Source: Mahella sp.
GTDB taxonomy: Bacteria > Bacillota > Clostridia > Mahellales > Mahellaceae
Direction: 5' to 3'
Length of the DNA: 64,000 nt
Assembly: GCF_020054945.1 (NCBI RefSeq)
Contig: NZ_JAIHAU010000005.1
Location: forward strand, 1 to 64,000
The stretch's first letter is position 1, and each line of letters starts with the position of its first letter. Of the stretch, positions 1 through 64,000 are shown one piece after another. The notes beneath the pieces are model-generated. The model saw only the letters and a list, made by a program, of their open reading frames with translations, had not been told where the DNA came from and ran no database searches. The position numbers and the translations under genes are program-made.

Positions 1-1293
1 GTGTTCGTTGAAGTCGTCTATTATGGTCCTGGTTCCGTATGCCGTGGCTTCTATCAGCGCTCTGTATATTTCTTCGGGCTTGGTTATCAGCGTCATGCCT
101 AGTATTACTCCGGTAAGATCGGCGTCTACCAGTATGCTCCTGTTGCCGTTCCACCAGTCTAATGCTAATAGGCCGCTTTGTCCAGGCCTGAGTTTTGATG
201 CTTTTTCAGTGAGAAGTGTGTGTATGTTGATCCCTCTGGTTTTTGCTTCTTCTTGATATTCCGCCGGCACGCAGTTTTCTACAAACCATGCGAATATGTC
301 ACCTACGGCTGATTGTCCGGCTTCGTATCCGAACAGCCCGGGTATTATGCCATCCTCTACTACTCCGCATATGCCGGGTACATGTATTTCTTGGTCTCCT
401 AATACCATATGGCATATGGATGTGCCCATTATCATGACCATCTTGCCAGGCGATGTGACGCCTATTGCAGGCACCGATACGTGGGCGTCCACATTGCCTA
501 CGGCAACCGCTATGCCGGGTTTCAGCCCGGTCATCTGTGCCATCTTCTCAGTAAGACCTCCTGCTTTTGTACCTACGGGGTAGAGGTCGCGGCTCAGTTT
601 TTCATCTACAATGTGTTCCAGCCGCGGGTCAAGTGCAGCAAAGAATTCGTTCGACGGGTATCCTTCTCTTTTGCTCCATATGGCTTTGTATCCGGCTGTA
701 CAGCTATTTCTCATTTCATTGCCTGTCAGCATCATGACAACCCAATCTGTGGCTTCCATGATCCTGTCAGCCGCTTGATATATTTCCGGGGCTTCGTTCA
801 GTATCTGCCACACCTTGGGTATTACCCATTCACTGGATATTTTACCGCCGTAGCGCTCAAGAAAGCTTTCGCCTCGTTGTCTGGCGATTTCGTTCAATTG
901 GTTGGCTTCATCTTGTGCGGCATGATGTTTCCACAGTTTCACGTATGCATGAGGATTATCTTTGTATGCATCTATATCGCAAAGCGGTGTGCCGTCTTTT
1001 TTGGTAGGAAGTATTGTGCAGGATGTAAAGTCTATGCCTATACCTATCACATCTTCTTTATCAATGCCTTTTATGACTTCAGGTATTATATGCTTTAGGA
1101 CTTCTATGTAATCGTCTGGATGCTGCAGCGCCCAATCCGGTGGCAGAGGTATGCCGTTGGGCAATCTTTCGTCCATAACGCCGTGCGGATAGTTCATGGC
1201 TGCAGTCGCTACTTCTTCTGCTGTATCTAGATTTAAGAGCAGTGCTCTCGCTGATTCGGTACCGTAATCGATGCCTATAGTATATTTTGCCAC
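1..1293 (-). CDS. araB: L-ribulokinase (FGGY family), 3' end truncated by window edge; GTG start
   Basis: Own reverse translation gives [62 protein letters not shown]...; typical AraB N-terminus; GGGGGAAAA upstream. Not listed in the ORF track because it runs off the edge. Confidence 0.9.
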
Positions 1294-1358
1294 ATCATTT
1301 TCCCCCTTATATTTCATGAATGCCAAATAATATCAAACCAATTATGTTCTATGTTGCA

Positions 1359-1410
1359 TTAACGTTACCGGAAACGTTAATATTATATAATGCACATATC
1401 ATTTTGTCAA
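1359..1410 (-). promoter_or_regulatory. Sigma-A-like promoter (TTGACA-17-TATAAT) followed by a near-perfect 22-bp palindromic operator TTAACGTTtCCGGtAACGTTAA
   Basis: Minus strand: TTGACA = 1405-1410, 17-nt spacer, TATAAT = 1382-1387, palindrome 1359-1380 just upstream of araB. Confidence 0.75.
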
Positions 1411-1438
1411 TACCGCCGAAAAAATTTTTTTGCTATTT

Positions 1439-3154
1439 TTATTTTATTTTGAATACCCTATTTATCCCTGGTGAAAGGCGAAGCTTCACGACCATTCTTT
1501 CGCCTTCTGGCTGAGCTTCGATAATACGCCCGTTGACCAAATCCTCAATAGCGGTATGACCATCCTTTAATTCCAGACGCACTTCATCATACCAAGGTTG
1601 AAACGAATGCAATATAAATGAGTGGTTATCATATGCGAAAAATCCAATCTTTGAAAATGAATCTAAAAGCACAGGAATACATTTGCTGAAAACCTGACGT
1701 ATGGGCAAAAGGATTTTTCTAGGATAATTATACAGATCACCATAATTCTCGGGTATTGTAAGGATATATAAGCGGCCTCGACCATATAATGTCTTGATCA
1801 AGATCGGAAAATTGTTGTCCTCGCCTATACCAGCAATCAATTCCCAAGTATCATTGGTTTGAAACTCCAGCTGCGGGATCAGAATGGCTTTTGCAGATTC
1901 CTCACATCCGCCAAAGGAGACACCCCCATCGTTCGAATACGCATAACGGTTCACAAATGCTTTGCGAGCGGTTACCCTTACATTTGCCAGCACTTCCTGA
2001 AATCCCAATGGTGTGGCGGCCTCAAGGAAGCCCGAAGTTACGATCACATCTGCCCCATCTATAAGGCTCGTCTGGATTTTAGAAAGAATATCTTCGTCCA
2101 TTGCTGCGCTTTCGGTTAAAAATACTGTCGCGGCATTATCAGGATAAGTCGGCTGAGGCTCTAGCGGTATACCCAACATACCTATATAGTTGTGGAGATA
2201 GTCTTCGCCATGACTATGAAACGGTAGATAACAAGCGGCTCCTATGGGCTCCCCCAGTTCTGCTAGATATTTATCCACATCATCAAACAACTGCCCGTTG
2301 ATGGGAATGCACAAGGAATATTCGGGATTTAACAAAGAACCGAGGGAAAACATCATTACTTCTTTGGCTTTAGCGAACAAGGTCAAATACGCCTGTTGAG
2401 CATAAGATGTCAAGTTATAGGAACATTCGTAAGGATCATACCACCCACCTCCATTGCGCCCCGGCGCCACATTTTCTAAATAGCGCATATTGAAATAACT
2501 CAAATATTTAGGTAGATGTTGTTGAGTATAAGTAGGATTACGCGTCTCAGTACCCGTATAAATCCCATCGAAAATGTGCGGTTCATCCTCCAGATTATAT
2601 CCGCTATCCTGATAGTGTTCATACCAATTTGGATATTTTATGACCATCTTTACTTTAGGATTAATGCGCTTAGCCGGTTTAACGATTACATTTTCGGATA
2701 TTTCTCGCATTAAATCCAGTCTAAATTGTGCCCATGTCCTGTTTCCTTTTGCCTCTATGCAGGATGGGCATCTGCAATTTGTGAAGAAGAAATCGTCCAG
2801 TATGATCTCATCAAACAGCGATGCCGTAAACTCAGATATTTCGGTCAACATTTTAACAGTTTCTGGATTAGTGTAACAAAAAGGATTGAATCCACCTTCA
2901 GCATTGGATACGCCATCAGTAGTTATACCGCCTGCGGTCTTTATCCCTTTACTGCGGAAGAAATCGCGGATGCGCTCTATTTGCTGCCGATCGATTGTCA
3001 AGCCGTGGCGATAAGTCTCTAGGTAAACCTTTCCTACCTTCACATGCTTTTCAATCCATGCAAAGCGTTCTGCAAATGCATTCAAATCAGTAATGCGTAC
3101 CAGATCCCCCACAGGGCAGTAAATAGCAGCTGTAAAATTCTTATATCGTTCCAT
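1439..3154 (-). CDS. Uncharacterised glycoside-hydrolase-like (probable TIM-barrel) protein, 571 aa
   Basis: Full-length ORF between ribulokinase and GH31; motifs such as EIILDDFFFTNCRCPSC and KMVIKYPNWYEHYQDSGYNLEDEPHIFDGIYTGTETR resemble putative glycosidase barrels; family not recognised. Confidence 0.6.
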   Translation of the reverse strand: MERYKNFTAAIYCPVGDLVRITDLNAFAERFAWIEKHVKVGKVYLETYRHGLTIDRQQIERIRDFFRSKGIKTAGGITTDGVSNAEGGFNPFCYTNPETVKMLTEISEFTASLFDEIILDDFFFTNCRCPSCIEAKGNRTWAQFRLDLMREISENVIVKPAKRINPKVKMVIKYPNWYEHYQDSGYNLEDEPHIFDGIYTGTETRNPTYTQQHLPKYLSYFNMRYLENVAPGRNGGGWYDPYECSYNLTSYAQQAYLTLFAKAKEVMMFSLGSLLNPEYSLCIPINGQLFDDVDKYLAELGEPIGAACYLPFHSHGEDYLHNYIGMLGIPLEPQPTYPDNAATVFLTESAAMDEDILSKIQTSLIDGADVIVTSGFLEAATPLGFQEVLANVRVTARKAFVNRYAYSNDGGVSFGGCEESAKAILIPQLEFQTNDTWELIAGIGEDNNFPILIKTLYGRGRLYILTIPENYGDLYNYPRKILLPIRQVFSKCIPVLLDSFSKIGFFAYDNHSFILHSFQPWYDEVRLELKDGHTAIEDLVNGRIIEAQPEGERMVVKLRLSPGINRVFKIK

Positions 3155-3198
3155 AAATATACCTCCTGATCTTTATAATCAAATTTACCTGTCGACAA

Positions 3199-5211
3199 TC
3201 AAATGGTGAAGCTCGCTTGGCCCCCCTCTCTTAAGAATACAGGAATGACATCCAAAGGAGCATCGCACTCCACCGTGCATCCACCCTCATATACCCGGCC
3301 GGTATGAGCATCCTTCCAGTGGCTCCCCTTCGGTAAATACACCGAGCGCACGCGCATATTCTCATACATAACGGGCGCCACCAACACATCTGGGCCAAAA
3401 AGCTGTTGATCTTCTACTTCCCAGCTATGCTGATCTTCCGGGTAATCATAAAACAATGGGCGGATAACTGGCGTTCCTTTTTCATGGGCTTCTTTCATCA
3501 AGCTTTTTATATATGGACGAAGCTCTTCTCTAAGAAACATATACTTCTTAAGTATTTCATAGGTTTCCTCTCCAAAACTCCAAACCTCATTATCTGCTCC
3601 AGAGAAAAACAAACCGCCACCGCTGGTGCCTATAGGTTTTTTATAAGGTAAGCGTTCACCATGCATTCTAAATGCCGGACAAAACGCGCCGTATTGGAAC
3701 CACCGTATCAAGCATTCATGGAAATGAGGATCATTTATATCGCCCCTTAAAAACCCTCCTATATCGGTAGTCCACCATGAGATTCCCGCTAATCCCATAT
3801 TGAGCCCAGCCGTAAACTGCTCCCGCAAGCCTCTAAAGCTGGAATCAACATCGCCGGACCAAACTAAAGCACCATATTTCTGGCTCCCCGCCCAAGCACA
3901 GCGCACTAGATTTATCACTTTATCTTGACCTGCTGTTGTCATGCCATCATAAAATGCCTTTGCATAATAGCGAGGATAGATATTGCTGTTTTGAAGAACC
4001 GGTCCTATGTAATATCTGTAAAGTGGAAAATCGTACACTCCATATTCCGGTTCTGCTTCGTCCAACCAGAATACTCTAATTCCCTTGTCATAATAATTTT
4101 GCTTTACTTTGCTCCATATAAATTCCCTAGCACCAGGATTGGTAGCATCAAAAAATACTGTATTGCCCATAAATTCCATATGTGTTGTAATACCCATATC
4201 ATTTTTTACGAGATAATCATTTTTAAGCATCTCATCGTAGTTCTCACTGTTCTTAGCTACTGTAGGCCATATAGACACCATGAGCTCTATGCCCATGCTC
4301 CTCAGCTCGCGGATCATACCTTCGGGATCCGGCCAGTATTCCGGATCGAACTTCCAATCGCCGTGATTAGTCCAATGAAAGAAATCCACCACTATCACAG
4401 ATATAGGTAACCCGCGGCGTTTATATTCTCTAGCTACGTTCAAAAGCTCATCCTGTGTCTGATAGCGTAATTTTGACTGCCAAAAACCCATGGCGAAATC
4501 AGGCATCATCGGCGGTTTACCCACTACATCCGCAAATTGTTCTTCTATTTCAGCAGGGGTATCACCGGCTGTTATCCAATAATCCATTTGTTTTGTGGAT
4601 ATTACATGCCATTCTGTAACGTTTTTATCGAAAGAGGCCCATCCAATAGCTGGATTGTTCCAGAAAAAACCGTACCCGAGGCTGGATAATACAAAGGGAA
4701 TAGAAACTTGGGTATTCCTTTGCTCAAGCATCAAGCGGCAATATTTTTGATTCAAAAATCCGTGTTGATATTGTCCCATGCCGAATAACCTTTCATTAGG
4801 ATCAGATTCAAATCGAACGGTTAGTGAATACTCATCTCCTCCCAAACGCGGTCTCCATTCTCTGGCGGATATGTTGAGCGGGCTACAGTATCTGCTGAAA
4901 TCGTTTCTGTTTCTTATGTACTCTTGTAAGAGCACTCTGCCCTTTTGGTTATAAAATGTTATTAAGCCATCAAAGCGAATCACAGCACGTATCTTGCCAT
5001 TTTGTATAGTAGCCTCTTTTTCACCGATGCTTATCGCGTATTCACCATTATCGTCTAGAACAGAATCGAGCGCCCAATCTTGTTCAATAAATTTGTCCCC
5101 TTTTATACTCCTGACGCGTAAGCTGTTTTCCCCCCACGGCTGGATACAAAGTTTCTCGCCATAGATCTGGCGTATCAGGCAATCGCCTTGTTGCATGAAT
5201 CCGTATTCCAT
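3199..5211 (-). CDS. Glycoside hydrolase family 31 (alpha-glucosidase/alpha-xylosidase type)
   Basis: GH31 signatures: FGMGQYQHG, GYGFFWNNPAIGW, FWLDEAEPE, WSGDVDSSFRGLREQFTAGLNMGLAGISWWTTDIGGF. Confidence 0.93.
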   Translation of the reverse strand: MEYGFMQQGDCLIRQIYGEKLCIQPWGENSLRVRSIKGDKFIEQDWALDSVLDDNGEYAISIGEKEATIQNGKIRAVIRFDGLITFYNQKGRVLLQEYIRNRNDFSRYCSPLNISAREWRPRLGGDEYSLTVRFESDPNERLFGMGQYQHGFLNQKYCRLMLEQRNTQVSIPFVLSSLGYGFFWNNPAIGWASFDKNVTEWHVISTKQMDYWITAGDTPAEIEEQFADVVGKPPMMPDFAMGFWQSKLRYQTQDELLNVAREYKRRGLPISVIVVDFFHWTNHGDWKFDPEYWPDPEGMIRELRSMGIELMVSIWPTVAKNSENYDEMLKNDYLVKNDMGITTHMEFMGNTVFFDATNPGAREFIWSKVKQNYYDKGIRVFWLDEAEPEYGVYDFPLYRYYIGPVLQNSNIYPRYYAKAFYDGMTTAGQDKVINLVRCAWAGSQKYGALVWSGDVDSSFRGLREQFTAGLNMGLAGISWWTTDIGGFLRGDINDPHFHECLIRWFQYGAFCPAFRMHGERLPYKKPIGTSGGGLFFSGADNEVWSFGEETYEILKKYMFLREELRPYIKSLMKEAHEKGTPVIRPLFYDYPEDQHSWEVEDQQLFGPDVLVAPVMYENMRVRSVYLPKGSHWKDAHTGRVYEGGCTVECDAPLDVIPVFLREGGQASFTI

Positions 5212-5393
5212 ATGCCTCTCCTCCTGACTTGATATTTTGATTTATTTTTCGCCATCATTCTCAGAATTTCTTTAGATTTCCCCGACTTCCATCAGTTTTG
5301 AAAATGAAAGCATTTACCCTAACGTTATCTAAATGTTATCATAACCAAACGCTTTATACAAGTAGGTTAGAAGGCTGGTCACATACTATTTGG

Positions 5394-5418
5394 GCCGGAG
5401 ATATAATGCCTCTCCGGC
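5394..5418 (-). terminator. Stem-loop after the GTPase gene (GCCGGAGA/TCTCCGGC)
   Basis: 8-bp perfect arms 5394-5401/5411-5418, just downstream of the 5429 stop; no strong U-tract. Confidence 0.4.
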
Positions 5419-5428
5419 AGGGCGTTTA

Positions 5429-6361
5429 TTAAATGGCCGAGTGCAGGAACTCGGCGCTTTTTTGCTTTATGTTCCGCACCGAGTTCTCATCCGTTTTGGG
5501 GAATATCACAAACTCGGATGTTTCCCTCTGTATGTTTATGGGCTTTATGGTGAATTCATCGGTTGTCCCGTCTATGTGTTTCCAGTCGCCGCTCAGTTTG
5601 AAAAAGCCTTTTACCCTGAAGGCATCGCCTATTATCGATTGCATGAACCGCTTAAACCTTTCTTCGTCCATGCCGCTTTCGGATTTTATATAGATGATGG
5701 AAGGCCTGTTGGACGGCGTATTGCAGCTTTGTCTGATCTCAGCTCCTTCTTTGCCGAATACCCGTACCTTATCGAGTATATCGCCGCTTACGGCCGAAAA
5801 GCTGGCCACCTCTATGGCCGCGTATGGATTAAGCTCTGCTATCAACCGTTTTACGGCATCTATTTTGCTTGCGTCTACTTTATCCGCTTTACTGATTATT
5901 ATATAATCGGCATATTTTATCTGTTTCTCGGCCGGTCGGGATACCTGTACAAGCTTGTCTATATTGGCTGCATCCACCACGCATATATCACCCGTGTAAA
6001 TCAACGGCGCATGCGTTTTATCCTTGATGCTCTCCAGTATGGCATCCACATTGGAAGGGTCGGCCATACCCGACCCTTCGATGAGCAATATATCTACGGG
6101 CAAGGCGGAAAACTCGATCAGGCTTTGAGCAAATGTCGCCTGAAGGCAGGAACAGAATATCGAGCCGTTGGTTATCTCGTGCACCGCCAAGCCATCCTTG
6201 GCTATAACGCTGCCGTCCACGCCCACTTTGCCGAATTCGTTGACTATGACGCCTATTTTCTTGTCGGGATGCCCTTCTATGATATTTTTTATCAATGTGG
6301 TTTTACCGGCACCTAAAAATCCTGTTATTAAATAGACTTTCTTGCTATCGTCTCGGCTCAT
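5429..6361 (-). CDS. CobW/COG0523 (G3E) P-loop GTPase
   Basis: N-terminal VYLITGFLGAGKTTLIKNII Walker A, NEFGKVGVD, EGSGMADPSN, ISKADK; overlaps the upstream gene by 4 bp. Confidence 0.92.
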   Translation of the reverse strand: MSRDDSKKVYLITGFLGAGKTTLIKNIIEGHPDKKIGVIVNEFGKVGVDGSVIAKDGLAVHEITNGSIFCSCLQATFAQSLIEFSALPVDILLIEGSGMADPSNVDAILESIKDKTHAPLIYTGDICVVDAANIDKLVQVSRPAEKQIKYADYIIISKADKVDASKIDAVKRLIAELNPYAAIEVASFSAVSGDILDKVRVFGKEGAEIRQSCNTPSNRPSIIYIKSESGMDEERFKRFMQSIIGDAFRVKGFFKLSGDWKHIDGTTDEFTIKPINIQRETSEFVIFPKTDENSVRNIKQKSAEFLHSAI

Positions 6362-7725
6362 TTTTTGACCAGATACCTTTCTATCTCCTCGAACAGCTCT
6401 TTTCTGTCGGGTATGATCGACGAGTATTTCAGCTCGCCGTTTATGAATATGCAGGGCAGATTCTTTATGCCCATCTTTTGTATCCTGTATATATTTTCTC
6501 TGTTAACGGCCTTATATTCGATAAAGTCTATTTTATCGCCGAAATGCTGTTTTGCGACCTTTACGGCGTCTACCATGTAACCGCAGGCGGCGCATGTGGC
6601 CGAGTCGATGGTGAATACCTCTATGAGCGGCCTTTCGAGCTTATCGTAATCGGGCAGTTCGATCTCTATTTCCTTCTGCTGTGCACCGATTTTGTAATTC
6701 TTCAACATGCCCCTTACGGCTTCGGTATCATCTATTGCCTGGCGTACGCCGACGACATTTTCCGGTGGCACATCATATGGCATATCACATCCGGGCGATA
6801 TTATAAGGTTATGATGGTCCATGGCATCGAGCAAACCGATAACATATTTCATGTTGTCATATTGAGAGCCGTACAGCATTACTGATGTGAGCGGTATATT
6901 GCCGCCTATGACTATGTTGTACCTGTCGGTTATCTTCTTGGCTGACGGCATATCTATATTCTCGTCTATGGATATACAGTCGGGACGGGTCTTGCACATC
7001 TCCTCTATATTTCTGGTGGCATTGCCGCATACAAAGAACGACGAAAATACGCCCTTTTGCCTTATAAATGAGAATATGCGCGCAAACCTGTCGCTTAAAA
7101 ACTCCGCAAAATGGATGGGCGATATCTGCGATACCAGCGGGTCGACCACGGCCACAACATCAGCGCCGGCATCGATGTAATAGCCGGCCATGGCTTGGGC
7201 CACATCGGCGGTATAATCGAGAAGCCTTTTGACATATTCGGGTTTGTCTATCATATCCATGAATATATCGTTGCCCCTCAAGTGCGATGCAAGGGTGAAA
7301 GGCCCGCATATCAGACCGTATAGAGCGGTATTTTGGCCTATGGCGCCGTTTTTAAGCCTCTTTAGCGTATTTAGCGCTACCGGTATCCGGCCGTCGTATT
7401 CCTTCGGTATATAATCGGGGATATCGTCGTTTGACTCCAGCGGGTGTGTCTTTACCGAGGGAGGCGTTTTATCCGCCCACATCAGTTCGCAGCCCAATAT
7501 CTCAGCCTCTATCTGAAGGTCGAACATTATCGGCTGGCCGTCCGGTTTATAGGTTTCGTTCACCTTCACCAGCGATTCATATAATTTATCCTCATCGGTC
7601 AATACGTCGGTAGTGCTATGGCCCGTCAATTTGCCTGCATATATACCTGCAAACGGCACCCAGGCCACCTTGTCTATGCCCTGTTCATGCCTCATAGTAC
7701 TGTATATGCGTTCTTTTCCTGTCAC
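6358..7725 (-). CDS. Uroporphyrinogen decarboxylase (UroD)-family methyltransferase with C-terminal thioredoxin-like domain
   Basis: UroD/MtbA-like body (CGPFTLASHLRGNDIFMDMIDKPEYVKRLLDYT...) followed by EVFTIDSATCAACGYMVDAVKVAKQHFGDKIDFIEYKAVNRENIYRIQKMGIKNLPCIFINGELKY, a CxxC thioredoxin-like tail. Confidence 0.87.
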   Translation of the reverse strand: MTGKERIYSTMRHEQGIDKVAWVPFAGIYAGKLTGHSTTDVLTDEDKLYESLVKVNETYKPDGQPIMFDLQIEAEILGCELMWADKTPPSVKTHPLESNDDIPDYIPKEYDGRIPVALNTLKRLKNGAIGQNTALYGLICGPFTLASHLRGNDIFMDMIDKPEYVKRLLDYTADVAQAMAGYYIDAGADVVAVVDPLVSQISPIHFAEFLSDRFARIFSFIRQKGVFSSFFVCGNATRNIEEMCKTRPDCISIDENIDMPSAKKITDRYNIVIGGNIPLTSVMLYGSQYDNMKYVIGLLDAMDHHNLIISPGCDMPYDVPPENVVGVRQAIDDTEAVRGMLKNYKIGAQQKEIEIELPDYDKLERPLIEVFTIDSATCAACGYMVDAVKVAKQHFGDKIDFIEYKAVNRENIYRIQKMGIKNLPCIFINGELKYSSIIPDRKELFEEIERYLVKK

Positions 7726-8056
7726 AAAAGTATCCTCCTGATATCTGTTTTATATGTTATAATCTTAACAATACACAGAGGCATAAACAAGACAGCATAT
7801 TGTGGCGTTCGGTAGTATTTTGTTGAACTCATCCCTCATCACTGTTTTTGATATTGTGATATTTAATATCCCGCTATTTTTAGGCATGTGTATGGAGTAA
7901 AATATTTTTCTCCTATACCTGCTAAGGCGCCATTTATCTGCCTTTTCAGACAGCGCAATTAGCTCTCGACGAACAATTTGCGCTGTACATATTTTTCGCT
8001 CAAATATTTACTGAGATAAGAGTGAAAGTTATTTTTTAATTTGACGATTTCACTTC

Positions 8057-9766
8057 TTATTCCAATTTTTTGCGTGGAATTCGAAAGCTTACGGTAGTTC
8101 CTTTGTTAAGTTCGCTAGTTATATCAATTCTATAATTTTCGCCATAATTTAAATAAATGCGCTTGTTTACGTTGCCCAGACCAATAAAATTTTTTGTGTT
8201 AAATTCAGCTAAATCTTTACGTATTTGCTGTAGTTTCTCTTCTTTTATTCCGACGCCATCGTCCTGAACTGTAAATAACAAGTCCATCCCTACTAAGCAA
8301 ACCTTAACTTTAAGGTTTCCGCTGGATATTTTTGGCTCCAATCCGTGGATAATAGCATTTTCTACAAGTGGCTGAAGAATAAAACCGGGAATCAATTCAT
8401 GATAGCATTTATCGTCTACCAAAATTTCGGTTTTTATTTTATCGCCGAATCTATATTGCTGTATTGTCAAATAATTATTTATATTCCTGATTTCCTCTGT
8501 CACGGTAATGAAATCATTTTGGTGCACGCTGGCTCTAAGGAATTCACCTAAGGCCGTTGTTACTATCGTGATATTTATATTATTTTTAAGCCGTGCCATC
8601 CAGTTAATCGTTTCAAGGGTATTATAAAGGAAATGAGGGTTGATTTGCATTTTTAATGAATCAAGCTCAGCCTGTTTTCTGGACACTTCTAATTTATAGA
8701 CCGTTTTTATTAAGTTATCAATGTTTTTAGTCATACTATTAAAACTTTTGCTAAGCATGCCTATTTCATCATTTGATTCAACAACGAACTTTTCCTCAAA
8801 ATCCCCCCGCCCAACATTTTCCATGCTTTTGCAAAGCTGGGTTATTGGATCCGTAAAACGTTTTATGAAAAATAGAATAAGCCCAAATGCCAGCATTATA
8901 GTTACAATATCGGTCAGAAATACTAATTCGACAAGCGCTTTGGTTCCGTTTTTAAGTTCATTTTGGGGTATTAAATTGATCAAAGTCCAACCATTGCTCA
9001 GCTGTTCTCCTTTGTATACATAATTTTCTCTTCCATCCAATACGTACAAAGACGACCCGTGCTCGTCTATTAACTCTTTATAATGCGGCAGCTGGCTACC
9101 GACTTTATCAGCGCTATTTGTAGCAACAACGATGCCGTTATTATCTAGCAAATAGGTCCCGCTCAAAATCGAGCTTGATATGTTTTTAACTATATCGCTG
9201 AAATAGCTACTTTTGAGTACAAGATTCATATATCCGACCGGCTTTTGCGTGACAAGATCCAAAATAGCACGTGCCATACAAAAATTCCCGCTACCATCCT
9301 TGTTAAGCCCCCATAAAGCAGACCCGTTGGCCTCATAAATGGCATCCTTCTCAAACAATTGGTAGGTTTTATCTTGGACATTCTGATTAATGGTAAATTC
9401 TATACCGTTATCGGAAAAAATACTTATAGAAATGATATCATTGTTATTCACCATATACTTAAAAATGAAATTTTCAATATCCTTAGCAATAAGCGTTTTA
9501 TCTAAGCCTTCCAAGGGTAAAGCGTTTACTATCTTGAGATTTTTTTGTATCGTACTATTAGTCAAAATATTAAATGTAATTTGGTCTATATCTCTTATGT
9601 TGCGCGAAATATTATTAGTTGCCTGACTTGATATGTCGTCGAAATACCGGTCATTCTTGTCGGTAATTACGTGTGAAGCAAATCTTACGGAAGAAATAGA
9701 TATAACAATGCTTATTGCAATTGTTAAAACCGTAAACAATATTATAAGCTTATTCCTTAATTTCAT
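8057..9766 (-). CDS. YesM-type sensor histidine kinase
   Basis: dCACHE-like extracellular region, HAMP (FTDPITQLCKSMENVGRGDFEEKF), QINPHFLYNTLETINWMARL phospho-acceptor box, C-terminal ATPase. Confidence 0.92.
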   Translation of the reverse strand: MKLRNKLIILFTVLTIAISIVISISSVRFASHVITDKNDRYFDDISSQATNNISRNIRDIDQITFNILTNSTIQKNLKIVNALPLEGLDKTLIAKDIENFIFKYMVNNNDIISISIFSDNGIEFTINQNVQDKTYQLFEKDAIYEANGSALWGLNKDGSGNFCMARAILDLVTQKPVGYMNLVLKSSYFSDIVKNISSSILSGTYLLDNNGIVVATNSADKVGSQLPHYKELIDEHGSSLYVLDGRENYVYKGEQLSNGWTLINLIPQNELKNGTKALVELVFLTDIVTIMLAFGLILFFIKRFTDPITQLCKSMENVGRGDFEEKFVVESNDEIGMLSKSFNSMTKNIDNLIKTVYKLEVSRKQAELDSLKMQINPHFLYNTLETINWMARLKNNINITIVTTALGEFLRASVHQNDFITVTEEIRNINNYLTIQQYRFGDKIKTEILVDDKCYHELIPGFILQPLVENAIIHGLEPKISSGNLKVKVCLVGMDLLFTVQDDGVGIKEEKLQQIRKDLAEFNTKNFIGLGNVNKRIYLNYGENYRIDITSELNKGTTVSFRIPRKKLE

Positions 9767-9881
9767 GTTATGTCACCAGCACTTATTTTCATCCTTTAAT
9801 ATTTGCGGTGCAAAAGAGTAAACAATTAAATATAATTACGAATAGCTACCCTTTTGCACTGCAAAACTTTCTATTGTTATA

Positions 9882-11930
9882 TTATAGCATGAATACCTTT
9901 GTTTCAAAAGCTCCAAGCTCAACTTCGCCATAACTTTGCTTGCCAGTGAACATATCAAGCATCGGTTGCTTTAAGTTGATATCAATTTTCCCATCAGTGA
10001 AATTGAGTACAAACATGTATTTTTCGTCCTCTTTTTCCCGAATAGCCAGTTCACTTTCAGCCGGAGCATCGATGAACGGCGCAAACGGTGATTCAATTCC
10101 TAGCTTTTTTAAAAATATCTCCGCTGTTTTTCCCGTAAATGCCCCTCCAAAATAATAGGCTTTGCCTTTTCCGATGCTGTTAACGGTTAAGCCTGGTTGT
10201 CCTTTATAATAATTGGAATCATACGTACCGATAACATCGACAGTATCACAGATGGGCTTGAGTACATCGTTGAATACCGCAGCTTCCAACACCGCATCAT
10301 CCCAAAGAACATTTACTTTGTCATCGGCAGGTCCTACAAATGTGTATTCCGAAAGGTCAACTCCGCAGATATCAGCCGCATACCCCGTCATATGCCTCAT
10401 AACGCATTTCCCGCTCTCATCCTTGTAGCCGGTTCTGCATCCCATCAAAAGCGTCCCTCCATTTTCAACATACGCTTTGAGCAGGTCGGCAGTCGCTTTC
10501 TTTAAAATCGTGGCATGAGGATATACCAACAAAGGATATTTGGATAGAGTATCAATCGTCGCATCCTCCGTTATATAAACATAATCCATCGGAATATGGG
10601 CCAGCTGTGAAGCATTGAACCACCCTTTTTCACTTTCATCTTCCACGCGCCTATGCCACACGTCATACCTGGCATCCCATATATTGTCGTACTCCTTCAC
10701 GATAGCAAAACTTGCTTTATATTTTGCACCTGTTATTGAAGAAATTTTCCCAAATTTGTTGCTTATGTCCCTAACCTCGGCTAGCCTGCGGTTATCCTTA
10801 TTATTATAATCAAGAATCCCATGCCAGTATATCTCCGTACCCATTACAGACGTTCTCCATCGGAAAAAGCCAACATAATCAGCACCATGAGCTACGCTCT
10901 GCATGCTCCAAAGGGTTATTTGACCTGGCTTCGGCATAGGGGCTTCCATGCGAGTATTCCAGCCTATGGCCCCGGTTTGCTGTTCCATAACGCCAAAGTT
11001 GGAAGATAAGGAGCGCACCTCCGTTAGACGTCTGCTCCATTTGCGGTCATTTAAGTCATCGGAATGCTTAGGATCTGCAGACAGCGCATACGCAAAATCA
11101 GGATAAGAATCAAATGTCATAAAATCAAGGGATTCTTTAACCAGCCGATGATTATCTACATTGCCGAATATTCCGTTTGTAGTTATAAATTGCTTAGGTG
11201 ATATGAGCCGCCGCAGTATCTTGCTTTGTATGCCGGCATAACGGCAAAGGCTGTGCGATATAAATCGGATATAGTCTAAAACCTGATGCGGGTTTGGAGA
11301 GTCGTTTGGTGTTCTGCGTGGTACATATACCTGATTCCAATCGTTGTAGGTCTGGTTCCAGAAAACCGTGCCCCACGCTTCGTTAAGGGCATCTATCGTT
11401 ATATATTTTTCTTTCAAAAACTCTCTAAATGCTACTGTATCGCTCTCAGAGTAAAATTCATCCAACTCGCAATTAAGCTCATTATCTATTTGCCAGCCGA
11501 TGACAGCATCATCATGGCCATAGTGTTGGGCAAGCTTTTCTACAATGGTTTTTGTCAGCTCTATATATTTGGGTGAATTATAATTATAATGCCTTCTCGA
11601 ACCATGCCTATAAAGAATTCCGTCTTTAGTTGCATTAAGGATTTCTGGATAATTCTCAGACGCCCATGCCGGCGGTGTAGCCGTCGGTGTACCGAATATC
11701 ACCTTCATGCCGTGTTTGCGGGCCACATTCATAAATTCATCAAAAAACTCAAAAGTAAACTCACCTTCAGCAGGTTCAAATTTATTCCATGCAAATTCAC
11801 CTATGCGTATTACCCGAATGCCGCTATCCAGCATACGCTCCAAATCGCTTTCCCAGAACGATTGCCCCCATTGCTCCGGATAATAGCAAACACCCATCGT
11901 TAAGTCCTTGAAATCAATTTTTTTGTCCAT
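9882..11930 (-). CDS. Glycoside hydrolase family 42 beta-galactosidase
   Basis: MGVCYYPEQWGQSFWESDLERMLDSGIRVIRIGEFAWNKFEP; WQIDNELNCELDEFYSESDTVAFREFL; typical GH42. Confidence 0.95.
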   Translation of the reverse strand: MDKKIDFKDLTMGVCYYPEQWGQSFWESDLERMLDSGIRVIRIGEFAWNKFEPAEGEFTFEFFDEFMNVARKHGMKVIFGTPTATPPAWASENYPEILNATKDGILYRHGSRRHYNYNSPKYIELTKTIVEKLAQHYGHDDAVIGWQIDNELNCELDEFYSESDTVAFREFLKEKYITIDALNEAWGTVFWNQTYNDWNQVYVPRRTPNDSPNPHQVLDYIRFISHSLCRYAGIQSKILRRLISPKQFITTNGIFGNVDNHRLVKESLDFMTFDSYPDFAYALSADPKHSDDLNDRKWSRRLTEVRSLSSNFGVMEQQTGAIGWNTRMEAPMPKPGQITLWSMQSVAHGADYVGFFRWRTSVMGTEIYWHGILDYNNKDNRRLAEVRDISNKFGKISSITGAKYKASFAIVKEYDNIWDARYDVWHRRVEDESEKGWFNASQLAHIPMDYVYITEDATIDTLSKYPLLVYPHATILKKATADLLKAYVENGGTLLMGCRTGYKDESGKCVMRHMTGYAADICGVDLSEYTFVGPADDKVNVLWDDAVLEAAVFNDVLKPICDTVDVIGTYDSNYYKGQPGLTVNSIGKGKAYYFGGAFTGKTAEIFLKKLGIESPFAPFIDAPAESELAIREKEDEKYMFVLNFTDGKIDINLKQPMLDMFTGKQSYGEVELGAFETKVFML

Positions 11931-11934
11931 ACAA

Positions 11935-12783
11935 TCATTCTTCTTTCATTAATTTATTGGAATTTAAAGTCTCAATCATCTGCACTATACTATACTCTTT
12001 CGGTTCTTGTTTAATCCTTCTGTACTCATGCGGCGTCATATTAAAAACTTTTTTAAAAACCTGGCTGAAATATCTTTGGTCTTTAAAACCCACCTGCTCA
12101 CAAATTATACCGATTTTCTCTTTGGTATGCCAGATCAGTTTTGCTGCATTTATCAGCCGAATAGAAAGCAGAATATCACTAAATGAATATCCTGTTTCTT
12201 TTTTTATCAGGTGCGAAAGATAAACCGGATTAAAATGATACTTAGCTGACAACGAATTAAGCGATATCTGACAATTATAATTCTCTGCAATAAATTTCAA
12301 AATTTCGATTACGCTCTTACTACAATAATAAAAACTGTTTATTATCCTTTCAGTATTGTTCATAGAGCCCTTGACTATTTCATATCGGCTGATTATTTCC
12401 TCCTTTTGCCTCTCATATTCTATCTCTTCTATAGCTTTCCTGGTTACATCCATGAGTTCATCCAGATTAATCGGCTTTAGAAGATAAGAAAAAACATTTG
12501 CAGTAATTGCATGTCTTGCGTATTCGAAATCGCTGAATCCCGAAAGAATTATTACCTTCGTATTAAGATTATTATGCTTTATATAATCAGAAATCTCTAA
12601 GCCGCTCAAACCAGGCATCTTAATATCGGTTATAACAATATCTATATTTTGGACCGACAAAATTTGTTTTGCGCTTAAACCGTCTTCAGCGGTCAACACC
12701 TCATCTATACCTAAAGAAGCCCAATCTAAAGTAGCCAAACCTTGCCGGATAAAATATTCATCATCGGCAATAAGCAATTTCAT
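11935..12783 (-). CDS. YesN-like response regulator with AraC-type DNA-binding domain
   Basis: MKLLIADDEYFIRQGL receiver N-terminus; C-terminal AraC HTH (GIICEQVGFKDQRYFSQVFKKVFNMTPHEYRR). Likely start is the internal Met at 12783 (GGGGAGG upstream), not 12813. Confidence 0.92.
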   Translation of the reverse strand: MKLLIADDEYFIRQGLATLDWASLGIDEVLTAEDGLSAKQILSVQNIDIVITDIKMPGLSGLEISDYIKHNNLNTKVIILSGFSDFEYARHAITANVFSYLLKPINLDELMDVTRKAIEEIEYERQKEEIISRYEIVKGSMNNTERIINSFYYCSKSVIEILKFIAENYNCQISLNSLSAKYHFNPVYLSHLIKKETGYSFSDILLSIRLINAAKLIWHTKEKIGIICEQVGFKDQRYFSQVFKKVFNMTPHEYRRIKQEPKEYSIVQMIETLNSNKLMKEE

Positions 12784-12809
12784 GCAATCACTTCCTCCCC
12801 ATGGTGGAA

Positions 12810-13655
12810 TCATCCTTTAACTGCTCCAGCAACCATGCCTTCCATTATATTGTTATGAAGGAATATATAAACAATTATTGTAGGTATAATAGTTACAATT
12901 ACTGCGGCAATCATGCCAACATAGTTTGTTGTATACTGTCCCTGAAACGCCATCAAGCCGACCGGCAGAGTCATTTTTGCTGGATCAGAAAGTAGAATCT
13001 GTGGCAGCAATAAGTCATTCCAAGTAGCAAGAAATATAATAACAGCCACTGTAACAATAGATGATTTCGATATTGGCATTATTATGTTAAAGAATATACG
13101 CAGGATTCCACAACCGTCAATTACCGCCGCCTCTTCCATATCATTCGGAATAGTAGTGAAGAAACCTGTAAGTATAAACATAGCCATAGGAAAGCTTCCT
13201 GCAACCTGAGCGATAATAACAGCCCAAGGTGTGTTTAAAATCTTCAAAGCATTAAATATAGAAAACAGTGGAACAATGCTTGCATAAATCGGAATCATCA
13301 ACCCAAGCAAGAAAATGTTCAGTGTTACCTTAGATAGCTTCCATTTCATACGCGATATAGCATATGCAGCCATACTGCTCAATAATATACCAAAAATTAA
13401 AACGCAAACTGCGATGAAGACAGAATTAAAAAAATAAGTACCTATCTTTCCCTTTACAAATGCATCGACATAATTCTGCAAAGAAAGTGTGTTAGGCAGA
13501 CCCCATGGGTCAGCAAACAATTCCTTGTTAGTCTTAAAAGAATTAATAAAAAGCCATACAATAGGATACAAGCATAATATTGTAAAGGCGATCATAACAG
13601 TATATTCCAAAATAAGCGATGCCTTGTTTTTTATTTTCACAGTCATAAGATTCAA
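12810..13655 (-). CDS. ABC sugar transporter permease (MalG/CUT1 type)
   Basis: MalG-like TM pattern and EAAVIDGCGILRIFFNIIMPISKSSIVTVAV EAA loop. Confidence 0.93.
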   Translation of the reverse strand: MNLMTVKIKNKASLILEYTVMIAFTILCLYPIVWLFINSFKTNKELFADPWGLPNTLSLQNYVDAFVKGKIGTYFFNSVFIAVCVLIFGILLSSMAAYAISRMKWKLSKVTLNIFLLGLMIPIYASIVPLFSIFNALKILNTPWAVIIAQVAGSFPMAMFILTGFFTTIPNDMEEAAVIDGCGILRIFFNIIMPISKSSIVTVAVIIFLATWNDLLLPQILLSDPAKMTLPVGLMAFQGQYTTNYVGMIAAVIVTIIPTIIVYIFLHNNIMEGMVAGAVKG

Positions 13656-13739
13656 TCACTCCTACGATAATATTCTACATTAACTATGCAGTCGGTTCAA
13701 GCCAAGATGCTATGTCTCCATTTCGCAGTCTTTTAATAC

Positions 13740-14624
13740 TCAATACTGTATATCTTCGGATTTAAACGCGATGTTTGATATTACAAGAGAAAGCACACAC
13801 AAAGCCAACAATATCACGCCGATCGCCGATGCATAGCCGTATTTCAATGTGCGGAATCCCCGATAATACATATATGACGACATAAGCTCAGTTGCATGGT
13901 TTGGCCCGCCACCTGTCATAACTGCGACTAAATCGTAATACTTTAGAGAACCAGTTATGATCAGTACTGCATCAATGCGCAGGACATTTTTAATCAACGG
14001 CAAAGTAATATTTGTAAACTGCTTCCATTTGGATGCTCCATCGATTTCTGCAGCCTCATATAGAGAACTTGGTATGTTTTTCATGGCTGCAAGCTGGATG
14101 ATCATATGATAGCCCACATATTGCCACATTACAACTATGATAATAGCAAATATAGCAGTTTTTGGATTAGCTAGCCAATCCTGCGAGAAACGGCCTAATC
14201 CGATTAACGAGAGAAATTCATTGACCAACCCGAATTGAGAATTATACATAAACGACCACATAAGGCCGACTGCAACCCCAGAAATGACGTTCGGGAGGAA
14301 AAATACCGTTTGGAAGAAACGGCTTCCTTTTATTTTATTAAATAATATATTAGCAAACAATAAGGCCAGCGGCATATGTGCAATGAGTGAACCTATAACC
14401 ATAAGCATATTGTTGCCTAATGCCTGCCAAAATATATCATCCTGAGTAAAAAGACTTATATAATTTTTCAATCCCACAAAAATGCCAGGACTCATCAAAT
14501 CCGTCGAATACATGCTGATAATAAAATTGTAAATTATTGGAATCAGCGAAAAGCACAAATATATCAAAAAGGCTGGTAAAACAAACAATAAAATGTATTT
14601 TTTATTCTCCATGACCTTGTTCAT
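13740..14624 (-). CDS. ABC sugar transporter permease (MalF/UgpA type)
   Basis: EAAEIDGASKWKQFTNITLPLIKNVLRIDAVLII EAA loop; 6 TM pattern. Confidence 0.93.
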   Translation of the reverse strand: MNKVMENKKYILLFVLPAFLIYLCFSLIPIIYNFIISMYSTDLMSPGIFVGLKNYISLFTQDDIFWQALGNNMLMVIGSLIAHMPLALLFANILFNKIKGSRFFQTVFFLPNVISGVAVGLMWSFMYNSQFGLVNEFLSLIGLGRFSQDWLANPKTAIFAIIIVVMWQYVGYHMIIQLAAMKNIPSSLYEAAEIDGASKWKQFTNITLPLIKNVLRIDAVLIITGSLKYYDLVAVMTGGGPNHATELMSSYMYYRGFRTLKYGYASAIGVILLALCVLSLVISNIAFKSEDIQY

Positions 14625-14643
14625 CAGTAAACACTCCTTATAA

Positions 14644-14692
14644 AACGGGTATGTCAGCTAAATATACACCGGATACTTTCGACATACCCGTT
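14644..14692 (-). terminator. Intercistronic stem-loop between substrate-binding protein and permease genes
   Basis: 12-bp perfect arms AACGGGTATGTC (14644-14655) / GACATACCCGTT (14681-14692). Confidence 0.65.
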
Positions 14693-14709
14693 CTTCTTAA
14701 TCAATTATC

Positions 14710-16035
14710 TCATTTATCGCTATTTGTTTCCGCAAACTTCTGAAGCGCATTGAATTCACTCGCCGGATCCTTACCTCCGACAATAGCTTGACACTTGTTA
14801 TTGAACTCGACCCCTTCACCTGCACCGAATGCCCTGTCAAGCCATGGCGTTAACCCTACAACCTTGCTTGAAATATCCAGCACATCCGCTGTAACAGATG
14901 ATACCTTTGTTTTGTCTATATCTATCTTTGTGGTTGGAAGTCGCCCTGTTTTATATAAGAATTCTTCCTGATATTTCTGAGAACCAAAAAGCTTTATAAA
15001 AGCAGCGGCAGCTTCCGGATTTTTTGAATTCGCACTAATTGCAAGGCTTTGATCTATCGAGCCAACCAGGATATTATTGTTTTGTGGGTTTTTCGCCGGC
15101 AAAGCAAAAGCACCTACATCATCCACAATGGAACTCGTGGATTTATCTGTAACTGTGGCGATATCCCAACAGCCCATAAAATACATCGCTGTTTCGCCAT
15201 CTTTAAACAATTGAGTGCTGTTAGCACTTTTCATCCCAAGGAATCCATCTGGGAAATAGCCTTTGTTTACCATATCCTGGACTTCTTTTCCTGCTTCAAT
15301 ATAAGCCGGATCATTCCATTTTACGCTGCCATCAAGCAAGCCGTTATAAATCTTCATCCCACCGATGCCGTCGGCAATCTGCTGTACAAGCTGTGCAGGA
15401 ATCCAGGCATCAGGCGCCGCCATGGCTATAGGCGTAATTCCTTTGTCTTTCAGTGTTTGGCACGTATTAAGAAATTCTTCATAAGTAGTGGGAATTGACA
15501 AATTATTATCTTTAAAGATTTTCTTATTGTAAAACATAACGCATATTGATTTTGCATGTGGCACCGCATATACTTTGTCGTTATATGTCACCGGATCGAA
15601 TACCCCACTTTGGAAGCTATCTTTCCAAGTCGGATCTGCATCTAGTAATTTACCAATTTCATATACCTTGCCAGCTTCAACAAAAGGCCTCAGATAATCC
15701 AGTTCCCAGGTAAAAAAGATATCGGGAACGCTGTTGGCCGCCATTAAAGTTGTCAATTTCGTTTTGTACTGCTCATTTTCATAAGCCTGAAGCGTAAGTT
15801 TCGCGTTTACTGTATTATTTTCATTAAAATCCGATACAACTCCCTCTACGAGACCAAGCGTAGGATCTGTTGCAGTACCATTGTACATCATAGTTAATTC
15901 CACCGGTTCTGTCGAACTTGAAGAAGCTGAATTTGATGTACCCGAATTTGATGTGCCTGAATTTGAACTACTGCAGGCAACAAGCAGTGAACCAACCAGT
16001 AAAACCGACAAAACAACTGTAAAAAACCTTTTCAC
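14710..16035 (-). CDS. ABC sugar transporter extracellular substrate-binding lipoprotein
   Basis: Lipobox LLVACSSS; solute-binding family 1 pattern (VPDIFFTWELDYLRPFVEAGKVYEI). Confidence 0.93.
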   Translation of the reverse strand: MKRFFTVVLSVLLVGSLLVACSSSNSGTSNSGTSNSASSSSTEPVELTMMYNGTATDPTLGLVEGVVSDFNENNTVNAKLTLQAYENEQYKTKLTTLMAANSVPDIFFTWELDYLRPFVEAGKVYEIGKLLDADPTWKDSFQSGVFDPVTYNDKVYAVPHAKSICVMFYNKKIFKDNNLSIPTTYEEFLNTCQTLKDKGITPIAMAAPDAWIPAQLVQQIADGIGGMKIYNGLLDGSVKWNDPAYIEAGKEVQDMVNKGYFPDGFLGMKSANSTQLFKDGETAMYFMGCWDIATVTDKSTSSIVDDVGAFALPAKNPQNNNILVGSIDQSLAISANSKNPEAAAAFIKLFGSQKYQEEFLYKTGRLPTTKIDIDKTKVSSVTADVLDISSKVVGLTPWLDRAFGAGEGVEFNNKCQAIVGGKDPASEFNALQKFAETNSDK

Positions 16036-16437
16036 GCTAATTCCTCCCTAATGATTTTTTGAGGTACACAAATACTTAATGTACATAAAGTTAAGAAGAT
16101 TTATGTTAAAATAAAACAGTCAATAATAATACTTAGCTTTGACATTAATTAGTGACCTCATGTTATTTATATGATATCATCTTAAAAATTCATTGTATAG
16201 GCGCTACCTTAATGTAAAATGTTTGTTTTGTGTACTTTTTGCTTGGCAATAACAGAAAATTTCTGGATAGTCTCATTTCGCCATTTGATGATTTGATGTA
16301 ATACAATAAAAATTGGCAGGTTTAACTCGAAGAAGAGAAACTTTGAGAAAATAAAATGGCGATCAGCGAAATGTCAAAAGAGAACGGTAAGGCGGTCTGA
16401 TTGGGATAGGAATGCAGCTTTGTCGCTTTACAGCACT

Positions 16438-17235
16438 TTAAGGGGTTTCATTTTTTGCTGATTGCCGGATCAGCGTCAATTTTCCATATAACGCATATCT
16501 TGCGTTGTTGAATTCATAGGAGCAGGTACACAAAGTGACGATCCTGTCATCAGCCTTAACAATCGTGTCGGATTTAAACGTTGACTCTTTTTTGAGCGAA
16601 TCAACATAGCTTTGAAAATCATGATCATCCTTGAAATCAAATCTGACAGATTCATAATTGCCATCAACAACAATTCCGGCGAACAGCTCAATCGTAAAGT
16701 CACCGGCAGGGGTATAAAGCAGCATGGTCGAGAAGTTGTCGTAATAACGTTGATCCTTGTACTTTGTCAAGGAGGAAAACATGGAACCATCTTTCATGTT
16801 ATGTCCGTATATAACCGTGTTTTTATCTGAAAAATCGCTGTTATTACGATAATCCATAAATATAGAACCCAGCTTGTTACGCTCACCGGTGAACAGATGG
16901 CGAAGATAGAAATCGTTGTCTTTTCCCTGTACCACGGGATAATCGATTGCCGTATCTTCAGCGGTAAGCCATCCCACTACGTCCGGATTGATTTTTTCAA
17001 GAGACGCGAAGTCGACTCCCTTTGCCTGTTCCTCTTGCTTTTCTTCTGATGATGCTTCACCGACAGTTTCCGGTGATTCCCGGATCAGGCGAACTTGCTG
17101 ATAGGAGGCATCACCCCTGGCATACTCCCGACTGTTTGAAAATAGGATGAAAGCGGAGCCCAGAATGCCCAACACGCATAGTATCATCAAAATATGCAGT
17201 ATCCGACGCGGGAGCGCTTCCCCAGAGTGTTTCAT
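16438..17235 (-). CDS. Class B sortase
   Basis: N-terminal TM; PVVQGKDNDFYLRHLFTGERNKLGSIFMDYRN; VIYGHNMKDGSMFSSL; VTLCTCSYEFNNARYALYGKL (TLxTC catalytic Cys and Arg). Confidence 0.9.
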   Translation of the reverse strand: MKHSGEALPRRILHILMILCVLGILGSAFILFSNSREYARGDASYQQVRLIRESPETVGEASSEEKQEEQAKGVDFASLEKINPDVVGWLTAEDTAIDYPVVQGKDNDFYLRHLFTGERNKLGSIFMDYRNNSDFSDKNTVIYGHNMKDGSMFSSLTKYKDQRYYDNFSTMLLYTPAGDFTIELFAGIVVDGNYESVRFDFKDDHDFQSYVDSLKKESTFKSDTIVKADDRIVTLCTCSYEFNNARYALYGKLTLIRQSAKNETP

Positions 17236-17262
17236 TACGTTATCCTTTCTATCCGAAAAAAA

Positions 17263-17291
17263 GGCGGCAGGATTTTATGCTTCCCGCCGCC
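17263..17291 (-). terminator. Rho-independent terminator after surface-protein gene
   Basis: Minus strand GGCGGCGGGA..TCCTGCCGCC followed by TTTTTTT; between the surface protein and sortase. Confidence 0.75.
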
Positions 17292-17305
17292 GGTTCTCTT
17301 TCTGA

Positions 17306-18162
17306 TTATTTACTGTTTCTCTGTCTGGAGTATTTCCTGCGCAGGGTGAAATCGGCGAAGGAAAGAACCACAAGCGCTACGGAGAAGCAAAGCAATCCGA
17401 ACATTGCAAGTCTGCCTGTCTGGTTATCGCCCGTGTCAGGCATGCCGTTTTCTCCTGTATCCGCAGGCCCCTGCGGGGCACCCCCATCGTCAGTGTTATC
17501 AGAGGGATTTTCAGGTGTTCCGGGTTTGACCGGAACACTATTCCGTTTGTTCGTAAACGATGCGGTCTGTAAAGCATCAGCATGGATGATGCCGCTAGCC
17601 CCTGTGCTTGAGGAGGTATACCCCTCTTTGGTATAATCGGCTTCCGTCACGGTGTATTGCGCGCCCTCCGGCAAGCCGGTGATCGTGATACTCTCTCCGT
17701 CTGCCAACAAGATGGATCCGCCGCTGCGGAGAGTTCCGGCCGACGAGCCTGTATAGGGGTAAGCGTCCGGCGCATCGGTAAAAGTGACGGTGAATTTGAA
17801 TTTTTTGGCGAGATCCGCGCCCTGGCCCGTGACCGTTTTGCTGATGGTAAGGCTGCCCACAGAAGCCGGTAGCTTTGTGTTGGTAAAGGCGGCCGTCTCA
17901 TCATATCCAGACGAAATAACTCCGGAGCTTCCTGCGCTTTCAACAGAATAACCCTGCGCTGAAGGATTTTCCTCGATCACCTGATACGCCGTGCCGGCGG
18001 GTAGGCCAGTGATGGTAATGCTCTGACCATGGGCTAGGGAAATGGTATCCCCGCTCTTAATAATTCCAGCCGGCACACCATTTCCCGTGTAATTATAGGT
18101 ACCGGATGCACCGTCGAAGGTTACCGTAAAATTAAACTTCTTTGCGGTATCGGCACCGTCAC
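17306..18162 (-). pseudogene. C-terminal portion of the repeat-containing surface protein, out of frame with the upstream ORF; MPDTG-type sorting signal, TM and basic tail
   Basis: ENGMPDTGDNQTGRLAMFGLLCFSVALVVLSFADFTLRRKYSRQ; the frame continues upstream of the listed 18076 start through DGADTAKKFNFTVTFDGASGTYNYTGNGVPAG to the 18162 junction. Confidence 0.75.
18064..18162. repeat. 99-bp exact direct repeat, copy 1 (copy 2 at 18644-18742)
   Basis: TTCCAGCCGGCACACCA...CGGCACCGTCAC appears identical in both copies, offset 580 bp, read by eye. Confidence 0.85.
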
Positions 18163-21100
18163 ATGCTTCCGGTCGCGCCTGTGCTGGTCTTCGTGTACCC
18201 GTCGCCGGAGTAGTCCTTTTCAGTCACCGTATATGTTATACCTGTCGGTAAGCCAGTGATGGTAATGCTCTGACCATGGGCGAGGGAAATGGTATCCCCG
18301 CTCCTGATCATTCCATCCGGCACACCATTTCCCGTGTAACTATAGGTACCGGATGCACCGCTGCCGTCCAGCGTAAGAGTAAAGTCAAATTTTTTCCTGG
18401 TATCTGCGGCGTTGCCTCCCACCGTTTTGCTGATGGTCAGATCCCCGACTGTTCTCGTGTTGGTGAAATATGCTGTTTGCGTAGTATCGGCCACGATGCT
18501 GCCGGTCGCGTCTGTGCTGGTAGTAGTGTACCCGTCGCCGGAGTAGTCCGCTTCAACCACCGTATATGTTGCATCCTTCGGTAAGCCCACGATGGTAATG
18601 CTCTGACCATGGGCTAGGGAAATGGTACCACCGCTCTTAATCGTTCCAGCCGGCACACCATTTCCCGTGTAATTATAGGTACCGGATGCACCGTCGAAGG
18701 TTACCGTAAAATTAAACTTCTTTGCGGTATCGGCACCGTCACGGGTCACGCTTTCCAAGGTATATCCGGCAGGTGCCGCTGTTTCCTGAAGGAGATATTC
18801 ACCATCGGGGATAACTTTAAGCCGAAGGGTACCGTCGCTGCCGGTGACACCTTTTTTGATGACAGTAGTGCCATCCATCGCGTATAGCGTGAATTCAGCA
18901 CCAGCAAGGGGTGCACCTGCTCCATCAGTTTTCGTAATTCTGATCCATCCATTCCTCTGCAGGCTGGCGCTGCCATCCGAAGCTGTAATAATGTACGGTT
19001 TGGACGTTTCTTCCTGCTCCGTGTCACTCCCCAGCAGAGACACTTTGTTCGTAACAGTTCCCGGCTCGCCCGTGATATCAGTGATATAACTGAAGCGATA
19101 AGCCTTTGTGCTGTCGGGAATAGCAAAGCCCAGTGTCCGCGTCGCGTTATCATAGCTCACGTTTGTCCCCAGCTCCAACGTAATAGGGTTCCCTACCGTA
19201 TAGCTCCCATTGGCGTTGAGTGTCATCTCGTTGGCCGTAATATTTCCCGCGAGCAGCAAAGCGCCACTTGAATCTGTACGCAGATCAATGCCTAGCGGCA
19301 ACGTATCCTCTATCCTTGCACCCGTATGCGCAAGGTCGTAGGGCTTGTAATCTACCGTCCAACGTAATTCACCCGCTTTTGGTTGCGTGGTGTCTTTAGC
19401 CAGAATTTGGCTGACAATGGTTACGTCCTGGTAGCTGCTTACGCCGGTAGTCCAGTTTTCGGTATTCAAAGTCACATTGTTGCGTTCCGTTTTCGTTTGA
19501 TTAACGGAGAAATACTGCGCTGCGGTTTCGCTGGTGGGCCTTGCCTTGACCAGAATCACATAAGGTTTGTTAAGCGACGTGAACGTAAAGGTCGCGGTTC
19601 CTCCGATGAAGCCTGTTGTAAGATCTGTAACCGTATCGGGCGTGGTATCTGTTGCCAGAACGGTTCCGTTGGATTGGCCGGTTCCTTCAAAAATCAGGTA
19701 CTTTGATCCTGAAACGATGTCGGCAAACTCCCATCCATTCGGCAGTGTGTCGGTAAGGGTTGCCGTTCCCAGCGCTTGTCCCACTGCGTTTGTCGCATTG
19801 GTCAAATTGATGCCGTCCGCATTGACGTTGAGCCGGAAAATAACCGACTTGTCCTGATAGTCGAAGCCCTCCAGCGCATTACTCGTAAGGCCGGAGTTTA
19901 CGCCAGACGCCGGATCAGACATCGCTTCCCGCTTTAACATCCCCTTAAGCAACATTCTGTTCGTATAATTCACATTTCCGGTCGCGACATTTAGCTTTGC
20001 GTTGGCGCTGAACAGCGTCGCCGTGTTCCGTACGGTAGACGTTTTGTTGCCGGCGAATATATTCGGGTCTACGACCTGACTGTCAAAGCTGAGGGTGTTC
20101 AATACGGTCGTAGACAAGCCCGTGATTTCCAGCAAATCGGCAACCTGAGTGGTGCCCTGCATAATGGGAATCACATTCACCGCTGTTGTTCCCGAGCCGG
20201 AAAAGTTTCCGGCATATTTCTGCCCGTAGCACGGCGTTAGATCGGTGGCAGTAATATCGTCGGGAATACCGGTAACCGCTCCGAGGTTGATGCTGTTCCC
20301 ATAAACAAGAAGATCATATACCTTCAAATCGGGAATGCTTTGGCCTTTAGTATCTACATTGACGGTCCAGTGAATTTTCTGGTTCGCAGTATCCGCTACG
20401 CCGGATTTTGATATTGCGTTATACCCAATCGTCACACCAACGCCGCCCGTACCGAGGCCGGGACCCGACAAGCCGTCCCAGCGAATACTGGCCGAATTAG
20501 TGTACGTTTTTGTTCCGGTCGTATATGCGTCGTCGGGAACATTGGTTACGATAGTAAGCAGAATCATTGAGTTGATGTCGCCAATGGCATAATTGCCGGA
20601 GGCATCGGGCGTGATGGAAGTCTCGGCACCCCAGTTTGAGCCTGTCCAGGCTTGCCATTTGGCGGTATCGAGGGTCAAGCCAGTCGGTAATGCATCGGTT
20701 ATGACGACATTATTCAACGTTGCCCCCATGTGGTTGGCCGTGATCGTCCAGGTAATTGTGCGGTTTGTCGGGTCGTAGTCGCCGGTGCTGCCGGCATCGC
20801 TTGACGCACCTGTTTTTTCAATCCATTTAGGCGTAAATTTGACCTCGAATTGCCCCTCGTCCACCACTGTTGATTCACTGTTTAGAAGCTGGGCTTTGTT
20901 GTTCACCGTTTGCTCGGAAGTGGCATAATACGCACTATCGGATATTTTTGTCTTGAATGTTATTGTCTTGGGGCTGGTTGAGCCGGATGGGAAGACATAA
21001 CGAAGAGCATTGTCCGCTGTATCAGGGGACGCATCCGCGCCGTCCACCTGAAATGACGATGTAATATATGTACCCACATTCTGCAAATCGTCAAAAAACT

Positions 21101-21785
21101 GATAGCCGGCTAAGTCAACGGCCGCTCCGCCCTGCGTCGCGCTGACATTGACCGTCCATGTAATGCTCTGGTCGGCCAGGTTCGCCGTACCAGTTTTTGT
21201 AACAGCGTACTCAATCGGCAAAGCAGGGACGTTCACCTTATATTCTTTTTCCAGTATTGTTACAATATGATCCCCCGTGCTGCCATTGGCGCCGCTGCTG
21301 TCATATTCAAAATTAGCGCCGAATTCACACGTTACGGTATTGGATGTTCCATCGAAAACCGAATCATCGCCGTCAAACGTGACCGTGGCAGACACTATAT
21401 TTGTATCGGGGTCCGTCGTAAAAGCCGCATGGCCTACCACCAGCGTTCCCATTTTTAATTCAATCGTGTCTCCCGGAAGCAGTTTGAACGCGTCGCTCAG
21501 GTCGAATGTCACCGTGTCACCTTTTTGTACCGGGTTCGCAGGTGTTGGATCGTCGCCCTCAACCGGCACGCCAAAAGAGATATACACCCGGATCGGCTTG
21601 GTGCTCGTTATGGTGCCTCCCTCGGGGATGGTTGCTCCATCCTGCGTGATTGTCGCTGTGAAGTTCGTAAGCACCGAGGCGTCGATATCCGCGGCATACG
21701 CTCCAATAGACGGCAAAAACACGTTTATAATCATCATCAGCGTCATCGTCCAGGCCATTAATAGTTGTCTTTTCCTTTTTACCAT
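18159..21785 (-). CDS. Large secreted surface protein with isopeptide/Cna_B-SpaA-type and repeated ISKTV..KKFxF domains, truncated at a stop within a repeat
   Basis: Signal peptide MVKRKRQLLMAWTMTLMMIINVFLPSIGAYAA (likely start 21785, not 21884); ITKTDGAGAPLAGAEFTLYAMDGT...GEYLLQETAAPAGYTL; ends ...STGATGSM* mid-repeat. Confidence 0.8.
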   Translation of the reverse strand: MVKRKRQLLMAWTMTLMMIINVFLPSIGAYAADIDASVLTNFTATITQDGATIPEGGTITSTKPIRVYISFGVPVEGDDPTPANPVQKGDTVTFDLSDAFKLLPGDTIELKMGTLVVGHAAFTTDPDTNIVSATVTFDGDDSVFDGTSNTVTCEFGANFEYDSSGANGSTGDHIVTILEKEYKVNVPALPIEYAVTKTGTANLADQSITWTVNVSATQGGAAVDLAGYQFFDDLQNVGTYITSSFQVDGADASPDTADNALRYVFPSGSTSPKTITFKTKISDSAYYATSEQTVNNKAQLLNSESTVVDEGQFEVKFTPKWIEKTGASSDAGSTGDYDPTNRTITWTITANHMGATLNNVVITDALPTGLTLDTAKWQAWTGSNWGAETSITPDASGNYAIGDINSMILLTIVTNVPDDAYTTGTKTYTNSASIRWDGLSGPGLGTGGVGVTIGYNAISKSGVADTANQKIHWTVNVDTKGQSIPDLKVYDLLVYGNSINLGAVTGIPDDITATDLTPCYGQKYAGNFSGSGTTAVNVIPIMQGTTQVADLLEITGLSTTVLNTLSFDSQVVDPNIFAGNKTSTVRNTATLFSANAKLNVATGNVNYTNRMLLKGMLKREAMSDPASGVNSGLTSNALEGFDYQDKSVIFRLNVNADGINLTNATNAVGQALGTATLTDTLPNGWEFADIVSGSKYLIFEGTGQSNGTVLATDTTPDTVTDLTTGFIGGTATFTFTSLNKPYVILVKARPTSETAAQYFSVNQTKTERNNVTLNTENWTTGVSSYQDVTIVSQILAKDTTQPKAGELRWTVDYKPYDLAHTGARIEDTLPLGIDLRTDSSGALLLAGNITANEMTLNANGSYTVGNPITLELGTNVSYDNATRTLGFAIPDSTKAYRFSYITDITGEPGTVTNKVSLLGSDTEQEETSKPYIITASDGSASLQRNGWIRITKTDGAGAPLAGAEFTLYAMDGTTVIKKGVTGSDGTLRLKVIPDGEYLLQETAAPAGYTLESVTRDGADTAKKFNFTVTFDGASGTYNYTGNGVPAGTIKSGGTISLAHGQSITIVGLPKDATYTVVEADYSGDGYTTTSTDATGSIVADTTQTAYFTNTRTVGDLTISKTVGGNAADTRKKFDFTLTLDGSGASGTYSYTGNGVPDGMIRSGDTISLAHGQSITITGLPTGITYTVTEKDYSGDGYTKTSTGATGSM

Positions 21786-21849
21786 ATCTCGTACCTGCTT
21801 TCTAATTAAAATTGTCAATATAGGTTGAGGCCCTGCTCCCGTGTCCATC

Positions 21850-21969
21850 GCGCCAATTTTTGCCGCTGACACCCAGTGGCTCAACCTGCTCGCCGGAACG
21901 TCAAGCTCTCTTGGCGCCCGTCTTTCTTATCCTAAAGTTTATCTCATTCAAAGTTGATTTGTCAACTTT
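21850..21969 (-). promoter_or_regulatory. Candidate promoter/leader of the surface-protein gene
   Basis: Hairpin/operator AAAGTTGA-CAAA-TCAACTTT at 21950-21969 overlapping TTGACA; downstream complementary arms GCGCCAA/TTGGCGC (21911-21917 / 21850-21856). Confidence 0.35.
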
Positions 21970-22222
21970 TATTTTTTATGGACAAAGCTGAAGAGTGAAA
22001 ACTCATAGATAGTAATATTTGTTAATGGATATCATATCCGTAATCATAAATCTCCAGAAGACACGTTTTTTTGGTATTGCATTCATAATTGTCTGCAAAA
22101 ACCGCTACCGATAGACTTGACCATCGCTAAAAAAAAAGCATGGCAAACAGGCGCCATCATTGTTGCTCATGACAGCGCCATTACTATTAATACAACTGTA
22201 TTATCCGACCATTGAGCCTATA

Positions 22223-22462
22223 TTATGGGCTGGCCGTAACTTGGAATATATTCTCGGTCACCATTTTCCATCGGTTTGTTTTCTTTTCTGCCATTGCACG
22301 AATTCGAGATACATCGATCCTGCCGTTGTATAGAGCGGCTTTGAAACTTCGGATAAGCCCACGCCACCCCTTTTTCTTAGTGTAATCGACAATTAACCCG
22401 CTGTAGGCAACCAGGGTGTTGAAGAAATGGGCAAACTTCATAAGATAGTGGTAAGCCTTCAT
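22223..22462 (-). pseudogene. C-terminal fragment of the DDE transposase in a different frame (internal deletion/frameshift)
   Basis: Upstream frame reads ..HQAMKAYHYLMKFAHFFNTL..., which resembles the C-terminus of transposases of this type (WxAMKxYHYLM); overlaps the 350-aa ORF end. Confidence 0.6.
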
Positions 22463-23511
22463 CGCCTGGTGTGGTTGTTTCCGTATGTGTACTCAATGCC
22501 ATTCGCCCATCGGATTGATTGAACGCGCTCTCCCCACTGCACTTCCAGCAGGTTTGACAGTTCGGCCTTCATCAAGCCCTCTGCATCGTCCCAAACCGAT
22601 GACATATCGCCGTCCTTCAAACTTAACATATACCCCCAATGATATTTGTTGCATATGGAAATAACAGGACCGCCTGCATACAGCCCATCGGCAACAAGTG
22701 TCAGCCCTCCACTGCCAAAGATTCTGTGAAGTTTCCCCGCCATGCGGTAGAATGCCGCCGTTTCGCAATCTTGTTTCTTGTCCCCGTCGACCTCTCCGTC
22801 GTTCTCAATCACTTCCGTGTACACAGGCAGTACGGCTCCGTTTTTGAGAACAAGGACGGCATTGAGGTAACTTGTGTAGAATTGCTCTTTCTTTTGCTCA
22901 CCAACGTGGCGACAGAGAGCATGTTTATCCCATCTGTAATCACGGACAAAACTCTGCGATCCGTCAACAACCACCAAGAGCGGCCCGTCTGCGTACTTGT
23001 CCCGAAACCCGGGACTGTTGATATACTCCTTGAGCATCTTTGTATATGCATCCTGGATTTCTTCTGCATTGATATTCTCAAGCATATTGGCTACGGTATC
23101 CGCATGAGGCATGGTCTTCATTTCGGGGAAGACTGCCTGCAAGATCCCTATTGCACCCATCCCTGCGAGTACTTCGTTCGCTGCTCGTCGGGATTCTACA
23201 TGAAACGCAAACATTAATATCACGTGAAGCAGAAGAACAAGCAATGAGTGGTCTTGATTTCTGAGGCTTCGGGGGTCATTCACTTCGCTGAGCTTCCATA
23301 TCAAGCCGGGGAAGATTATACGATAGACGCGCGCCAGTTGACCCAGCATTTGCTGCTGCTCATCCGTCCCCTCGGAGGCGATTTTATTCGGCAGAGGGCG
23401 TTTTTGAGGCTTTCCTATGTAGCATGCCAACTTGACCTTGCCAGAGAGGATATCGTCAAAAAGCTCGATGTCGCGCTCTTTTTGTTTTTCGAGCCTGCGT
23501 TTGTTACTCAT
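22459..23511 (-). pseudogene. DDE transposase, N-terminal/catalytic part, likely truncated
   Basis: LLVVVDGSQSFVRDYRWDKHAL, LTLVADGLYAGGPVISICNKYHWGYMLSLKDGDMSSVWDD; stops abruptly at YTYGNNHTRR*. Confidence 0.72.
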
Positions 23512-24418
23512 CTGCGTTTACCATCCTACAAGGTTTCTCCCCTTTGAGTACAGCTCGAAAGTCCTTCCGCAGAGGATACATTAATATGGCTTTCCGCGAC
23601 AGCCCCTGTTCATGGTACCTGTCCATCCGCCCCCGTCCCTGGGTCTCGCCAAGGTAAACCCAGTTGGCTGCGCGATAACTGGTGCCGTGATAAAACGCAG
23701 TGTCTACAAAAGTCTCTAAAAGCACAGGAGCATAGCAGTATGCTTCCAGCCAATCCTCACATATCCTATGTGCAGCTGCCGAGAGTGCGCGACTTGATAG
23801 GTTCCTTATATGTACCCAGGGCAGCAGGAGGAAGCGTGAATTGTTCACCACCAGGTTCAGTCTGGCTTTTCGGTCTTCCACGCTCCACCCAATCCATTCG
23901 TCGCGTTTTTGCAGTGCCCATGCTGCTGAGGAAAACTGTAAGCACCCCAGATCTACTCCATCAGATGTTATGAAGTATTGTAATTGCGCCCCATATGCAT
24001 GTTTATAGCCAATTGTGTGATACTCGCTTATGTATTCGCGCCAGCGACGGCGTTTGTTCGCATCATCAGCCAGTTCCAACGTAATGGCCCCACATTCCGT
24101 TATATCTGCCGGATGTGTGCTGTTTGCAGTCCTCGGCGCTGATTCTGAGTTTCCACCTGATCTCTTAACCGCTTTGCTGATCGGCAGTTTAATCAACCCA
24201 TTTGCTTCTAATATGTTCAGATACGCAGCACACTGCGGTTTCTTCGGCTTCCCGGCAGGCGTAACCCAGCCGATCAGCTCACAAACCGTTGAGGCTATCT
24301 CCGTCCTGGAAAGTTTCGGATATGTCCTGGTCACCCATATTATTGTCTCAATATCTTCAGGACTGAATGTCCTGCCGGAAAACACCCTGATAGTATCATC
24401 CATAGACTTGGCTCTCAC
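23504..24418 (-). CDS. DUF4338 (DruA-like) protein, 304 aa
   Basis: Characteristic C-terminal block GTSYRAANWVYLGETQGRGRMDRYHEQGLSRKAILMYPLRKDFRAVLKGEKP, as in DUF4338/DruA proteins; 8-bp overlap with transposase start. Confidence 0.8.
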   Translation of the reverse strand: MRAKSMDDTIRVFSGRTFSPEDIETIIWVTRTYPKLSRTEIASTVCELIGWVTPAGKPKKPQCAAYLNILEANGLIKLPISKAVKRSGGNSESAPRTANSTHPADITECGAITLELADDANKRRRWREYISEYHTIGYKHAYGAQLQYFITSDGVDLGCLQFSSAAWALQKRDEWIGWSVEDRKARLNLVVNNSRFLLLPWVHIRNLSSRALSAAAHRICEDWLEAYCYAPVLLETFVDTAFYHGTSYRAANWVYLGETQGRGRMDRYHEQGLSRKAILMYPLRKDFRAVLKGEKPCRMVNADE

Positions 24419-24692
24419 CTACCCTTCCAAGTCTATAGTAACACAACCCTTTTGGGAAGTCCAGCTTTATTTTTCATCCCAAAAACTTTTTTTGCCCCCG
24501 CTAAGTGTTGATATTGCTCACTTTCAGTTTTCTCTCTTCATTCGTGTTTTATGGAGCTATTTGCGCTGTACCTATTTTTCGTTCAAAGTCAGACAGTGTA
24601 CTAGCCTTGTCGTTCGGTAAGATTTGCGGATTATACCCTGTTTCTGATATCGTGATATAATATTAAAAACAGAATGAACGAGGTGTTATAAA

Positions 24693-26114
24693 ATGTACAA
24701 TATATCAGATCTGGCCGGCAGGAGCATAGAATGCGACTGCGGGCACAGGCACGAGGTCCTTATAAAGCATATGGAAGTGGAAAGCGGCGCTATAAATCAC
24801 TTACCCGATGTATGCCGCAAGCTGTTTGCAAGCGGCAATGCGCTTTTGGTAGCTGATGATAATACATATAAAGTCGCAGGGGCAAGGGTATATGAGGCGT
24901 TAATAAATCATGGTTTTAATGCAGATATATGCATGTTAAAGCGGCCGAGTATCGGGTACGATGCTGATGAAACATCGGCAGCGCAGGCCGGCATCTCCTC
25001 TCCGTGGGAGCCGGCCGATGCCATAGCCACAGATGAGCGCTCCATAGTACGCATAATGGTGGCATTGAAGCCGGATACGGCTTTCTTATTGGCCGTAGGT
25101 TCCGGCACTATAAACGACCTGGTACGCTTTGTGAGCTCGCGCACCGGCATACCGTATATAAGCATACCGACTGCGCCGTCGGTAGACGGCTATGCTTCCA
25201 CTGTGGTGCCGCTGCTCATGGACGGTTTCAAGCGCACGGTACCCGGCACATATCCGACAGCCATAATAGCCGATACGGATGTGCTGTGCAACGCACCTTC
25301 TCCTATGATAGCGGCAGGCTTCGGCGATATGGTCGGCAAGCTGACCGCTCTTTCGGACTGGAAACTCGGGCATGTGCTAGACGATGAGTACCTGTGCCAG
25401 ACATCCTTTGATATGATGAGCTCCGCGGTGCAAAAGTGCTTATCCGATCCAGCCGGCATACGCCAACGCAAGCCCGACGCCATAAAGGCTCTGATGGAAG
25501 GCCTCATACTATCGGGCATAGCCATGATGCTGGTGGGCAATTCGCGGCCGGCTTCGGGCAGCGAACATCATATGGCGCACTACTGGGAGATGCTGTTTGC
25601 TCAAAAAGGTTTCCGGCAGGCATACCACGGCGCAAAGGTAGGCATAGCCACCCCTGTGATAGCCTCGGTCTACAAAAAACTGACGGACATGGACGAGACA
25701 CAGATAAAAGCCATGGCCGATGCATACACGCCGGTAAGCCCAAGCGTGCGGCGCCAACGCGTAGCCGACGCATTCGGCCAATTGGCTGATGAGGTCATAG
25801 CCGAGAGCTCAAGCGTATGGCTGTCAGAGGATGAGCAAAAGCAGCGTGCGCATTATATAGCCGAGAGGTGGACTGCTATAAGGGACGCCTTACGATCATC
25901 CGTACCGGATCCGCAAGAAATAAAACGCCTTTTGGCCGATGCCGGCGCAGCATATAGCGCCGGGCATATAAATGTCGATGCCGGCTTACTGCATCAAACG
26001 CTGCTCAATGCCATGTATATACGCACGCGTTATACGGTACTGCGACTGGCTGATGACATAGGCTGCTTGGAGAATTTGGCGGCTGAAGTAACAAAAGAGG
26101 CGTTCCTTGAATAG
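24693..26114 (+). CDS. araM: sn-glycerol-1-phosphate dehydrogenase (AraM/EgsA family)
   Basis: VGSGTINDLVRFVSSRTGIPYISIPTAPSVDGYASTVVPLLMDGFKRTVPGTYPTAIIADTDVL; typical of G1PDH. Confidence 0.9.
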   Translation: MYNISDLAGRSIECDCGHRHEVLIKHMEVESGAINHLPDVCRKLFASGNALLVADDNTYKVAGARVYEALINHGFNADICMLKRPSIGYDADETSAAQAGISSPWEPADAIATDERSIVRIMVALKPDTAFLLAVGSGTINDLVRFVSSRTGIPYISIPTAPSVDGYASTVVPLLMDGFKRTVPGTYPTAIIADTDVLCNAPSPMIAAGFGDMVGKLTALSDWKLGHVLDDEYLCQTSFDMMSSAVQKCLSDPAGIRQRKPDAIKALMEGLILSGIAMMLVGNSRPASGSEHHMAHYWEMLFAQKGFRQAYHGAKVGIATPVIASVYKKLTDMDETQIKAMADAYTPVSPSVRRQRVADAFGQLADEVIAESSSVWLSEDEQKQRAHYIAERWTAIRDALRSSVPDPQEIKRLLADAGAAYSAGHINVDAGLLHQTLLNAMYIRTRYTVLRLADDIGCLENLAAEVTKEAFLE

Positions 26115-26122
26115 GAACGCCT
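26098..26122 (+). terminator. Terminator hairpin overlapping the araM stop codon
   Basis: AGGCGTTCC-TTGAATA-GGAACGCCT followed by TTAAT; stop codon TAG lies in the loop. Confidence 0.7.
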
Positions 26123-26131
26123 TTAATATCC

Positions 26132-29100
26132 TCACTGTACTATAGAGAGTTTAATCTGCCCAAAGCATCCTTCGGGTACCAACACCTCGTCGGATGTAAA
26201 TTCATGGCCTATGGTACGGAATGACCGCGAATCGGTCCATGGGCGTTTGCCGCTCTTCTGATGCAATGGGCCCATCATATTCCTCGGACTGCCCATCATC
26301 TCTATGCCTATCTCGTTTACGCCGTCGTGAAGGAATTCAGTTATATCGGCGCTATTCGCGGCACGCCACGGTATATGTGCCGCGATATTGCCGTTTACCC
26401 ATACAGCCGCCGTGGTAGCTCTGTATTCGCCCAAATCGATATATACCCGTTGCCCGTCTTTTATGTGCAACTCTATGCTTTCCTTATACACCATGCCGCC
26501 CGGGTAATTCGGGTAACCCTGCGAGCACCAGTCGCCAAAATGCAGCCTGTCGGGTTCGGCTATAATGGCTTTGGTCAACGGATCCACACCGAAATTACTT
26601 ATGATATAGCAATCCTCAAGCTCCATGCGGTTCTCGTACCGGCAGCTTAATTCTATTTCATGACGGCCTGGCAGCAGCAACGGAAGCTCGATTTTATCGA
26701 AACTTTTATCCAGATACCAGCCGTGCGGCTCATTAGATATGAGCATATCGTCAAATGTGATGTCGAAGTCCTCAGCATTTTCCACCAGGAAATACACATG
26801 CCCTATCGGCCGCTCATTTACATCAAATGCAAAGCGCAGCTGCACATGAGCCCCATCATTCGGATGCGGCGTATAAATCCAACGCCAGCGCTGTTCCAGA
26901 CCGTTGACGGCTACAGAACGCATGCCCAAACGCTTGCGTATGGCCTCCTGGGCCTGCCATACCTGCATAAACGGCGACCAGTCCTCGCCGTCAAAGCGGT
27001 ACTGGCAATGATCCAATGTAAGCGCATTCGGATCGGTACGGGCAAAGTCGCATACCGGCCCTATATACCTCGCATCTATCTCTTTAACCGGCTCGTATGC
27101 TATATCGGCCGGTTGACGGCTCTCATCCACCACATACAGCATGGATGCCGCCGGACCGAATTCGGCGTCAAACACCATATAGCCATCTTTGACATCGGCG
27201 GCTACCGGTCTGATATCACCGGTCAATGCCTCCCATTGTTCTATATGCCCTATGCCCTTTAGCCAGATGCGCACTTTATGGGTATTATTGCGGTCGGTAT
27301 TTACTATAAAGAATATGTGATCGTTATCCGCACAGCGCTCCATATATATGAAGGCCTCGTCTTGTTGTCCGGCTTTATCGTCTATACTTATAGTGCGCGG
27401 TAATATGCCGTCCAATGCTCTTTCTATCCGGCACGGTTCATCATCGACGACTATTATATTCTCATGTGCAAATACCTCGGCCAGCCCTTGGTCGGGGCGG
27501 GCATCCACCATGGTGGGACATGGCTTTACAGCTACCACCTTGCCGCCCTTATCCATAAAAGCCTTCAATAAATCCGCTGTACTGCGCCTTATGGTAATCA
27601 TGGGCGGCAGAATAACAGCCTTGTATGCCGCTTTATTTACTATAAAGGAAGCGTCGTCTACGCGCCCATAATCCTCTATAACGGATTCATCTCCAAGATC
27701 AAAATCGCGGTGCATAGCCAAAATGCCATCGCATAGCTTTTGGAAAGAACGCCCCATCTCATCCACTTCGCTGTCATTCTCCCCAGTGAAGCAGCACCAT
27801 GCGCTTTCTATGGGGTGCACCACCAATATGTCGCGCTTGACTTGACCCGATGAGAGCATAAGCGACAAGCGCGCAAAATAGTCCTCGGTTACCTTGTTAT
27901 ATTTCCACCATGTATTATTGTAATTGTATGACCCAGGATAGTCGCGTTTGCGGCAGCCGCGCAGCGAATAAAGCGCCAGATGCTGACATCGCATATTGAC
28001 GCCCAGCGCATACTGCCAGTCGCCTACCCATTTCTGGCCTTCAAAAGTAAAGTCCCAGCCGGTGCAGCCGTAAAGCTCTGACACCACGCGGCTGCGGCCG
28101 AATTGATTGGCCATGCTGCTGCATTGTTTCACTGTCAGCGTTTCGCTTATGGACTCGGTCAATATATCTATGCCGGGCTGGTGTTCATATTGATAATGCG
28201 GCATGACGCTGCCGCCGCTCCTTATGCATTGCGCAAAGTCGTTTTCATAAAGGTAATGGCCGGTGAACCTCAAACCATGTTCATCGCACCATTGGCCAAT
28301 TTGCTTGGAGTATGCCTCTACGAACAATTCCGATACTGTACGCCAATAATCGTGTCTGACTTCTGTGGATTTATCACCGTCAAAGAATATGTACGGTAAG
28401 AATTGTAATATATCATAGCCGCGTTTCTGCTCAAAATATCGCGGGAATGCATCGGTCCACGGTATGCCTCTCATGCCAGGATTGTGACCGGAAAAAATGT
28501 TAGGCTCATCGGTAAATATGCCGGGTATCGTTTTGCCGAATTCCTGACCGAATCGTTCATAATACGGTTGATAAACCGACTCTATAAAAGTGCGCACGCT
28601 TTTAGGATTCAGATTATCAGCATAGGCATCGCCGTTGAACCAATCGCTCTTGGCGCATATCTCACGCCTGAAGCCTACAGCGCGTCTGTCGGGCGCTACA
28701 GTATCGCCCGAATTCAATTGAGCCAGCGATGCTATCTTTTTATCATCCATTTGTATATAGAAAGCTGATAAAACACCCTCGACTTTTTGGCCGGGCTCCA
28801 ATTCTACCATCGTGAGCAACTTGGCCCTTCCTTCATCGCCTATCTCAGCTGCCACCATGCTGCCGCCAAAGCCCGACGGCCAACGGTCCTCGTCGTACAG
28901 CCAAGCATTCATGCCCACCTCTTTGGCCGTATCTACCGCCGCCTTCACGCATTCCATCCACTCCTCACCCATAAAAGGCGTCTCCAGCCCCTCGCGCGAG
29001 TGCATGAAAAAGCCGCCCATGCCGGCCTGTTTCATGTTCCTGATCTGCCAGGCCACTTCCTCAGGGCTTAGCCTGTCATTCCATGCCCAGAACGGTGCGC

Positions 29101-29149
29101 TCCTATAGTCCTCTCCAGGATTGCCAAACTGCCGTCTTAATTCTTCCAT
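26132..29149 (-). CDS. GH106-like glycosyl hydrolase (alpha-L-rhamnosidase-like), 1005 aa
   Basis: APFWAWNDRLSPEEVAWQIRNMKQAGMGGFFMHSREGLETPFMGEEWMECVKAAVDTAKEVGMNAWLYDEDRWPSG; C-terminal jelly-roll region. Confidence 0.8.
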   Translation of the reverse strand: MEELRRQFGNPGEDYRSAPFWAWNDRLSPEEVAWQIRNMKQAGMGGFFMHSREGLETPFMGEEWMECVKAAVDTAKEVGMNAWLYDEDRWPSGFGGSMVAAEIGDEGRAKLLTMVELEPGQKVEGVLSAFYIQMDDKKIASLAQLNSGDTVAPDRRAVGFRREICAKSDWFNGDAYADNLNPKSVRTFIESVYQPYYERFGQEFGKTIPGIFTDEPNIFSGHNPGMRGIPWTDAFPRYFEQKRGYDILQFLPYIFFDGDKSTEVRHDYWRTVSELFVEAYSKQIGQWCDEHGLRFTGHYLYENDFAQCIRSGGSVMPHYQYEHQPGIDILTESISETLTVKQCSSMANQFGRSRVVSELYGCTGWDFTFEGQKWVGDWQYALGVNMRCQHLALYSLRGCRKRDYPGSYNYNNTWWKYNKVTEDYFARLSLMLSSGQVKRDILVVHPIESAWCCFTGENDSEVDEMGRSFQKLCDGILAMHRDFDLGDESVIEDYGRVDDASFIVNKAAYKAVILPPMITIRRSTADLLKAFMDKGGKVVAVKPCPTMVDARPDQGLAEVFAHENIIVVDDEPCRIERALDGILPRTISIDDKAGQQDEAFIYMERCADNDHIFFIVNTDRNNTHKVRIWLKGIGHIEQWEALTGDIRPVAADVKDGYMVFDAEFGPAASMLYVVDESRQPADIAYEPVKEIDARYIGPVCDFARTDPNALTLDHCQYRFDGEDWSPFMQVWQAQEAIRKRLGMRSVAVNGLEQRWRWIYTPHPNDGAHVQLRFAFDVNERPIGHVYFLVENAEDFDITFDDMLISNEPHGWYLDKSFDKIELPLLLPGRHEIELSCRYENRMELEDCYIISNFGVDPLTKAIIAEPDRLHFGDWCSQGYPNYPGGMVYKESIELHIKDGQRVYIDLGEYRATTAAVWVNGNIAAHIPWRAANSADITEFLHDGVNEIGIEMMGSPRNMMGPLHQKSGKRPWTDSRSFRTIGHEFTSDEVLVPEGCFGQIKLSIVQ

Positions 29150-29278
29150 AATGTTTTATACCCCCTATGTGCTTAAAAAGCAATCATTGCAAACATTATA
29201 CAACATAAGCGGAATAAAATCCACAGCTTTTTCGGCAATTTGCGGTTCGGAAATTGGTTAGCTCGGTAACGATTAGTC

Positions 29279-29572
29279 TCAAGGCAATATAAACTTCAAT
29301 ATCACCAAAAGTATAACGCCGGGTACGCCTAAAAAGCCAACTATGAGGGCAGTCAAGGGATTGATGGCCAGTGTAAAACCGAAATAGCCGCCTATCAGAT
29401 TAAGCAGCCACAATACAACACCGCCTATTATGCCATTGTATATGAGACGCCATACTATCTTGAGCGGCACCAGCAACAGCCAGCCCACCAAATAAAGCAG
29501 CACCAGCCCTCCTGCAAAAGCCAGTATAGTACTGAATGGTATATCTATGGCCAATAAATTAAACCACCACAC
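29279..29572 (-). CDS. BofA-family pro-sigma-K processing inhibitor-like protein
   Basis: INPLTALIVGFLGVPGVILLVILKFILP C-terminus; position downstream of recR/yaaL as in Firmicutes. Confidence 0.85.
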   Translation of the reverse strand: MWWFNLLAIDIPFSTILAFAGGLVLLYLVGWLLLVPLKIVWRLIYNGIIGGVVLWLLNLIGGYFGFTLAINPLTALIVGFLGVPGVILLVILKFILP

Positions 29573-29768
29573 AACAAGAGCCTCCTTACGATCGGCCTTC
29601 TTTCATTCAAATGTGCTATTATAGTCACAGCACTTTGATAATCGATAGGCAGTTGCAGCAAGTCTTGGTTTGCTGCGTAAAAGTTGATCCGGGATCCAAC
29701 GAATTTATTCGTGGGAGTATGCCACGATCGATATTCTATGTATATGTCGGACAGCCTGTATGCAGAAC

Positions 29769-30038
29769 TCAACCTTCCAGGCCGTCGGCATCGATTTTTA
29801 TGCCCAGTACTTTTGCCTGCTTTATAAGGTACATATACTTGCGCCGGGCAGCCTCCACACCGTATATCGCATAGTCCACAAGGTCCGGGTCATTGACGCT
29901 GTTAAAGAAATTTTGCGCAGCCAGCCATTCCTCTCTGGCCTGCTGCAATGTATTCATAAATTCAACGGTTTCTTGGTCATACGCGCTGTTATCCTCGGGT
30001 ATATCGCCTAAGAAACTCAGAAAAGCCAACTTTTTCAT
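29769..30038 (-). CDS. YaaL-like (DUF2508) protein
   Basis: Small acidic protein between recR and bofA; DPDLVDYAIYGVEAARRKYMYLIKQAKVLGI. Confidence 0.75.
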   Translation of the reverse strand: MKKLAFLSFLGDIPEDNSAYDQETVEFMNTLQQAREEWLAAQNFFNSVNDPDLVDYAIYGVEAARRKYMYLIKQAKVLGIKIDADGLEG

Positions 30039-30111
30039 TTTAGGTTAATCCTCCCAATAGAATGAAATAGACATTTTAATTATTTCCATTCATTGAGAGG
30101 ATTATACATCA

Positions 30112-30711
30112 TCACATCTCGCGGCGTCCTTCCAATGCCCTGGCTATGGTCACCTCATCGGCATACTCCAGGTCGCCGCCCACCGGTATACCGTTGGCTA
30201 TGCGCGTCACCTTAAAGCCCATGGGTTTGAGCAGGCGCGATATATAAAGGGCCGTGGCCTCCCCTTCCACACTGGGATTTGTGGCCAGTATAACCTCTTT
30301 TACCTGGCTGTCGCGCAAACGGGTCAGCAGCTCCTTTATGCGTATGTCGTCGGGGCCCACGCCATCTATCGGGGATATTGCACCGTGCAATACATGGTAA
30401 AGCCCGTTATACCCTCGCGTTTTCTCCATAGCCACCACATCGGTAGGATTCTCCACGACGCATATCGTGCTGCTATCGCGTGCAGGGCTGCTGCATATCG
30501 CGCACGGGTCCACGTCGGTCAAGTTACCGCATATCGAGCAGTATATTATCTTATCCCGCGCATCGTTTATCGACTGGGCCAGGGTGTGTACGGCATCCTT
30601 GGGCATATGCAGCATATAAAAAGCTAACCTCTGCGCCGTCTTAGGCCCTATGCCGGGCAGTTTCGAGAGTTCGTTTATCAGACGCGAAATCGGTTCAGCA
30701 TAATAATTCAT
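30112..30711 (-). CDS. recR: Recombination mediator RecR
   Basis: [49 protein letters not shown] zinc finger; Toprim [21 protein letters not shown]-like segment. Confidence 0.97.
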
Positions 30712-30723
30712 ATTTCGCCCCGG

Positions 30724-30921
30724 TTAAAATAGACCGGGTATATTTAATCCTCCTGTGAGTTTTTGCATTTCCTCAGCCATCATATCCTCGGCCTTATGCA
30801 ACGCCTCGTTGCACGCAGCCAGTATCAGATCCTGCAGCATCTCCACATCGTCCGAGTCCACAACCTGAGGGTCGATCTTTATATCGACGAGTTCCTTTTT
30901 ACCAAATCCTCCTTTTGGCAT
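30724..30921 (-). CDS. YbaB/EbfC nucleoid-associated protein, apparently internally truncated (65 aa)
   Basis: MPKGGF joined directly to [59 protein letters not shown]; the usual ~40-aa coiled region is absent. Confidence 0.85.
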
Positions 30922-30936
30922 GTTCCGGTCCCCTTT

Positions 30937-32187
30937 CTATTTTAAATAATCCACTTCGGGATAGCTGCGCAGTATATCGTCCACCATGGCCTTAGCCACA
31001 TCGTATTGGCCTACCAGCGGATGGGACATGAGCGCCAGCACCGCCTTGTCGTATGAGCCTTCGTATATGGCCTGCACCGTCATGGATTCAAAAGCCTTAA
31101 CCGCCTGTACCAGGCCTCTTACATAAAGCGGCATCTTTATGGCATCGGTGCGCCACATCTTAAGCGCATCTATATCCTCCGCCACCTCTACTACCGCATT
31201 GTCATCCAGACCCGCTATACGTCCGCGATTGCGTATATTGACTATAAAGCGGCGTTTTTGGCCCGAAACATAGGCGGCCATAAACGGCACCACGGCGTGG
31301 CTGTACCATATAGCGTTCCTTTGCCTTATAAGCTGTGGTATCTCGTCGAGTTCAGGCTGTGCGAACAATCTGCTCAACTGTTGCTCGTTCTCATACAACA
31401 CCTGACCGCGCACAGGCTGTTGTCTTTGTTCCTCCACCACCTTGCTATGATGATAAAAATGCCGCAGAAACGGCACCGGCACCAGCCCCATGCCGCGCAC
31501 AAGGTCAGCGTCTATTCCCAGTCCGAGCTGTTCTGTATGCTCCAATACAGCGGCGGTAATATCATCTCCATTATAATATATATTACTATAAAAGCCGAGA
31601 TGATTCAAACCAAAATATCGTCCGCTCAGTCCGTCATAGTCGAGATTCAAAACGCCGGCCACGCGCTCGAGGACGACAAGCGGTAGATCGCATATCCCTA
31701 TTATATTTATATTCTCGCGATTTAAAATTGCCTCCACCACTATGCTGGCGGGATTGGTCAGATCCACCACCAGCGCTTCGGGCGCCCATCGGCGTATATC
31801 GGCTGCTATGTCGGCCATAACCGGCACGGTGCGAAGCGCACAGCTAAACCCGCCCGGGCCTACTGTTTCATCGCCGGTAATCCCATAGCGGCGCGGTATA
31901 GACTCGTCTATGGCTCTGGCTTGCATGCCGCCGACGCGGATCTGACATAATATAAGCTGGCTGCCTTCTATAGCCCTCTTGCGATCGGTGGTAAATGTAA
32001 CCGCGGTATCGATACCCGCTTTATGGAACATATTAGCTCCAAAACGCGCCAGATCTGCGAGTTTTGACTCGTTCCTCCCGTGCAGCGCCAGCTCTGTAAC
32101 CCTTATATCCTCCTTATGTTGCACTAACGCCTCAAAGAGCAGCGACGTATAGTAGCTGCTGCCACCAAGTACACTGAGTTTAATCAT
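30937..32187 (-). CDS. GH4-family glycosidase (6-phospho-beta-glucosidase type)
   Basis: MIKLSVLGGSSYYTSLLFEAL; CQIRVGGMQARAIDESIPRRYGITGDETVGPGGFSCALRT; ICDLP; GLNHLGF. Confidence 0.92.
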   Translation of the reverse strand: MIKLSVLGGSSYYTSLLFEALVQHKEDIRVTELALHGRNESKLADLARFGANMFHKAGIDTAVTFTTDRKRAIEGSQLILCQIRVGGMQARAIDESIPRRYGITGDETVGPGGFSCALRTVPVMADIAADIRRWAPEALVVDLTNPASIVVEAILNRENINIIGICDLPLVVLERVAGVLNLDYDGLSGRYFGLNHLGFYSNIYYNGDDITAAVLEHTEQLGLGIDADLVRGMGLVPVPFLRHFYHHSKVVEEQRQQPVRGQVLYENEQQLSRLFAQPELDEIPQLIRQRNAIWYSHAVVPFMAAYVSGQKRRFIVNIRNRGRIAGLDDNAVVEVAEDIDALKMWRTDAIKMPLYVRGLVQAVKAFESMTVQAIYEGSYDKAVLALMSHPLVGQYDVAKAMVDDILRSYPEVDYLK

Positions 32188-33835
32188 CTATTACCTCCAC
32201 TTTATCCTCTCCAAAAAGTTCTTTGGCTTTTTCCACTATGTCGACATCCTTTGCCGACTCATGCGCCGCAGATTGACCGGTAATACATTTTACCCTTAGT
32301 TCTTTGCCGGTTATAGCCGATATGGCCTTCTCCACCAACTGCCGGTTCTCATCCTTTTCGATAGCGGCAGCGAAGATGCTTTTACCCTCAGGAAATGCAA
32401 GCGTCAACTGTTCGCCTTCCAGAGCCGTCGGTGTGGCGTTGCACAGAAAGGTGTATACGGTCATCTTTTCCTTTTTTACAGCCTGCAATATGGCAGACCA
32501 TGCGCGCATGACCTCGTTTAATCCACCGGCTTTTGTCTCATTCTGCACTGAAGCAGGCTGAGCAGGCGGTTTGTCGGCAGCTTTGGGCTTTTTGGGGATC
32601 GGTTTGGCCTGCTGCGCCGGCTCGGTTTGAGCACTTTGTCTTTCGGCCCCTGCCGTGCCGCCGCTGTTCATCAATCTGTCCAGCTTGCCTTCCAGCATAT
32701 CCATGCGCGCTACTATGGCATCCATAGAGCTCGCCTCCCTCAAATGGCACAGCTTTATAACCATCATCTCCACGGTTATGCGCGGCTGAGCGGCAAAACG
32801 CAATTGATTATCGGTAACCGAGAGTATATCCATATATGCCACAAGCTTTTGCTCGTCGATCTTGTCGGCTTGGGCTTTGTAGATATCCATTTGATGCTGC
32901 GAGGCCCATATCATTGTCTCAGGCTGGCGGCAGGACTTGACTATCATGAGATCGCGCACATACCAAGCTATCTCGCGTACAAGGGCGGTTAGGTCCCTGC
33001 CCTGCTCCACCGCCTGGTCTATCGACGACAAAGCGCCTCCGTCATCTCCTGCTATAACGGCATCGATCAGACCGGCTATAAAGTCGGTGCCACTGGCGCC
33101 CAGCATATCCAATACGTCGGCATAACCTATATTGCCATCGCAAAAGGATAAGGCCTGATCCAGCATGCTCAGGGCGTCCCTCATAGCCCCCTGTGCCGAG
33201 CGCGCTATGAGCCGCAGCGCTTCATCCTCGGCGTGCATCTCCATAGCGGCCAGTATAACGCGCATGCGCTCGACCATATCCTGCTCGCCTATGCGCCTGA
33301 AATCGTAGCGCTGGCAGCGCGACAGTATGGTGGCGGGCAGGCGATGGGGCTCGGTGGTAGCCAGTATGAATATCACATGCTGCGGCGGCTCTTCCAATGT
33401 CTTGAGCAGCGCGTTAAAAGCACCCGTAGACAGCATATGCACCTCGTCTATTATATATATCTTATAGCTCCCTATGGTGGGGGGATACTTCACCTTCTCC
33501 CTCAGGTCACGTATCTCATCCACGCCGTTATTGGAAGCGGCATCTATCTCTATTATGTCCATATTGCTCTCATCGGAAAGCTTTGTACATACATCACAGC
33601 GGCCGCACGGATTACCGTCCACAGGCGACAGGCAATTGACTGCCCTGGCCATTATCTTGGCTGTGCTGGTCTTACCCGTACCCCTTGAGCCACAAAAAAG
33701 GTATGCGTGAGCTATGCGATGGTTCATTATCTGATGCCTCAACGTCCTGACAATGGCCGGCTGGCCGTACACATCGTCGAAGGTTTGAGGCCGCCATTTT
33801 CTGTATATCGCTGTATATGCCATAAACATCATCAC
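32180..33835 (-). CDS. dnaX: DNA polymerase III subunit gamma/tau
   Basis: YRKWRPQTFDDVYGQPAIVRTLRHQI; GSRGTGKTSTAKIMARAVNC; zinc module; IIDEVHMLSTGAFNALLKTLEEPP. Confidence 0.97.
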   Translation of the reverse strand: MMMFMAYTAIYRKWRPQTFDDVYGQPAIVRTLRHQIMNHRIAHAYLFCGSRGTGKTSTAKIMARAVNCLSPVDGNPCGRCDVCTKLSDESNMDIIEIDAASNNGVDEIRDLREKVKYPPTIGSYKIYIIDEVHMLSTGAFNALLKTLEEPPQHVIFILATTEPHRLPATILSRCQRYDFRRIGEQDMVERMRVILAAMEMHAEDEALRLIARSAQGAMRDALSMLDQALSFCDGNIGYADVLDMLGASGTDFIAGLIDAVIAGDDGGALSSIDQAVEQGRDLTALVREIAWYVRDLMIVKSCRQPETMIWASQHQMDIYKAQADKIDEQKLVAYMDILSVTDNQLRFAAQPRITVEMMVIKLCHLREASSMDAIVARMDMLEGKLDRLMNSGGTAGAERQSAQTEPAQQAKPIPKKPKAADKPPAQPASVQNETKAGGLNEVMRAWSAILQAVKKEKMTVYTFLCNATPTALEGEQLTLAFPEGKSIFAAAIEKDENRQLVEKAISAITGKELRVKCITGQSAAHESAKDVDIVEKAKELFGEDKVEVIDD

Positions 33836-33941
33836 CCATTACATTATACCAGAAATATATACATATAGACAAAAAACCGTTGAGTAGAGATAAAAAATAG
33901 TGTAAAATAGCTGAGTAGTAACGGAATTTAAAGGGAGAAAT

Positions 33942-35132
33942 ATGAAAAAATCAGATTACATGCAGCTGCCTAAGCGATTATCCACTTTGGAAGCCGCTTA
34001 TTGGTCGGCCAGCGCCTGCTATTATGCCTACATAGTGATGTATTTGAGCCAGCGAGGTTACAGCAACAGCTCTATAGGAGCTATTATGTCGCTGACCGCT
34101 GTTATATCCATAATATCACCGCCCATATGGGGTTATGTGAGCGATCGTACAGGGGCTATAAATAAGGTCATGGCCGCATGCGCCTCGCTGACCGCTATAG
34201 CAATACTTATATTGCCTTCTATAAATCAATTATGGGCCATAACCCTTATAATGGCTCTGATAGCCTTTACCGACAGCCCGAATCCACCGCTTTTGGACAG
34301 TGTGGTCATGCAGAATATGCACCGCATGAGCAATACCAGCTATGGAAGCATACGGCTGTGGGGGTCTGTAGGCTATGCCATAACAGCCTATCTTATAGGT
34401 CTATTTATGGAAATATACGGTACCGGCATTATGTTCATAGCATACAGCTTTTTCGCCATATTCATTATAAAAATGGTGCTGTCGTTACCCGATCCCGATG
34501 TTGTTATAAAGTCTGAGGATACCGCAAGCACTAAAGCGCACCCCAGCGCGCTATCACTGTTTACCAATCCGAATTTTGTGCTATTTCTGATATTCGGCTC
34601 GCTCCTTTTTACGCCGCATAAAGCCAGCTTTACATTTTTACCCCAGCTATTTTCGAGCATCGGTGGCACCAGCGCTCAATTGGGGGCGGCATGGTTTGTA
34701 TCGGCGGCCAGCGAAGCGCCGATATTATTTCTTGGGCAGCGCCTTAATACACGCTATAAGCCGTTGCATATCATATTGCTATCATCCGTATTTTTCATGG
34801 CGCGTTTGGTGATATACGCTTTTACCTATGCGCCATGGCTGGCTATATTGAATCAGGTATTGCAAGGCTTATCCTTTGGCCTGTTTCTGACCGGCACGGT
34901 ATATTATATAAACGAGATAGCCCCCGACGGCCTCAAGGCTACCGCTCAGACCATAGCCACCGCGGCATACATGGGCATAAGCGGCATACTGGGCAGTTAT
35001 CTCGGCGGCGTTATAATAGATCGCTACGAGATACACGCAATATATAAGGTAGGCATAATAGTGCAAGCCATAGCAGTGGCAGGCTTCGTGCTGTCCAATA
35101 TGATACTGCGTCATAAAAATGCTGATATATGA
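33942..35132 (+). CDS. MFS transporter (LacY/PPP-like)
   Basis: 12-TM pattern, WGYVSDRTG, YGSIRLWGSVGYA. Confidence 0.85.
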   Translation: MKKSDYMQLPKRLSTLEAAYWSASACYYAYIVMYLSQRGYSNSSIGAIMSLTAVISIISPPIWGYVSDRTGAINKVMAACASLTAIAILILPSINQLWAITLIMALIAFTDSPNPPLLDSVVMQNMHRMSNTSYGSIRLWGSVGYAITAYLIGLFMEIYGTGIMFIAYSFFAIFIIKMVLSLPDPDVVIKSEDTASTKAHPSALSLFTNPNFVLFLIFGSLLFTPHKASFTFLPQLFSSIGGTSAQLGAAWFVSAASEAPILFLGQRLNTRYKPLHIILLSSVFFMARLVIYAFTYAPWLAILNQVLQGLSFGLFLTGTVYYINEIAPDGLKATAQTIATAAYMGISGILGSYLGGVIIDRYEIHAIYKVGIIVQAIAVAGFVLSNMILRHKNADI

Positions 35133-35217
35133 TATAAATATGCGAACATATGTTTGACTTTTGAAGATAATAGCAGTATAATATAGGCGAAGATTGAGTT
35201 GGAAAGAGGACGAATAA

Positions 35218-36393
35218 ATGGATACCATAGAAAAGCTCGGTATATTGGGCATGGGTGCAAGATATGATATGTGCGGATGCGGCCGCGTCTCGGAAGACGA
35301 CTATATAAACAACGGTATCTACCGCGTCAAGACATCCGGCGGCACTTGCTCTATATTCAAGGTACTGCTATCCAACGAATGCACGCGTGACTGCGCATAT
35401 TGCCAAAACCGCGTACAACGCGATGTCCCGCGGACTACCATCGCGCCCGAGGACATGGCACGCCTTTTTATACAGCTTTTTCGCCAGCGCAAAGTGCAAG
35501 GCCTGTTTTTAAGTTCAGGCATACAGCCCAATTCCTCATCCAGCATGGATAATTTGATAAAAACAGCACAGATATTGCGTCAACGGTATAACTACAAGGG
35601 CTACATACATATGAAAATACTGCCCGGCGCCTCCACCGCGCATATAGAGGCGGCGGCAACAGTGACCAACAGATTGTCTATAAACCTCGAGGTGCCGGAT
35701 GCCGAGCATCTTAAAATGCTCAGCCGCTCTAAACGTTATGCCGATTTGGCCGGCGGTATGGAATATATAAACAAGCTAAGGCAAAAGGGCATACGCATAA
35801 GCCAAACCACTCAGTTCATAGTCGGAGCAACCGATGAGAGCGATAGGGACATCGTCTATGCCACGTGGAATCTGAAAGAACGTTTCTCACTGGCGCGCAC
35901 ATATTTCAGCGCGTTTACGCCGGTCATAGACACACCTCTTGAGAATAAGGCTCCTACGCCATTGATACGCGAAACGCGGCTATATCAGGTAGACTTTTTA
36001 TTCCGACAATATGGTTTTACTCCGGACCAGCTCGTATTCGATAACAGCGGCCACCTGCTGCAGGATGTCGACCCCAAAACGGCCTTTGCCCTACACAATC
36101 CCCAGCTATACCCCATAGAAATAAACAAGGCCGATTACCAAACGCTGCTGCTCATACCCGGTATAGGACCGATATCGGCAAAGCGCATAGAAGCCATGCG
36201 CCGCACCGGCAAAATCACAGACCCCATGCAGTTAAAGGCCACTGGCGCTGTTTTAAAGCACTTGCTGCCTTTTGTAACTATAAACGGCAAATATTATCCC
36301 TCGCTGGACTCCGCTGCCAAAGACGGGCAGCAGCTGACGCTGTGGGATTACAATATCGCCGGCGACAACAGGGCAGGTATAATTTCGGCATAG
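35218..36393 (+). CDS. Putative DNA modification/repair radical SAM protein (UDG-linked rSAM type) with C-terminal HhH
   Basis: CTRDCAYCQNR radical-SAM motif; MCGCGR N-terminus; GLFLSSGIQPNSSSSMDNLIKTAQILR; C-terminal LLLIPGIGPISAKRIEAMRRTGKI helix-hairpin-helix. Confidence 0.87.
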   Translation: MDTIEKLGILGMGARYDMCGCGRVSEDDYINNGIYRVKTSGGTCSIFKVLLSNECTRDCAYCQNRVQRDVPRTTIAPEDMARLFIQLFRQRKVQGLFLSSGIQPNSSSSMDNLIKTAQILRQRYNYKGYIHMKILPGASTAHIEAAATVTNRLSINLEVPDAEHLKMLSRSKRYADLAGGMEYINKLRQKGIRISQTTQFIVGATDESDRDIVYATWNLKERFSLARTYFSAFTPVIDTPLENKAPTPLIRETRLYQVDFLFRQYGFTPDQLVFDNSGHLLQDVDPKTAFALHNPQLYPIEINKADYQTLLLIPGIGPISAKRIEAMRRTGKITDPMQLKATGAVLKHLLPFVTINGKYYPSLDSAAKDGQQLTLWDYNIAGDNRAGIISA

Positions 36394-36400
36394 CGATTTC

Positions 36401-37183
36401 TCATCGTACCAGCTTTATTATGTCGCCTATGCCATCCACAACGTAATCGGGTTTTACGCTGGAATGCTCTAAATCATCAACAGTAGTCTCTCCGCTCAAT
36501 ACCAATATGGAGGTTATGCCGCCGTTAATGCCGGTTTGTATATCGGTATAAAGCCTGTCGCCCACTATGGCAAGCTGCTGCGGCCCTAATCCCGTTTTTT
36601 CGAATATACACCTTATTATCTCTCCGTACGGTTTTCCCACTATAAACGGCCGCTTGCCCGTCGAAGCCTCTATAAAAGCGATTATAGCGCCACAGTCCGG
36701 CATAACGCCGCCCTCCACAGGGCAATTGAGATCGGGATGCGTGGCTATATATGTTACACCCTCCCTTATAAAATCGCAGGCTTTCCACAGCTTGTCGTAT
36801 GTCAGCGTCGTATCAAAGCCCACTACCACGAAATCCGGTTCATCATCGACTATAGTAAGGCCGTATCCTTCCAATTCCTGCCGTAGATACGGCGTGCCGA
36901 CGAGAAATACGCGTCTGCCTTTATTTTGTGCGTTCAGATATATGGCGGTGGCCTGTCCGGACGTGAATACCTTATCGTCGGTGATATCGTCGAGCCCCAT
37001 TCGCCGTATTTTATCCGCATAAAAGGCGGCGCTTCTGGAAGAATTGTTGGTTAAAAAGAGATAATCTCGGCCGGTAGCTTTCAGAAACGCTATAAATTCC
37101 ATAGCGCCGGGCAGTAACCGGTCTCCCAAATAAAATGTTCCATCCATATCCAATATAAAACACTTGATATTATTTAACGCCAT
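36401..37183 (-). CDS. HAD-IIA family hydrolase (NagD-like)
   Basis: CFILDMDGTFYLGDRLLPGA; LTNNSSRS; VGDRLYTDIQTGINGGITSILVLSGET. Confidence 0.93.
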   Translation of the reverse strand: MALNNIKCFILDMDGTFYLGDRLLPGAMEFIAFLKATGRDYLFLTNNSSRSAAFYADKIRRMGLDDITDDKVFTSGQATAIYLNAQNKGRRVFLVGTPYLRQELEGYGLTIVDDEPDFVVVGFDTTLTYDKLWKACDFIREGVTYIATHPDLNCPVEGGVMPDCGAIIAFIEASTGKRPFIVGKPYGEIIRCIFEKTGLGPQQLAIVGDRLYTDIQTGINGGITSILVLSGETTVDDLEHSSVKPDYVVDGIGDIIKLVR

Positions 37184-37296
37184 AAGACCCTCTTCATATT
37201 CGTTTTTATTTATATTATACCATCACCTCTAATATATTCCTATAAAAAATCATCCGAGCGATTGACAGTCAGGAAAGAAAAACTAAGCTAGCAATT

Positions 37297-38283
37297 TTAT
37301 GTAGATTCTCTTTCAATCAACGTAATAGGCAGTATATTTTCTCTGCTTACCTCTTTGCCCTCAATTTGGCCTAAAATTATCTCAATAATTTTTTGAGCCA
37401 TCGCCTCTATCGGCTGCCTTATGGTCGTTAGTGGTGGGACAATAAGCTTTGCAATGTTAATATCGTCATAACCTACAATTTTCAAATCCTTAGGAACTTC
37501 TTTGCCTATTTCTTTAGCTGCATTTATAATCGTAGCCGCGATCAAGTCACTGCTAGCAAATACACCATCAATATCAGGGTGGTCCTCAAAAAGCTTAATA
37601 ATCAATTTTTTATACTCATCGATATCAAATACGTTTAATTTCGTTTCTACTACAACATTTTCGATGCTATGTTCTTTCACGATGTCCATAAAAGCTTTAT
37701 AACGATTATTTGCAGGCGTATTTAAAATCAATGGGCCACTGATATGTGCAATTTCCCTGCACCCTTTTTGTATCAATAGCTTTGTTGCTAATACACCTCC
37801 ATTGTAATTGTCCGACGCAACATACGGTATTTTCTCAGAAAAGTACCTGTCGACAGCAACTATAGGCAGGTTTACATTTAGATACTGCTCGGTTTCTAAA
37901 GTGTGACTTCCTATTATTATGCCATCAACTTGATGCCTTTTTAACATGTCTATATAGCTTTTCTCTTTCTCTACATCCTTCAGAGAATTACATAACAATA
38001 TTTTATAATTATTTTGATATGCGTAATACTCAATATAGCTTGTAAGCTCTGCAAAAAAAGGATGCGAGATACTGGGGATCAGAAGCCCTATTAAGTAAGA
38101 TTTTCTCCTATAAAGCGAACGAGCTAATTCATTAGGCTGATAATTTAGCTTTTTCATTGCTTCATACACTTTTTTTCTCGTCTTTTCGCTTATGTATCCC
38201 CTATTATTTAAAACTCTGGATACCGTCGTAACGGTTACACCAGCTTCTTCTGCCACATCTTTTATCGTAGCCATTACATCCAC
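37297..38283 (-). CDS. LacI-family transcriptional regulator (probable sucrose-operon repressor)
   Basis: ATIKDVAEEAGVTVTTVSRVLNNRGYISEKTRKKVYEAMKKLNYQPN HTH; last gene of sucrose cluster. Confidence 0.94.
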   Translation of the reverse strand: MDVMATIKDVAEEAGVTVTTVSRVLNNRGYISEKTRKKVYEAMKKLNYQPNELARSLYRRKSYLIGLLIPSISHPFFAELTSYIEYYAYQNNYKILLCNSLKDVEKEKSYIDMLKRHQVDGIIIGSHTLETEQYLNVNLPIVAVDRYFSEKIPYVASDNYNGGVLATKLLIQKGCREIAHISGPLILNTPANNRYKAFMDIVKEHSIENVVVETKLNVFDIDEYKKLIIKLFEDHPDIDGVFASSDLIAATIINAAKEIGKEVPKDLKIVGYDDINIAKLIVPPLTTIRQPIEAMAQKIIEIILGQIEGKEVSRENILPITLIEREST

Positions 38284-38323
38284 CTTTTGTTTATAAAGCT
38301 GTCTTTTATTTTATATAAACCTA

Positions 38324-39790
38324 TTATACCACATATTCCACCTCTTTCCCATTCTTATCTACGTAATTGATGACCGATCTGTATGAGCCTAAATCCACAA
38401 ATAAACTACAACGTTTATCATCTTTTACCCAAGAAAGGCTAATTTCATCTTTTTGGCAATCTTTAATTAAAAATTTCCCATCGAAAGCCTCATATTCATT
38501 TCTAAACCTTATCAGCTTCAATAATCTCTGAACGACATCTTTATGAACTGATTCCTCTATTTCATTCAAACTATAATTATGCCTATTTATCTCCCGCCCG
38601 TCTCCTGTAATTTTTGCTGCTTCAAAGTCATTTGCCCCGGCTAAAAGCCCTACGTAGTATACCTGGGGTATGCCTGGCGTGAAGAGTTGAATGGCTCTGG
38701 CTGCCAAATATGCATCATCATCACAATTTAATGCCGAATAATATGTGCATCTGATTTGATGTACATCAAAGCCATCTTCAGATTTATAGTTGTCTCCATA
38801 TATGAGGCTTAGATTCGCACCCCTTTGCACGCATATATCAACCACTTCTCTGGCCTTCTTAGTATCAATAAGCCCATCCAAATCGGGTTTCACAGGAATT
38901 CCATCATGGCAATCCAGCATCGTAAATTGATTCATAGGGCGATTTTTCAGATAATCATACAGCATTTCATTCGATCTGTTCATTAAAGTATAAAGAACAG
39001 TAAAAGGCAGAATAAAATCATAAATCCAAAATCCACGTTCCGCCAATTTATATTGTATTTCGAACTGCGAATGTACTTCTAAAAGCAATTCTATTCCACA
39101 AGAGGCCGCTTGGCTTTTTATCCAATCTAAAAATTCATATATTTCCGGTTCTACAAAAAAACAGCTGGTACCAATTTTTTTAATTACATATCCTACAGCA
39201 TCAAGCCTCACCATATTAACGCCAAAATTGCTAAATGTTTTTAAGATCCCTAATAAAAATTCTCTTGTTAAATTTGAGTTTATATCCAAATCAATCTGTT
39301 CTGATGGATCTGTCTTGCCAAAAGTCGTCCAAATCCTTTCTTCTTCACCTGTTTCTTCTATTTTGAATATTGAATATGGCAAAGGCCTTCGCAAAAATAT
39401 TTTTTCTATATCGCTTTTGACAGGTTTGCCGTCCTTCCAAAGTTTGTCTAGCGTAATAAACATATCAGCATATTCTGACGCTCTCCCTTTTTTCATAAAA
39501 TCCTGAAAATAGCTGGAATTCTTAGATATATGATTTACCATTACATCCAAAATAATATCAAAATTTTCAGCCATTTTCTTAATGTCGTACCATGTCCCAA
39601 ATTTAGGATCTATCTCGTTATATGTTATAGGGGCAAACCCTCTGTCGCCAGATGACGGGAAAGGAGGCAAAATATGAACGCCAGCAAATGTATCGGAAAA
39701 ATATTTCTCCAATACGTTGTTCAAAGCTTTTAGGTTGCCTCCCAAAGAGTCTGGATAAGTTATTAGTTGCACTTTATTATTAATCAACAT
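38324..39790 (-). CDS. Sucrose phosphorylase (GH13)
   Basis: VQLITYPDSLGGNLKALNNVLEKYFSDTFAGVHILPPFPSSGDRGFAPITYNEIDPKFGTW; typical. Confidence 0.93.
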   Translation of the reverse strand: MLINNKVQLITYPDSLGGNLKALNNVLEKYFSDTFAGVHILPPFPSSGDRGFAPITYNEIDPKFGTWYDIKKMAENFDIILDVMVNHISKNSSYFQDFMKKGRASEYADMFITLDKLWKDGKPVKSDIEKIFLRRPLPYSIFKIEETGEEERIWTTFGKTDPSEQIDLDINSNLTREFLLGILKTFSNFGVNMVRLDAVGYVIKKIGTSCFFVEPEIYEFLDWIKSQAASCGIELLLEVHSQFEIQYKLAERGFWIYDFILPFTVLYTLMNRSNEMLYDYLKNRPMNQFTMLDCHDGIPVKPDLDGLIDTKKAREVVDICVQRGANLSLIYGDNYKSEDGFDVHQIRCTYYSALNCDDDAYLAARAIQLFTPGIPQVYYVGLLAGANDFEAAKITGDGREINRHNYSLNEIEESVHKDVVQRLLKLIRFRNEYEAFDGKFLIKDCQKDEISLSWVKDDKRCSLFVDLGSYRSVINYVDKNGKEVEYVV

Positions 39791-39801
39791 TTAATACCAC
39801 C

Positions 39802-40764
39802 TCAGCTTTTTAAATTATAGATGGACTTTATTGTATCAATGTCCGGCAAATCAGCTATTGCTCCAACATATCTCAGTTTATACGCACTAACTGCAAAGCC
39901 TAACTCTAATGATTCTTTTAAAGTATACCCTTTTATCAAACCACTGTAGAAACCTGACCAAAATGCATCACCTGCACCAGTAGTATCTACGACTTCATCT
40001 GCTAATGTATCAAATCTAATCGTTTCTTTCCCGTTTGAAGCTATTGCTCCATCTTTACCCAATGTAAGAATCACCAACTTAGCGCCAAGCTTCAAAAATT
40101 TTTCAAGTTGATTTTCTGGCGTATCTTTGCCAAAAATCCTTTCGGCATCAACCTCAGATGGCTTTATAATGTCGACCTTTGCTATTAAAGATTTTATATA
40201 TTCTCTGCCGTCGTGGCCTCTTTCCCAGATCATAGGATGATAATTTGGATCAAAGCATACTAAAACATTATTTTTTCTGCATTCTTCGATAACCTTCTCC
40301 ACCGTTCTCCTTGATGGATTTCTAGATAGAGGCCAGCTGGAAAAATGAACTATTTTTGTATTCTCAACTAAGTATTTTAGTTCATCTGAATATTCGATAT
40401 GATAATCCGCATCTCTATAAAATATTGGTATAGGATCGCTTTTACTTTTTGTGACCAAAACCATACTTGTTGAATAGTCAACCTGTCTTATATACTTAAT
40501 TTCAATATTGTGCTCTTGTAGCTTTTTTAACAAAAACCTTCCAAGCCCGTCATCGCCAACCGATGATACAATAACTGGATTTATACCCAGCATCCTAGTA
40601 TTTATAGTAATATTTGCAGGAGACCCTCCAAAATATTTTTTATAAGTATCAACCTCAAAATCATCACTATAGTCTGTAGAAATCATATCGACCAGCATTT
40701 CACCGACTGTCAACACATCATACTTTTTATCATTAAACATAATTTTATCATTAAAGTTAAACAT
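39802..40764 (-). CDS. PfkB-family carbohydrate kinase (probable fructokinase)
   Basis: YFGGSPANITINTRMLG; DTTGAGDAFWSGFYSGL. Confidence 0.9.
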   Translation of the reverse strand: MFNFNDKIMFNDKKYDVLTVGEMLVDMISTDYSDDFEVDTYKKYFGGSPANITINTRMLGINPVIVSSVGDDGLGRFLLKKLQEHNIEIKYIRQVDYSTSMVLVTKSKSDPIPIFYRDADYHIEYSDELKYLVENTKIVHFSSWPLSRNPSRRTVEKVIEECRKNNVLVCFDPNYHPMIWERGHDGREYIKSLIAKVDIIKPSEVDAERIFGKDTPENQLEKFLKLGAKLVILTLGKDGAIASNGKETIRFDTLADEVVDTTGAGDAFWSGFYSGLIKGYTLKESLELGFAVSAYKLRYVGAIADLPDIDTIKSIYNLKS

Positions 40765-40794
40765 TGATGCCCTCCATAATTCAGTTCCATTACT

Positions 40795-42267
40795 TTATTC
40801 CAAACCAATATCCCATTTCTTAAAACTCACGACTTTGCATGGCCCATCAGAAAACAAAGAGATATTTACAGATTGGCTGTCAGGATAAACTCTTCCAGTC
40901 ATTACTTTTTCCCCGTCATTTATAAAGACTTCAACAGATGATACATCCGCGAAAATATTAAGCCTTAACCTGCCATTTATCAACTCAACTTCTGCGCTTC
41001 TCTTGCCTTTAGGGCCAATGCCTGATCTTTCACGATTAAAAGTAAATAATCCTTCGCAGCAATTGTACGACAAAACAGTTTCTTCAAGCTTTCCTTTAAA
41101 TACCTTAACTCCAAATTCACATTCATCTTGCGGCTCAAATTCAACATTAATCTCATAATACAGCCCATTTGTTTCAAGGTTAACCTCGCCATTTAATTCT
41201 ATGTCTTGCAAGCTGTATTCATTTTCCCTATACTCAACTATTTCTGATATTGGCCTGAAATATATTCTTTCATCTATTTTTATAACTTCCCTGGGAAGCG
41301 TCATAGCGCCAGCCCAATTATGGCCAAGACGATTCGTAACCAAATCTGTCTCCCACATATTCATCCAAGCCACCATTACAACCTTCCCATACTTATCCAC
41401 TGTCGTCTGTGGAGCATAAAAGTCGAATCCGTAATCCACCAGTTGATAGTCCGTATGTGTGAATTTTCCTTCATCTACATTTAAATTACCATTAAAATAA
41501 ATAGAAGAATGTATATTCTTGAAATAAACACCTTTAGGTCTCATGTTCTGTGCTGACACAAACAAAACATCTCTGTCGTCAAATCTAACCATATCAGGGC
41601 ACTCCCAGTTAGTGCCCGTATCTTCATTGCCCTTTAAAATAATATTTACAAATTCCCATTTTATCAAATCCATTGACTTATACATGAGAATCTGTCCAAT
41701 CCCGTGTCCGTCATTAGAACCAATTAAAAGATAATAGGTATCGCCCATTTTTAAAACTTTCGGATCCCTGAAATCTTTTTTGCTGGCTCCATCTGGAATC
41801 TGTGCTACATCTATTATAGGATTTTTCTCGTATTTTTCAAAAGCAACGCCATCTATCGATACGGCCATGTTCTGGACCTGTTTATAATTATCATTTTTCC
41901 CTTTTTCAGTGCATATATGACCTGTATAAAAAAGGTATAATTTACCATCCTTTTCGATGGCACTTCCAGAAAAACATCCATCTCGGTCATAAGCTTTATC
42001 AGGTTCTAAAGCTATAGGTAAATAAGTCCATTTAATCAAATCTTTGCTTACAGCGTGGCCCCAGTGCATCGGCCCCCAAACAGCATCATATGGATAGTGC
42101 TGATAAAATAAATGATAATTGTCTTTAAAATAAACGAATCCATTTGGATCGTTTATCCATCCATATTGGCCCATTAAATGGTATTTAGATCTATACGTTG
42201 AGATTAGCTTTTCTTTATTATGTCTTATAAATTCGTCTGCATTGCTAATTTTGTGCATTCTACCCAT
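40795..42267 (-). CDS. GH32 beta-fructofuranosidase / sucrose-6-phosphate hydrolase
   Basis: GWINDPNGFVYFKDNYHLFYQHYPYDAVWGPMHWGHAVSKDLIKW; KDFRDPKV; WECPDMV. Confidence 0.95.
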   Translation of the reverse strand: MGRMHKISNADEFIRHNKEKLISTYRSKYHLMGQYGWINDPNGFVYFKDNYHLFYQHYPYDAVWGPMHWGHAVSKDLIKWTYLPIALEPDKAYDRDGCFSGSAIEKDGKLYLFYTGHICTEKGKNDNYKQVQNMAVSIDGVAFEKYEKNPIIDVAQIPDGASKKDFRDPKVLKMGDTYYLLIGSNDGHGIGQILMYKSMDLIKWEFVNIILKGNEDTGTNWECPDMVRFDDRDVLFVSAQNMRPKGVYFKNIHSSIYFNGNLNVDEGKFTHTDYQLVDYGFDFYAPQTTVDKYGKVVMVAWMNMWETDLVTNRLGHNWAGAMTLPREVIKIDERIYFRPISEIVEYRENEYSLQDIELNGEVNLETNGLYYEINVEFEPQDECEFGVKVFKGKLEETVLSYNCCEGLFTFNRERSGIGPKGKRSAEVELINGRLRLNIFADVSSVEVFINDGEKVMTGRVYPDSQSVNISLFSDGPCKVVSFKKWDIGLE

Positions 42268-42273
42268 CCCTTA

Positions 42274-43101
42274 CTATTTAATTGAACCTCGCAAAACTCC
42301 TTCTATAATTTGCCTTTGCATTATTAAATAGACAATTATTATAGGAATAATAGCAAGCATTAATCCTGCCATTGCATAACCATATTCAATTGTGTATGTT
42401 CCATAAAAGTAAAAAACAGATAATGGCAATGTTCTTTGCTCAGGTGATATCAAAACCAAAGACGGCAGTAAAAAATCATTCCAAATCCATAAAATATCCA
42501 ATATTGCGATAGTAACTGTTGTCGATTTTAGAAGTGGAAAAACAATTTTAAAAAATGTCTGAAGCGGACTGCATCCATCTATCAACGCCGCTTCTTCTAA
42601 TTCTAAAGGTATGCTTTTTATAAAACCATGATATATAAAAACAGCTAATGATGCACCAAAACCAATATACATATAAACTAAAGACCATTTATTGTTCATC
42701 ATCCCTATTGAGCCATATATTTTTACAAGTGGTATCATTATGGCTTGAAATGGTATAGTCATTGATGCGATCATGAAGAAGAACATAAATTGATTAAATT
42801 TCCAGTTTCTTCTTACAAAAATATATGCAGTCATTGCGGAAAGCACAATAATCAATATTACACTAAATATTGTGATAATTAATGAGTTAACAAACGCATG
42901 AGTATAATCCATCTTCGTAAATGCTTCAATATAATTATTAAGGTTTAATTTAGCAGGTATCATTAGTGGATTCATCAATATGTCTTTTCTGTCTTTAAAT
43001 GAATTTATCAATACTACAAAAAATGGAAATATATAAAGTAAAAATACAACGCTTAATACTACTATCTTTATGGCGTTTAAAGCACCATTTTTCTTTTGCA
43101 T
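42274..43101 (-). CDS. ABC sugar transporter permease (MalG type)
   Basis: EEAALIDGCSPLQTFFKIVFPLLKSTTVTIAI EAA loop. Confidence 0.93.
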   Translation of the reverse strand: MQKKNGALNAIKIVVLSVVFLLYIFPFFVVLINSFKDRKDILMNPLMIPAKLNLNNYIEAFTKMDYTHAFVNSLIITIFSVILIIVLSAMTAYIFVRRNWKFNQFMFFFMIASMTIPFQAIMIPLVKIYGSIGMMNNKWSLVYMYIGFGASLAVFIYHGFIKSIPLELEEAALIDGCSPLQTFFKIVFPLLKSTTVTIAILDILWIWNDFLLPSLVLISPEQRTLPLSVFYFYGTYTIEYGYAMAGLMLAIIPIIIVYLIMQRQIIEGVLRGSIK

Positions 43102-43985
43102 TAACTTTCTACCTCCATTCTCTGGCTAAAGTACACTTGTGATAATGTAACAATAGCTACTATCAAAAATAAGAAGAATGCTTCTGCCTGGCCTATTCCG
43201 TATTGCTGGCTTAAGAAAGCAGTATTGTAGACATGCATTGAGATTAATTCTGTGCTTTTATATGGTCCACCGTTTGTTAAAGACAAATTTACATCATAGA
43301 CCATAAACGTTCTCTGTAATGTCAAAAAAATGCATATTGTGAATGATGGTACCATCAGTGGAAGAATTATGTTTTTAAGTCTGTAATATGAATTTGCGCC
43401 ATCGATGTCTGCGGCTTCTATAAGCTCTCTGGGAATATTCATAAATCCTGCAATATATATGACCATCATATATCCAGAGTATTGCCATACGGTTACAATA
43501 ACCAGCGCCCAAAAGGCTTTATTAGGATCAGTAAGCCAAGACGCACTAAATATAGGCAGATTAAAAAGTTCTCCAATATAAACAAGTATATTGGAGAATA
43601 TAAACTGCCAAATAAAGCCAAGTAATATTCCGCCAATTAAATTTGGAGTAAAAAATCCCGTTCTGAAAAAGTTCTGTCCTTTTATGCCACTTGTCAGCAA
43701 ATATGCTAAAAAGAAAGCAATAACATTAACCAGTATTACAGAAAAAAGCACATACCTTAGAGTTAGCAAAAAAGATGACCAGAAGACTTTATCGTTAAAC
43801 ACTTGTAAATAGTTATCTAAACCAACGAATGCGTGTGTAGCAGATATACCGTTCCAGTCAGTGAAAGTAAGATATATTCCATATATAAAAGGCAATATTA
43901 CTACTGTTAAAAAAGCAAAAGTCATCGGCCCGGCAAATATCAGATATGTTTTTAGTTTGCTCAAGAAGTTCTTCTCTATATTCAT
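43101..43985 (-). CDS. ABC sugar transporter permease (MalF type)
   Basis: IEAADIDGANSYYRLKNIILPLMVPSFTICIF EAA loop; one-base overlap with next gene. Confidence 0.93.
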   Translation of the reverse strand: MNIEKNFLSKLKTYLIFAGPMTFAFLTVVILPFIYGIYLTFTDWNGISATHAFVGLDNYLQVFNDKVFWSSFLLTLRYVLFSVILVNVIAFFLAYLLTSGIKGQNFFRTGFFTPNLIGGILLGFIWQFIFSNILVYIGELFNLPIFSASWLTDPNKAFWALVIVTVWQYSGYMMVIYIAGFMNIPRELIEAADIDGANSYYRLKNIILPLMVPSFTICIFLTLQRTFMVYDVNLSLTNGGPYKSTELISMHVYNTAFLSQQYGIGQAEAFFLFLIVAIVTLSQVYFSQRMEVES

Positions 43986-44013
43986 ATTAAACCCTCCATA
44001 ACATTGAATAATG

Positions 44014-44049
44014 CTGAATAACAGATAGAATATTCTATCTGTTATTCAG
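44014..44049 (-). terminator. Perfect 36-bp palindrome between substrate-binding protein and permease genes
   Basis: CTGAATAACAGATAGAAT/ATTCTATCTGTTATTCAG, 18-bp arms with no mismatch. Confidence 0.7.
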
Positions 44050-44058
44050 TAAAATTAT

Positions 44059-45414
44059 TTATTGTACACTTTCCCAGTAACTTTCAATATCATTGACTAA
44101 GCCTTTTCTGTCTATAACTCCAGCTAAATATTTTTGCATTGACGCACCCAATTTTGACCAATGATCGGCTGGTAATGGAGCTGTTATAAATTTTAGGGTA
44201 TTCCCTTCGCTTATATATTGTTCAATTGACTTTGCCAACGGATCATTTGGCACAAGCTCGATGTTTTTGAATGCTGGAATTACGTTGCATTGATTGACAA
44301 GCGCATCTTGTCCTGATTGACTATACACTAACCAATTTAAGAACTCTTTCGCTGCATCCTGTTGCGCTTGGTTATTTTGAGCTTTGTCTACTCCTATAAG
44401 TTTAGTAGGACCGACTGGTATTTCAGAATTACCATAGTCATTCGGATCATTACTTATTGGAACCGGCACAAAACCATATTGTTCGTTTGCCGTATCAAAT
44501 TCCTTTATCTGAGGCCATGCCCAGTTCCCCATAAACCAAAAACCGACTTGCCCTTGCCCTATGACTTGGGGACCCTTATCATAAGTAGGAGACAAAGGAT
44601 CATCTTTGTCCAAATTGTACTTTTTCATCATATCAAACGTATCCATTAAACCGTTAAATACTTCATTATTTGCCAGATCAACTTTGCCAGCTTTTAAATC
44701 AGATATAAACGCGTAAACTTGAGCAGGATCTTTTGATTGAGCTGTATAAGCAATAGGTAAAAAGTGCCCTCCTAACGACCAATCCATCGGAGAAATTTCC
44801 AGTGCTTTAACACCAGTAGCTTCAACTTTCTTAAAGGCATCTTCTAAGTCATTTCTTGTTTTTATTGATTTCGGATCAAAACTTCCACCAAAAGCCTTGT
44901 CCAAAACTACTTTATTGTATATTAAGCCATATCCTTCTATTGCGAAAGGAAAAGCCATCACTTTATCATCTATAGTAGCATCATCTAATGCACCTGCTAC
45001 TGTATCAGATACCCACTTTTCATTGCTTAAATCCAAAAAGTTGTCTTTGAATTGCACAATATCACCAGGATCGAGCATAGCCAAAGCAGGAGCATTTCCA
45101 GAAGCATACATAGAAGAGATTTTCTCAAAAGGAGATTGTCCTGCAGCAGCTGGAATTACATCAACGGTAATATTTGGATTCTCTTTTGCAAATTGCTCAG
45201 CAGCAGTTTCTAACTGTGATTGTATTTCACCTTTTGAATTTAAAAATGTAATTTTAACGCTTTCAGTACTCTCAGTTGATGTATTATTGCTTTCGGTGGA
45301 CGCATTATTATTCGTTGTAGCAGGCGAGTTGCTATCTGTCGTACTACAACCTACAACAAGTGAGAGCATCAAGATTAACGATACAACAATTAACAATAAT
45401 TTTTTTCTTTTCAT
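44059..45414 (-). CDS. ABC transporter substrate-binding lipoprotein (sucrose cluster)
   Basis: LVVGCSTTDSN lipobox; solute-binding family 1 pattern. Confidence 0.93.
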   Translation of the reverse strand: MKRKKLLLIVVSLILMLSLVVGCSTTDSNSPATTNNNASTESNNTSTESTESVKITFLNSKGEIQSQLETAAEQFAKENPNITVDVIPAAAGQSPFEKISSMYASGNAPALAMLDPGDIVQFKDNFLDLSNEKWVSDTVAGALDDATIDDKVMAFPFAIEGYGLIYNKVVLDKAFGGSFDPKSIKTRNDLEDAFKKVEATGVKALEISPMDWSLGGHFLPIAYTAQSKDPAQVYAFISDLKAGKVDLANNEVFNGLMDTFDMMKKYNLDKDDPLSPTYDKGPQVIGQGQVGFWFMGNWAWPQIKEFDTANEQYGFVPVPISNDPNDYGNSEIPVGPTKLIGVDKAQNNQAQQDAAKEFLNWLVYSQSGQDALVNQCNVIPAFKNIELVPNDPLAKSIEQYISEGNTLKFITAPLPADHWSKLGASMQKYLAGVIDRKGLVNDIESYWESVQ

Positions 45415-45465
45415 AATGATCTCCTCCCATATAATAGTACTTGTGAAAACAAACCAACAAAAATT

Positions 45466-45921
45466 CCAGCGGTATTACCTTAATGTGCCCGTCTTTAAAA
45501 GCCCATAGAACCTGTCAGTATTATCAACAAGGTTTGCTACATAGTGGTTACATCTTTGCAACCGTGTCCTTTGAAAATTGAATATCGCTATTTACTTTAG
45601 TTTTAGTCTATGGTAATAATAATATTAAGGATTAATGTCATTGTTGCACGGTATTGTTCCACTATGTAGGGTTTGGTACCGCTACTAAAGATGGTTTAAA
45701 AAGTTGCCAAAAGTTCTTATCACCTCCTTAAAACGGTAAATTGCTTGGTAAACCAGGTACTGACCATAAGGAATAGAACTTGGCCCGCCCCATTTCATAC
45801 CATGTTTTACAATTAGCTGTAGCAGGTCTAAGTGAGGTTACCTTTTCGTGCTCAAAGACAACCGTAAATATTGATTTTTTAATGTGCAATTTTCAATTAA
45901 GCTTCGATATTTAACCGCTGG
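45466..45921 (-). ncRNA. Candidate large structured leader RNA upstream of the sucrose ABC operon
   Basis: Nested long-range complementarities on the minus strand: 45914-45921 with 45466-45473 (CCAGCGGT/ACCGCTGG), 45659-45669 with 45537-45547 (CTACATAGTGG/CCACTATGTAG), 45775-45783 with 45707-45717, 45767-45772 with 45725-45730; no convincing ORF. Confidence 0.5.
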
Positions 45922-45967
45922 ATTCCACAACAAGAAGCTTCTCATAAAGTTTCTTGATTGTAGTTTC

Positions 45968-46006
45968 ATTATATTATGCATTTATAAATATGTCAAGCGG
46001 TTGACA
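45968..46006 (-). promoter_or_regulatory. Consensus sigma-A promoter with overlapping LacI-type operator TGTCAACCGCTTGACA
   Basis: TTGACA (rc 45991-45996), 17-nt spacer, TATAAT (rc 45968-45973); imperfect palindrome 45991-46006 with central CG. Confidence 0.8.
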
Positions 46007-46221
46007 CAAATTTTATGTCTTATTTTTAATGAATTTTTATCATATAACATGGGAAGGTTACCTGTCGGCTGACAAAGATAGAATCGCAGCATCGTTATTT
46101 TCTATAATATATTTACCATTTTATTACATCATAAATTGACATAAGCTGCGTTTGGGTATACAATATCATTTATATAAATAATACATTCTCGGTATATACA
46201 CCAAACGAGAGGGAGATTGCT

Positions 46222-47619
46222 TTGAAGTTTGCTGCATTAAAAGATGGATGTGGGGATGAGGATCAACAACATTCCAACGCACTGCTGAAAGAGGCTTTGC
46301 AGATCACATGGCCCGCCTTTATTGAACTGGTCATGTCAACGCTGTTCGGCATGGTCGACATGATAATGGTAGGACAGGTAAGCCCAAGCGCCATAGCCGC
46401 GGTCGGGCTGACAAACCAGCCGTTTATGTTGCTTATAGCGGTATTTGCGGCATTAAATGTAGGCACCACCACATTGGTGGCATGGAATATAGGAGCCCGC
46501 GACCTCAAAAAAGCACGTATAGTCACGCGACAATCGCTCACTGTCGGAACAACGCTGGGCATAGTGATAAGCATCATAGGCTTATTTTCCGCCAAATACA
46601 TAATAACCTTTATGGGCGCCAAACCCGATACTATAGGACCGGCCACACAGTATTTCGAGATCATATCGGCCGGACTTGTATTTCAGGTCATAACAATGGC
46701 CGTCACCGCCGCTTTGAGAGGCGCCGGCGAGACCAGAATACCCATGATATATAACTTAGGGGCAAATCTGTTGAACGTATTCGGCAACTATGTGCTTATA
46801 TACGGCAAATTGGGCTTCCCCGCCCTGGGCGTAACAGGCGCCGCTATATCGACCGACATAGCGCGTATGCTAGCGTGCCTTGCCGGACTCTACGTTTTAT
46901 TCTTCTCGCGCAAGACCAAGCTGGCCTTGACAATAAAGGGCGACTACCGCCCGGATTTCGGCATTATAAAACAGGTATTCAGAATAGGAATACCGGCGGC
47001 TGCAGAGCAGTTTGTACTGCAAAGCGGTCTCATACTTTTTGCTCGCACCGTATCGGGATTAGGAACAGCGACATATGCCGCACATCAGATAGGGCTAAAT
47101 ATAAACGGCTTGACCTTCTCGCCCAGCCAGGCCTTCGGCGTAGCAGCCACAACCATGGTAGGGCAGAGCCTTGGGGCCAATGATACAAAAAAAGCACAGG
47201 AATGCGCCGATCTTATCCATAAGATGGGTATGGCTGTAGCTTGTTTTATAGGTTTGATGTTTATCTTTTTCTCCCATCCTATAGCGCGGCTTTATACCAA
47301 TGACTTGGCAGTGGCAGCCATGGCCGGCACGGTGCTCAAAATCATGGCCCTGGCACAACCCGGGCAATCCACCCAGCTCGTGCTCGCCGGCGCACTGCGC
47401 GGCGCCGGCGATACCATGTACCCGCTATATGCTTCTGCCTTTGGTATATGGGTGTTCCGCGTCGTTATAGCCTATATATTCGTCAATATCTTCGGCTGGG
47501 GCCTTATAGGCGCGTGGGTGGCTATGGTTCTCGATCAGTACACCCGCTCGGCCATCGTATATATGCGCTATCGCTCGGGTAAATGGAAATACATTAGAAG
47601 CCGCGTCGATATGGAATGA
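46222..47619 (+). CDS. MATE-family efflux transporter (TTG start)
   Basis: ALQITWPAFIELVMSTLFGMVDMIMVGQVSPSAIAAVGLTNQP; 12-TM MATE pattern. Confidence 0.93.
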   Translation: MKFAALKDGCGDEDQQHSNALLKEALQITWPAFIELVMSTLFGMVDMIMVGQVSPSAIAAVGLTNQPFMLLIAVFAALNVGTTTLVAWNIGARDLKKARIVTRQSLTVGTTLGIVISIIGLFSAKYIITFMGAKPDTIGPATQYFEIISAGLVFQVITMAVTAALRGAGETRIPMIYNLGANLLNVFGNYVLIYGKLGFPALGVTGAAISTDIARMLACLAGLYVLFFSRKTKLALTIKGDYRPDFGIIKQVFRIGIPAAAEQFVLQSGLILFARTVSGLGTATYAAHQIGLNINGLTFSPSQAFGVAATTMVGQSLGANDTKKAQECADLIHKMGMAVACFIGLMFIFFSHPIARLYTNDLAVAAMAGTVLKIMALAQPGQSTQLVLAGALRGAGDTMYPLYASAFGIWVFRVVIAYIFVNIFGWGLIGAWVAMVLDQYTRSAIVYMRYRSGKWKYIRSRVDME

Positions 47620-47625
47620 TAAATA

Positions 47626-48705
47626 TTATAAGATCAGAATATCCGGCCGCATAAGCTTATAACCATCATATTCCGCTTCTATATATGCATATTGGCCGGT
47701 ATGGGTGATGATTTCATTTCCGTCCTCCAATATGAGGATGGTGTCCTCTGACTTGGTTCCGGTAATAGACGGGTTCCATGCAAAAGCCTGGTTTGCGCTT
47801 ACTGTCTGGTCGATGTCCGGAGTAGCCCTGTATTCCCTCGGCGCATATCCGGTCAATCCGCCCTGATGATGCTTCTTCCACTCATCCGGATACCCCTCAT
47901 CGCTATAGCAGGCCACGGCCTTATTGAATATATCCTTTACGCTGTTGCCGGGTCTGGTATTGCTGATAAAGCATGTATCTATTTTGGCCACCGCCTTGTG
48001 CTTTTTCATGATATCATCATCGAGCGCTCCAAGGCTTGCCAATCGAGTAGCAGAGGCAACAAGCCCCCATTTGCGCCCGCCTATCGCTATCATGCAATAC
48101 TTGACCAGCCTATTGTCTGTTGGCAACGGATGTCTGTATGATGATATACGCTGGTCAAAAGCAACCAGCAGCGTAACCGGTTCTATGCCCAGCGACCACA
48201 ATTCGCGGCTCACCATACCCGCTACCTCAAATTCACTCATGCCTTCTTTCAACTGTCTGCATACCCTTTCCGCCGCCCTCGCAGTATTTAGGCCAAGCCA
48301 TCTGTATCGCTCTTTTTCCTGCTCATTGAGCCGGCTTCTGATGTATACGAACTGCTGGTTGAGCTGTGTATCAGTACAATACCTGCCCTCGCCCATTATT
48401 TCTTTGATCAGCCTCTGCTTCTCAGACTCTCGAAACCACGGGAACTCCTTGAACGTAAACAGTTGCCCGTTTACTTCTTCATTGGCCAATCTGCCCGACT
48501 CGATATTGTTAGTCAGCAAATATGCCGCATCGGATGTGACAAGTATCGAAGCGCATAAATTTTCAGACGCTATTCCTATGAAACCTCGCCCTCCTGTTAG
48601 CCATGAAAAATTAGCCAGACTATTTATCAATATGCCGTCAAGGGCTTCAGCTTTCATCAAATCCCTTATGAGATTCAGCTTATATAAAAATTCTTCTTTA
48701 TTCAC
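47626..48705 (-). CDS. M24-family peptidase (Xaa-Pro aminopeptidase-like)
   Basis: Creatinase N-domain (LIRDLMKAEALDGILINSLANFSWLTGGRGFI), EFEVAGMVSRELWSLGIEPVTLLVAFDQR. Confidence 0.85.
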   Translation of the reverse strand: MNKEEFLYKLNLIRDLMKAEALDGILINSLANFSWLTGGRGFIGIASENLCASILVTSDAAYLLTNNIESGRLANEEVNGQLFTFKEFPWFRESEKQRLIKEIMGEGRYCTDTQLNQQFVYIRSRLNEQEKERYRWLGLNTARAAERVCRQLKEGMSEFEVAGMVSRELWSLGIEPVTLLVAFDQRISSYRHPLPTDNRLVKYCMIAIGGRKWGLVASATRLASLGALDDDIMKKHKAVAKIDTCFISNTRPGNSVKDIFNKAVACYSDEGYPDEWKKHHQGGLTGYAPREYRATPDIDQTVSANQAFAWNPSITGTKSEDTILILEDGNEIITHTGQYAYIEAEYDGYKLMRPDILIL

Positions 48706-48717
48706 AATATCATCCTC

Positions 48718-49446
48718 CTAAAACCGTCCTGTTAATTTGAGCAGCATCCTGGGCAAAGCATCCTTGGATGTCCCCCACGGCTTATCCTGATTGCGATAAT
48801 CGTATTTATCTATAAACCAATCGAGGTCGGCCTGCACGCGCTGCATATTGCTCATCTGAACGGGCCATACAGCCTGTATGAATTCGTCTGCAGCTTTGCC
48901 CGACATGGTATCGCGCGCCATGATAAGTACATCCTTGAAATGGCGCAGGCAGAAACCTTTGGATCCGAGCAGCGTATCTTTAAAGCCTTTGTCGTGCTGC
49001 CACAGGTGCAAAATCGTATATTCATAGCGTTTCATGGAATCATCCAGCTTATCGCATATAACGCAGCTGCTCAAAGCAGCGTCTATATATGAGACCACGG
49101 CCTGTACGCTGTCGCCACCACCGCGGCCCAAAAACGACCGCTTGGCCGAGGTATTTGCCGGAGCCATGCCCGATAATTCGTCCATGATCTGGCGCGCTCT
49201 CGTTTGAGCCATCAGCGCCACGGGCAGTTTATTGCCGGTATTTTGATAGAGCAATGCATAATGGCATCGGCAAAATCCTTTTCCATTGACATCGATGCGA
49301 TTATCCGGTTCCATAACCGAGCCGCCGAGATAAAATTCTATGTATTGTTTTTCAGCTTTATCCTCCAGCCAACATAAAGGACATTCGCCGCCTTCTTCAA
49401 ATGCCTCCCATACCGGTATGGTATCCAAATGATACTTAATAGGCAA
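48718..49446 (-). CDS. DUF6062-like cysteine-rich protein
   Basis: YHLDTIPVWEAFEEGGECPLCWLEDKAEKQYIEFYLGGSVMEPDNRIDVNGKGFCRCHY and second CVICDKL...GFCLRHF motif. Confidence 0.75.
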   Translation of the reverse strand: MPIKYHLDTIPVWEAFEEGGECPLCWLEDKAEKQYIEFYLGGSVMEPDNRIDVNGKGFCRCHYALLYQNTGNKLPVALMAQTRARQIMDELSGMAPANTSAKRSFLGRGGGDSVQAVVSYIDAALSSCVICDKLDDSMKRYEYTILHLWQHDKGFKDTLLGSKGFCLRHFKDVLIMARDTMSGKAADEFIQAVWPVQMSNMQRVQADLDWFIDKYDYRNQDKPWGTSKDALPRMLLKLTGRF

Positions 49447-49461
49447 TGCGCGTAATGCTCC

Positions 49462-50430
49462 TCATCTTTCTATAAGGCGTTTGTTACCTGTAAGCGCCTC
49501 TATTTCTTTTCTGGAAGGCAAACCCTCCACATCGCCCACTATAGTGGTAGCAAACCCACCGCAGGTATTGGCCAGACCGACAGCCTGTTCAAGGGGCATG
49601 CCTTCTAATATCCCCGTTAAAAAACCCGATGCAAAAGCATCGCCGGCACCTACGGTATCTATGACCGGTCCAGCGTCAAAGGCCGGCGACATTATCTCCT
49701 CATCACGCGTTGCGGCCATCGCACCTTCTTTCCCCAGTTTAACGGCCACCGTAGATGCTCCGAGCTTTAAGAATTCTTCAGCGATGGTTTTAGGATCCCG
49801 GCTGCCGAATATTATTTCCCCCTCGTCTATCCCGGGCAGCACTATATCGGCGTATCGGGCCATTTCTTTGAGCACCTCGGCCGCCTGCCGACCGCTCCAC
49901 AGCTTGAGCCTTATATTGGGATCGAAGGAAACCGTGACACCGGAAACCTTGGCTATCTCCATGGCCTTAAACACTGTTTCCCTGCAATTATCGCTAAGAG
50001 CCGGAGTTATACCGCTTACATGCAGTATACGCGCGTTCTTTATATAATCCCCATCAAGATCCGCGGGCGACATCGTGCTGGCCGCCGACCCTTTCCTGTA
50101 ATAATATACCGTGACATCGCCGCTAGCTTTTATCTCCTTGAAGTACACGCCGGTCGGATGCACTTCATCGAATATAACCCTTGACGTATCCACCCCCTCA
50201 CCTCTTATGAAGTTGTTTATAAATCTGCCGAAGGGATCATCTCCCAATCGACTTATCCACCCGGCCGAATGGCCTAACCTGGATACCCCTATGGCCACAT
50301 TGGATTCGGCGCCGCCTATAAGGCGCTTAAAATCGGCTATGTATTGCAGCGGCCCGGATGATGCCGGGTTAAATACCGCCATGGTTTCGCCCAAAGTTAC
50401 CAATTCAGGCATTGTATCGCATCCTTTCAC
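49462..50430 (-). CDS. PfkB-family sugar kinase (2-keto-3-deoxygluconate kinase-like)
   Basis: GETMAVFNPASSGPLQYIADFKRLIGGAESNVAIGVSRLGH; DTVGAGDAFASGFLTGILEG. Confidence 0.9.
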   Translation of the reverse strand: MKGCDTMPELVTLGETMAVFNPASSGPLQYIADFKRLIGGAESNVAIGVSRLGHSAGWISRLGDDPFGRFINNFIRGEGVDTSRVIFDEVHPTGVYFKEIKASGDVTVYYYRKGSAASTMSPADLDGDYIKNARILHVSGITPALSDNCRETVFKAMEIAKVSGVTVSFDPNIRLKLWSGRQAAEVLKEMARYADIVLPGIDEGEIIFGSRDPKTIAEEFLKLGASTVAVKLGKEGAMAATRDEEIMSPAFDAGPVIDTVGAGDAFASGFLTGILEGMPLEQAVGLANTCGGFATTIVGDVEGLPSRKEIEALTGNKRLIER

Positions 50431-50649
50431 AATGGCATGATGAATTTGTTATAGAACAAATCGCAGATTTTTCTATTTAATTATACCATATAGTTATCCG
50501 ATTTGATATAATATTATGGGTTTTGCGGAGAATCTGAATTTATGCCCTTAACTTGTATGAGCCCAACAAGAATCATGCCAAAAAACCGAATTTTTATGAA
50601 TAATGTATAAAAAAAAGTCGAATTTTTATATAATTCGCCTATTGTTATA

Positions 50650-51228
50650 TTACCCCCTCCGCGATATAATTATACACGAAAAGCGAAATGCTTTTCTGCT
50701 AACACCACAACCTACAATACCAACACCAAACATTTTACTTATTGACCTCCTTTTAATATAGAGTATCTCTACATCGTCAGCCTCCACCGTATGAAGGTGT
50801 ACGCCGCCAGTTAATGACGACAGAGGTTCTACGCCCTTTTGATTTATCTTATACATGAAATCCTGTATATCGCTGATAGACGACAGCATCAGAAGGCCGC
50901 GCAGCTCACCATAAACTTTATGCTCTATTATCACGTCTATTACCTTGCCCCCCAGTGAAACAATAGTGCATAATTCATCTTCGATCTGCTCCGGCGTATG
51001 GCGGCACGCGAATACGCGGCTCACTTTCTGCTTTATGGTATCAGGCAGCATATAACCCTGCGGCGTGGCTATTATATTTATACCGGCCGCCCTCAATATA
51101 GCTATATCCTGCACTATAACCTGGCGGCTGACATCGAATGCCGCGGCCAGATCAGTGCCGGTTATAGGAGTTTTGGCTTCCTTCAATTTATTCAATATGC
51201 CTTCCCGGCGTTGAGTACCATTGAACAT
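50650..51228 (-). CDS. niaR: NiaR-type (HTH + 3H domain) niacin repressor with abnormal C-terminal extension
   Basis: RREGILNKLKEAKTPITGTDLAAAFDVSRQVIVQDIAILRAAG; 3H domain GGKVIDVIIEHKVYGELRG, PLSSLTGGVHLHTVEADD; then atypical EILYIKRRSISKMFGVGIVGCGVSRKAF... Confidence 0.85.
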   Translation of the reverse strand: MFNGTQRREGILNKLKEAKTPITGTDLAAAFDVSRQVIVQDIAILRAAGINIIATPQGYMLPDTIKQKVSRVFACRHTPEQIEDELCTIVSLGGKVIDVIIEHKVYGELRGLLMLSSISDIQDFMYKINQKGVEPLSSLTGGVHLHTVEADDVEILYIKRRSISKMFGVGIVGCGVSRKAFRFSCIIISRRG

Positions 51229-51240
51229 AGTCTCACCCCT

Positions 51241-52311
51241 CTATATACGGTTCAGATACTCTACCACTAAATCCCCCATTTTATCAGTCCCTACGAGCTT
51301 CATATTATTCTCCATAATATCCGCCGTACGGTAGCCATCCTCCAGGACCTGAGCCACGGCATGTTCTATCATATCAGCCTGACGCGTCAGGTCGAAGCTG
51401 TAACGCAGCATCATGGCAATCGACAGTATAGTAGCAAGCGGATTAGCTTTATCCTGACCTGCTATATCAGGCGCCGAACCATGTATGGGCTCGTAAAAGC
51501 CCTGTTTAGTATCCCCGAGGCTAGCCGACGGAAGCATACCCAGCGAACCGACCAGCATGGATGCTTCGTCGCTTAATATATCGCCGAACATATTACTGGT
51601 CACTATAACATCAAATTGATGCGGATTCCTTATAAGCTGCATAGCGCAGTTATCGACATACATGTGATTCAGCTCCACGTCAGGGTACTGCTCGGCCACG
51701 CGCGTTACCGTCTCACGCCATAAACGCGAGCTCTCCAATATGTTTGCCTTATCCACCGACGTGACTTTGCGGCGGCGTTTACGCGCGGTGTCAAAAGCGA
51801 CGCGGGCTATACGCTCAACTTCAGGCACACTATAGCATTCGGTATCATACGCCTTGTCACCATCCCTGCCGCGTTGGCCGAAATATATACCGCCTATGAG
51901 CTCGCGCACCACCAGCACATCTATGCCTTCGCCTATTATCTCCTCTTTCAGCGGCGATGCCTTTTTCAGCTGGGGAAACAACACCGCGGGGCGCAGATTG
52001 GCAAATACTCCAAGGCCTTTTCTCAGCCCCAGCAGCGCTTGCTCCGGCCTAAGGTCGCCAGGCAGATCATCCCATTTGGGACCGCCCACAGCTCCGAGCA
52101 GCACCGCATCGCTGGCCAAACAAACATCTAGCGATTTTTCAGGTAAAGGATGGCCGGTCTTATCTATAGCGGTCCCGCCAGCTAATACCTCGGTAAATTC
52201 GAATTCTATTTCACCCGGCCTTTCTATGGCCTTCAGCACCTTTACGGCTTGCTTTATTATATCCGGGCCTATGCCATCACCCGGCACCAGTGCTATTTTG
52301 AACATATGCAT
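51241..52311 (-). CDS. leuB: 3-isopropylmalate dehydrogenase
   Basis: [86 protein letters not shown]. Confidence 0.97.
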
Positions 52312-52422
52312 CCCTCCAACTCAATGTTAATCCATCTTTTTATAAATTGTATCACATTATAGCACGACAGGGCAAAAAAATGTTATAATAAAAGCAGGAA
52401 GAAGGAAAGAAAGGGAAACATT

Positions 52423-53133
52423 ATGTCATCATTTATTTTATCCTTTGATAATGTTACCAAAAAATTTGAGAGTGTCACAGCTTTAAAATCATTATCATTT
52501 AAGGTTCCGGAAAATAAAATAACGGGGCTTATAGGATCAAACGGAGCTGGTAAAACTACAACGTTACGCCTTATCGTAAGATACCTAACTCCAGATTCAG
52601 GCACAATATTATATAGAAATAAAGATATATATTCCTTGCCCGATTCATCATTTCCAATATCCTATATTCCAGATACGCCTATATATTTTGAAGAATTGAC
52701 GGTCAAGGAGCATTTATCGTTTATCAGTGCCATGTATCAAACTGAAAGTAATGTGCAAAATCTAATCGATGTTTTAAAATTGGAAAGGCATCTTGATAAA
52801 GTTCCTTCAGTATTGTCAAGAGGCACCAAACAAAAATTAATAATTGCTTGTGCATTATTAAGGAACTTTGATTTTTTAATAGCCGATGAGCCATTTTCGG
52901 GACTTGATCCCAAACAAATAAAAACGTTTAAGGACCTACTGCTTGAGGAAAAGAAAAAAGGAAAAACAATACTGCTTTCCACGCATTTATTGGATATGAT
53001 TGAAAATATCTGTGACTACTATATTATGATTGACGACGGAGAATTGTTGGCACAAGGAACATTAACCGAACTTATCAATAATAGTAAATGCTCCACTCTG
53101 GAAGAACTTTACTTATATCTCGCAGATTGCTGA
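52423..53133 (+). CDS. ABC transporter ATP-binding protein
   Basis: LIGSNGAGKTTTLRLI Walker A; LSRGTKQKLIIACALLRNFDFLIADEPFSGLDP. Confidence 0.95.
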   Translation: MSSFILSFDNVTKKFESVTALKSLSFKVPENKITGLIGSNGAGKTTTLRLIVRYLTPDSGTILYRNKDIYSLPDSSFPISYIPDTPIYFEELTVKEHLSFISAMYQTESNVQNLIDVLKLERHLDKVPSVLSRGTKQKLIIACALLRNFDFLIADEPFSGLDPKQIKTFKDLLLEEKKKGKTILLSTHLLDMIENICDYYIMIDDGELLAQGTLTELINNSKCSTLEELYLYLADC

Positions 53134-53155
53134 TAAATTTTCGGAGGGAAGAAAT

Positions 53156-54424
53156 ATGATTAGGTTTCTTTTGATGGAATCAATAAGAGAATGGAAAATA
53201 TTAATCAAAAATTATTTGCTTGAGATGATCGGGCTTATCATTTTTTTTGCTGTCTTTCTCCAAACAGTTAAAACAATTATAAGAACCATTTATGCAAGTG
53301 ACGTTTCATTATCAGATAATCTTTTGATGGTCAGCATTATAATTTGCATTATTCAGTTGCTTAGTATTATTTCCCAAAGAAACCTCGTGTTTGAAATACA
53401 TCCTGCCGCTTTACATTACTTTTTCAACTCTCCACAGCTAAATTTAGTGAAAAAAATTGCTTTTATCAAAAAGATTATTGGGAAATTGGTTTTGGCATTT
53501 TTATTATGCCTTATAATATTTAATTTCAAGCTCTCAGTTGATCTGGGAATAGCCACTTTTAGCATGTTTATATATCTGATAGCAGGTTCTTTCATTAAAT
53601 GGTTTAAATATAATAAATTAAATTTTATTATGGTGGCTCTGCTTTATGCTTGTACCAGCTTATTATTTGTTTTGTCTTTAAGTAAAATGTTTTTACCGGC
53701 AAATATACCTTTATTTGTCTTATCTTTATTTGTCATTTATTATAATAGCAAAATAAAAATCGATTGGGGTAAATATTATGATGATTTAGTATATATGGAA
53801 AAAACAAATAATGCCACCAGACACAAGAATATGGCCGAAATGCAGCAAATAGCCATCGATCATATTGCAACCGCACGCCATTCTTTAAAAATTTATGCGC
53901 TTCCACTTAAACGCAGTAATGCGCTTCTATGTAAAGCTCTAATCGAAACATTGCGAATGAGTAAACAAGTTATCGCAGTACTCGGTCTATTTTTGGTATT
54001 TGCCCTGTTATTAAATAAAACAATGCTATTCTCAGAAATACCGATCATAGGCGACCCTAATATCGCGCCTGTTATTGCTATGCTTGCGGTTACTACCTTT
54101 TTGGTTAACCTAAAGCAGATTTATTCAAAACAAATTATGGCTATCGTTGACAAGCATAAAGCAGGCTTTTTCATTCCTTATCCTTTTACAACAATTGTAT
54201 ATAGTTATAGCCTTATATGTTGTCTTAGTACAGTGCTTATTTTAGCCGTTTTTTGTGCTATTCTCTCTTCAGGTTGGATAAAGAGTATTGCAGCGATAAT
54301 CATTTCTATCCTGGCTATGTATTTATACTTTTTTACGCTCGGTAATAACCGTGCAAACCGCTTTGTTGATACAGTATCTAATATAATATTGTTCTTATCT
54401 TCTGGTTTGCTTTTTTTAGGTTGA
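53156..54424 (+). CDS. ABC transporter membrane protein (partner of preceding ATPase)
   Basis: Multi-TM protein immediately downstream of the ATPase. Confidence 0.75.
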   Translation: MIRFLLMESIREWKILIKNYLLEMIGLIIFFAVFLQTVKTIIRTIYASDVSLSDNLLMVSIIICIIQLLSIISQRNLVFEIHPAALHYFFNSPQLNLVKKIAFIKKIIGKLVLAFLLCLIIFNFKLSVDLGIATFSMFIYLIAGSFIKWFKYNKLNFIMVALLYACTSLLFVLSLSKMFLPANIPLFVLSLFVIYYNSKIKIDWGKYYDDLVYMEKTNNATRHKNMAEMQQIAIDHIATARHSLKIYALPLKRSNALLCKALIETLRMSKQVIAVLGLFLVFALLLNKTMLFSEIPIIGDPNIAPVIAMLAVTTFLVNLKQIYSKQIMAIVDKHKAGFFIPYPFTTIVYSYSLICCLSTVLILAVFCAILSSGWIKSIAAIIISILAMYLYFFTLGNNRANRFVDTVSNIILFLSSGLLFLG

Positions 54425-54454
54425 GGGAAAATGCGATTCCATAACCCAAATAAA

Positions 54455-54486
54455 GCTTCTATATACCTTTGTTGGCATATAGAAGC
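54455..54486. terminator. Bidirectional terminator between convergent genes
   Basis: GCTTCTATAT/ATATAGAAGC arms between 54424 stop and 54513 stop. Confidence 0.6.
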
Positions 54487-54512
54487 CTTATTATCCCGAC
54501 TGCAGTAAAGAA

Positions 54513-56951
54513 TCAGCGGCTTAAAACTACACGCACCTCATGTTCCTCATCATCCGTGAATACTGGCAGTACGTTGCCTTGAACCGGATGTCCGTCTACG
54601 GTCATCGACTTCACGCCTTTACATATATGCTCAGGGTTTTCTACCGTTATAGTATATCTGGCACCCCTGAATATCCTTTTAATTGTATAACCGTCCCAGT
54701 CCGGCGGTATGCAGGGATCCACGACCAGGCCATCGTAATCCGGCTTTATTCCCAGTATCCATTGCGATATCGCCACAAAATTCCATGCAGCCGTACCCGT
54801 AAGCCACGAGTTTTTGGCCTCACCGAACCTCTTTGCATCCTTGCCGGCTATCATCTGCGAATATACATATGGCTCCATGCGATGTATGTCGCTTCTTTCT
54901 TCCACATAAGCCGGCGCTATTTTTTTGTAGTATTCAAACGCCCTTTCTCCTCTGCCTACCACCGTCTCAGCTATCATTACCCACGGGTTATTATGGCAGA
55001 AAATGCCTGCATTTTCTTTATATCCAGGTGGATAACTTGATATCTCACCAAGATTAACATAGTATCGGGTAAAAGCCGGATTAAGAAGCACTATGCCGTA
55101 CTTCGTATCCAGATACTTTTTCACCGAGTCCAATGCTCTTATACCTGAACCGTCTTCGAGTCCTATACCGGCCATAACACAAAAGCCCTGCGTCTCTATG
55201 AATATCTTGCCTTCCTCATTTTCCTTGCTGCCCACTTTATTGCCATAACTATCATATGCCCTCAAGAACCACTCGCCGTCATAACCATATTTCATAACGG
55301 CTTCTTTCATCTCGTCTATATAATGCCGAGCAACACGCGCTTCCTCGTCGAGGCCTCGGCGTTTGCAGATCTCCGCATACTCTTTACCTATAAATACGAA
55401 CATAGCTGCTATAAGCACCGATTCAGCCAGTTTGCTATCTTTATTAGTTGTAGTCTGAAACGACTGGTCAGGCTCGGTCGAGAAACAATTCAAATTCAGA
55501 CAGTCGTTCCAATCGGCTCTACCTATCAGCGGCAGGCCATGTGGGCCTAAATTATTTATTACATGATAAAATGATCTCTTTAAATGTTCGAACATATCGG
55601 CTGCTTTGGAAGGGTCGTTATCAAACGGTACTATTTCATCTAGTATGGAAAAATCACCTGTTTCCTTTATATACGCAGCGGTCGAGAGTATGAGCCACAG
55701 CGGGTCATCGTTGAAATTTCCTCCTATCTCATTATTGCCCTTCTTGGTAAGCGGCTGATACTGGTGATAGGCACCGCCATCTTCAAGTTGTGTGGCAGCC
55801 AAATCCAATATTCTCTGCCGCGCCGTACCCGGCACTTGATGTACAAAGCCAAGTATATCCTGATTGGAATCTCTGAATCCTATACCTCGACCTATGCCGG
55901 ATTCAAAGTAAGAAGCGCTCCTGGAAAGGTTGAACGTAACCATGCATTGGTATTGATTCCATATATTTACCATACGGTTTAATTTGGGGTCACCGCTGTC
56001 CACATGATATTTCAGCAAAAGCCCATTCCAGTAACTCTTTAGGTCATTCAAGGCTTTATCCACCTGTTCCGTTGTCTTAAATTTTTCCATCATAGCCAGT
56101 GCCCGTTTTTTATTTATAACACCTTGAGATTCCCATTTCTCATCCTCGGGATTCTCGACATAACCGAGTATAAATACAAAATCTCTCTCCTGCCCGGGTT
56201 GCAGCACTACATCTATACTATGAGAAGCTATAGGCGACCAGCCGTCGGCTACTGAATTATTAGACTTACCGGCTGTCACTGCCTGCGGTGCATCAAAACC
56301 GTTATAAAGACCAATGAAACTCTCTCTATCCGAATCAAACCCGCTTATATTAGCATTGACCGAATAGAAAGAATAATGATTGCGCCGCTCCCTGTATTCA
56401 GTCTTATGGTATATAGTTGAACCAATGATTTCCACTTCGCCCGTATTGAAGTTTCGTTGAAAATTCGTCATATCATCGTAGGCATTCCACAAGCAAAATT
56501 CTACAAAGGAAAATAGCGTTATTCTTTTTTCCCGATCGCCAATGTTTTTTAGCGTTACTTTGTGTATTTCTCCATTGAAATCAAGCGGTACAAAAAATAA
56601 AACTTTAGCTTCTATACCACCTCTTTGCCCGGTTATGGAGGTATAGCCCAACCCGTGCCTGCATTCATAGCTGTCCAGATCTCTTTTTACTGGCATCCAG
56701 CCTGGCGACCAGAAATCACCGTTATCGTATATGTAAAAATATCTTCCCCCGTTGTCCGTAGGTACGTTATTGTACCTGTACCGCGTAATGCGCCTTAAGC
56801 GTGCATCCTTATAAAAGCAATAGCCACCGGCAGTATTGGAAATAATGGAGAAGAAATCCTGCATACCGAGATAGTTTATCCATGGATATGGTGTCTGAGG
56901 CGTGGTTATGACATATTCCTTATTGTCATCATCAAAATAGCCATATTTCAA
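54513..56951 (-). CDS. Cellobiose phosphorylase (GH94)
   Basis: [85 protein letters not shown]; very close to clostridial cellobiose phosphorylases, 812 aa. Confidence 0.95.
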
Positions 56952-57188
56952 TTAGTATACCCTCTTTCTATATCTGATTTGTTACCTTATACAATTTTAT
57001 ATAGTTAATATGGCTTTTGCAATATATCTTAAGTTATATCAAAACCCCGTCGATGGCTGGACATGAACAGAACTATTATCGATTGTTCTACCTCATAGTG
57101 CTCACCTGGTGAATTAATGATTGTTCATGTGTATAAAACTATAAGCATTTCTGAACTGTGTAGGGGTCATATTTTCTACCTTTTTGAA

Positions 57189-59132
57189 CTATGCTTGCCT
57201 CAACCACACCATCATTTCACCTTCGCCGCGGTTATTCCATGCATAGTAGGGTACGAGTTTTACAACGGTTTCTTCATAGTCATTATCCGTTTCTTTATAA
57301 AGCCCGTCATAGTTATCTACTTTAGCCCTCCTCGCTTTCGCCGTTATATAGCATACGCCGCCCAGCAACTCTTCATCATACATAACTGCAAAGTTCGGCT
57401 CGGGTAAAAGCTCAATATTCGCTATGTTAGGCCCGTTGTCTGCCTCCTCAGCACAGTAGACTATAGGTCCCCTTTGTATAGCTACTTTGCCTGCATCTGC
57501 GCGTACCTCAGGATTAGCCCGCATCATCATCACCGCCATGTCCAACGTAAGCTCTACTTTGTCGTTTTTCCCCCATGTTCTGGTTATCATGGCATATCCT
57601 TTATTTGTCTCATACTCTTGAATTTCCTGTCCATTTATCTTTATGCTCCACTTTTTGCACCAATCAGGAATCCTGAGTGCTAAAGAAAATGCGACTGTGG
57701 TATTCGATGCCACCGTAAAACTGGTGTTCCCATCCCATGGATAAACTGTATCCTGCTTTAATGTAATTCCTTTATCGTTCAGGTTAAACTCAATTTGTCC
57801 GTCCATATATAGGTTCACAAATAGCGTATTCTTATCTTCGTCAAGTGCATATGCATACTTGCCTATCGATGTAAGGAGCCTTGCAATATTAGGCGGGCAA
57901 CATGCACAGTCATACCATTTCTGTCGTTCAGTCTTGACATGGCGATGGTCTTCTCTCTTATGGCAGGCCTTGGGCCAGACTTCAAGAGGATTGACATAGA
58001 AGTATTTTCTACCATCCAGCGACATGGCTGCAAACACCGTATTATAGAGCGCTCTTTCCATTATGTCTATGTATTTTGCATCCTGCTCCATCTTGAACAT
58101 ACGCTGAGCCCAGAATATAAGGCCTATAGAAGCGCATGTTTCTGTATATGCCGTATCGTTGGGAAGATCATATGCAAATGTAAAGGCCTCTCCGAAACTA
58201 GTGGAGCCTATTCCGCCGGTTATATACATCTTTCTTTTTACGACGTCGTCCCATAGCCTACGGCAAGCTTGCATAAGAGCCTCGTCACCCGTTTCCATAG
58301 CTACATCGGCCATGCCGCTATAAAGATACATAGCTCTAACCGCATGTCCTATAGCTTCCTGTTCGGTCACAGGCACATGTGCCTGGAAGTATTCCAGTTT
58401 TGATGGATCCCACAGTTCATCGAGTTTAGCCTCTCCCCTAGCCATTGCTTCTATTTTGAAGTAATAGGGTGCTTTGCCACGTTCGCGTATGAAGTAGTGT
58501 GCCAAATCAAGATACTTTCTCTCATTTGTGGAATGATAAAGTTTTACCAGTGCCAATTCTATCTCTTCATGTCCGGGATATCCGTGCCTTTTAGTCGGCT
58601 CCGGCCCAAACATCGAGTATATATGGTCAGCCAACCGGCAAGCCACGTTGAGCAAAGCTTTATTGCCTGTCACTTCATAATTAGCTACCGCAGCTTCTAT
58701 CATATGCCCCGCACAGTAAAGCTCATGTTTATCTCTTATATTGGTCCAACGGCCAGACGGCTCTTTTATAGTAAAGTATGTGTTTAGATAGCCGTCCTCT
58801 TTTTGCGCTTTAACTACCAAATTTATTGCTTCATCTAGATGGATTTTCAGCTCATCGTTGTTTTGCAACGCCAGTGAATATGAAACCGCCTCCGTCCATT
58901 TTGCAAGGTCGCTGTCCTGAAACACCGGGCCGTAGTGTTCACCAGTCGTTTCGCCAGCAGCTATGCGGAAATTATTCACAGATCCACTTTTAGGTGCATC
59001 GGGTACCTGATCGTTCAAGGCCTCCCACTGATAAGAAAGTGTATTGTTTAACACCGTATGAACCCTTTTACCCAAAAGGGAATTATCACCGCTTTTTATA
59101 TTTTTCAGATTAAGAGCTTTAACGCTGTTCAT
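57189..59132 (-). CDS. GH127 beta-L-arabinofuranosidase-like (DUF1680)
   Basis: DTAYTETCASIGLIFWAQRMFKMEQDAKYIDIMERALYNTVFAAMSLDGRKYFYVNPLEVWP; CACCPPNIARLLTSIGKYAY. Probable start Met at 59132 (AAGGAGAG upstream) rather than 59198. Confidence 0.93.
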   Translation of the reverse strand: MNSVKALNLKNIKSGDNSLLGKRVHTVLNNTLSYQWEALNDQVPDAPKSGSVNNFRIAAGETTGEHYGPVFQDSDLAKWTEAVSYSLALQNNDELKIHLDEAINLVVKAQKEDGYLNTYFTIKEPSGRWTNIRDKHELYCAGHMIEAAVANYEVTGNKALLNVACRLADHIYSMFGPEPTKRHGYPGHEEIELALVKLYHSTNERKYLDLAHYFIRERGKAPYYFKIEAMARGEAKLDELWDPSKLEYFQAHVPVTEQEAIGHAVRAMYLYSGMADVAMETGDEALMQACRRLWDDVVKRKMYITGGIGSTSFGEAFTFAYDLPNDTAYTETCASIGLIFWAQRMFKMEQDAKYIDIMERALYNTVFAAMSLDGRKYFYVNPLEVWPKACHKREDHRHVKTERQKWYDCACCPPNIARLLTSIGKYAYALDEDKNTLFVNLYMDGQIEFNLNDKGITLKQDTVYPWDGNTSFTVASNTTVAFSLALRIPDWCKKWSIKINGQEIQEYETNKGYAMITRTWGKNDKVELTLDMAVMMMRANPEVRADAGKVAIQRGPIVYCAEEADNGPNIANIELLPEPNFAVMYDEELLGGVCYITAKARRAKVDNYDGLYKETDNDYEETVVKLVPYYAWNNRGEGEMMVWLRQA

Positions 59133-59263
59133 GACTATCTCTCCTTCATTATTTTCACAACCATAATACAATTTTTTGAGCCTCTTGACAAGCAGCACAA
59201 ATAGATATAATAAGTGGACAAAATTAACCTATTTACTGCTTTAATTAGATATAATAAAAAATG

Positions 59264-59296
59264 CCCGAGAAGTACTTTGTTCGTATACTTCTCGGG
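59264..59296 (-). terminator. Rho-independent terminator after the polysaccharide deacetylase gene
   Basis: CCCGAGAAGTA/TACTTCTCGGG 11-bp arms, followed on the minus strand by CATTTTTTATT. Confidence 0.7.
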
Positions 59297-59380
59297 TTGA
59301 ATTATTCCTTGAATCCAACAGGTGAATAAAATAACATAGAGAAATAAGTCTATGAAAATGCCATGTAAAAAGGGTCAATT

Positions 59381-60184
59381 CTATTCATACAACCGCACCT
59401 GTTTCCCTCCTGGCACCTCCACGATATTCCCATCCACAGAAAGAAATGCCGAAGCTGCACTGGGATTGAACACGAAATCTCCCCTGGCCGAAAAGCGCAG
59501 TGCCGAACAGAGCTCCATGTAATCGGCAATTTCAAGATTGGTAGCATACCATATATCCTCGCGCCCGCCAACCATATGGCAGAATTCCTCAATCAGGTTC
59601 CAGTTATCCGCGTCGTTGAACTCGTAGCTGTGACCCCAAACATACATCAGGTACAGATGCTGCTCTTTGTGCAGCTCCGCGAACACCTTTCCATTCTCCA
59701 GCAGACGGTGTGCGTGATGACAAGTCGGCTTCCACTCATAAAAATCCTCCGGAAGCCCAAAGCCATCTGTGCCTTCTGTAACCCGCGAATACCGAATTCC
59801 TAGCGCGGGCAGCAGTGTTTTGATCTGCGCGTTATATGAGCCATTCGGATATGAAAGCCCCCGCACCGGGTAACCGACAAGTTCTTCGAGCTGTTCCCGA
59901 TCTTCAAGCACCTGACGTGCAACTTGCTCGAGTGGGCAGCGCGTAATGGTTGGGTGCGTCGCAGTATGGCAAGCGACCTCGTGGCCCGCATAAAGGGTCT
60001 TCACCTCTTCGCTAGTAACATGGTTTCCATCACTCAAAAACGCAGAATTTAGATGAAATGTCCCACGGATTCCGTACCGATTGAATATGGACACAAGCTT
60101 TCTGTCGTAAACCCTGCCATCGTCATAACTCATGGTAAGCGCCTTGTATTTCCCACCGGGGAAACATTGATAAATCGTGTGCAT
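59381..60184 (-). CDS. Polysaccharide deacetylase family protein
   Basis: KALTMSYDDGRVYDRKLVSIFNRYGIRGTFHLNS; GHEVACHTATHPTITR. Confidence 0.88.
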   Translation of the reverse strand: MHTIYQCFPGGKYKALTMSYDDGRVYDRKLVSIFNRYGIRGTFHLNSAFLSDGNHVTSEEVKTLYAGHEVACHTATHPTITRCPLEQVARQVLEDREQLEELVGYPVRGLSYPNGSYNAQIKTLLPALGIRYSRVTEGTDGFGLPEDFYEWKPTCHHAHRLLENGKVFAELHKEQHLYLMYVWGHSYEFNDADNWNLIEEFCHMVGGREDIWYATNLEIADYMELCSALRFSARGDFVFNPSAASAFLSVDGNIVEVPGGKQVRLYE

Positions 60185-60360
60185 AAAATTTTCATTCCTT
60201 CCTGTAGCTTAAATTTGCAGAATACATTTTTTCAGTTCCTTCTTCATGAGGCTATTTAACGTTAGGATCTCCCATTGCAATAAATAAAACAGGATACCTC
60301 TGAAATATAATGTAAGTATAACATTGATTATAAACCTTATCAAGGGTTCACCGCTCTTGA

Positions 60361-60480
60361 GAAATAGAAGAGACTCTTGAAACAGTATTTGATAGCAATA
60401 TCCCTTTGATTGTCACCAATGCAAGATATGCGAAGAATGCACCTGGCAAAAAAGAGGTGTAAAAGAATTGAATAAACTGA
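60361..60480 (+). pseudogene. Short remnant resembling IS110-family transposase N-terminal region
   Basis: Frame from 60361: EIEETLETVFDSNIPLIVTNARYAKNAPGKKEV*, similar to IS110 (..VNARHVKNVPGRKTDVKD..). Confidence 0.45.
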
Positions 60481-60586
60481 AACACTGTTTTTTAAACATT
60501 TAAATCGGCTTATTATATTTTAGAATATTTCAACAACTGCTATAATGAATTTATCATAGCAATATCGAAAAGGAGGACGAGACAAA

Positions 60587-61951
60587 ATGGCAAAGAAATG
60601 GTCGGTTCTATTGATAGCGATGGCTTTGATGACATCGTTTGCATTGTTTGGTTGTAGTAATGCAGATGATACATCATCTAAGGACAACGCTTCGGCTGGT
60701 ACAGGAACAACTGACACATCTCAAAGCAGTGATAATGAAAAGGTCACTATGCGTATTACCTGGTGGGGCTCTCAGACACGACACGATCAAACATTGAAGG
60801 TCCTAGAAATGTTTCAGGAAAAGTATCCGAATATAACATTTGAGCCTGAATTCACGGCTTGGGACGGCTATTGGGAAAAGATCGCTACAGAAGCGGCAGC
60901 GGGAAGCTTGCCCGATGTTTGGCAGCAGGATTACCAATATATCGCACAGTACGCAAATAAAGGCCTGCTTTTAGATATGCAGCCATACGTAGATAATGGC
61001 AAGCTCGACCTTACAAACGTTGATCAAAACAGTATAGCCGGTGGAATAATAAACGACAAATTGTATGGCATTAATCTCGGCAATAATTCGCTGTGCATGA
61101 TCTATGATCCCGAAATATTTAAACAGGCTGGGGTAGCTGAGCCAACACCGGATTTAACGTGGGAGGATTACGTAAATACCGTTAAAACTATTCATGAGAA
61201 AACCGGGCTTTATGGCGATGAAAATATTCCTGGCAACTATTTTCATGGGTTAAATCACTATATACGCCAGCACGGCCCTGAGTACGATCTCTATTCTGAA
61301 GATGGCACAAAGCTTGGTTATGACAATGATAAATGGTTTGAAGAGTTTTTCAGTATGGAACTCGACCTTGTCAAGACAGGAGCCATACCGTTGCCTGAAA
61401 TAAGAAACGAGATAAAGACACCAGAAGAAGGTTTAGTAGTTTCTAAAAAAGCTGCTATGGTAGGCGCTATAAACAGCAATCAGATAGTAGCGGTTGCTAA
61501 TGCCGCCGGGCGCCCTTTAAAAATGACCTTATTGCCTAAAGCAAAGGATCAGGTAAGGGAAGGGCAATATATAAAACCATCTATGTTTTTCTCAATCAGT
61601 CAAGATACCAAATATCCCGATCAGGCAGTAGCTTTTGTGGATTACTTTATAAACGATATAGAAGCCAATAAAGTGATGATGGCAGAACGCGGCGTTCCTA
61701 TTTCTTCAAAGGTAAGGGAAGCATTAACACCCTCTTTGCCGGACGCGCAAAAGCAAATGTTCGACTATGTCGACCTTGTAATCGAAAATTCTTCTCCAAT
61801 AGGCCCCCCACAACCGGCAGGACACGCGGAAATAGATAAGCTCTTAAAGAGTTTGGAAGAACAGATATGTTATGAACAAATAACCCCCGCCGACGCTGCT
61901 ATAAAGTTTAGAGAAGAGGCAAATAAGATATTGGCTCAGAACGCTCAATAA
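60587..61951 (+). CDS. ABC sugar transporter substrate-binding lipoprotein
   Basis: LFGCSNADD lipobox; MRITWWGSQTRHDQTLKVLEMFQEKYPNITFEPEF. Confidence 0.93.
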   Translation: MAKKWSVLLIAMALMTSFALFGCSNADDTSSKDNASAGTGTTDTSQSSDNEKVTMRITWWGSQTRHDQTLKVLEMFQEKYPNITFEPEFTAWDGYWEKIATEAAAGSLPDVWQQDYQYIAQYANKGLLLDMQPYVDNGKLDLTNVDQNSIAGGIINDKLYGINLGNNSLCMIYDPEIFKQAGVAEPTPDLTWEDYVNTVKTIHEKTGLYGDENIPGNYFHGLNHYIRQHGPEYDLYSEDGTKLGYDNDKWFEEFFSMELDLVKTGAIPLPEIRNEIKTPEEGLVVSKKAAMVGAINSNQIVAVANAAGRPLKMTLLPKAKDQVREGQYIKPSMFFSISQDTKYPDQAVAFVDYFINDIEANKVMMAERGVPISSKVREALTPSLPDAQKQMFDYVDLVIENSSPIGPPQPAGHAEIDKLLKSLEEQICYEQITPADAAIKFREEANKILAQNAQ

Positions 61952-61960
61952 TAATACTTC

Positions 61961-61994
61961 CCGTTGCAAAGCAGTACGGTGTGCTTTGCAACGG
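61961..61994 (+). terminator. Intercistronic terminator/attenuator between substrate-binding protein and permease genes
   Basis: CCGTTGCAAAGCA/TGCTTTGCAACGG 13-bp arms followed by TTTTTT. Confidence 0.8.
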
Positions 61995-62027
61995 TTTTTT
62001 AACACAACATAAAGGGAGGCAAATATT

Positions 62028-62960
62028 ATGGTAAATATTCAAACCGTAAAAGATAAAAGGAAGGGCATAAATAAAAGCGGTTATAATAATTTGGCCGGTT
62101 ATGCTTTTATATCCCCTTGGCTTATCGGCTTTATTATATTTACGGTATTTCCGATGCTTTTGGCTTTATATTTTTCTTTTACAGAATATGATGTATTGTC
62201 TACGCCCAAATGGATAGGTTTAGAGAACTATAGGAATATGTTTACTTCAGACGACAGATTCAGAACAGCCCTTAGCGTCACATTCCAATATGTATTCACG
62301 GCAATACCCTTGCGTCTTATATTCGCTTTATTTATCGCAATGTTATTCGTTAAAAATCGCAAATTAGTACCGTTGTACAGAACTATATACTACCTTCCTT
62401 CCATAATAGGCGGCAGTGTCGCCGTAGCCGTTATGTGGCGCCAATTGTTCGGTGCTGACGGCGCTTTAAATGGCGTGTTATCTGCCCTGGGGCTATTAGA
62501 TAAACAAATAAGTTGGATAGGAAATCCTGATACCTCTCTTTGGACGCTTATCCTCCTTGCCGTATGGCAATTTGGCTCCCCAATGCTCATATTTCTCGCA
62601 GGTTTAAAACAAATACCATCGAGTTATTATGAATCGGCATCCATAGACGGAGCTAATGGGATACAGCAATTTGTAAAAATCACTTTGCCTATGCTTACCC
62701 CCATAATATTATTCAATCTGGTAATGCAAGTTATAAGCGGCTTCATGGCTTTCACTGAAAGCTATATAATAACCCAAGGCGGGCCGTTTGACAGAACGTT
62801 ATTTTATGCACTTTATTTGTTCCAGCAAGGCTTTCAGTTCTACAATATGGGCTATGCATGCGCTTTGGCATGGGTGTTGTTGCTGATTATGGGCGTCTTT
62901 ACAGCTATCATATTTAAGACATCCAATTATTGGGTATATTCTGAATCGAAGGGAGAATAA
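62028..62960 (+). CDS. ABC sugar transporter permease (MalF type)
   Basis: [38 protein letters not shown] loop. Confidence 0.93.
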
Positions 62961-62965
62961 AAACT

Positions 62966-63817
62966 ATGGGATTGCGCAAAGAAAAACGCATTTTCACCAC
63001 TATAGCTTATCACGGTTTTATATGGATATTTGGTTTTTTTATGATGTACCCGGTACTATGGCTGATAGCAAGCTCTTTTAAGGATGAAGCCGAAATATTC
63101 CAAAAGTCTTATTCATTGATACCGAGCTCCCTAAAATTTGATAATTATATGCAAGGATGGAAAGGTTTCGGCGGCATATCCTTTGGAACGTTTTTTAAAA
63201 ACTCTTTTGTAATAGTAATACTGTCTACTATAGGGCAGGTGGCATCTTCCGCGCTGGTCGCATACGGTTTTGCCAGGATTAAATTCGTGGGGCAAAGGGT
63301 CTTATTCGCCTGTATGATAATAACGATGCTGCTGCCTTCCCAGGTCCTAATGATACCGCAGTATATACTGTTCAGCAGGCTCGGGTGGGTTAACTCGTTC
63401 AGGCCTTTGGTCGTACCATCATATTTCGGTTATCCGTTCTTTATATTCTTGATGATGCAATTTATGGAGGGCATACCAAGAGAACTCGATGAAGCTGCGA
63501 GGATCGACGGATGTAATCAATGGGGCATATTCTTCCGTATATTGTTGCCCTTGATAAGGCCGGCAATGATCACATCGGCAATATTCTCTTTTTATTGGAA
63601 ATGGCAGGATTTCTTTGGGCCACTGTTGTATTTAAAGAAACCAAACCTTTATCCGGTTTCTTTAGCATTAAAGATGTTCTCGGATCCGGCTGCAGTCACG
63701 GATTGGGGCGCTATGTTTGCCATGTCCACCTTATCGTTGGTCCCGGTATTCATAATTTTTGTTATGTGCCAAAAATATATAGTAGAAGGCATAAGCACAA
63801 CCGGTTTGAAAGGATGA
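62966..63817 (+). CDS. ABC sugar transporter permease (MalG type)
   Basis: [35 protein letters not shown] loop. Confidence 0.93.
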
Positions 63818-63823
63818 ATGTCC

Positions 63824-63860
63824 ATGCCTTATTCGGGCTCTCTTATCCCGAATAAGGCAT
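63824..63860 (+). terminator. Stem-loop after the permease gene
   Basis: ATGCCTTATTCGGG/CCCGAATAAGGCAT 14-bp perfect arms. Confidence 0.65.
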
Positions 63861-63939
63861 TCACCCCTGCTGCCGTGATCCCTTGCTTGACTGGGAAAGC
63901 ATAAAAAAGATATAATGTAAACAAAAGCGAGGTAGATAT

Positions 63940-64000
63940 ATGAGGAGATTGTTTTTAAATCTAAAAATAAGGGAAAGATTATTTTTGATACTATTCCTCA
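63940..64000 (+). CDS. Start of a membrane protein, probably a YesM-type sensor kinase (truncated by window edge)
   Basis: ATG preceded by GCGAGGT; MRRLFLNLKIRERLFLILFL resembles YesM N-termini. Confidence 0.5.
   Translation, partial: MRRLFLNLKIRERLFLILFL

What the first reader, a model, noticed from the sequence alone, without database searches (positions are those of the whole stretch)
21974..24555. Delimited mobile element with DUF4338/DruA-like cargo: imperfect TIRs plus a perfect 9-bp target duplication
Seen: TGAAGAGTGAAAACTCATAGATAGTAATAT (21989-22018) versus the inverted copy at 24511-24540 (24/30 identical). The 9-mer TTTTATGGA flanks both ends at the same 6-nt distance (21974-21982 and 24547-24555), giving ends 5'-CA...TG-3' and a ~2564-bp element. 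Inside are three overlapping minus-strand ORFs: a DUF4338 protein, a DDE transposase and a transposase tail. Established: DruA of the Druantia anti-phage system is a DUF4338 protein. Inference: this DUF4338 protein is a component or passenger of an IS-like element rather than part of a defence operon, which bears on where DruA came from.
Basis: partly seen in the sequence, partly recalled or inferred. Interest (0 to 1): 0.82.

Follow-up and report, generated by a model that had tools for sequence, protein, structure and literature searches.

The report
Jumping gene carrying a Mom/DruA-like gene
The stretch is a real bacterial insertion sequence whose first gene is a small relative of the phage-defence protein DruA; the same small gene is built into at least five unrelated insertion-sequence families and resembles phage Mu's DNA-modifying enzyme Mom, so some 'jumping genes' may carry their own DNA-marking enzyme.

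Summary
Confirmed. Window 21983-24546 is a 2,564-bp insertion sequence of ISAs1 type: 24/30 inverted ends, 5'-CA...TG-3' termini and a perfect 9-bp target duplication. Relatives fix the boundaries: all four complete copies in genome G617 have CA-ends and perfect 9-bp duplications, as does a same-genus copy (L108). The 304-aa protein is a Pfam DruA (PF14236/DUF4338) member, E=2e-43. The 'transposase' and 'tail' are one 508-aa gene broken by a 241-bp deletion, whose junction may be an assembly artefact.

The wider finding: this short DruA ('mini-DruA') is a standard accessory gene of insertion sequences, not chance cargo. Of 55 mini-DruA loci examined, 49 have a DDE transposase immediately downstream or fused C-terminally: ISAs1, IS66, IS4/Tn5-like, ISAzo13 or DDE_5 (IS701-like). 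It lies inside family-typical ends and duplications (8-10 bp ISAs1, 8 bp IS66, CTAA for DDE_5) and is as constrained as the transposase (dN/dS 0.12-0.14). Druantia-type DruA never has this neighbour and forms a separate clade. Profile comparison makes mini-DruA the bridge between phage Mom, a DNA-modifying GNAT, and Druantia DruA; those two do not match each other directly. Most likely function, inferred: a GNAT acyltransferase acting on DNA during transposition.

The parts
21974..21982 (.). Left copy of 9-bp target-site duplication TTTTATGGA
24547..24555 (.). Right copy of 9-bp target-site duplication TTTTATGGA
21983..22018 (+). Terminal inverted repeat, transposase side: CA-AAGC-TGAAGAGTGAAAACTC...
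   Evidence: 24/30 with the other end; CA...TGAAGAG also in C70, L009, L010
24511..24546 (-). Terminal inverted repeat, DruA side: CA-CGAA-TGAAGAGAGAAAACTG...
23504..24418 (-). mini-DruA (PF14236/DUF4338) gene, 304 aa from GTG 24418; likelier start ATG at 24403; N-terminal helical DNA-binding-like region plus Mom/GNAT-like domain
   Evidence: PF14236 E=2e-43; hhalign to Mom 96.7%; dN/dS 0.125 against L009
22459..23511 (-). ISAs1-type DDE transposase, N-terminal 350 aa (PF13808), ATG overlapping the DruA stop by 8 nt
   Evidence: intact 508-aa homologue in L009
22223..22462 (-). C-terminal tail of the same transposase, out of frame after the deletion
22464..22465 (-). Junction of the 241-bp deletion that removes the segment with the third catalytic (E/K) motif; also base 1 of contig C70, so possibly an assembly artefact
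24402..24436 (-). 10-bp inverted repeat ATAGACTTGG/CCAAGTCTAT; RNA hairpin with the ribosome-binding site in the loop and the start codon at the stem base
   Evidence: MFE -21.5 kcal/mol, z -3.97; conserved in L009, L010, L012

Best explanation
This is an insertion sequence of ISAs1 type with two genes read from one strand: first a short DruA-family protein (mini-DruA), then, overlapping by 8 nt, a DDE transposase. SHOWN: the element's ends and 9-bp duplication; that mini-DruA lies inside the ends in this and related elements; that it is under purifying selection equal to the transposase's; that the same gene is joined, upstream or fused N-terminally, to five different DDE transposase families; that its sequence profile is related both to phage Mom and to Druantia DruA. 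INFERRED: mini-DruA is a GNAT-type acyltransferase brought to DNA by its own N-terminal region, by co-translation with the transposase or by fusion, and it chemically modifies DNA bases (as Mom does to adenines) at the element's ends, on the transposition intermediate or on the new copy. That would shield the element from host nucleases or restriction, or mark it so that re-cutting or self-insertion is limited. The start-codon hairpin is inferred to damp expression by read-through transcripts, as described for IS10 and IS50 (own knowledge). The window copy as assembled could not move itself, because its transposase lacks the third catalytic segment.
For: Ends and duplications: (6 of 19 loci scanned give inverted ends plus an 8-10 bp duplication, against 3 of 570 shuffled controls). 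DruA identity. Transposase family. Census: 49 of 55 mini-DruA loci with a downstream or fused DDE transposase, 0 of 7 Druantia-type, 0 of 5 long DruA variants (L099 moved to the Druantia-type by me, see full report). Five transposase families by Pfam. Partner families cluster on the mini-DruA tree, 14 changes against 34.3 shuffled. dN/dS 0.12-0.14 for mini-DruA, 0.12-0.18 for transposases. Mom link: Pfam Mom hits in 14 of 26 members, best 1.4e-5; hhalign mini-DruA/Mom 96.7%, E 4e-10 over 164 columns, negative controls 0.2-0.3%. Independent statement that DUF4338 is a GNAT domain: PMC10853773. Mom as a GNAT that modifies adenine in DNA: PMC7824862.
Against: No structure supports the GNAT fold here: the AlphaFold model was poor (mean pLDDT 57.6) and Foldseek found nothing significant. 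Homology to Mom does not prove the same substrate; most GNATs acylate proteins or small molecules. Several fused forms lack the N-terminal region. The C-terminal Mom-like motif is recast in Druantia DruA, so catalysis cannot be assumed across the family. One locus (L075) has mini-DruA with no transposase beside it. The window transposase is broken as assembled.
Confidence: 0.68

Rival explanations
1. Mini-DruA is a catalytically dead GNAT fold used only as a DNA-binding adaptor: it helps bind the ends, assemble the synapse or choose targets.
For: Helical N-terminal region modelled with fair confidence (pLDDT about 80) and weak HTH_32 hits in 5 of 26 members; tight coupling or fusion to transposases.
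Against: Residues invariant in the Mom family (H, D, Y, N of the GNAT-like motif) are kept across mini-DruAs; unrelated transposases with different ends all use it, which fits a general chemical activity better than a specific end-binder; some fusions lack the N-terminal region.
Confidence: 0.25
2. Mini-DruA is an acyltransferase acting on a protein (transposase, host nucleoid protein or replication factor) to control transposition.
For: GNATs commonly acetylate proteins; co-expression and fusion would place it beside the transposase.
Against: The nearest characterised relative by profile is Mom, which acts on DNA (PMC7824862). Partnering five unrelated transposases argues against one transposase surface as the substrate.
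Confidence: 0.15
3. Mini-DruA is a stand-alone anti-phage passenger that pays its way by protecting the host cell.
For: Family name and membership in PF14236.
Against: No other Druantia component nearby; only a weak PADLOC DruA match (E 5e-4); selection and synteny track the transposase, and many copies are fused to it.
Confidence: 0.07
4. Ordinary IS with accidental capture of a neighbouring gene.
For: A single element seen alone could be read so.
Against: Recurs in many genomes with the same order, coupling, selection and family-typical ends.
Confidence: 0.02

Closest known systems
ISAs1-family insertion sequences
   Same: DDE_Tnp_1_assoc/DDE_Tnp_1 transposase, CA...TG ends, 8-10 bp target duplication (the duplication range for the family is own knowledge)
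   Different: Longer (2.56 kb in place of roughly 1.2-1.5 kb, own knowledge) with an extra upstream mini-DruA gene; some relatives have it fused to the transposase
Phage Mu Mom and the Mom-like DNA modification family (PF25680, GNAT)
   Same: Profile similarity over 164 columns; shared H...[ST]F[AV]D...G..Y.A.N[FW]...G motif; Mu is itself a transposing element with a DDE transposase
   Different: Mini-DruA has an extra N-terminal region, sits in small insertion sequences, and no DNA modification has been shown for it
DruA of the Druantia anti-phage system (PF14236)
   Same: Pfam family, RD..IGW motif, profile match 97%
   Different: Druantia-type DruA is longer, matches the profile end to end, has no transposase neighbour, does not match Mom directly, and forms its own clade
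IS66, IS4/Tn5-like, ISAzo13 and DDE_5 (IS701-like) elements carrying mini-DruA
   Same: Same upstream or N-terminal mini-DruA, inside the element's own ends where these could be found
   Different: Unrelated transposases and ends; 8-bp (IS66) or CTAA (DDE_5) duplications
DUF4338 GNAT domain fused to DndF (PMC10853773)
   Same: Same Pfam domain, interpreted there as GNAT
   Different: Part of a phosphorothioate-dependent defence protein, not a transposon

Membership tests
ISAs1 insertion sequence | Transposase with DDE_Tnp_1_assoc and DDE_Tnp_1 domains | tested here: met
   PF13808 in the window protein; both domains in the intact homologue L009
ISAs1 insertion sequence | Complete DDE catalytic triad | tested here: not met
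   The window copy as assembled lacks the third-residue segment; present in L009 and others; may be an assembly artefact
ISAs1 insertion sequence | Terminal inverted repeats and 8-10 bp target duplication | tested here: met
ISAs1 insertion sequence | Single transposase gene only | tested here: not met
   An extra mini-DruA gene lies within the ends
Druantia defence system | Full-length DruA matching the whole PF14236 profile | tested here: not met
   Window match covers profile 58-226 of 297; Druantia-type L122 covers 1-297
Druantia defence system | Adjacent Druantia components such as the DruE helicase | tested here: not met
   No Druantia component among the eight neighbouring proteins scanned
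Mom-like DNA modification enzymes | Sequence-profile homology to Mom | tested here: met
   hhalign 96.7%, E 4e-10; Pfam Mom in 14 of 26 members; the window protein itself is below Pfam's cut-off (19.5 against 27.1 bits)
Mom-like DNA modification enzymes | Conserved motif residues of Mom | tested here: met
   Mom H48, D139, G146, Y149, A151, N153 align with H134, D239, G245, Y248, A250, N252; D239 is not invariant
Mom-like DNA modification enzymes | Acyl modification of adenine in DNA | not testable with these tools
   Needs biochemistry
GNAT fold | GNAT three-dimensional fold | tested here: inconclusive
   Poor AlphaFold model, no significant Foldseek hit; GNAT assignment rests on Mom homology and PMC10853773

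The most novel reading that the evidence does not exclude
Several unrelated insertion-sequence families have each recruited the same Mom-like enzyme, so there are 'self-marking' insertion sequences that chemically modify their own DNA (or the target) as part of transposition, and the Druantia defence protein DruA descends from this same Mom-like line.
Probability: 0.38. Interest if true: 0.85.

Novelty: new variant of a known kind. Interest (0 to 1): 0.62.

Why it matters
Insertion sequences are usually thought of as little more than a transposase between two ends. A conserved accessory gene shared by five unrelated families suggests a common obstacle in transposition that one enzyme solves. 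The link from phage Mom through insertion sequences to Druantia DruA gives a concrete guess at what DruA does chemically and makes it testable. It also warns that annotating PF14236 proteins as 'Druantia DruA' misnames many transposon genes as defence genes: in the sample here the short, transposon-linked kind is the commoner one.

Tried and rejected
Empty-site search with joined flanks in the three same-genus genomes: no clean empty site. The right-hand gene is conserved in G001 and G002 without the element beside it, and the right flank begins with a dispersed repeat of about 76 bp. L009 has no matching target duplication. A single-sequence hhalign against Mom was only suggestive (4.8%) until both sides were alignments. 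AlphaFold on six sequences was too shallow; its Foldseek search gave only noise. PDB sequence search: no relative. Phage records: no close match. Rfam: nothing in the element. The idea that the 6 nt outside TGAAGAG are carried-over flanking DNA was dropped: CA is constant and CACGG- recurs. A first TIR/TSD control script mis-registered 9-10 bp duplications and was corrected. Literature searches found no description of DUF4338 as a transposon gene, but the library lacks most subscription journals, and ISfinder could not be searched.

Full report
OBSERVATION. The window holds TTTTATGGA at 21974-21982 and 24547-24555, and between them a 2,564-bp segment whose ends are CAAAGCTGAAGAGTGAAAACTC... 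and, inverted, CACGAATGAAGAGAGAAAACTG.... The 30-nt inner repeat is 24/30 identical, where shuffled ends never exceeded 20; a perfect 9-mer at that one offset has p about 4e-6.

BOUNDARIES. A second, partial copy on contig C70 of the same genome (94% identical) and relatives L009 (Firmicutes UBA4882) and L010 (UBA4874) keep CA, four loosely conserved bases, then TGAAGAG. In a more distant genome of the phylum (G617) five copies of a homologous two-gene element are present. The four with both ends have CAGTGCTGACGCAT at each end and perfect 9-bp duplications AGTGGCAAA, ACACTTGAC, CCAGGACCA and GAGGCGATT; two are 99.98% identical to each other, so movement is recent. A same-genus copy (L108) has CAGGGGTGAAG ends and the 9-bp duplication GCGATGCTC. 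The CA...TG boundary and 9-bp duplication are therefore general for this kind of element.

GENES. Both genes are on the minus strand. The 304-aa protein hits PF14236 (DruA/DUF4338) at E=2e-43 and only weakly PADLOC's DruA1 (5e-4). It overlaps the next ATG by 8 nt. The next protein has DDE_Tnp_1_assoc; the intact relative in L009 is 508 aa and also shows DDE_Tnp_1, which is the ISAs1-type transposase. The window's 350-aa and 79-aa ORFs are halves of this gene, separated by a clean 241-bp out-of-frame deletion that removes the E/K motif segment. The junction is exactly base 1 of contig C70, followed by 99 identical bases, and the missing segment is found nowhere else in the draft genome. Such a coincidence is typical of an assembly join, so I do not claim the deletion is real. 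Upstream of mini-DruA a 10-bp inverted repeat puts the ribosome-binding site in a hairpin loop and the likely start codon at the stem base (z -3.97). It is kept in L009, L010 and L012, and a hairpin of different sequence in the same place is predicted in the G617 element (z -4.23); other elements show weak or no signal.

NOT CHANCE CARGO. A Pfam search over 399 phylum genomes found PF14236 in 48. Hits fall into a long type matching the profile end to end (Druantia-type), a long variant of about 690 aa, and a short type like ours. Neighbour analysis of the fetched loci gave 49 of 56 short-type loci with a DDE transposase on the same strand immediately downstream or fused; I removed L099 because its fragments cover the profile like a Druantia-type, leaving 49 of 55. 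Of the six without, two end at the contig edge, L088 lies near one, L106 is rearranged, L117 is decayed, and only L075 is plainly alone. None of 7 Druantia-type and 5 long-variant loci has a transposase there. Several of the 55 are copies from one genome (G617 gives five), so they are not all independent. Transposases by Pfam: ISAs1 (separate or fused), IS66, Tn5-like IS4 (separate or fused), ISAzo13 (separate or fused), and DDE_5 (fused). Mini-DruA is first in every pair.

INSIDE THE ELEMENTS. A scan for inverted ends plus an 8-10 bp duplication found both for 6 of 19 loci against 3 of 570 shuffled controls. IS66-type L078 and L125 have GTAACTACTCAG ends and 8-bp duplications; ISAs1-type L070 and L108 have 8 or 9 bp; ISAs1 fusions L095 and L084 have 9 and 10 bp. 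The two DDE_5 fusions have ACTACAGCG ends and the 4-bp duplication CTAA, which fits IS701-type targets (own knowledge). Mini-DruA is inside the ends in each. For the Tn5-like and ISAzo13 types no complete set of ends was found.

SELECTION AND HISTORY. dN/dS for mini-DruA is 0.12-0.14 in close pairs (0.17-0.22 against the damaged L010 copy) and 0.12-0.18 for transposases. On a maximum-likelihood tree the partner family explains the clades (14 changes against 34.3 for shuffled labels). The ISAzo13 group lies among ISAs1 ones, indicating a partner switch, and Druantia-type DruA is a single separate clade at 100/100 support. Druantia DruA is therefore not nested within the IS-borne ones; the direction of descent cannot be read from this unrooted tree.

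WHAT THE PROTEIN IS. Fourteen of 26 members hit Pfam's Mom family, best 1.4e-5. An alignment of 10 phage Mom proteins, Mu's included, matches the 29-member mini-DruA profile with 96.7% probability, E 4e-10 over 164 columns. Mini-DruA also matches Druantia-type DruA at 97.0%, while Mom against Druantia DruA gives 0.3% and both against the transposase give 0.2-0.3%. E-values here are for single comparisons. Residues invariant in Mom (H48, D139, G146, Y149, A151, N153) align with H134, D239, G245, Y248, A250 and N252 of the window protein. Mom is a GNAT enzyme that modifies adenines (PMC7824862), and DUF4338 has been called a GNAT domain in DndF proteins (PMC10853773). My structure model was too poor to test the fold.

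MECHANISM. I favour a DNA-directed acyltransferase acting with the transposase. The fold and substrate are inferred from homology; where and why it modifies DNA is conjecture. A dead-enzyme DNA adaptor is the main rival.

NOVELTY. In the open library only three papers mention DUF4338, and the one passage read treats it as a fusion domain of DndF; I found no account of it as an IS gene. ISfinder and subscription papers could not be searched, and such fusions may be listed there. I file the element as a new variant of a known kind. The general pattern is the interesting part.

Noticed in passing
window 24555-24630: The right flank starts with a dispersed repeat of about 76 bp (GAGCTATTTGCGCTGTACCTATTTTTCG...), present several times in this genome (C52, C47, C28, C20) and in same-genus G001; nature unknown.
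   Followed up: partly
window 22464-22465 and G000 contig C70 base 1: A deletion junction and a contig end fall on the same base with 99 identical bases following; probable assembly artefact.
   Followed up: partly
L092 3329-5395 and 14751-16904, L094 2443-4512, L073 3104-5125, L098: A third DruA type, proteins of about 690 aa (1246-aa frame in L098) with the DruA match split in two by an insert; L094 has an AAA-like ATPase gene directly downstream; possibly another uncharacterised system.
   Followed up: no
L066 and L067: Two 99.98% identical copies of the G617 element share an unrelated transposon of about 2.1 kb (625-aa protein) inserted near the 5' end, so the composite unit has moved whole.
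   Followed up: no
L126/L127 (viral contig IMGVR_UViG_3300048503_000080): Mini-DruA + IS66-type copies lie near both ends of a 42.7-kb viral contig in opposite orientation.
   Followed up: no
L075 3333-4283: A mini-DruA with no transposase beside it: decayed element, non-autonomous form or domesticated copy.
   Followed up: partly
window 16438-21884: Sortase gene and two adhesin-like SpaA/DUF7601 genes (1241 and 256 aa) beside the insertion, apparently a surface-protein cluster.
   Followed up: no
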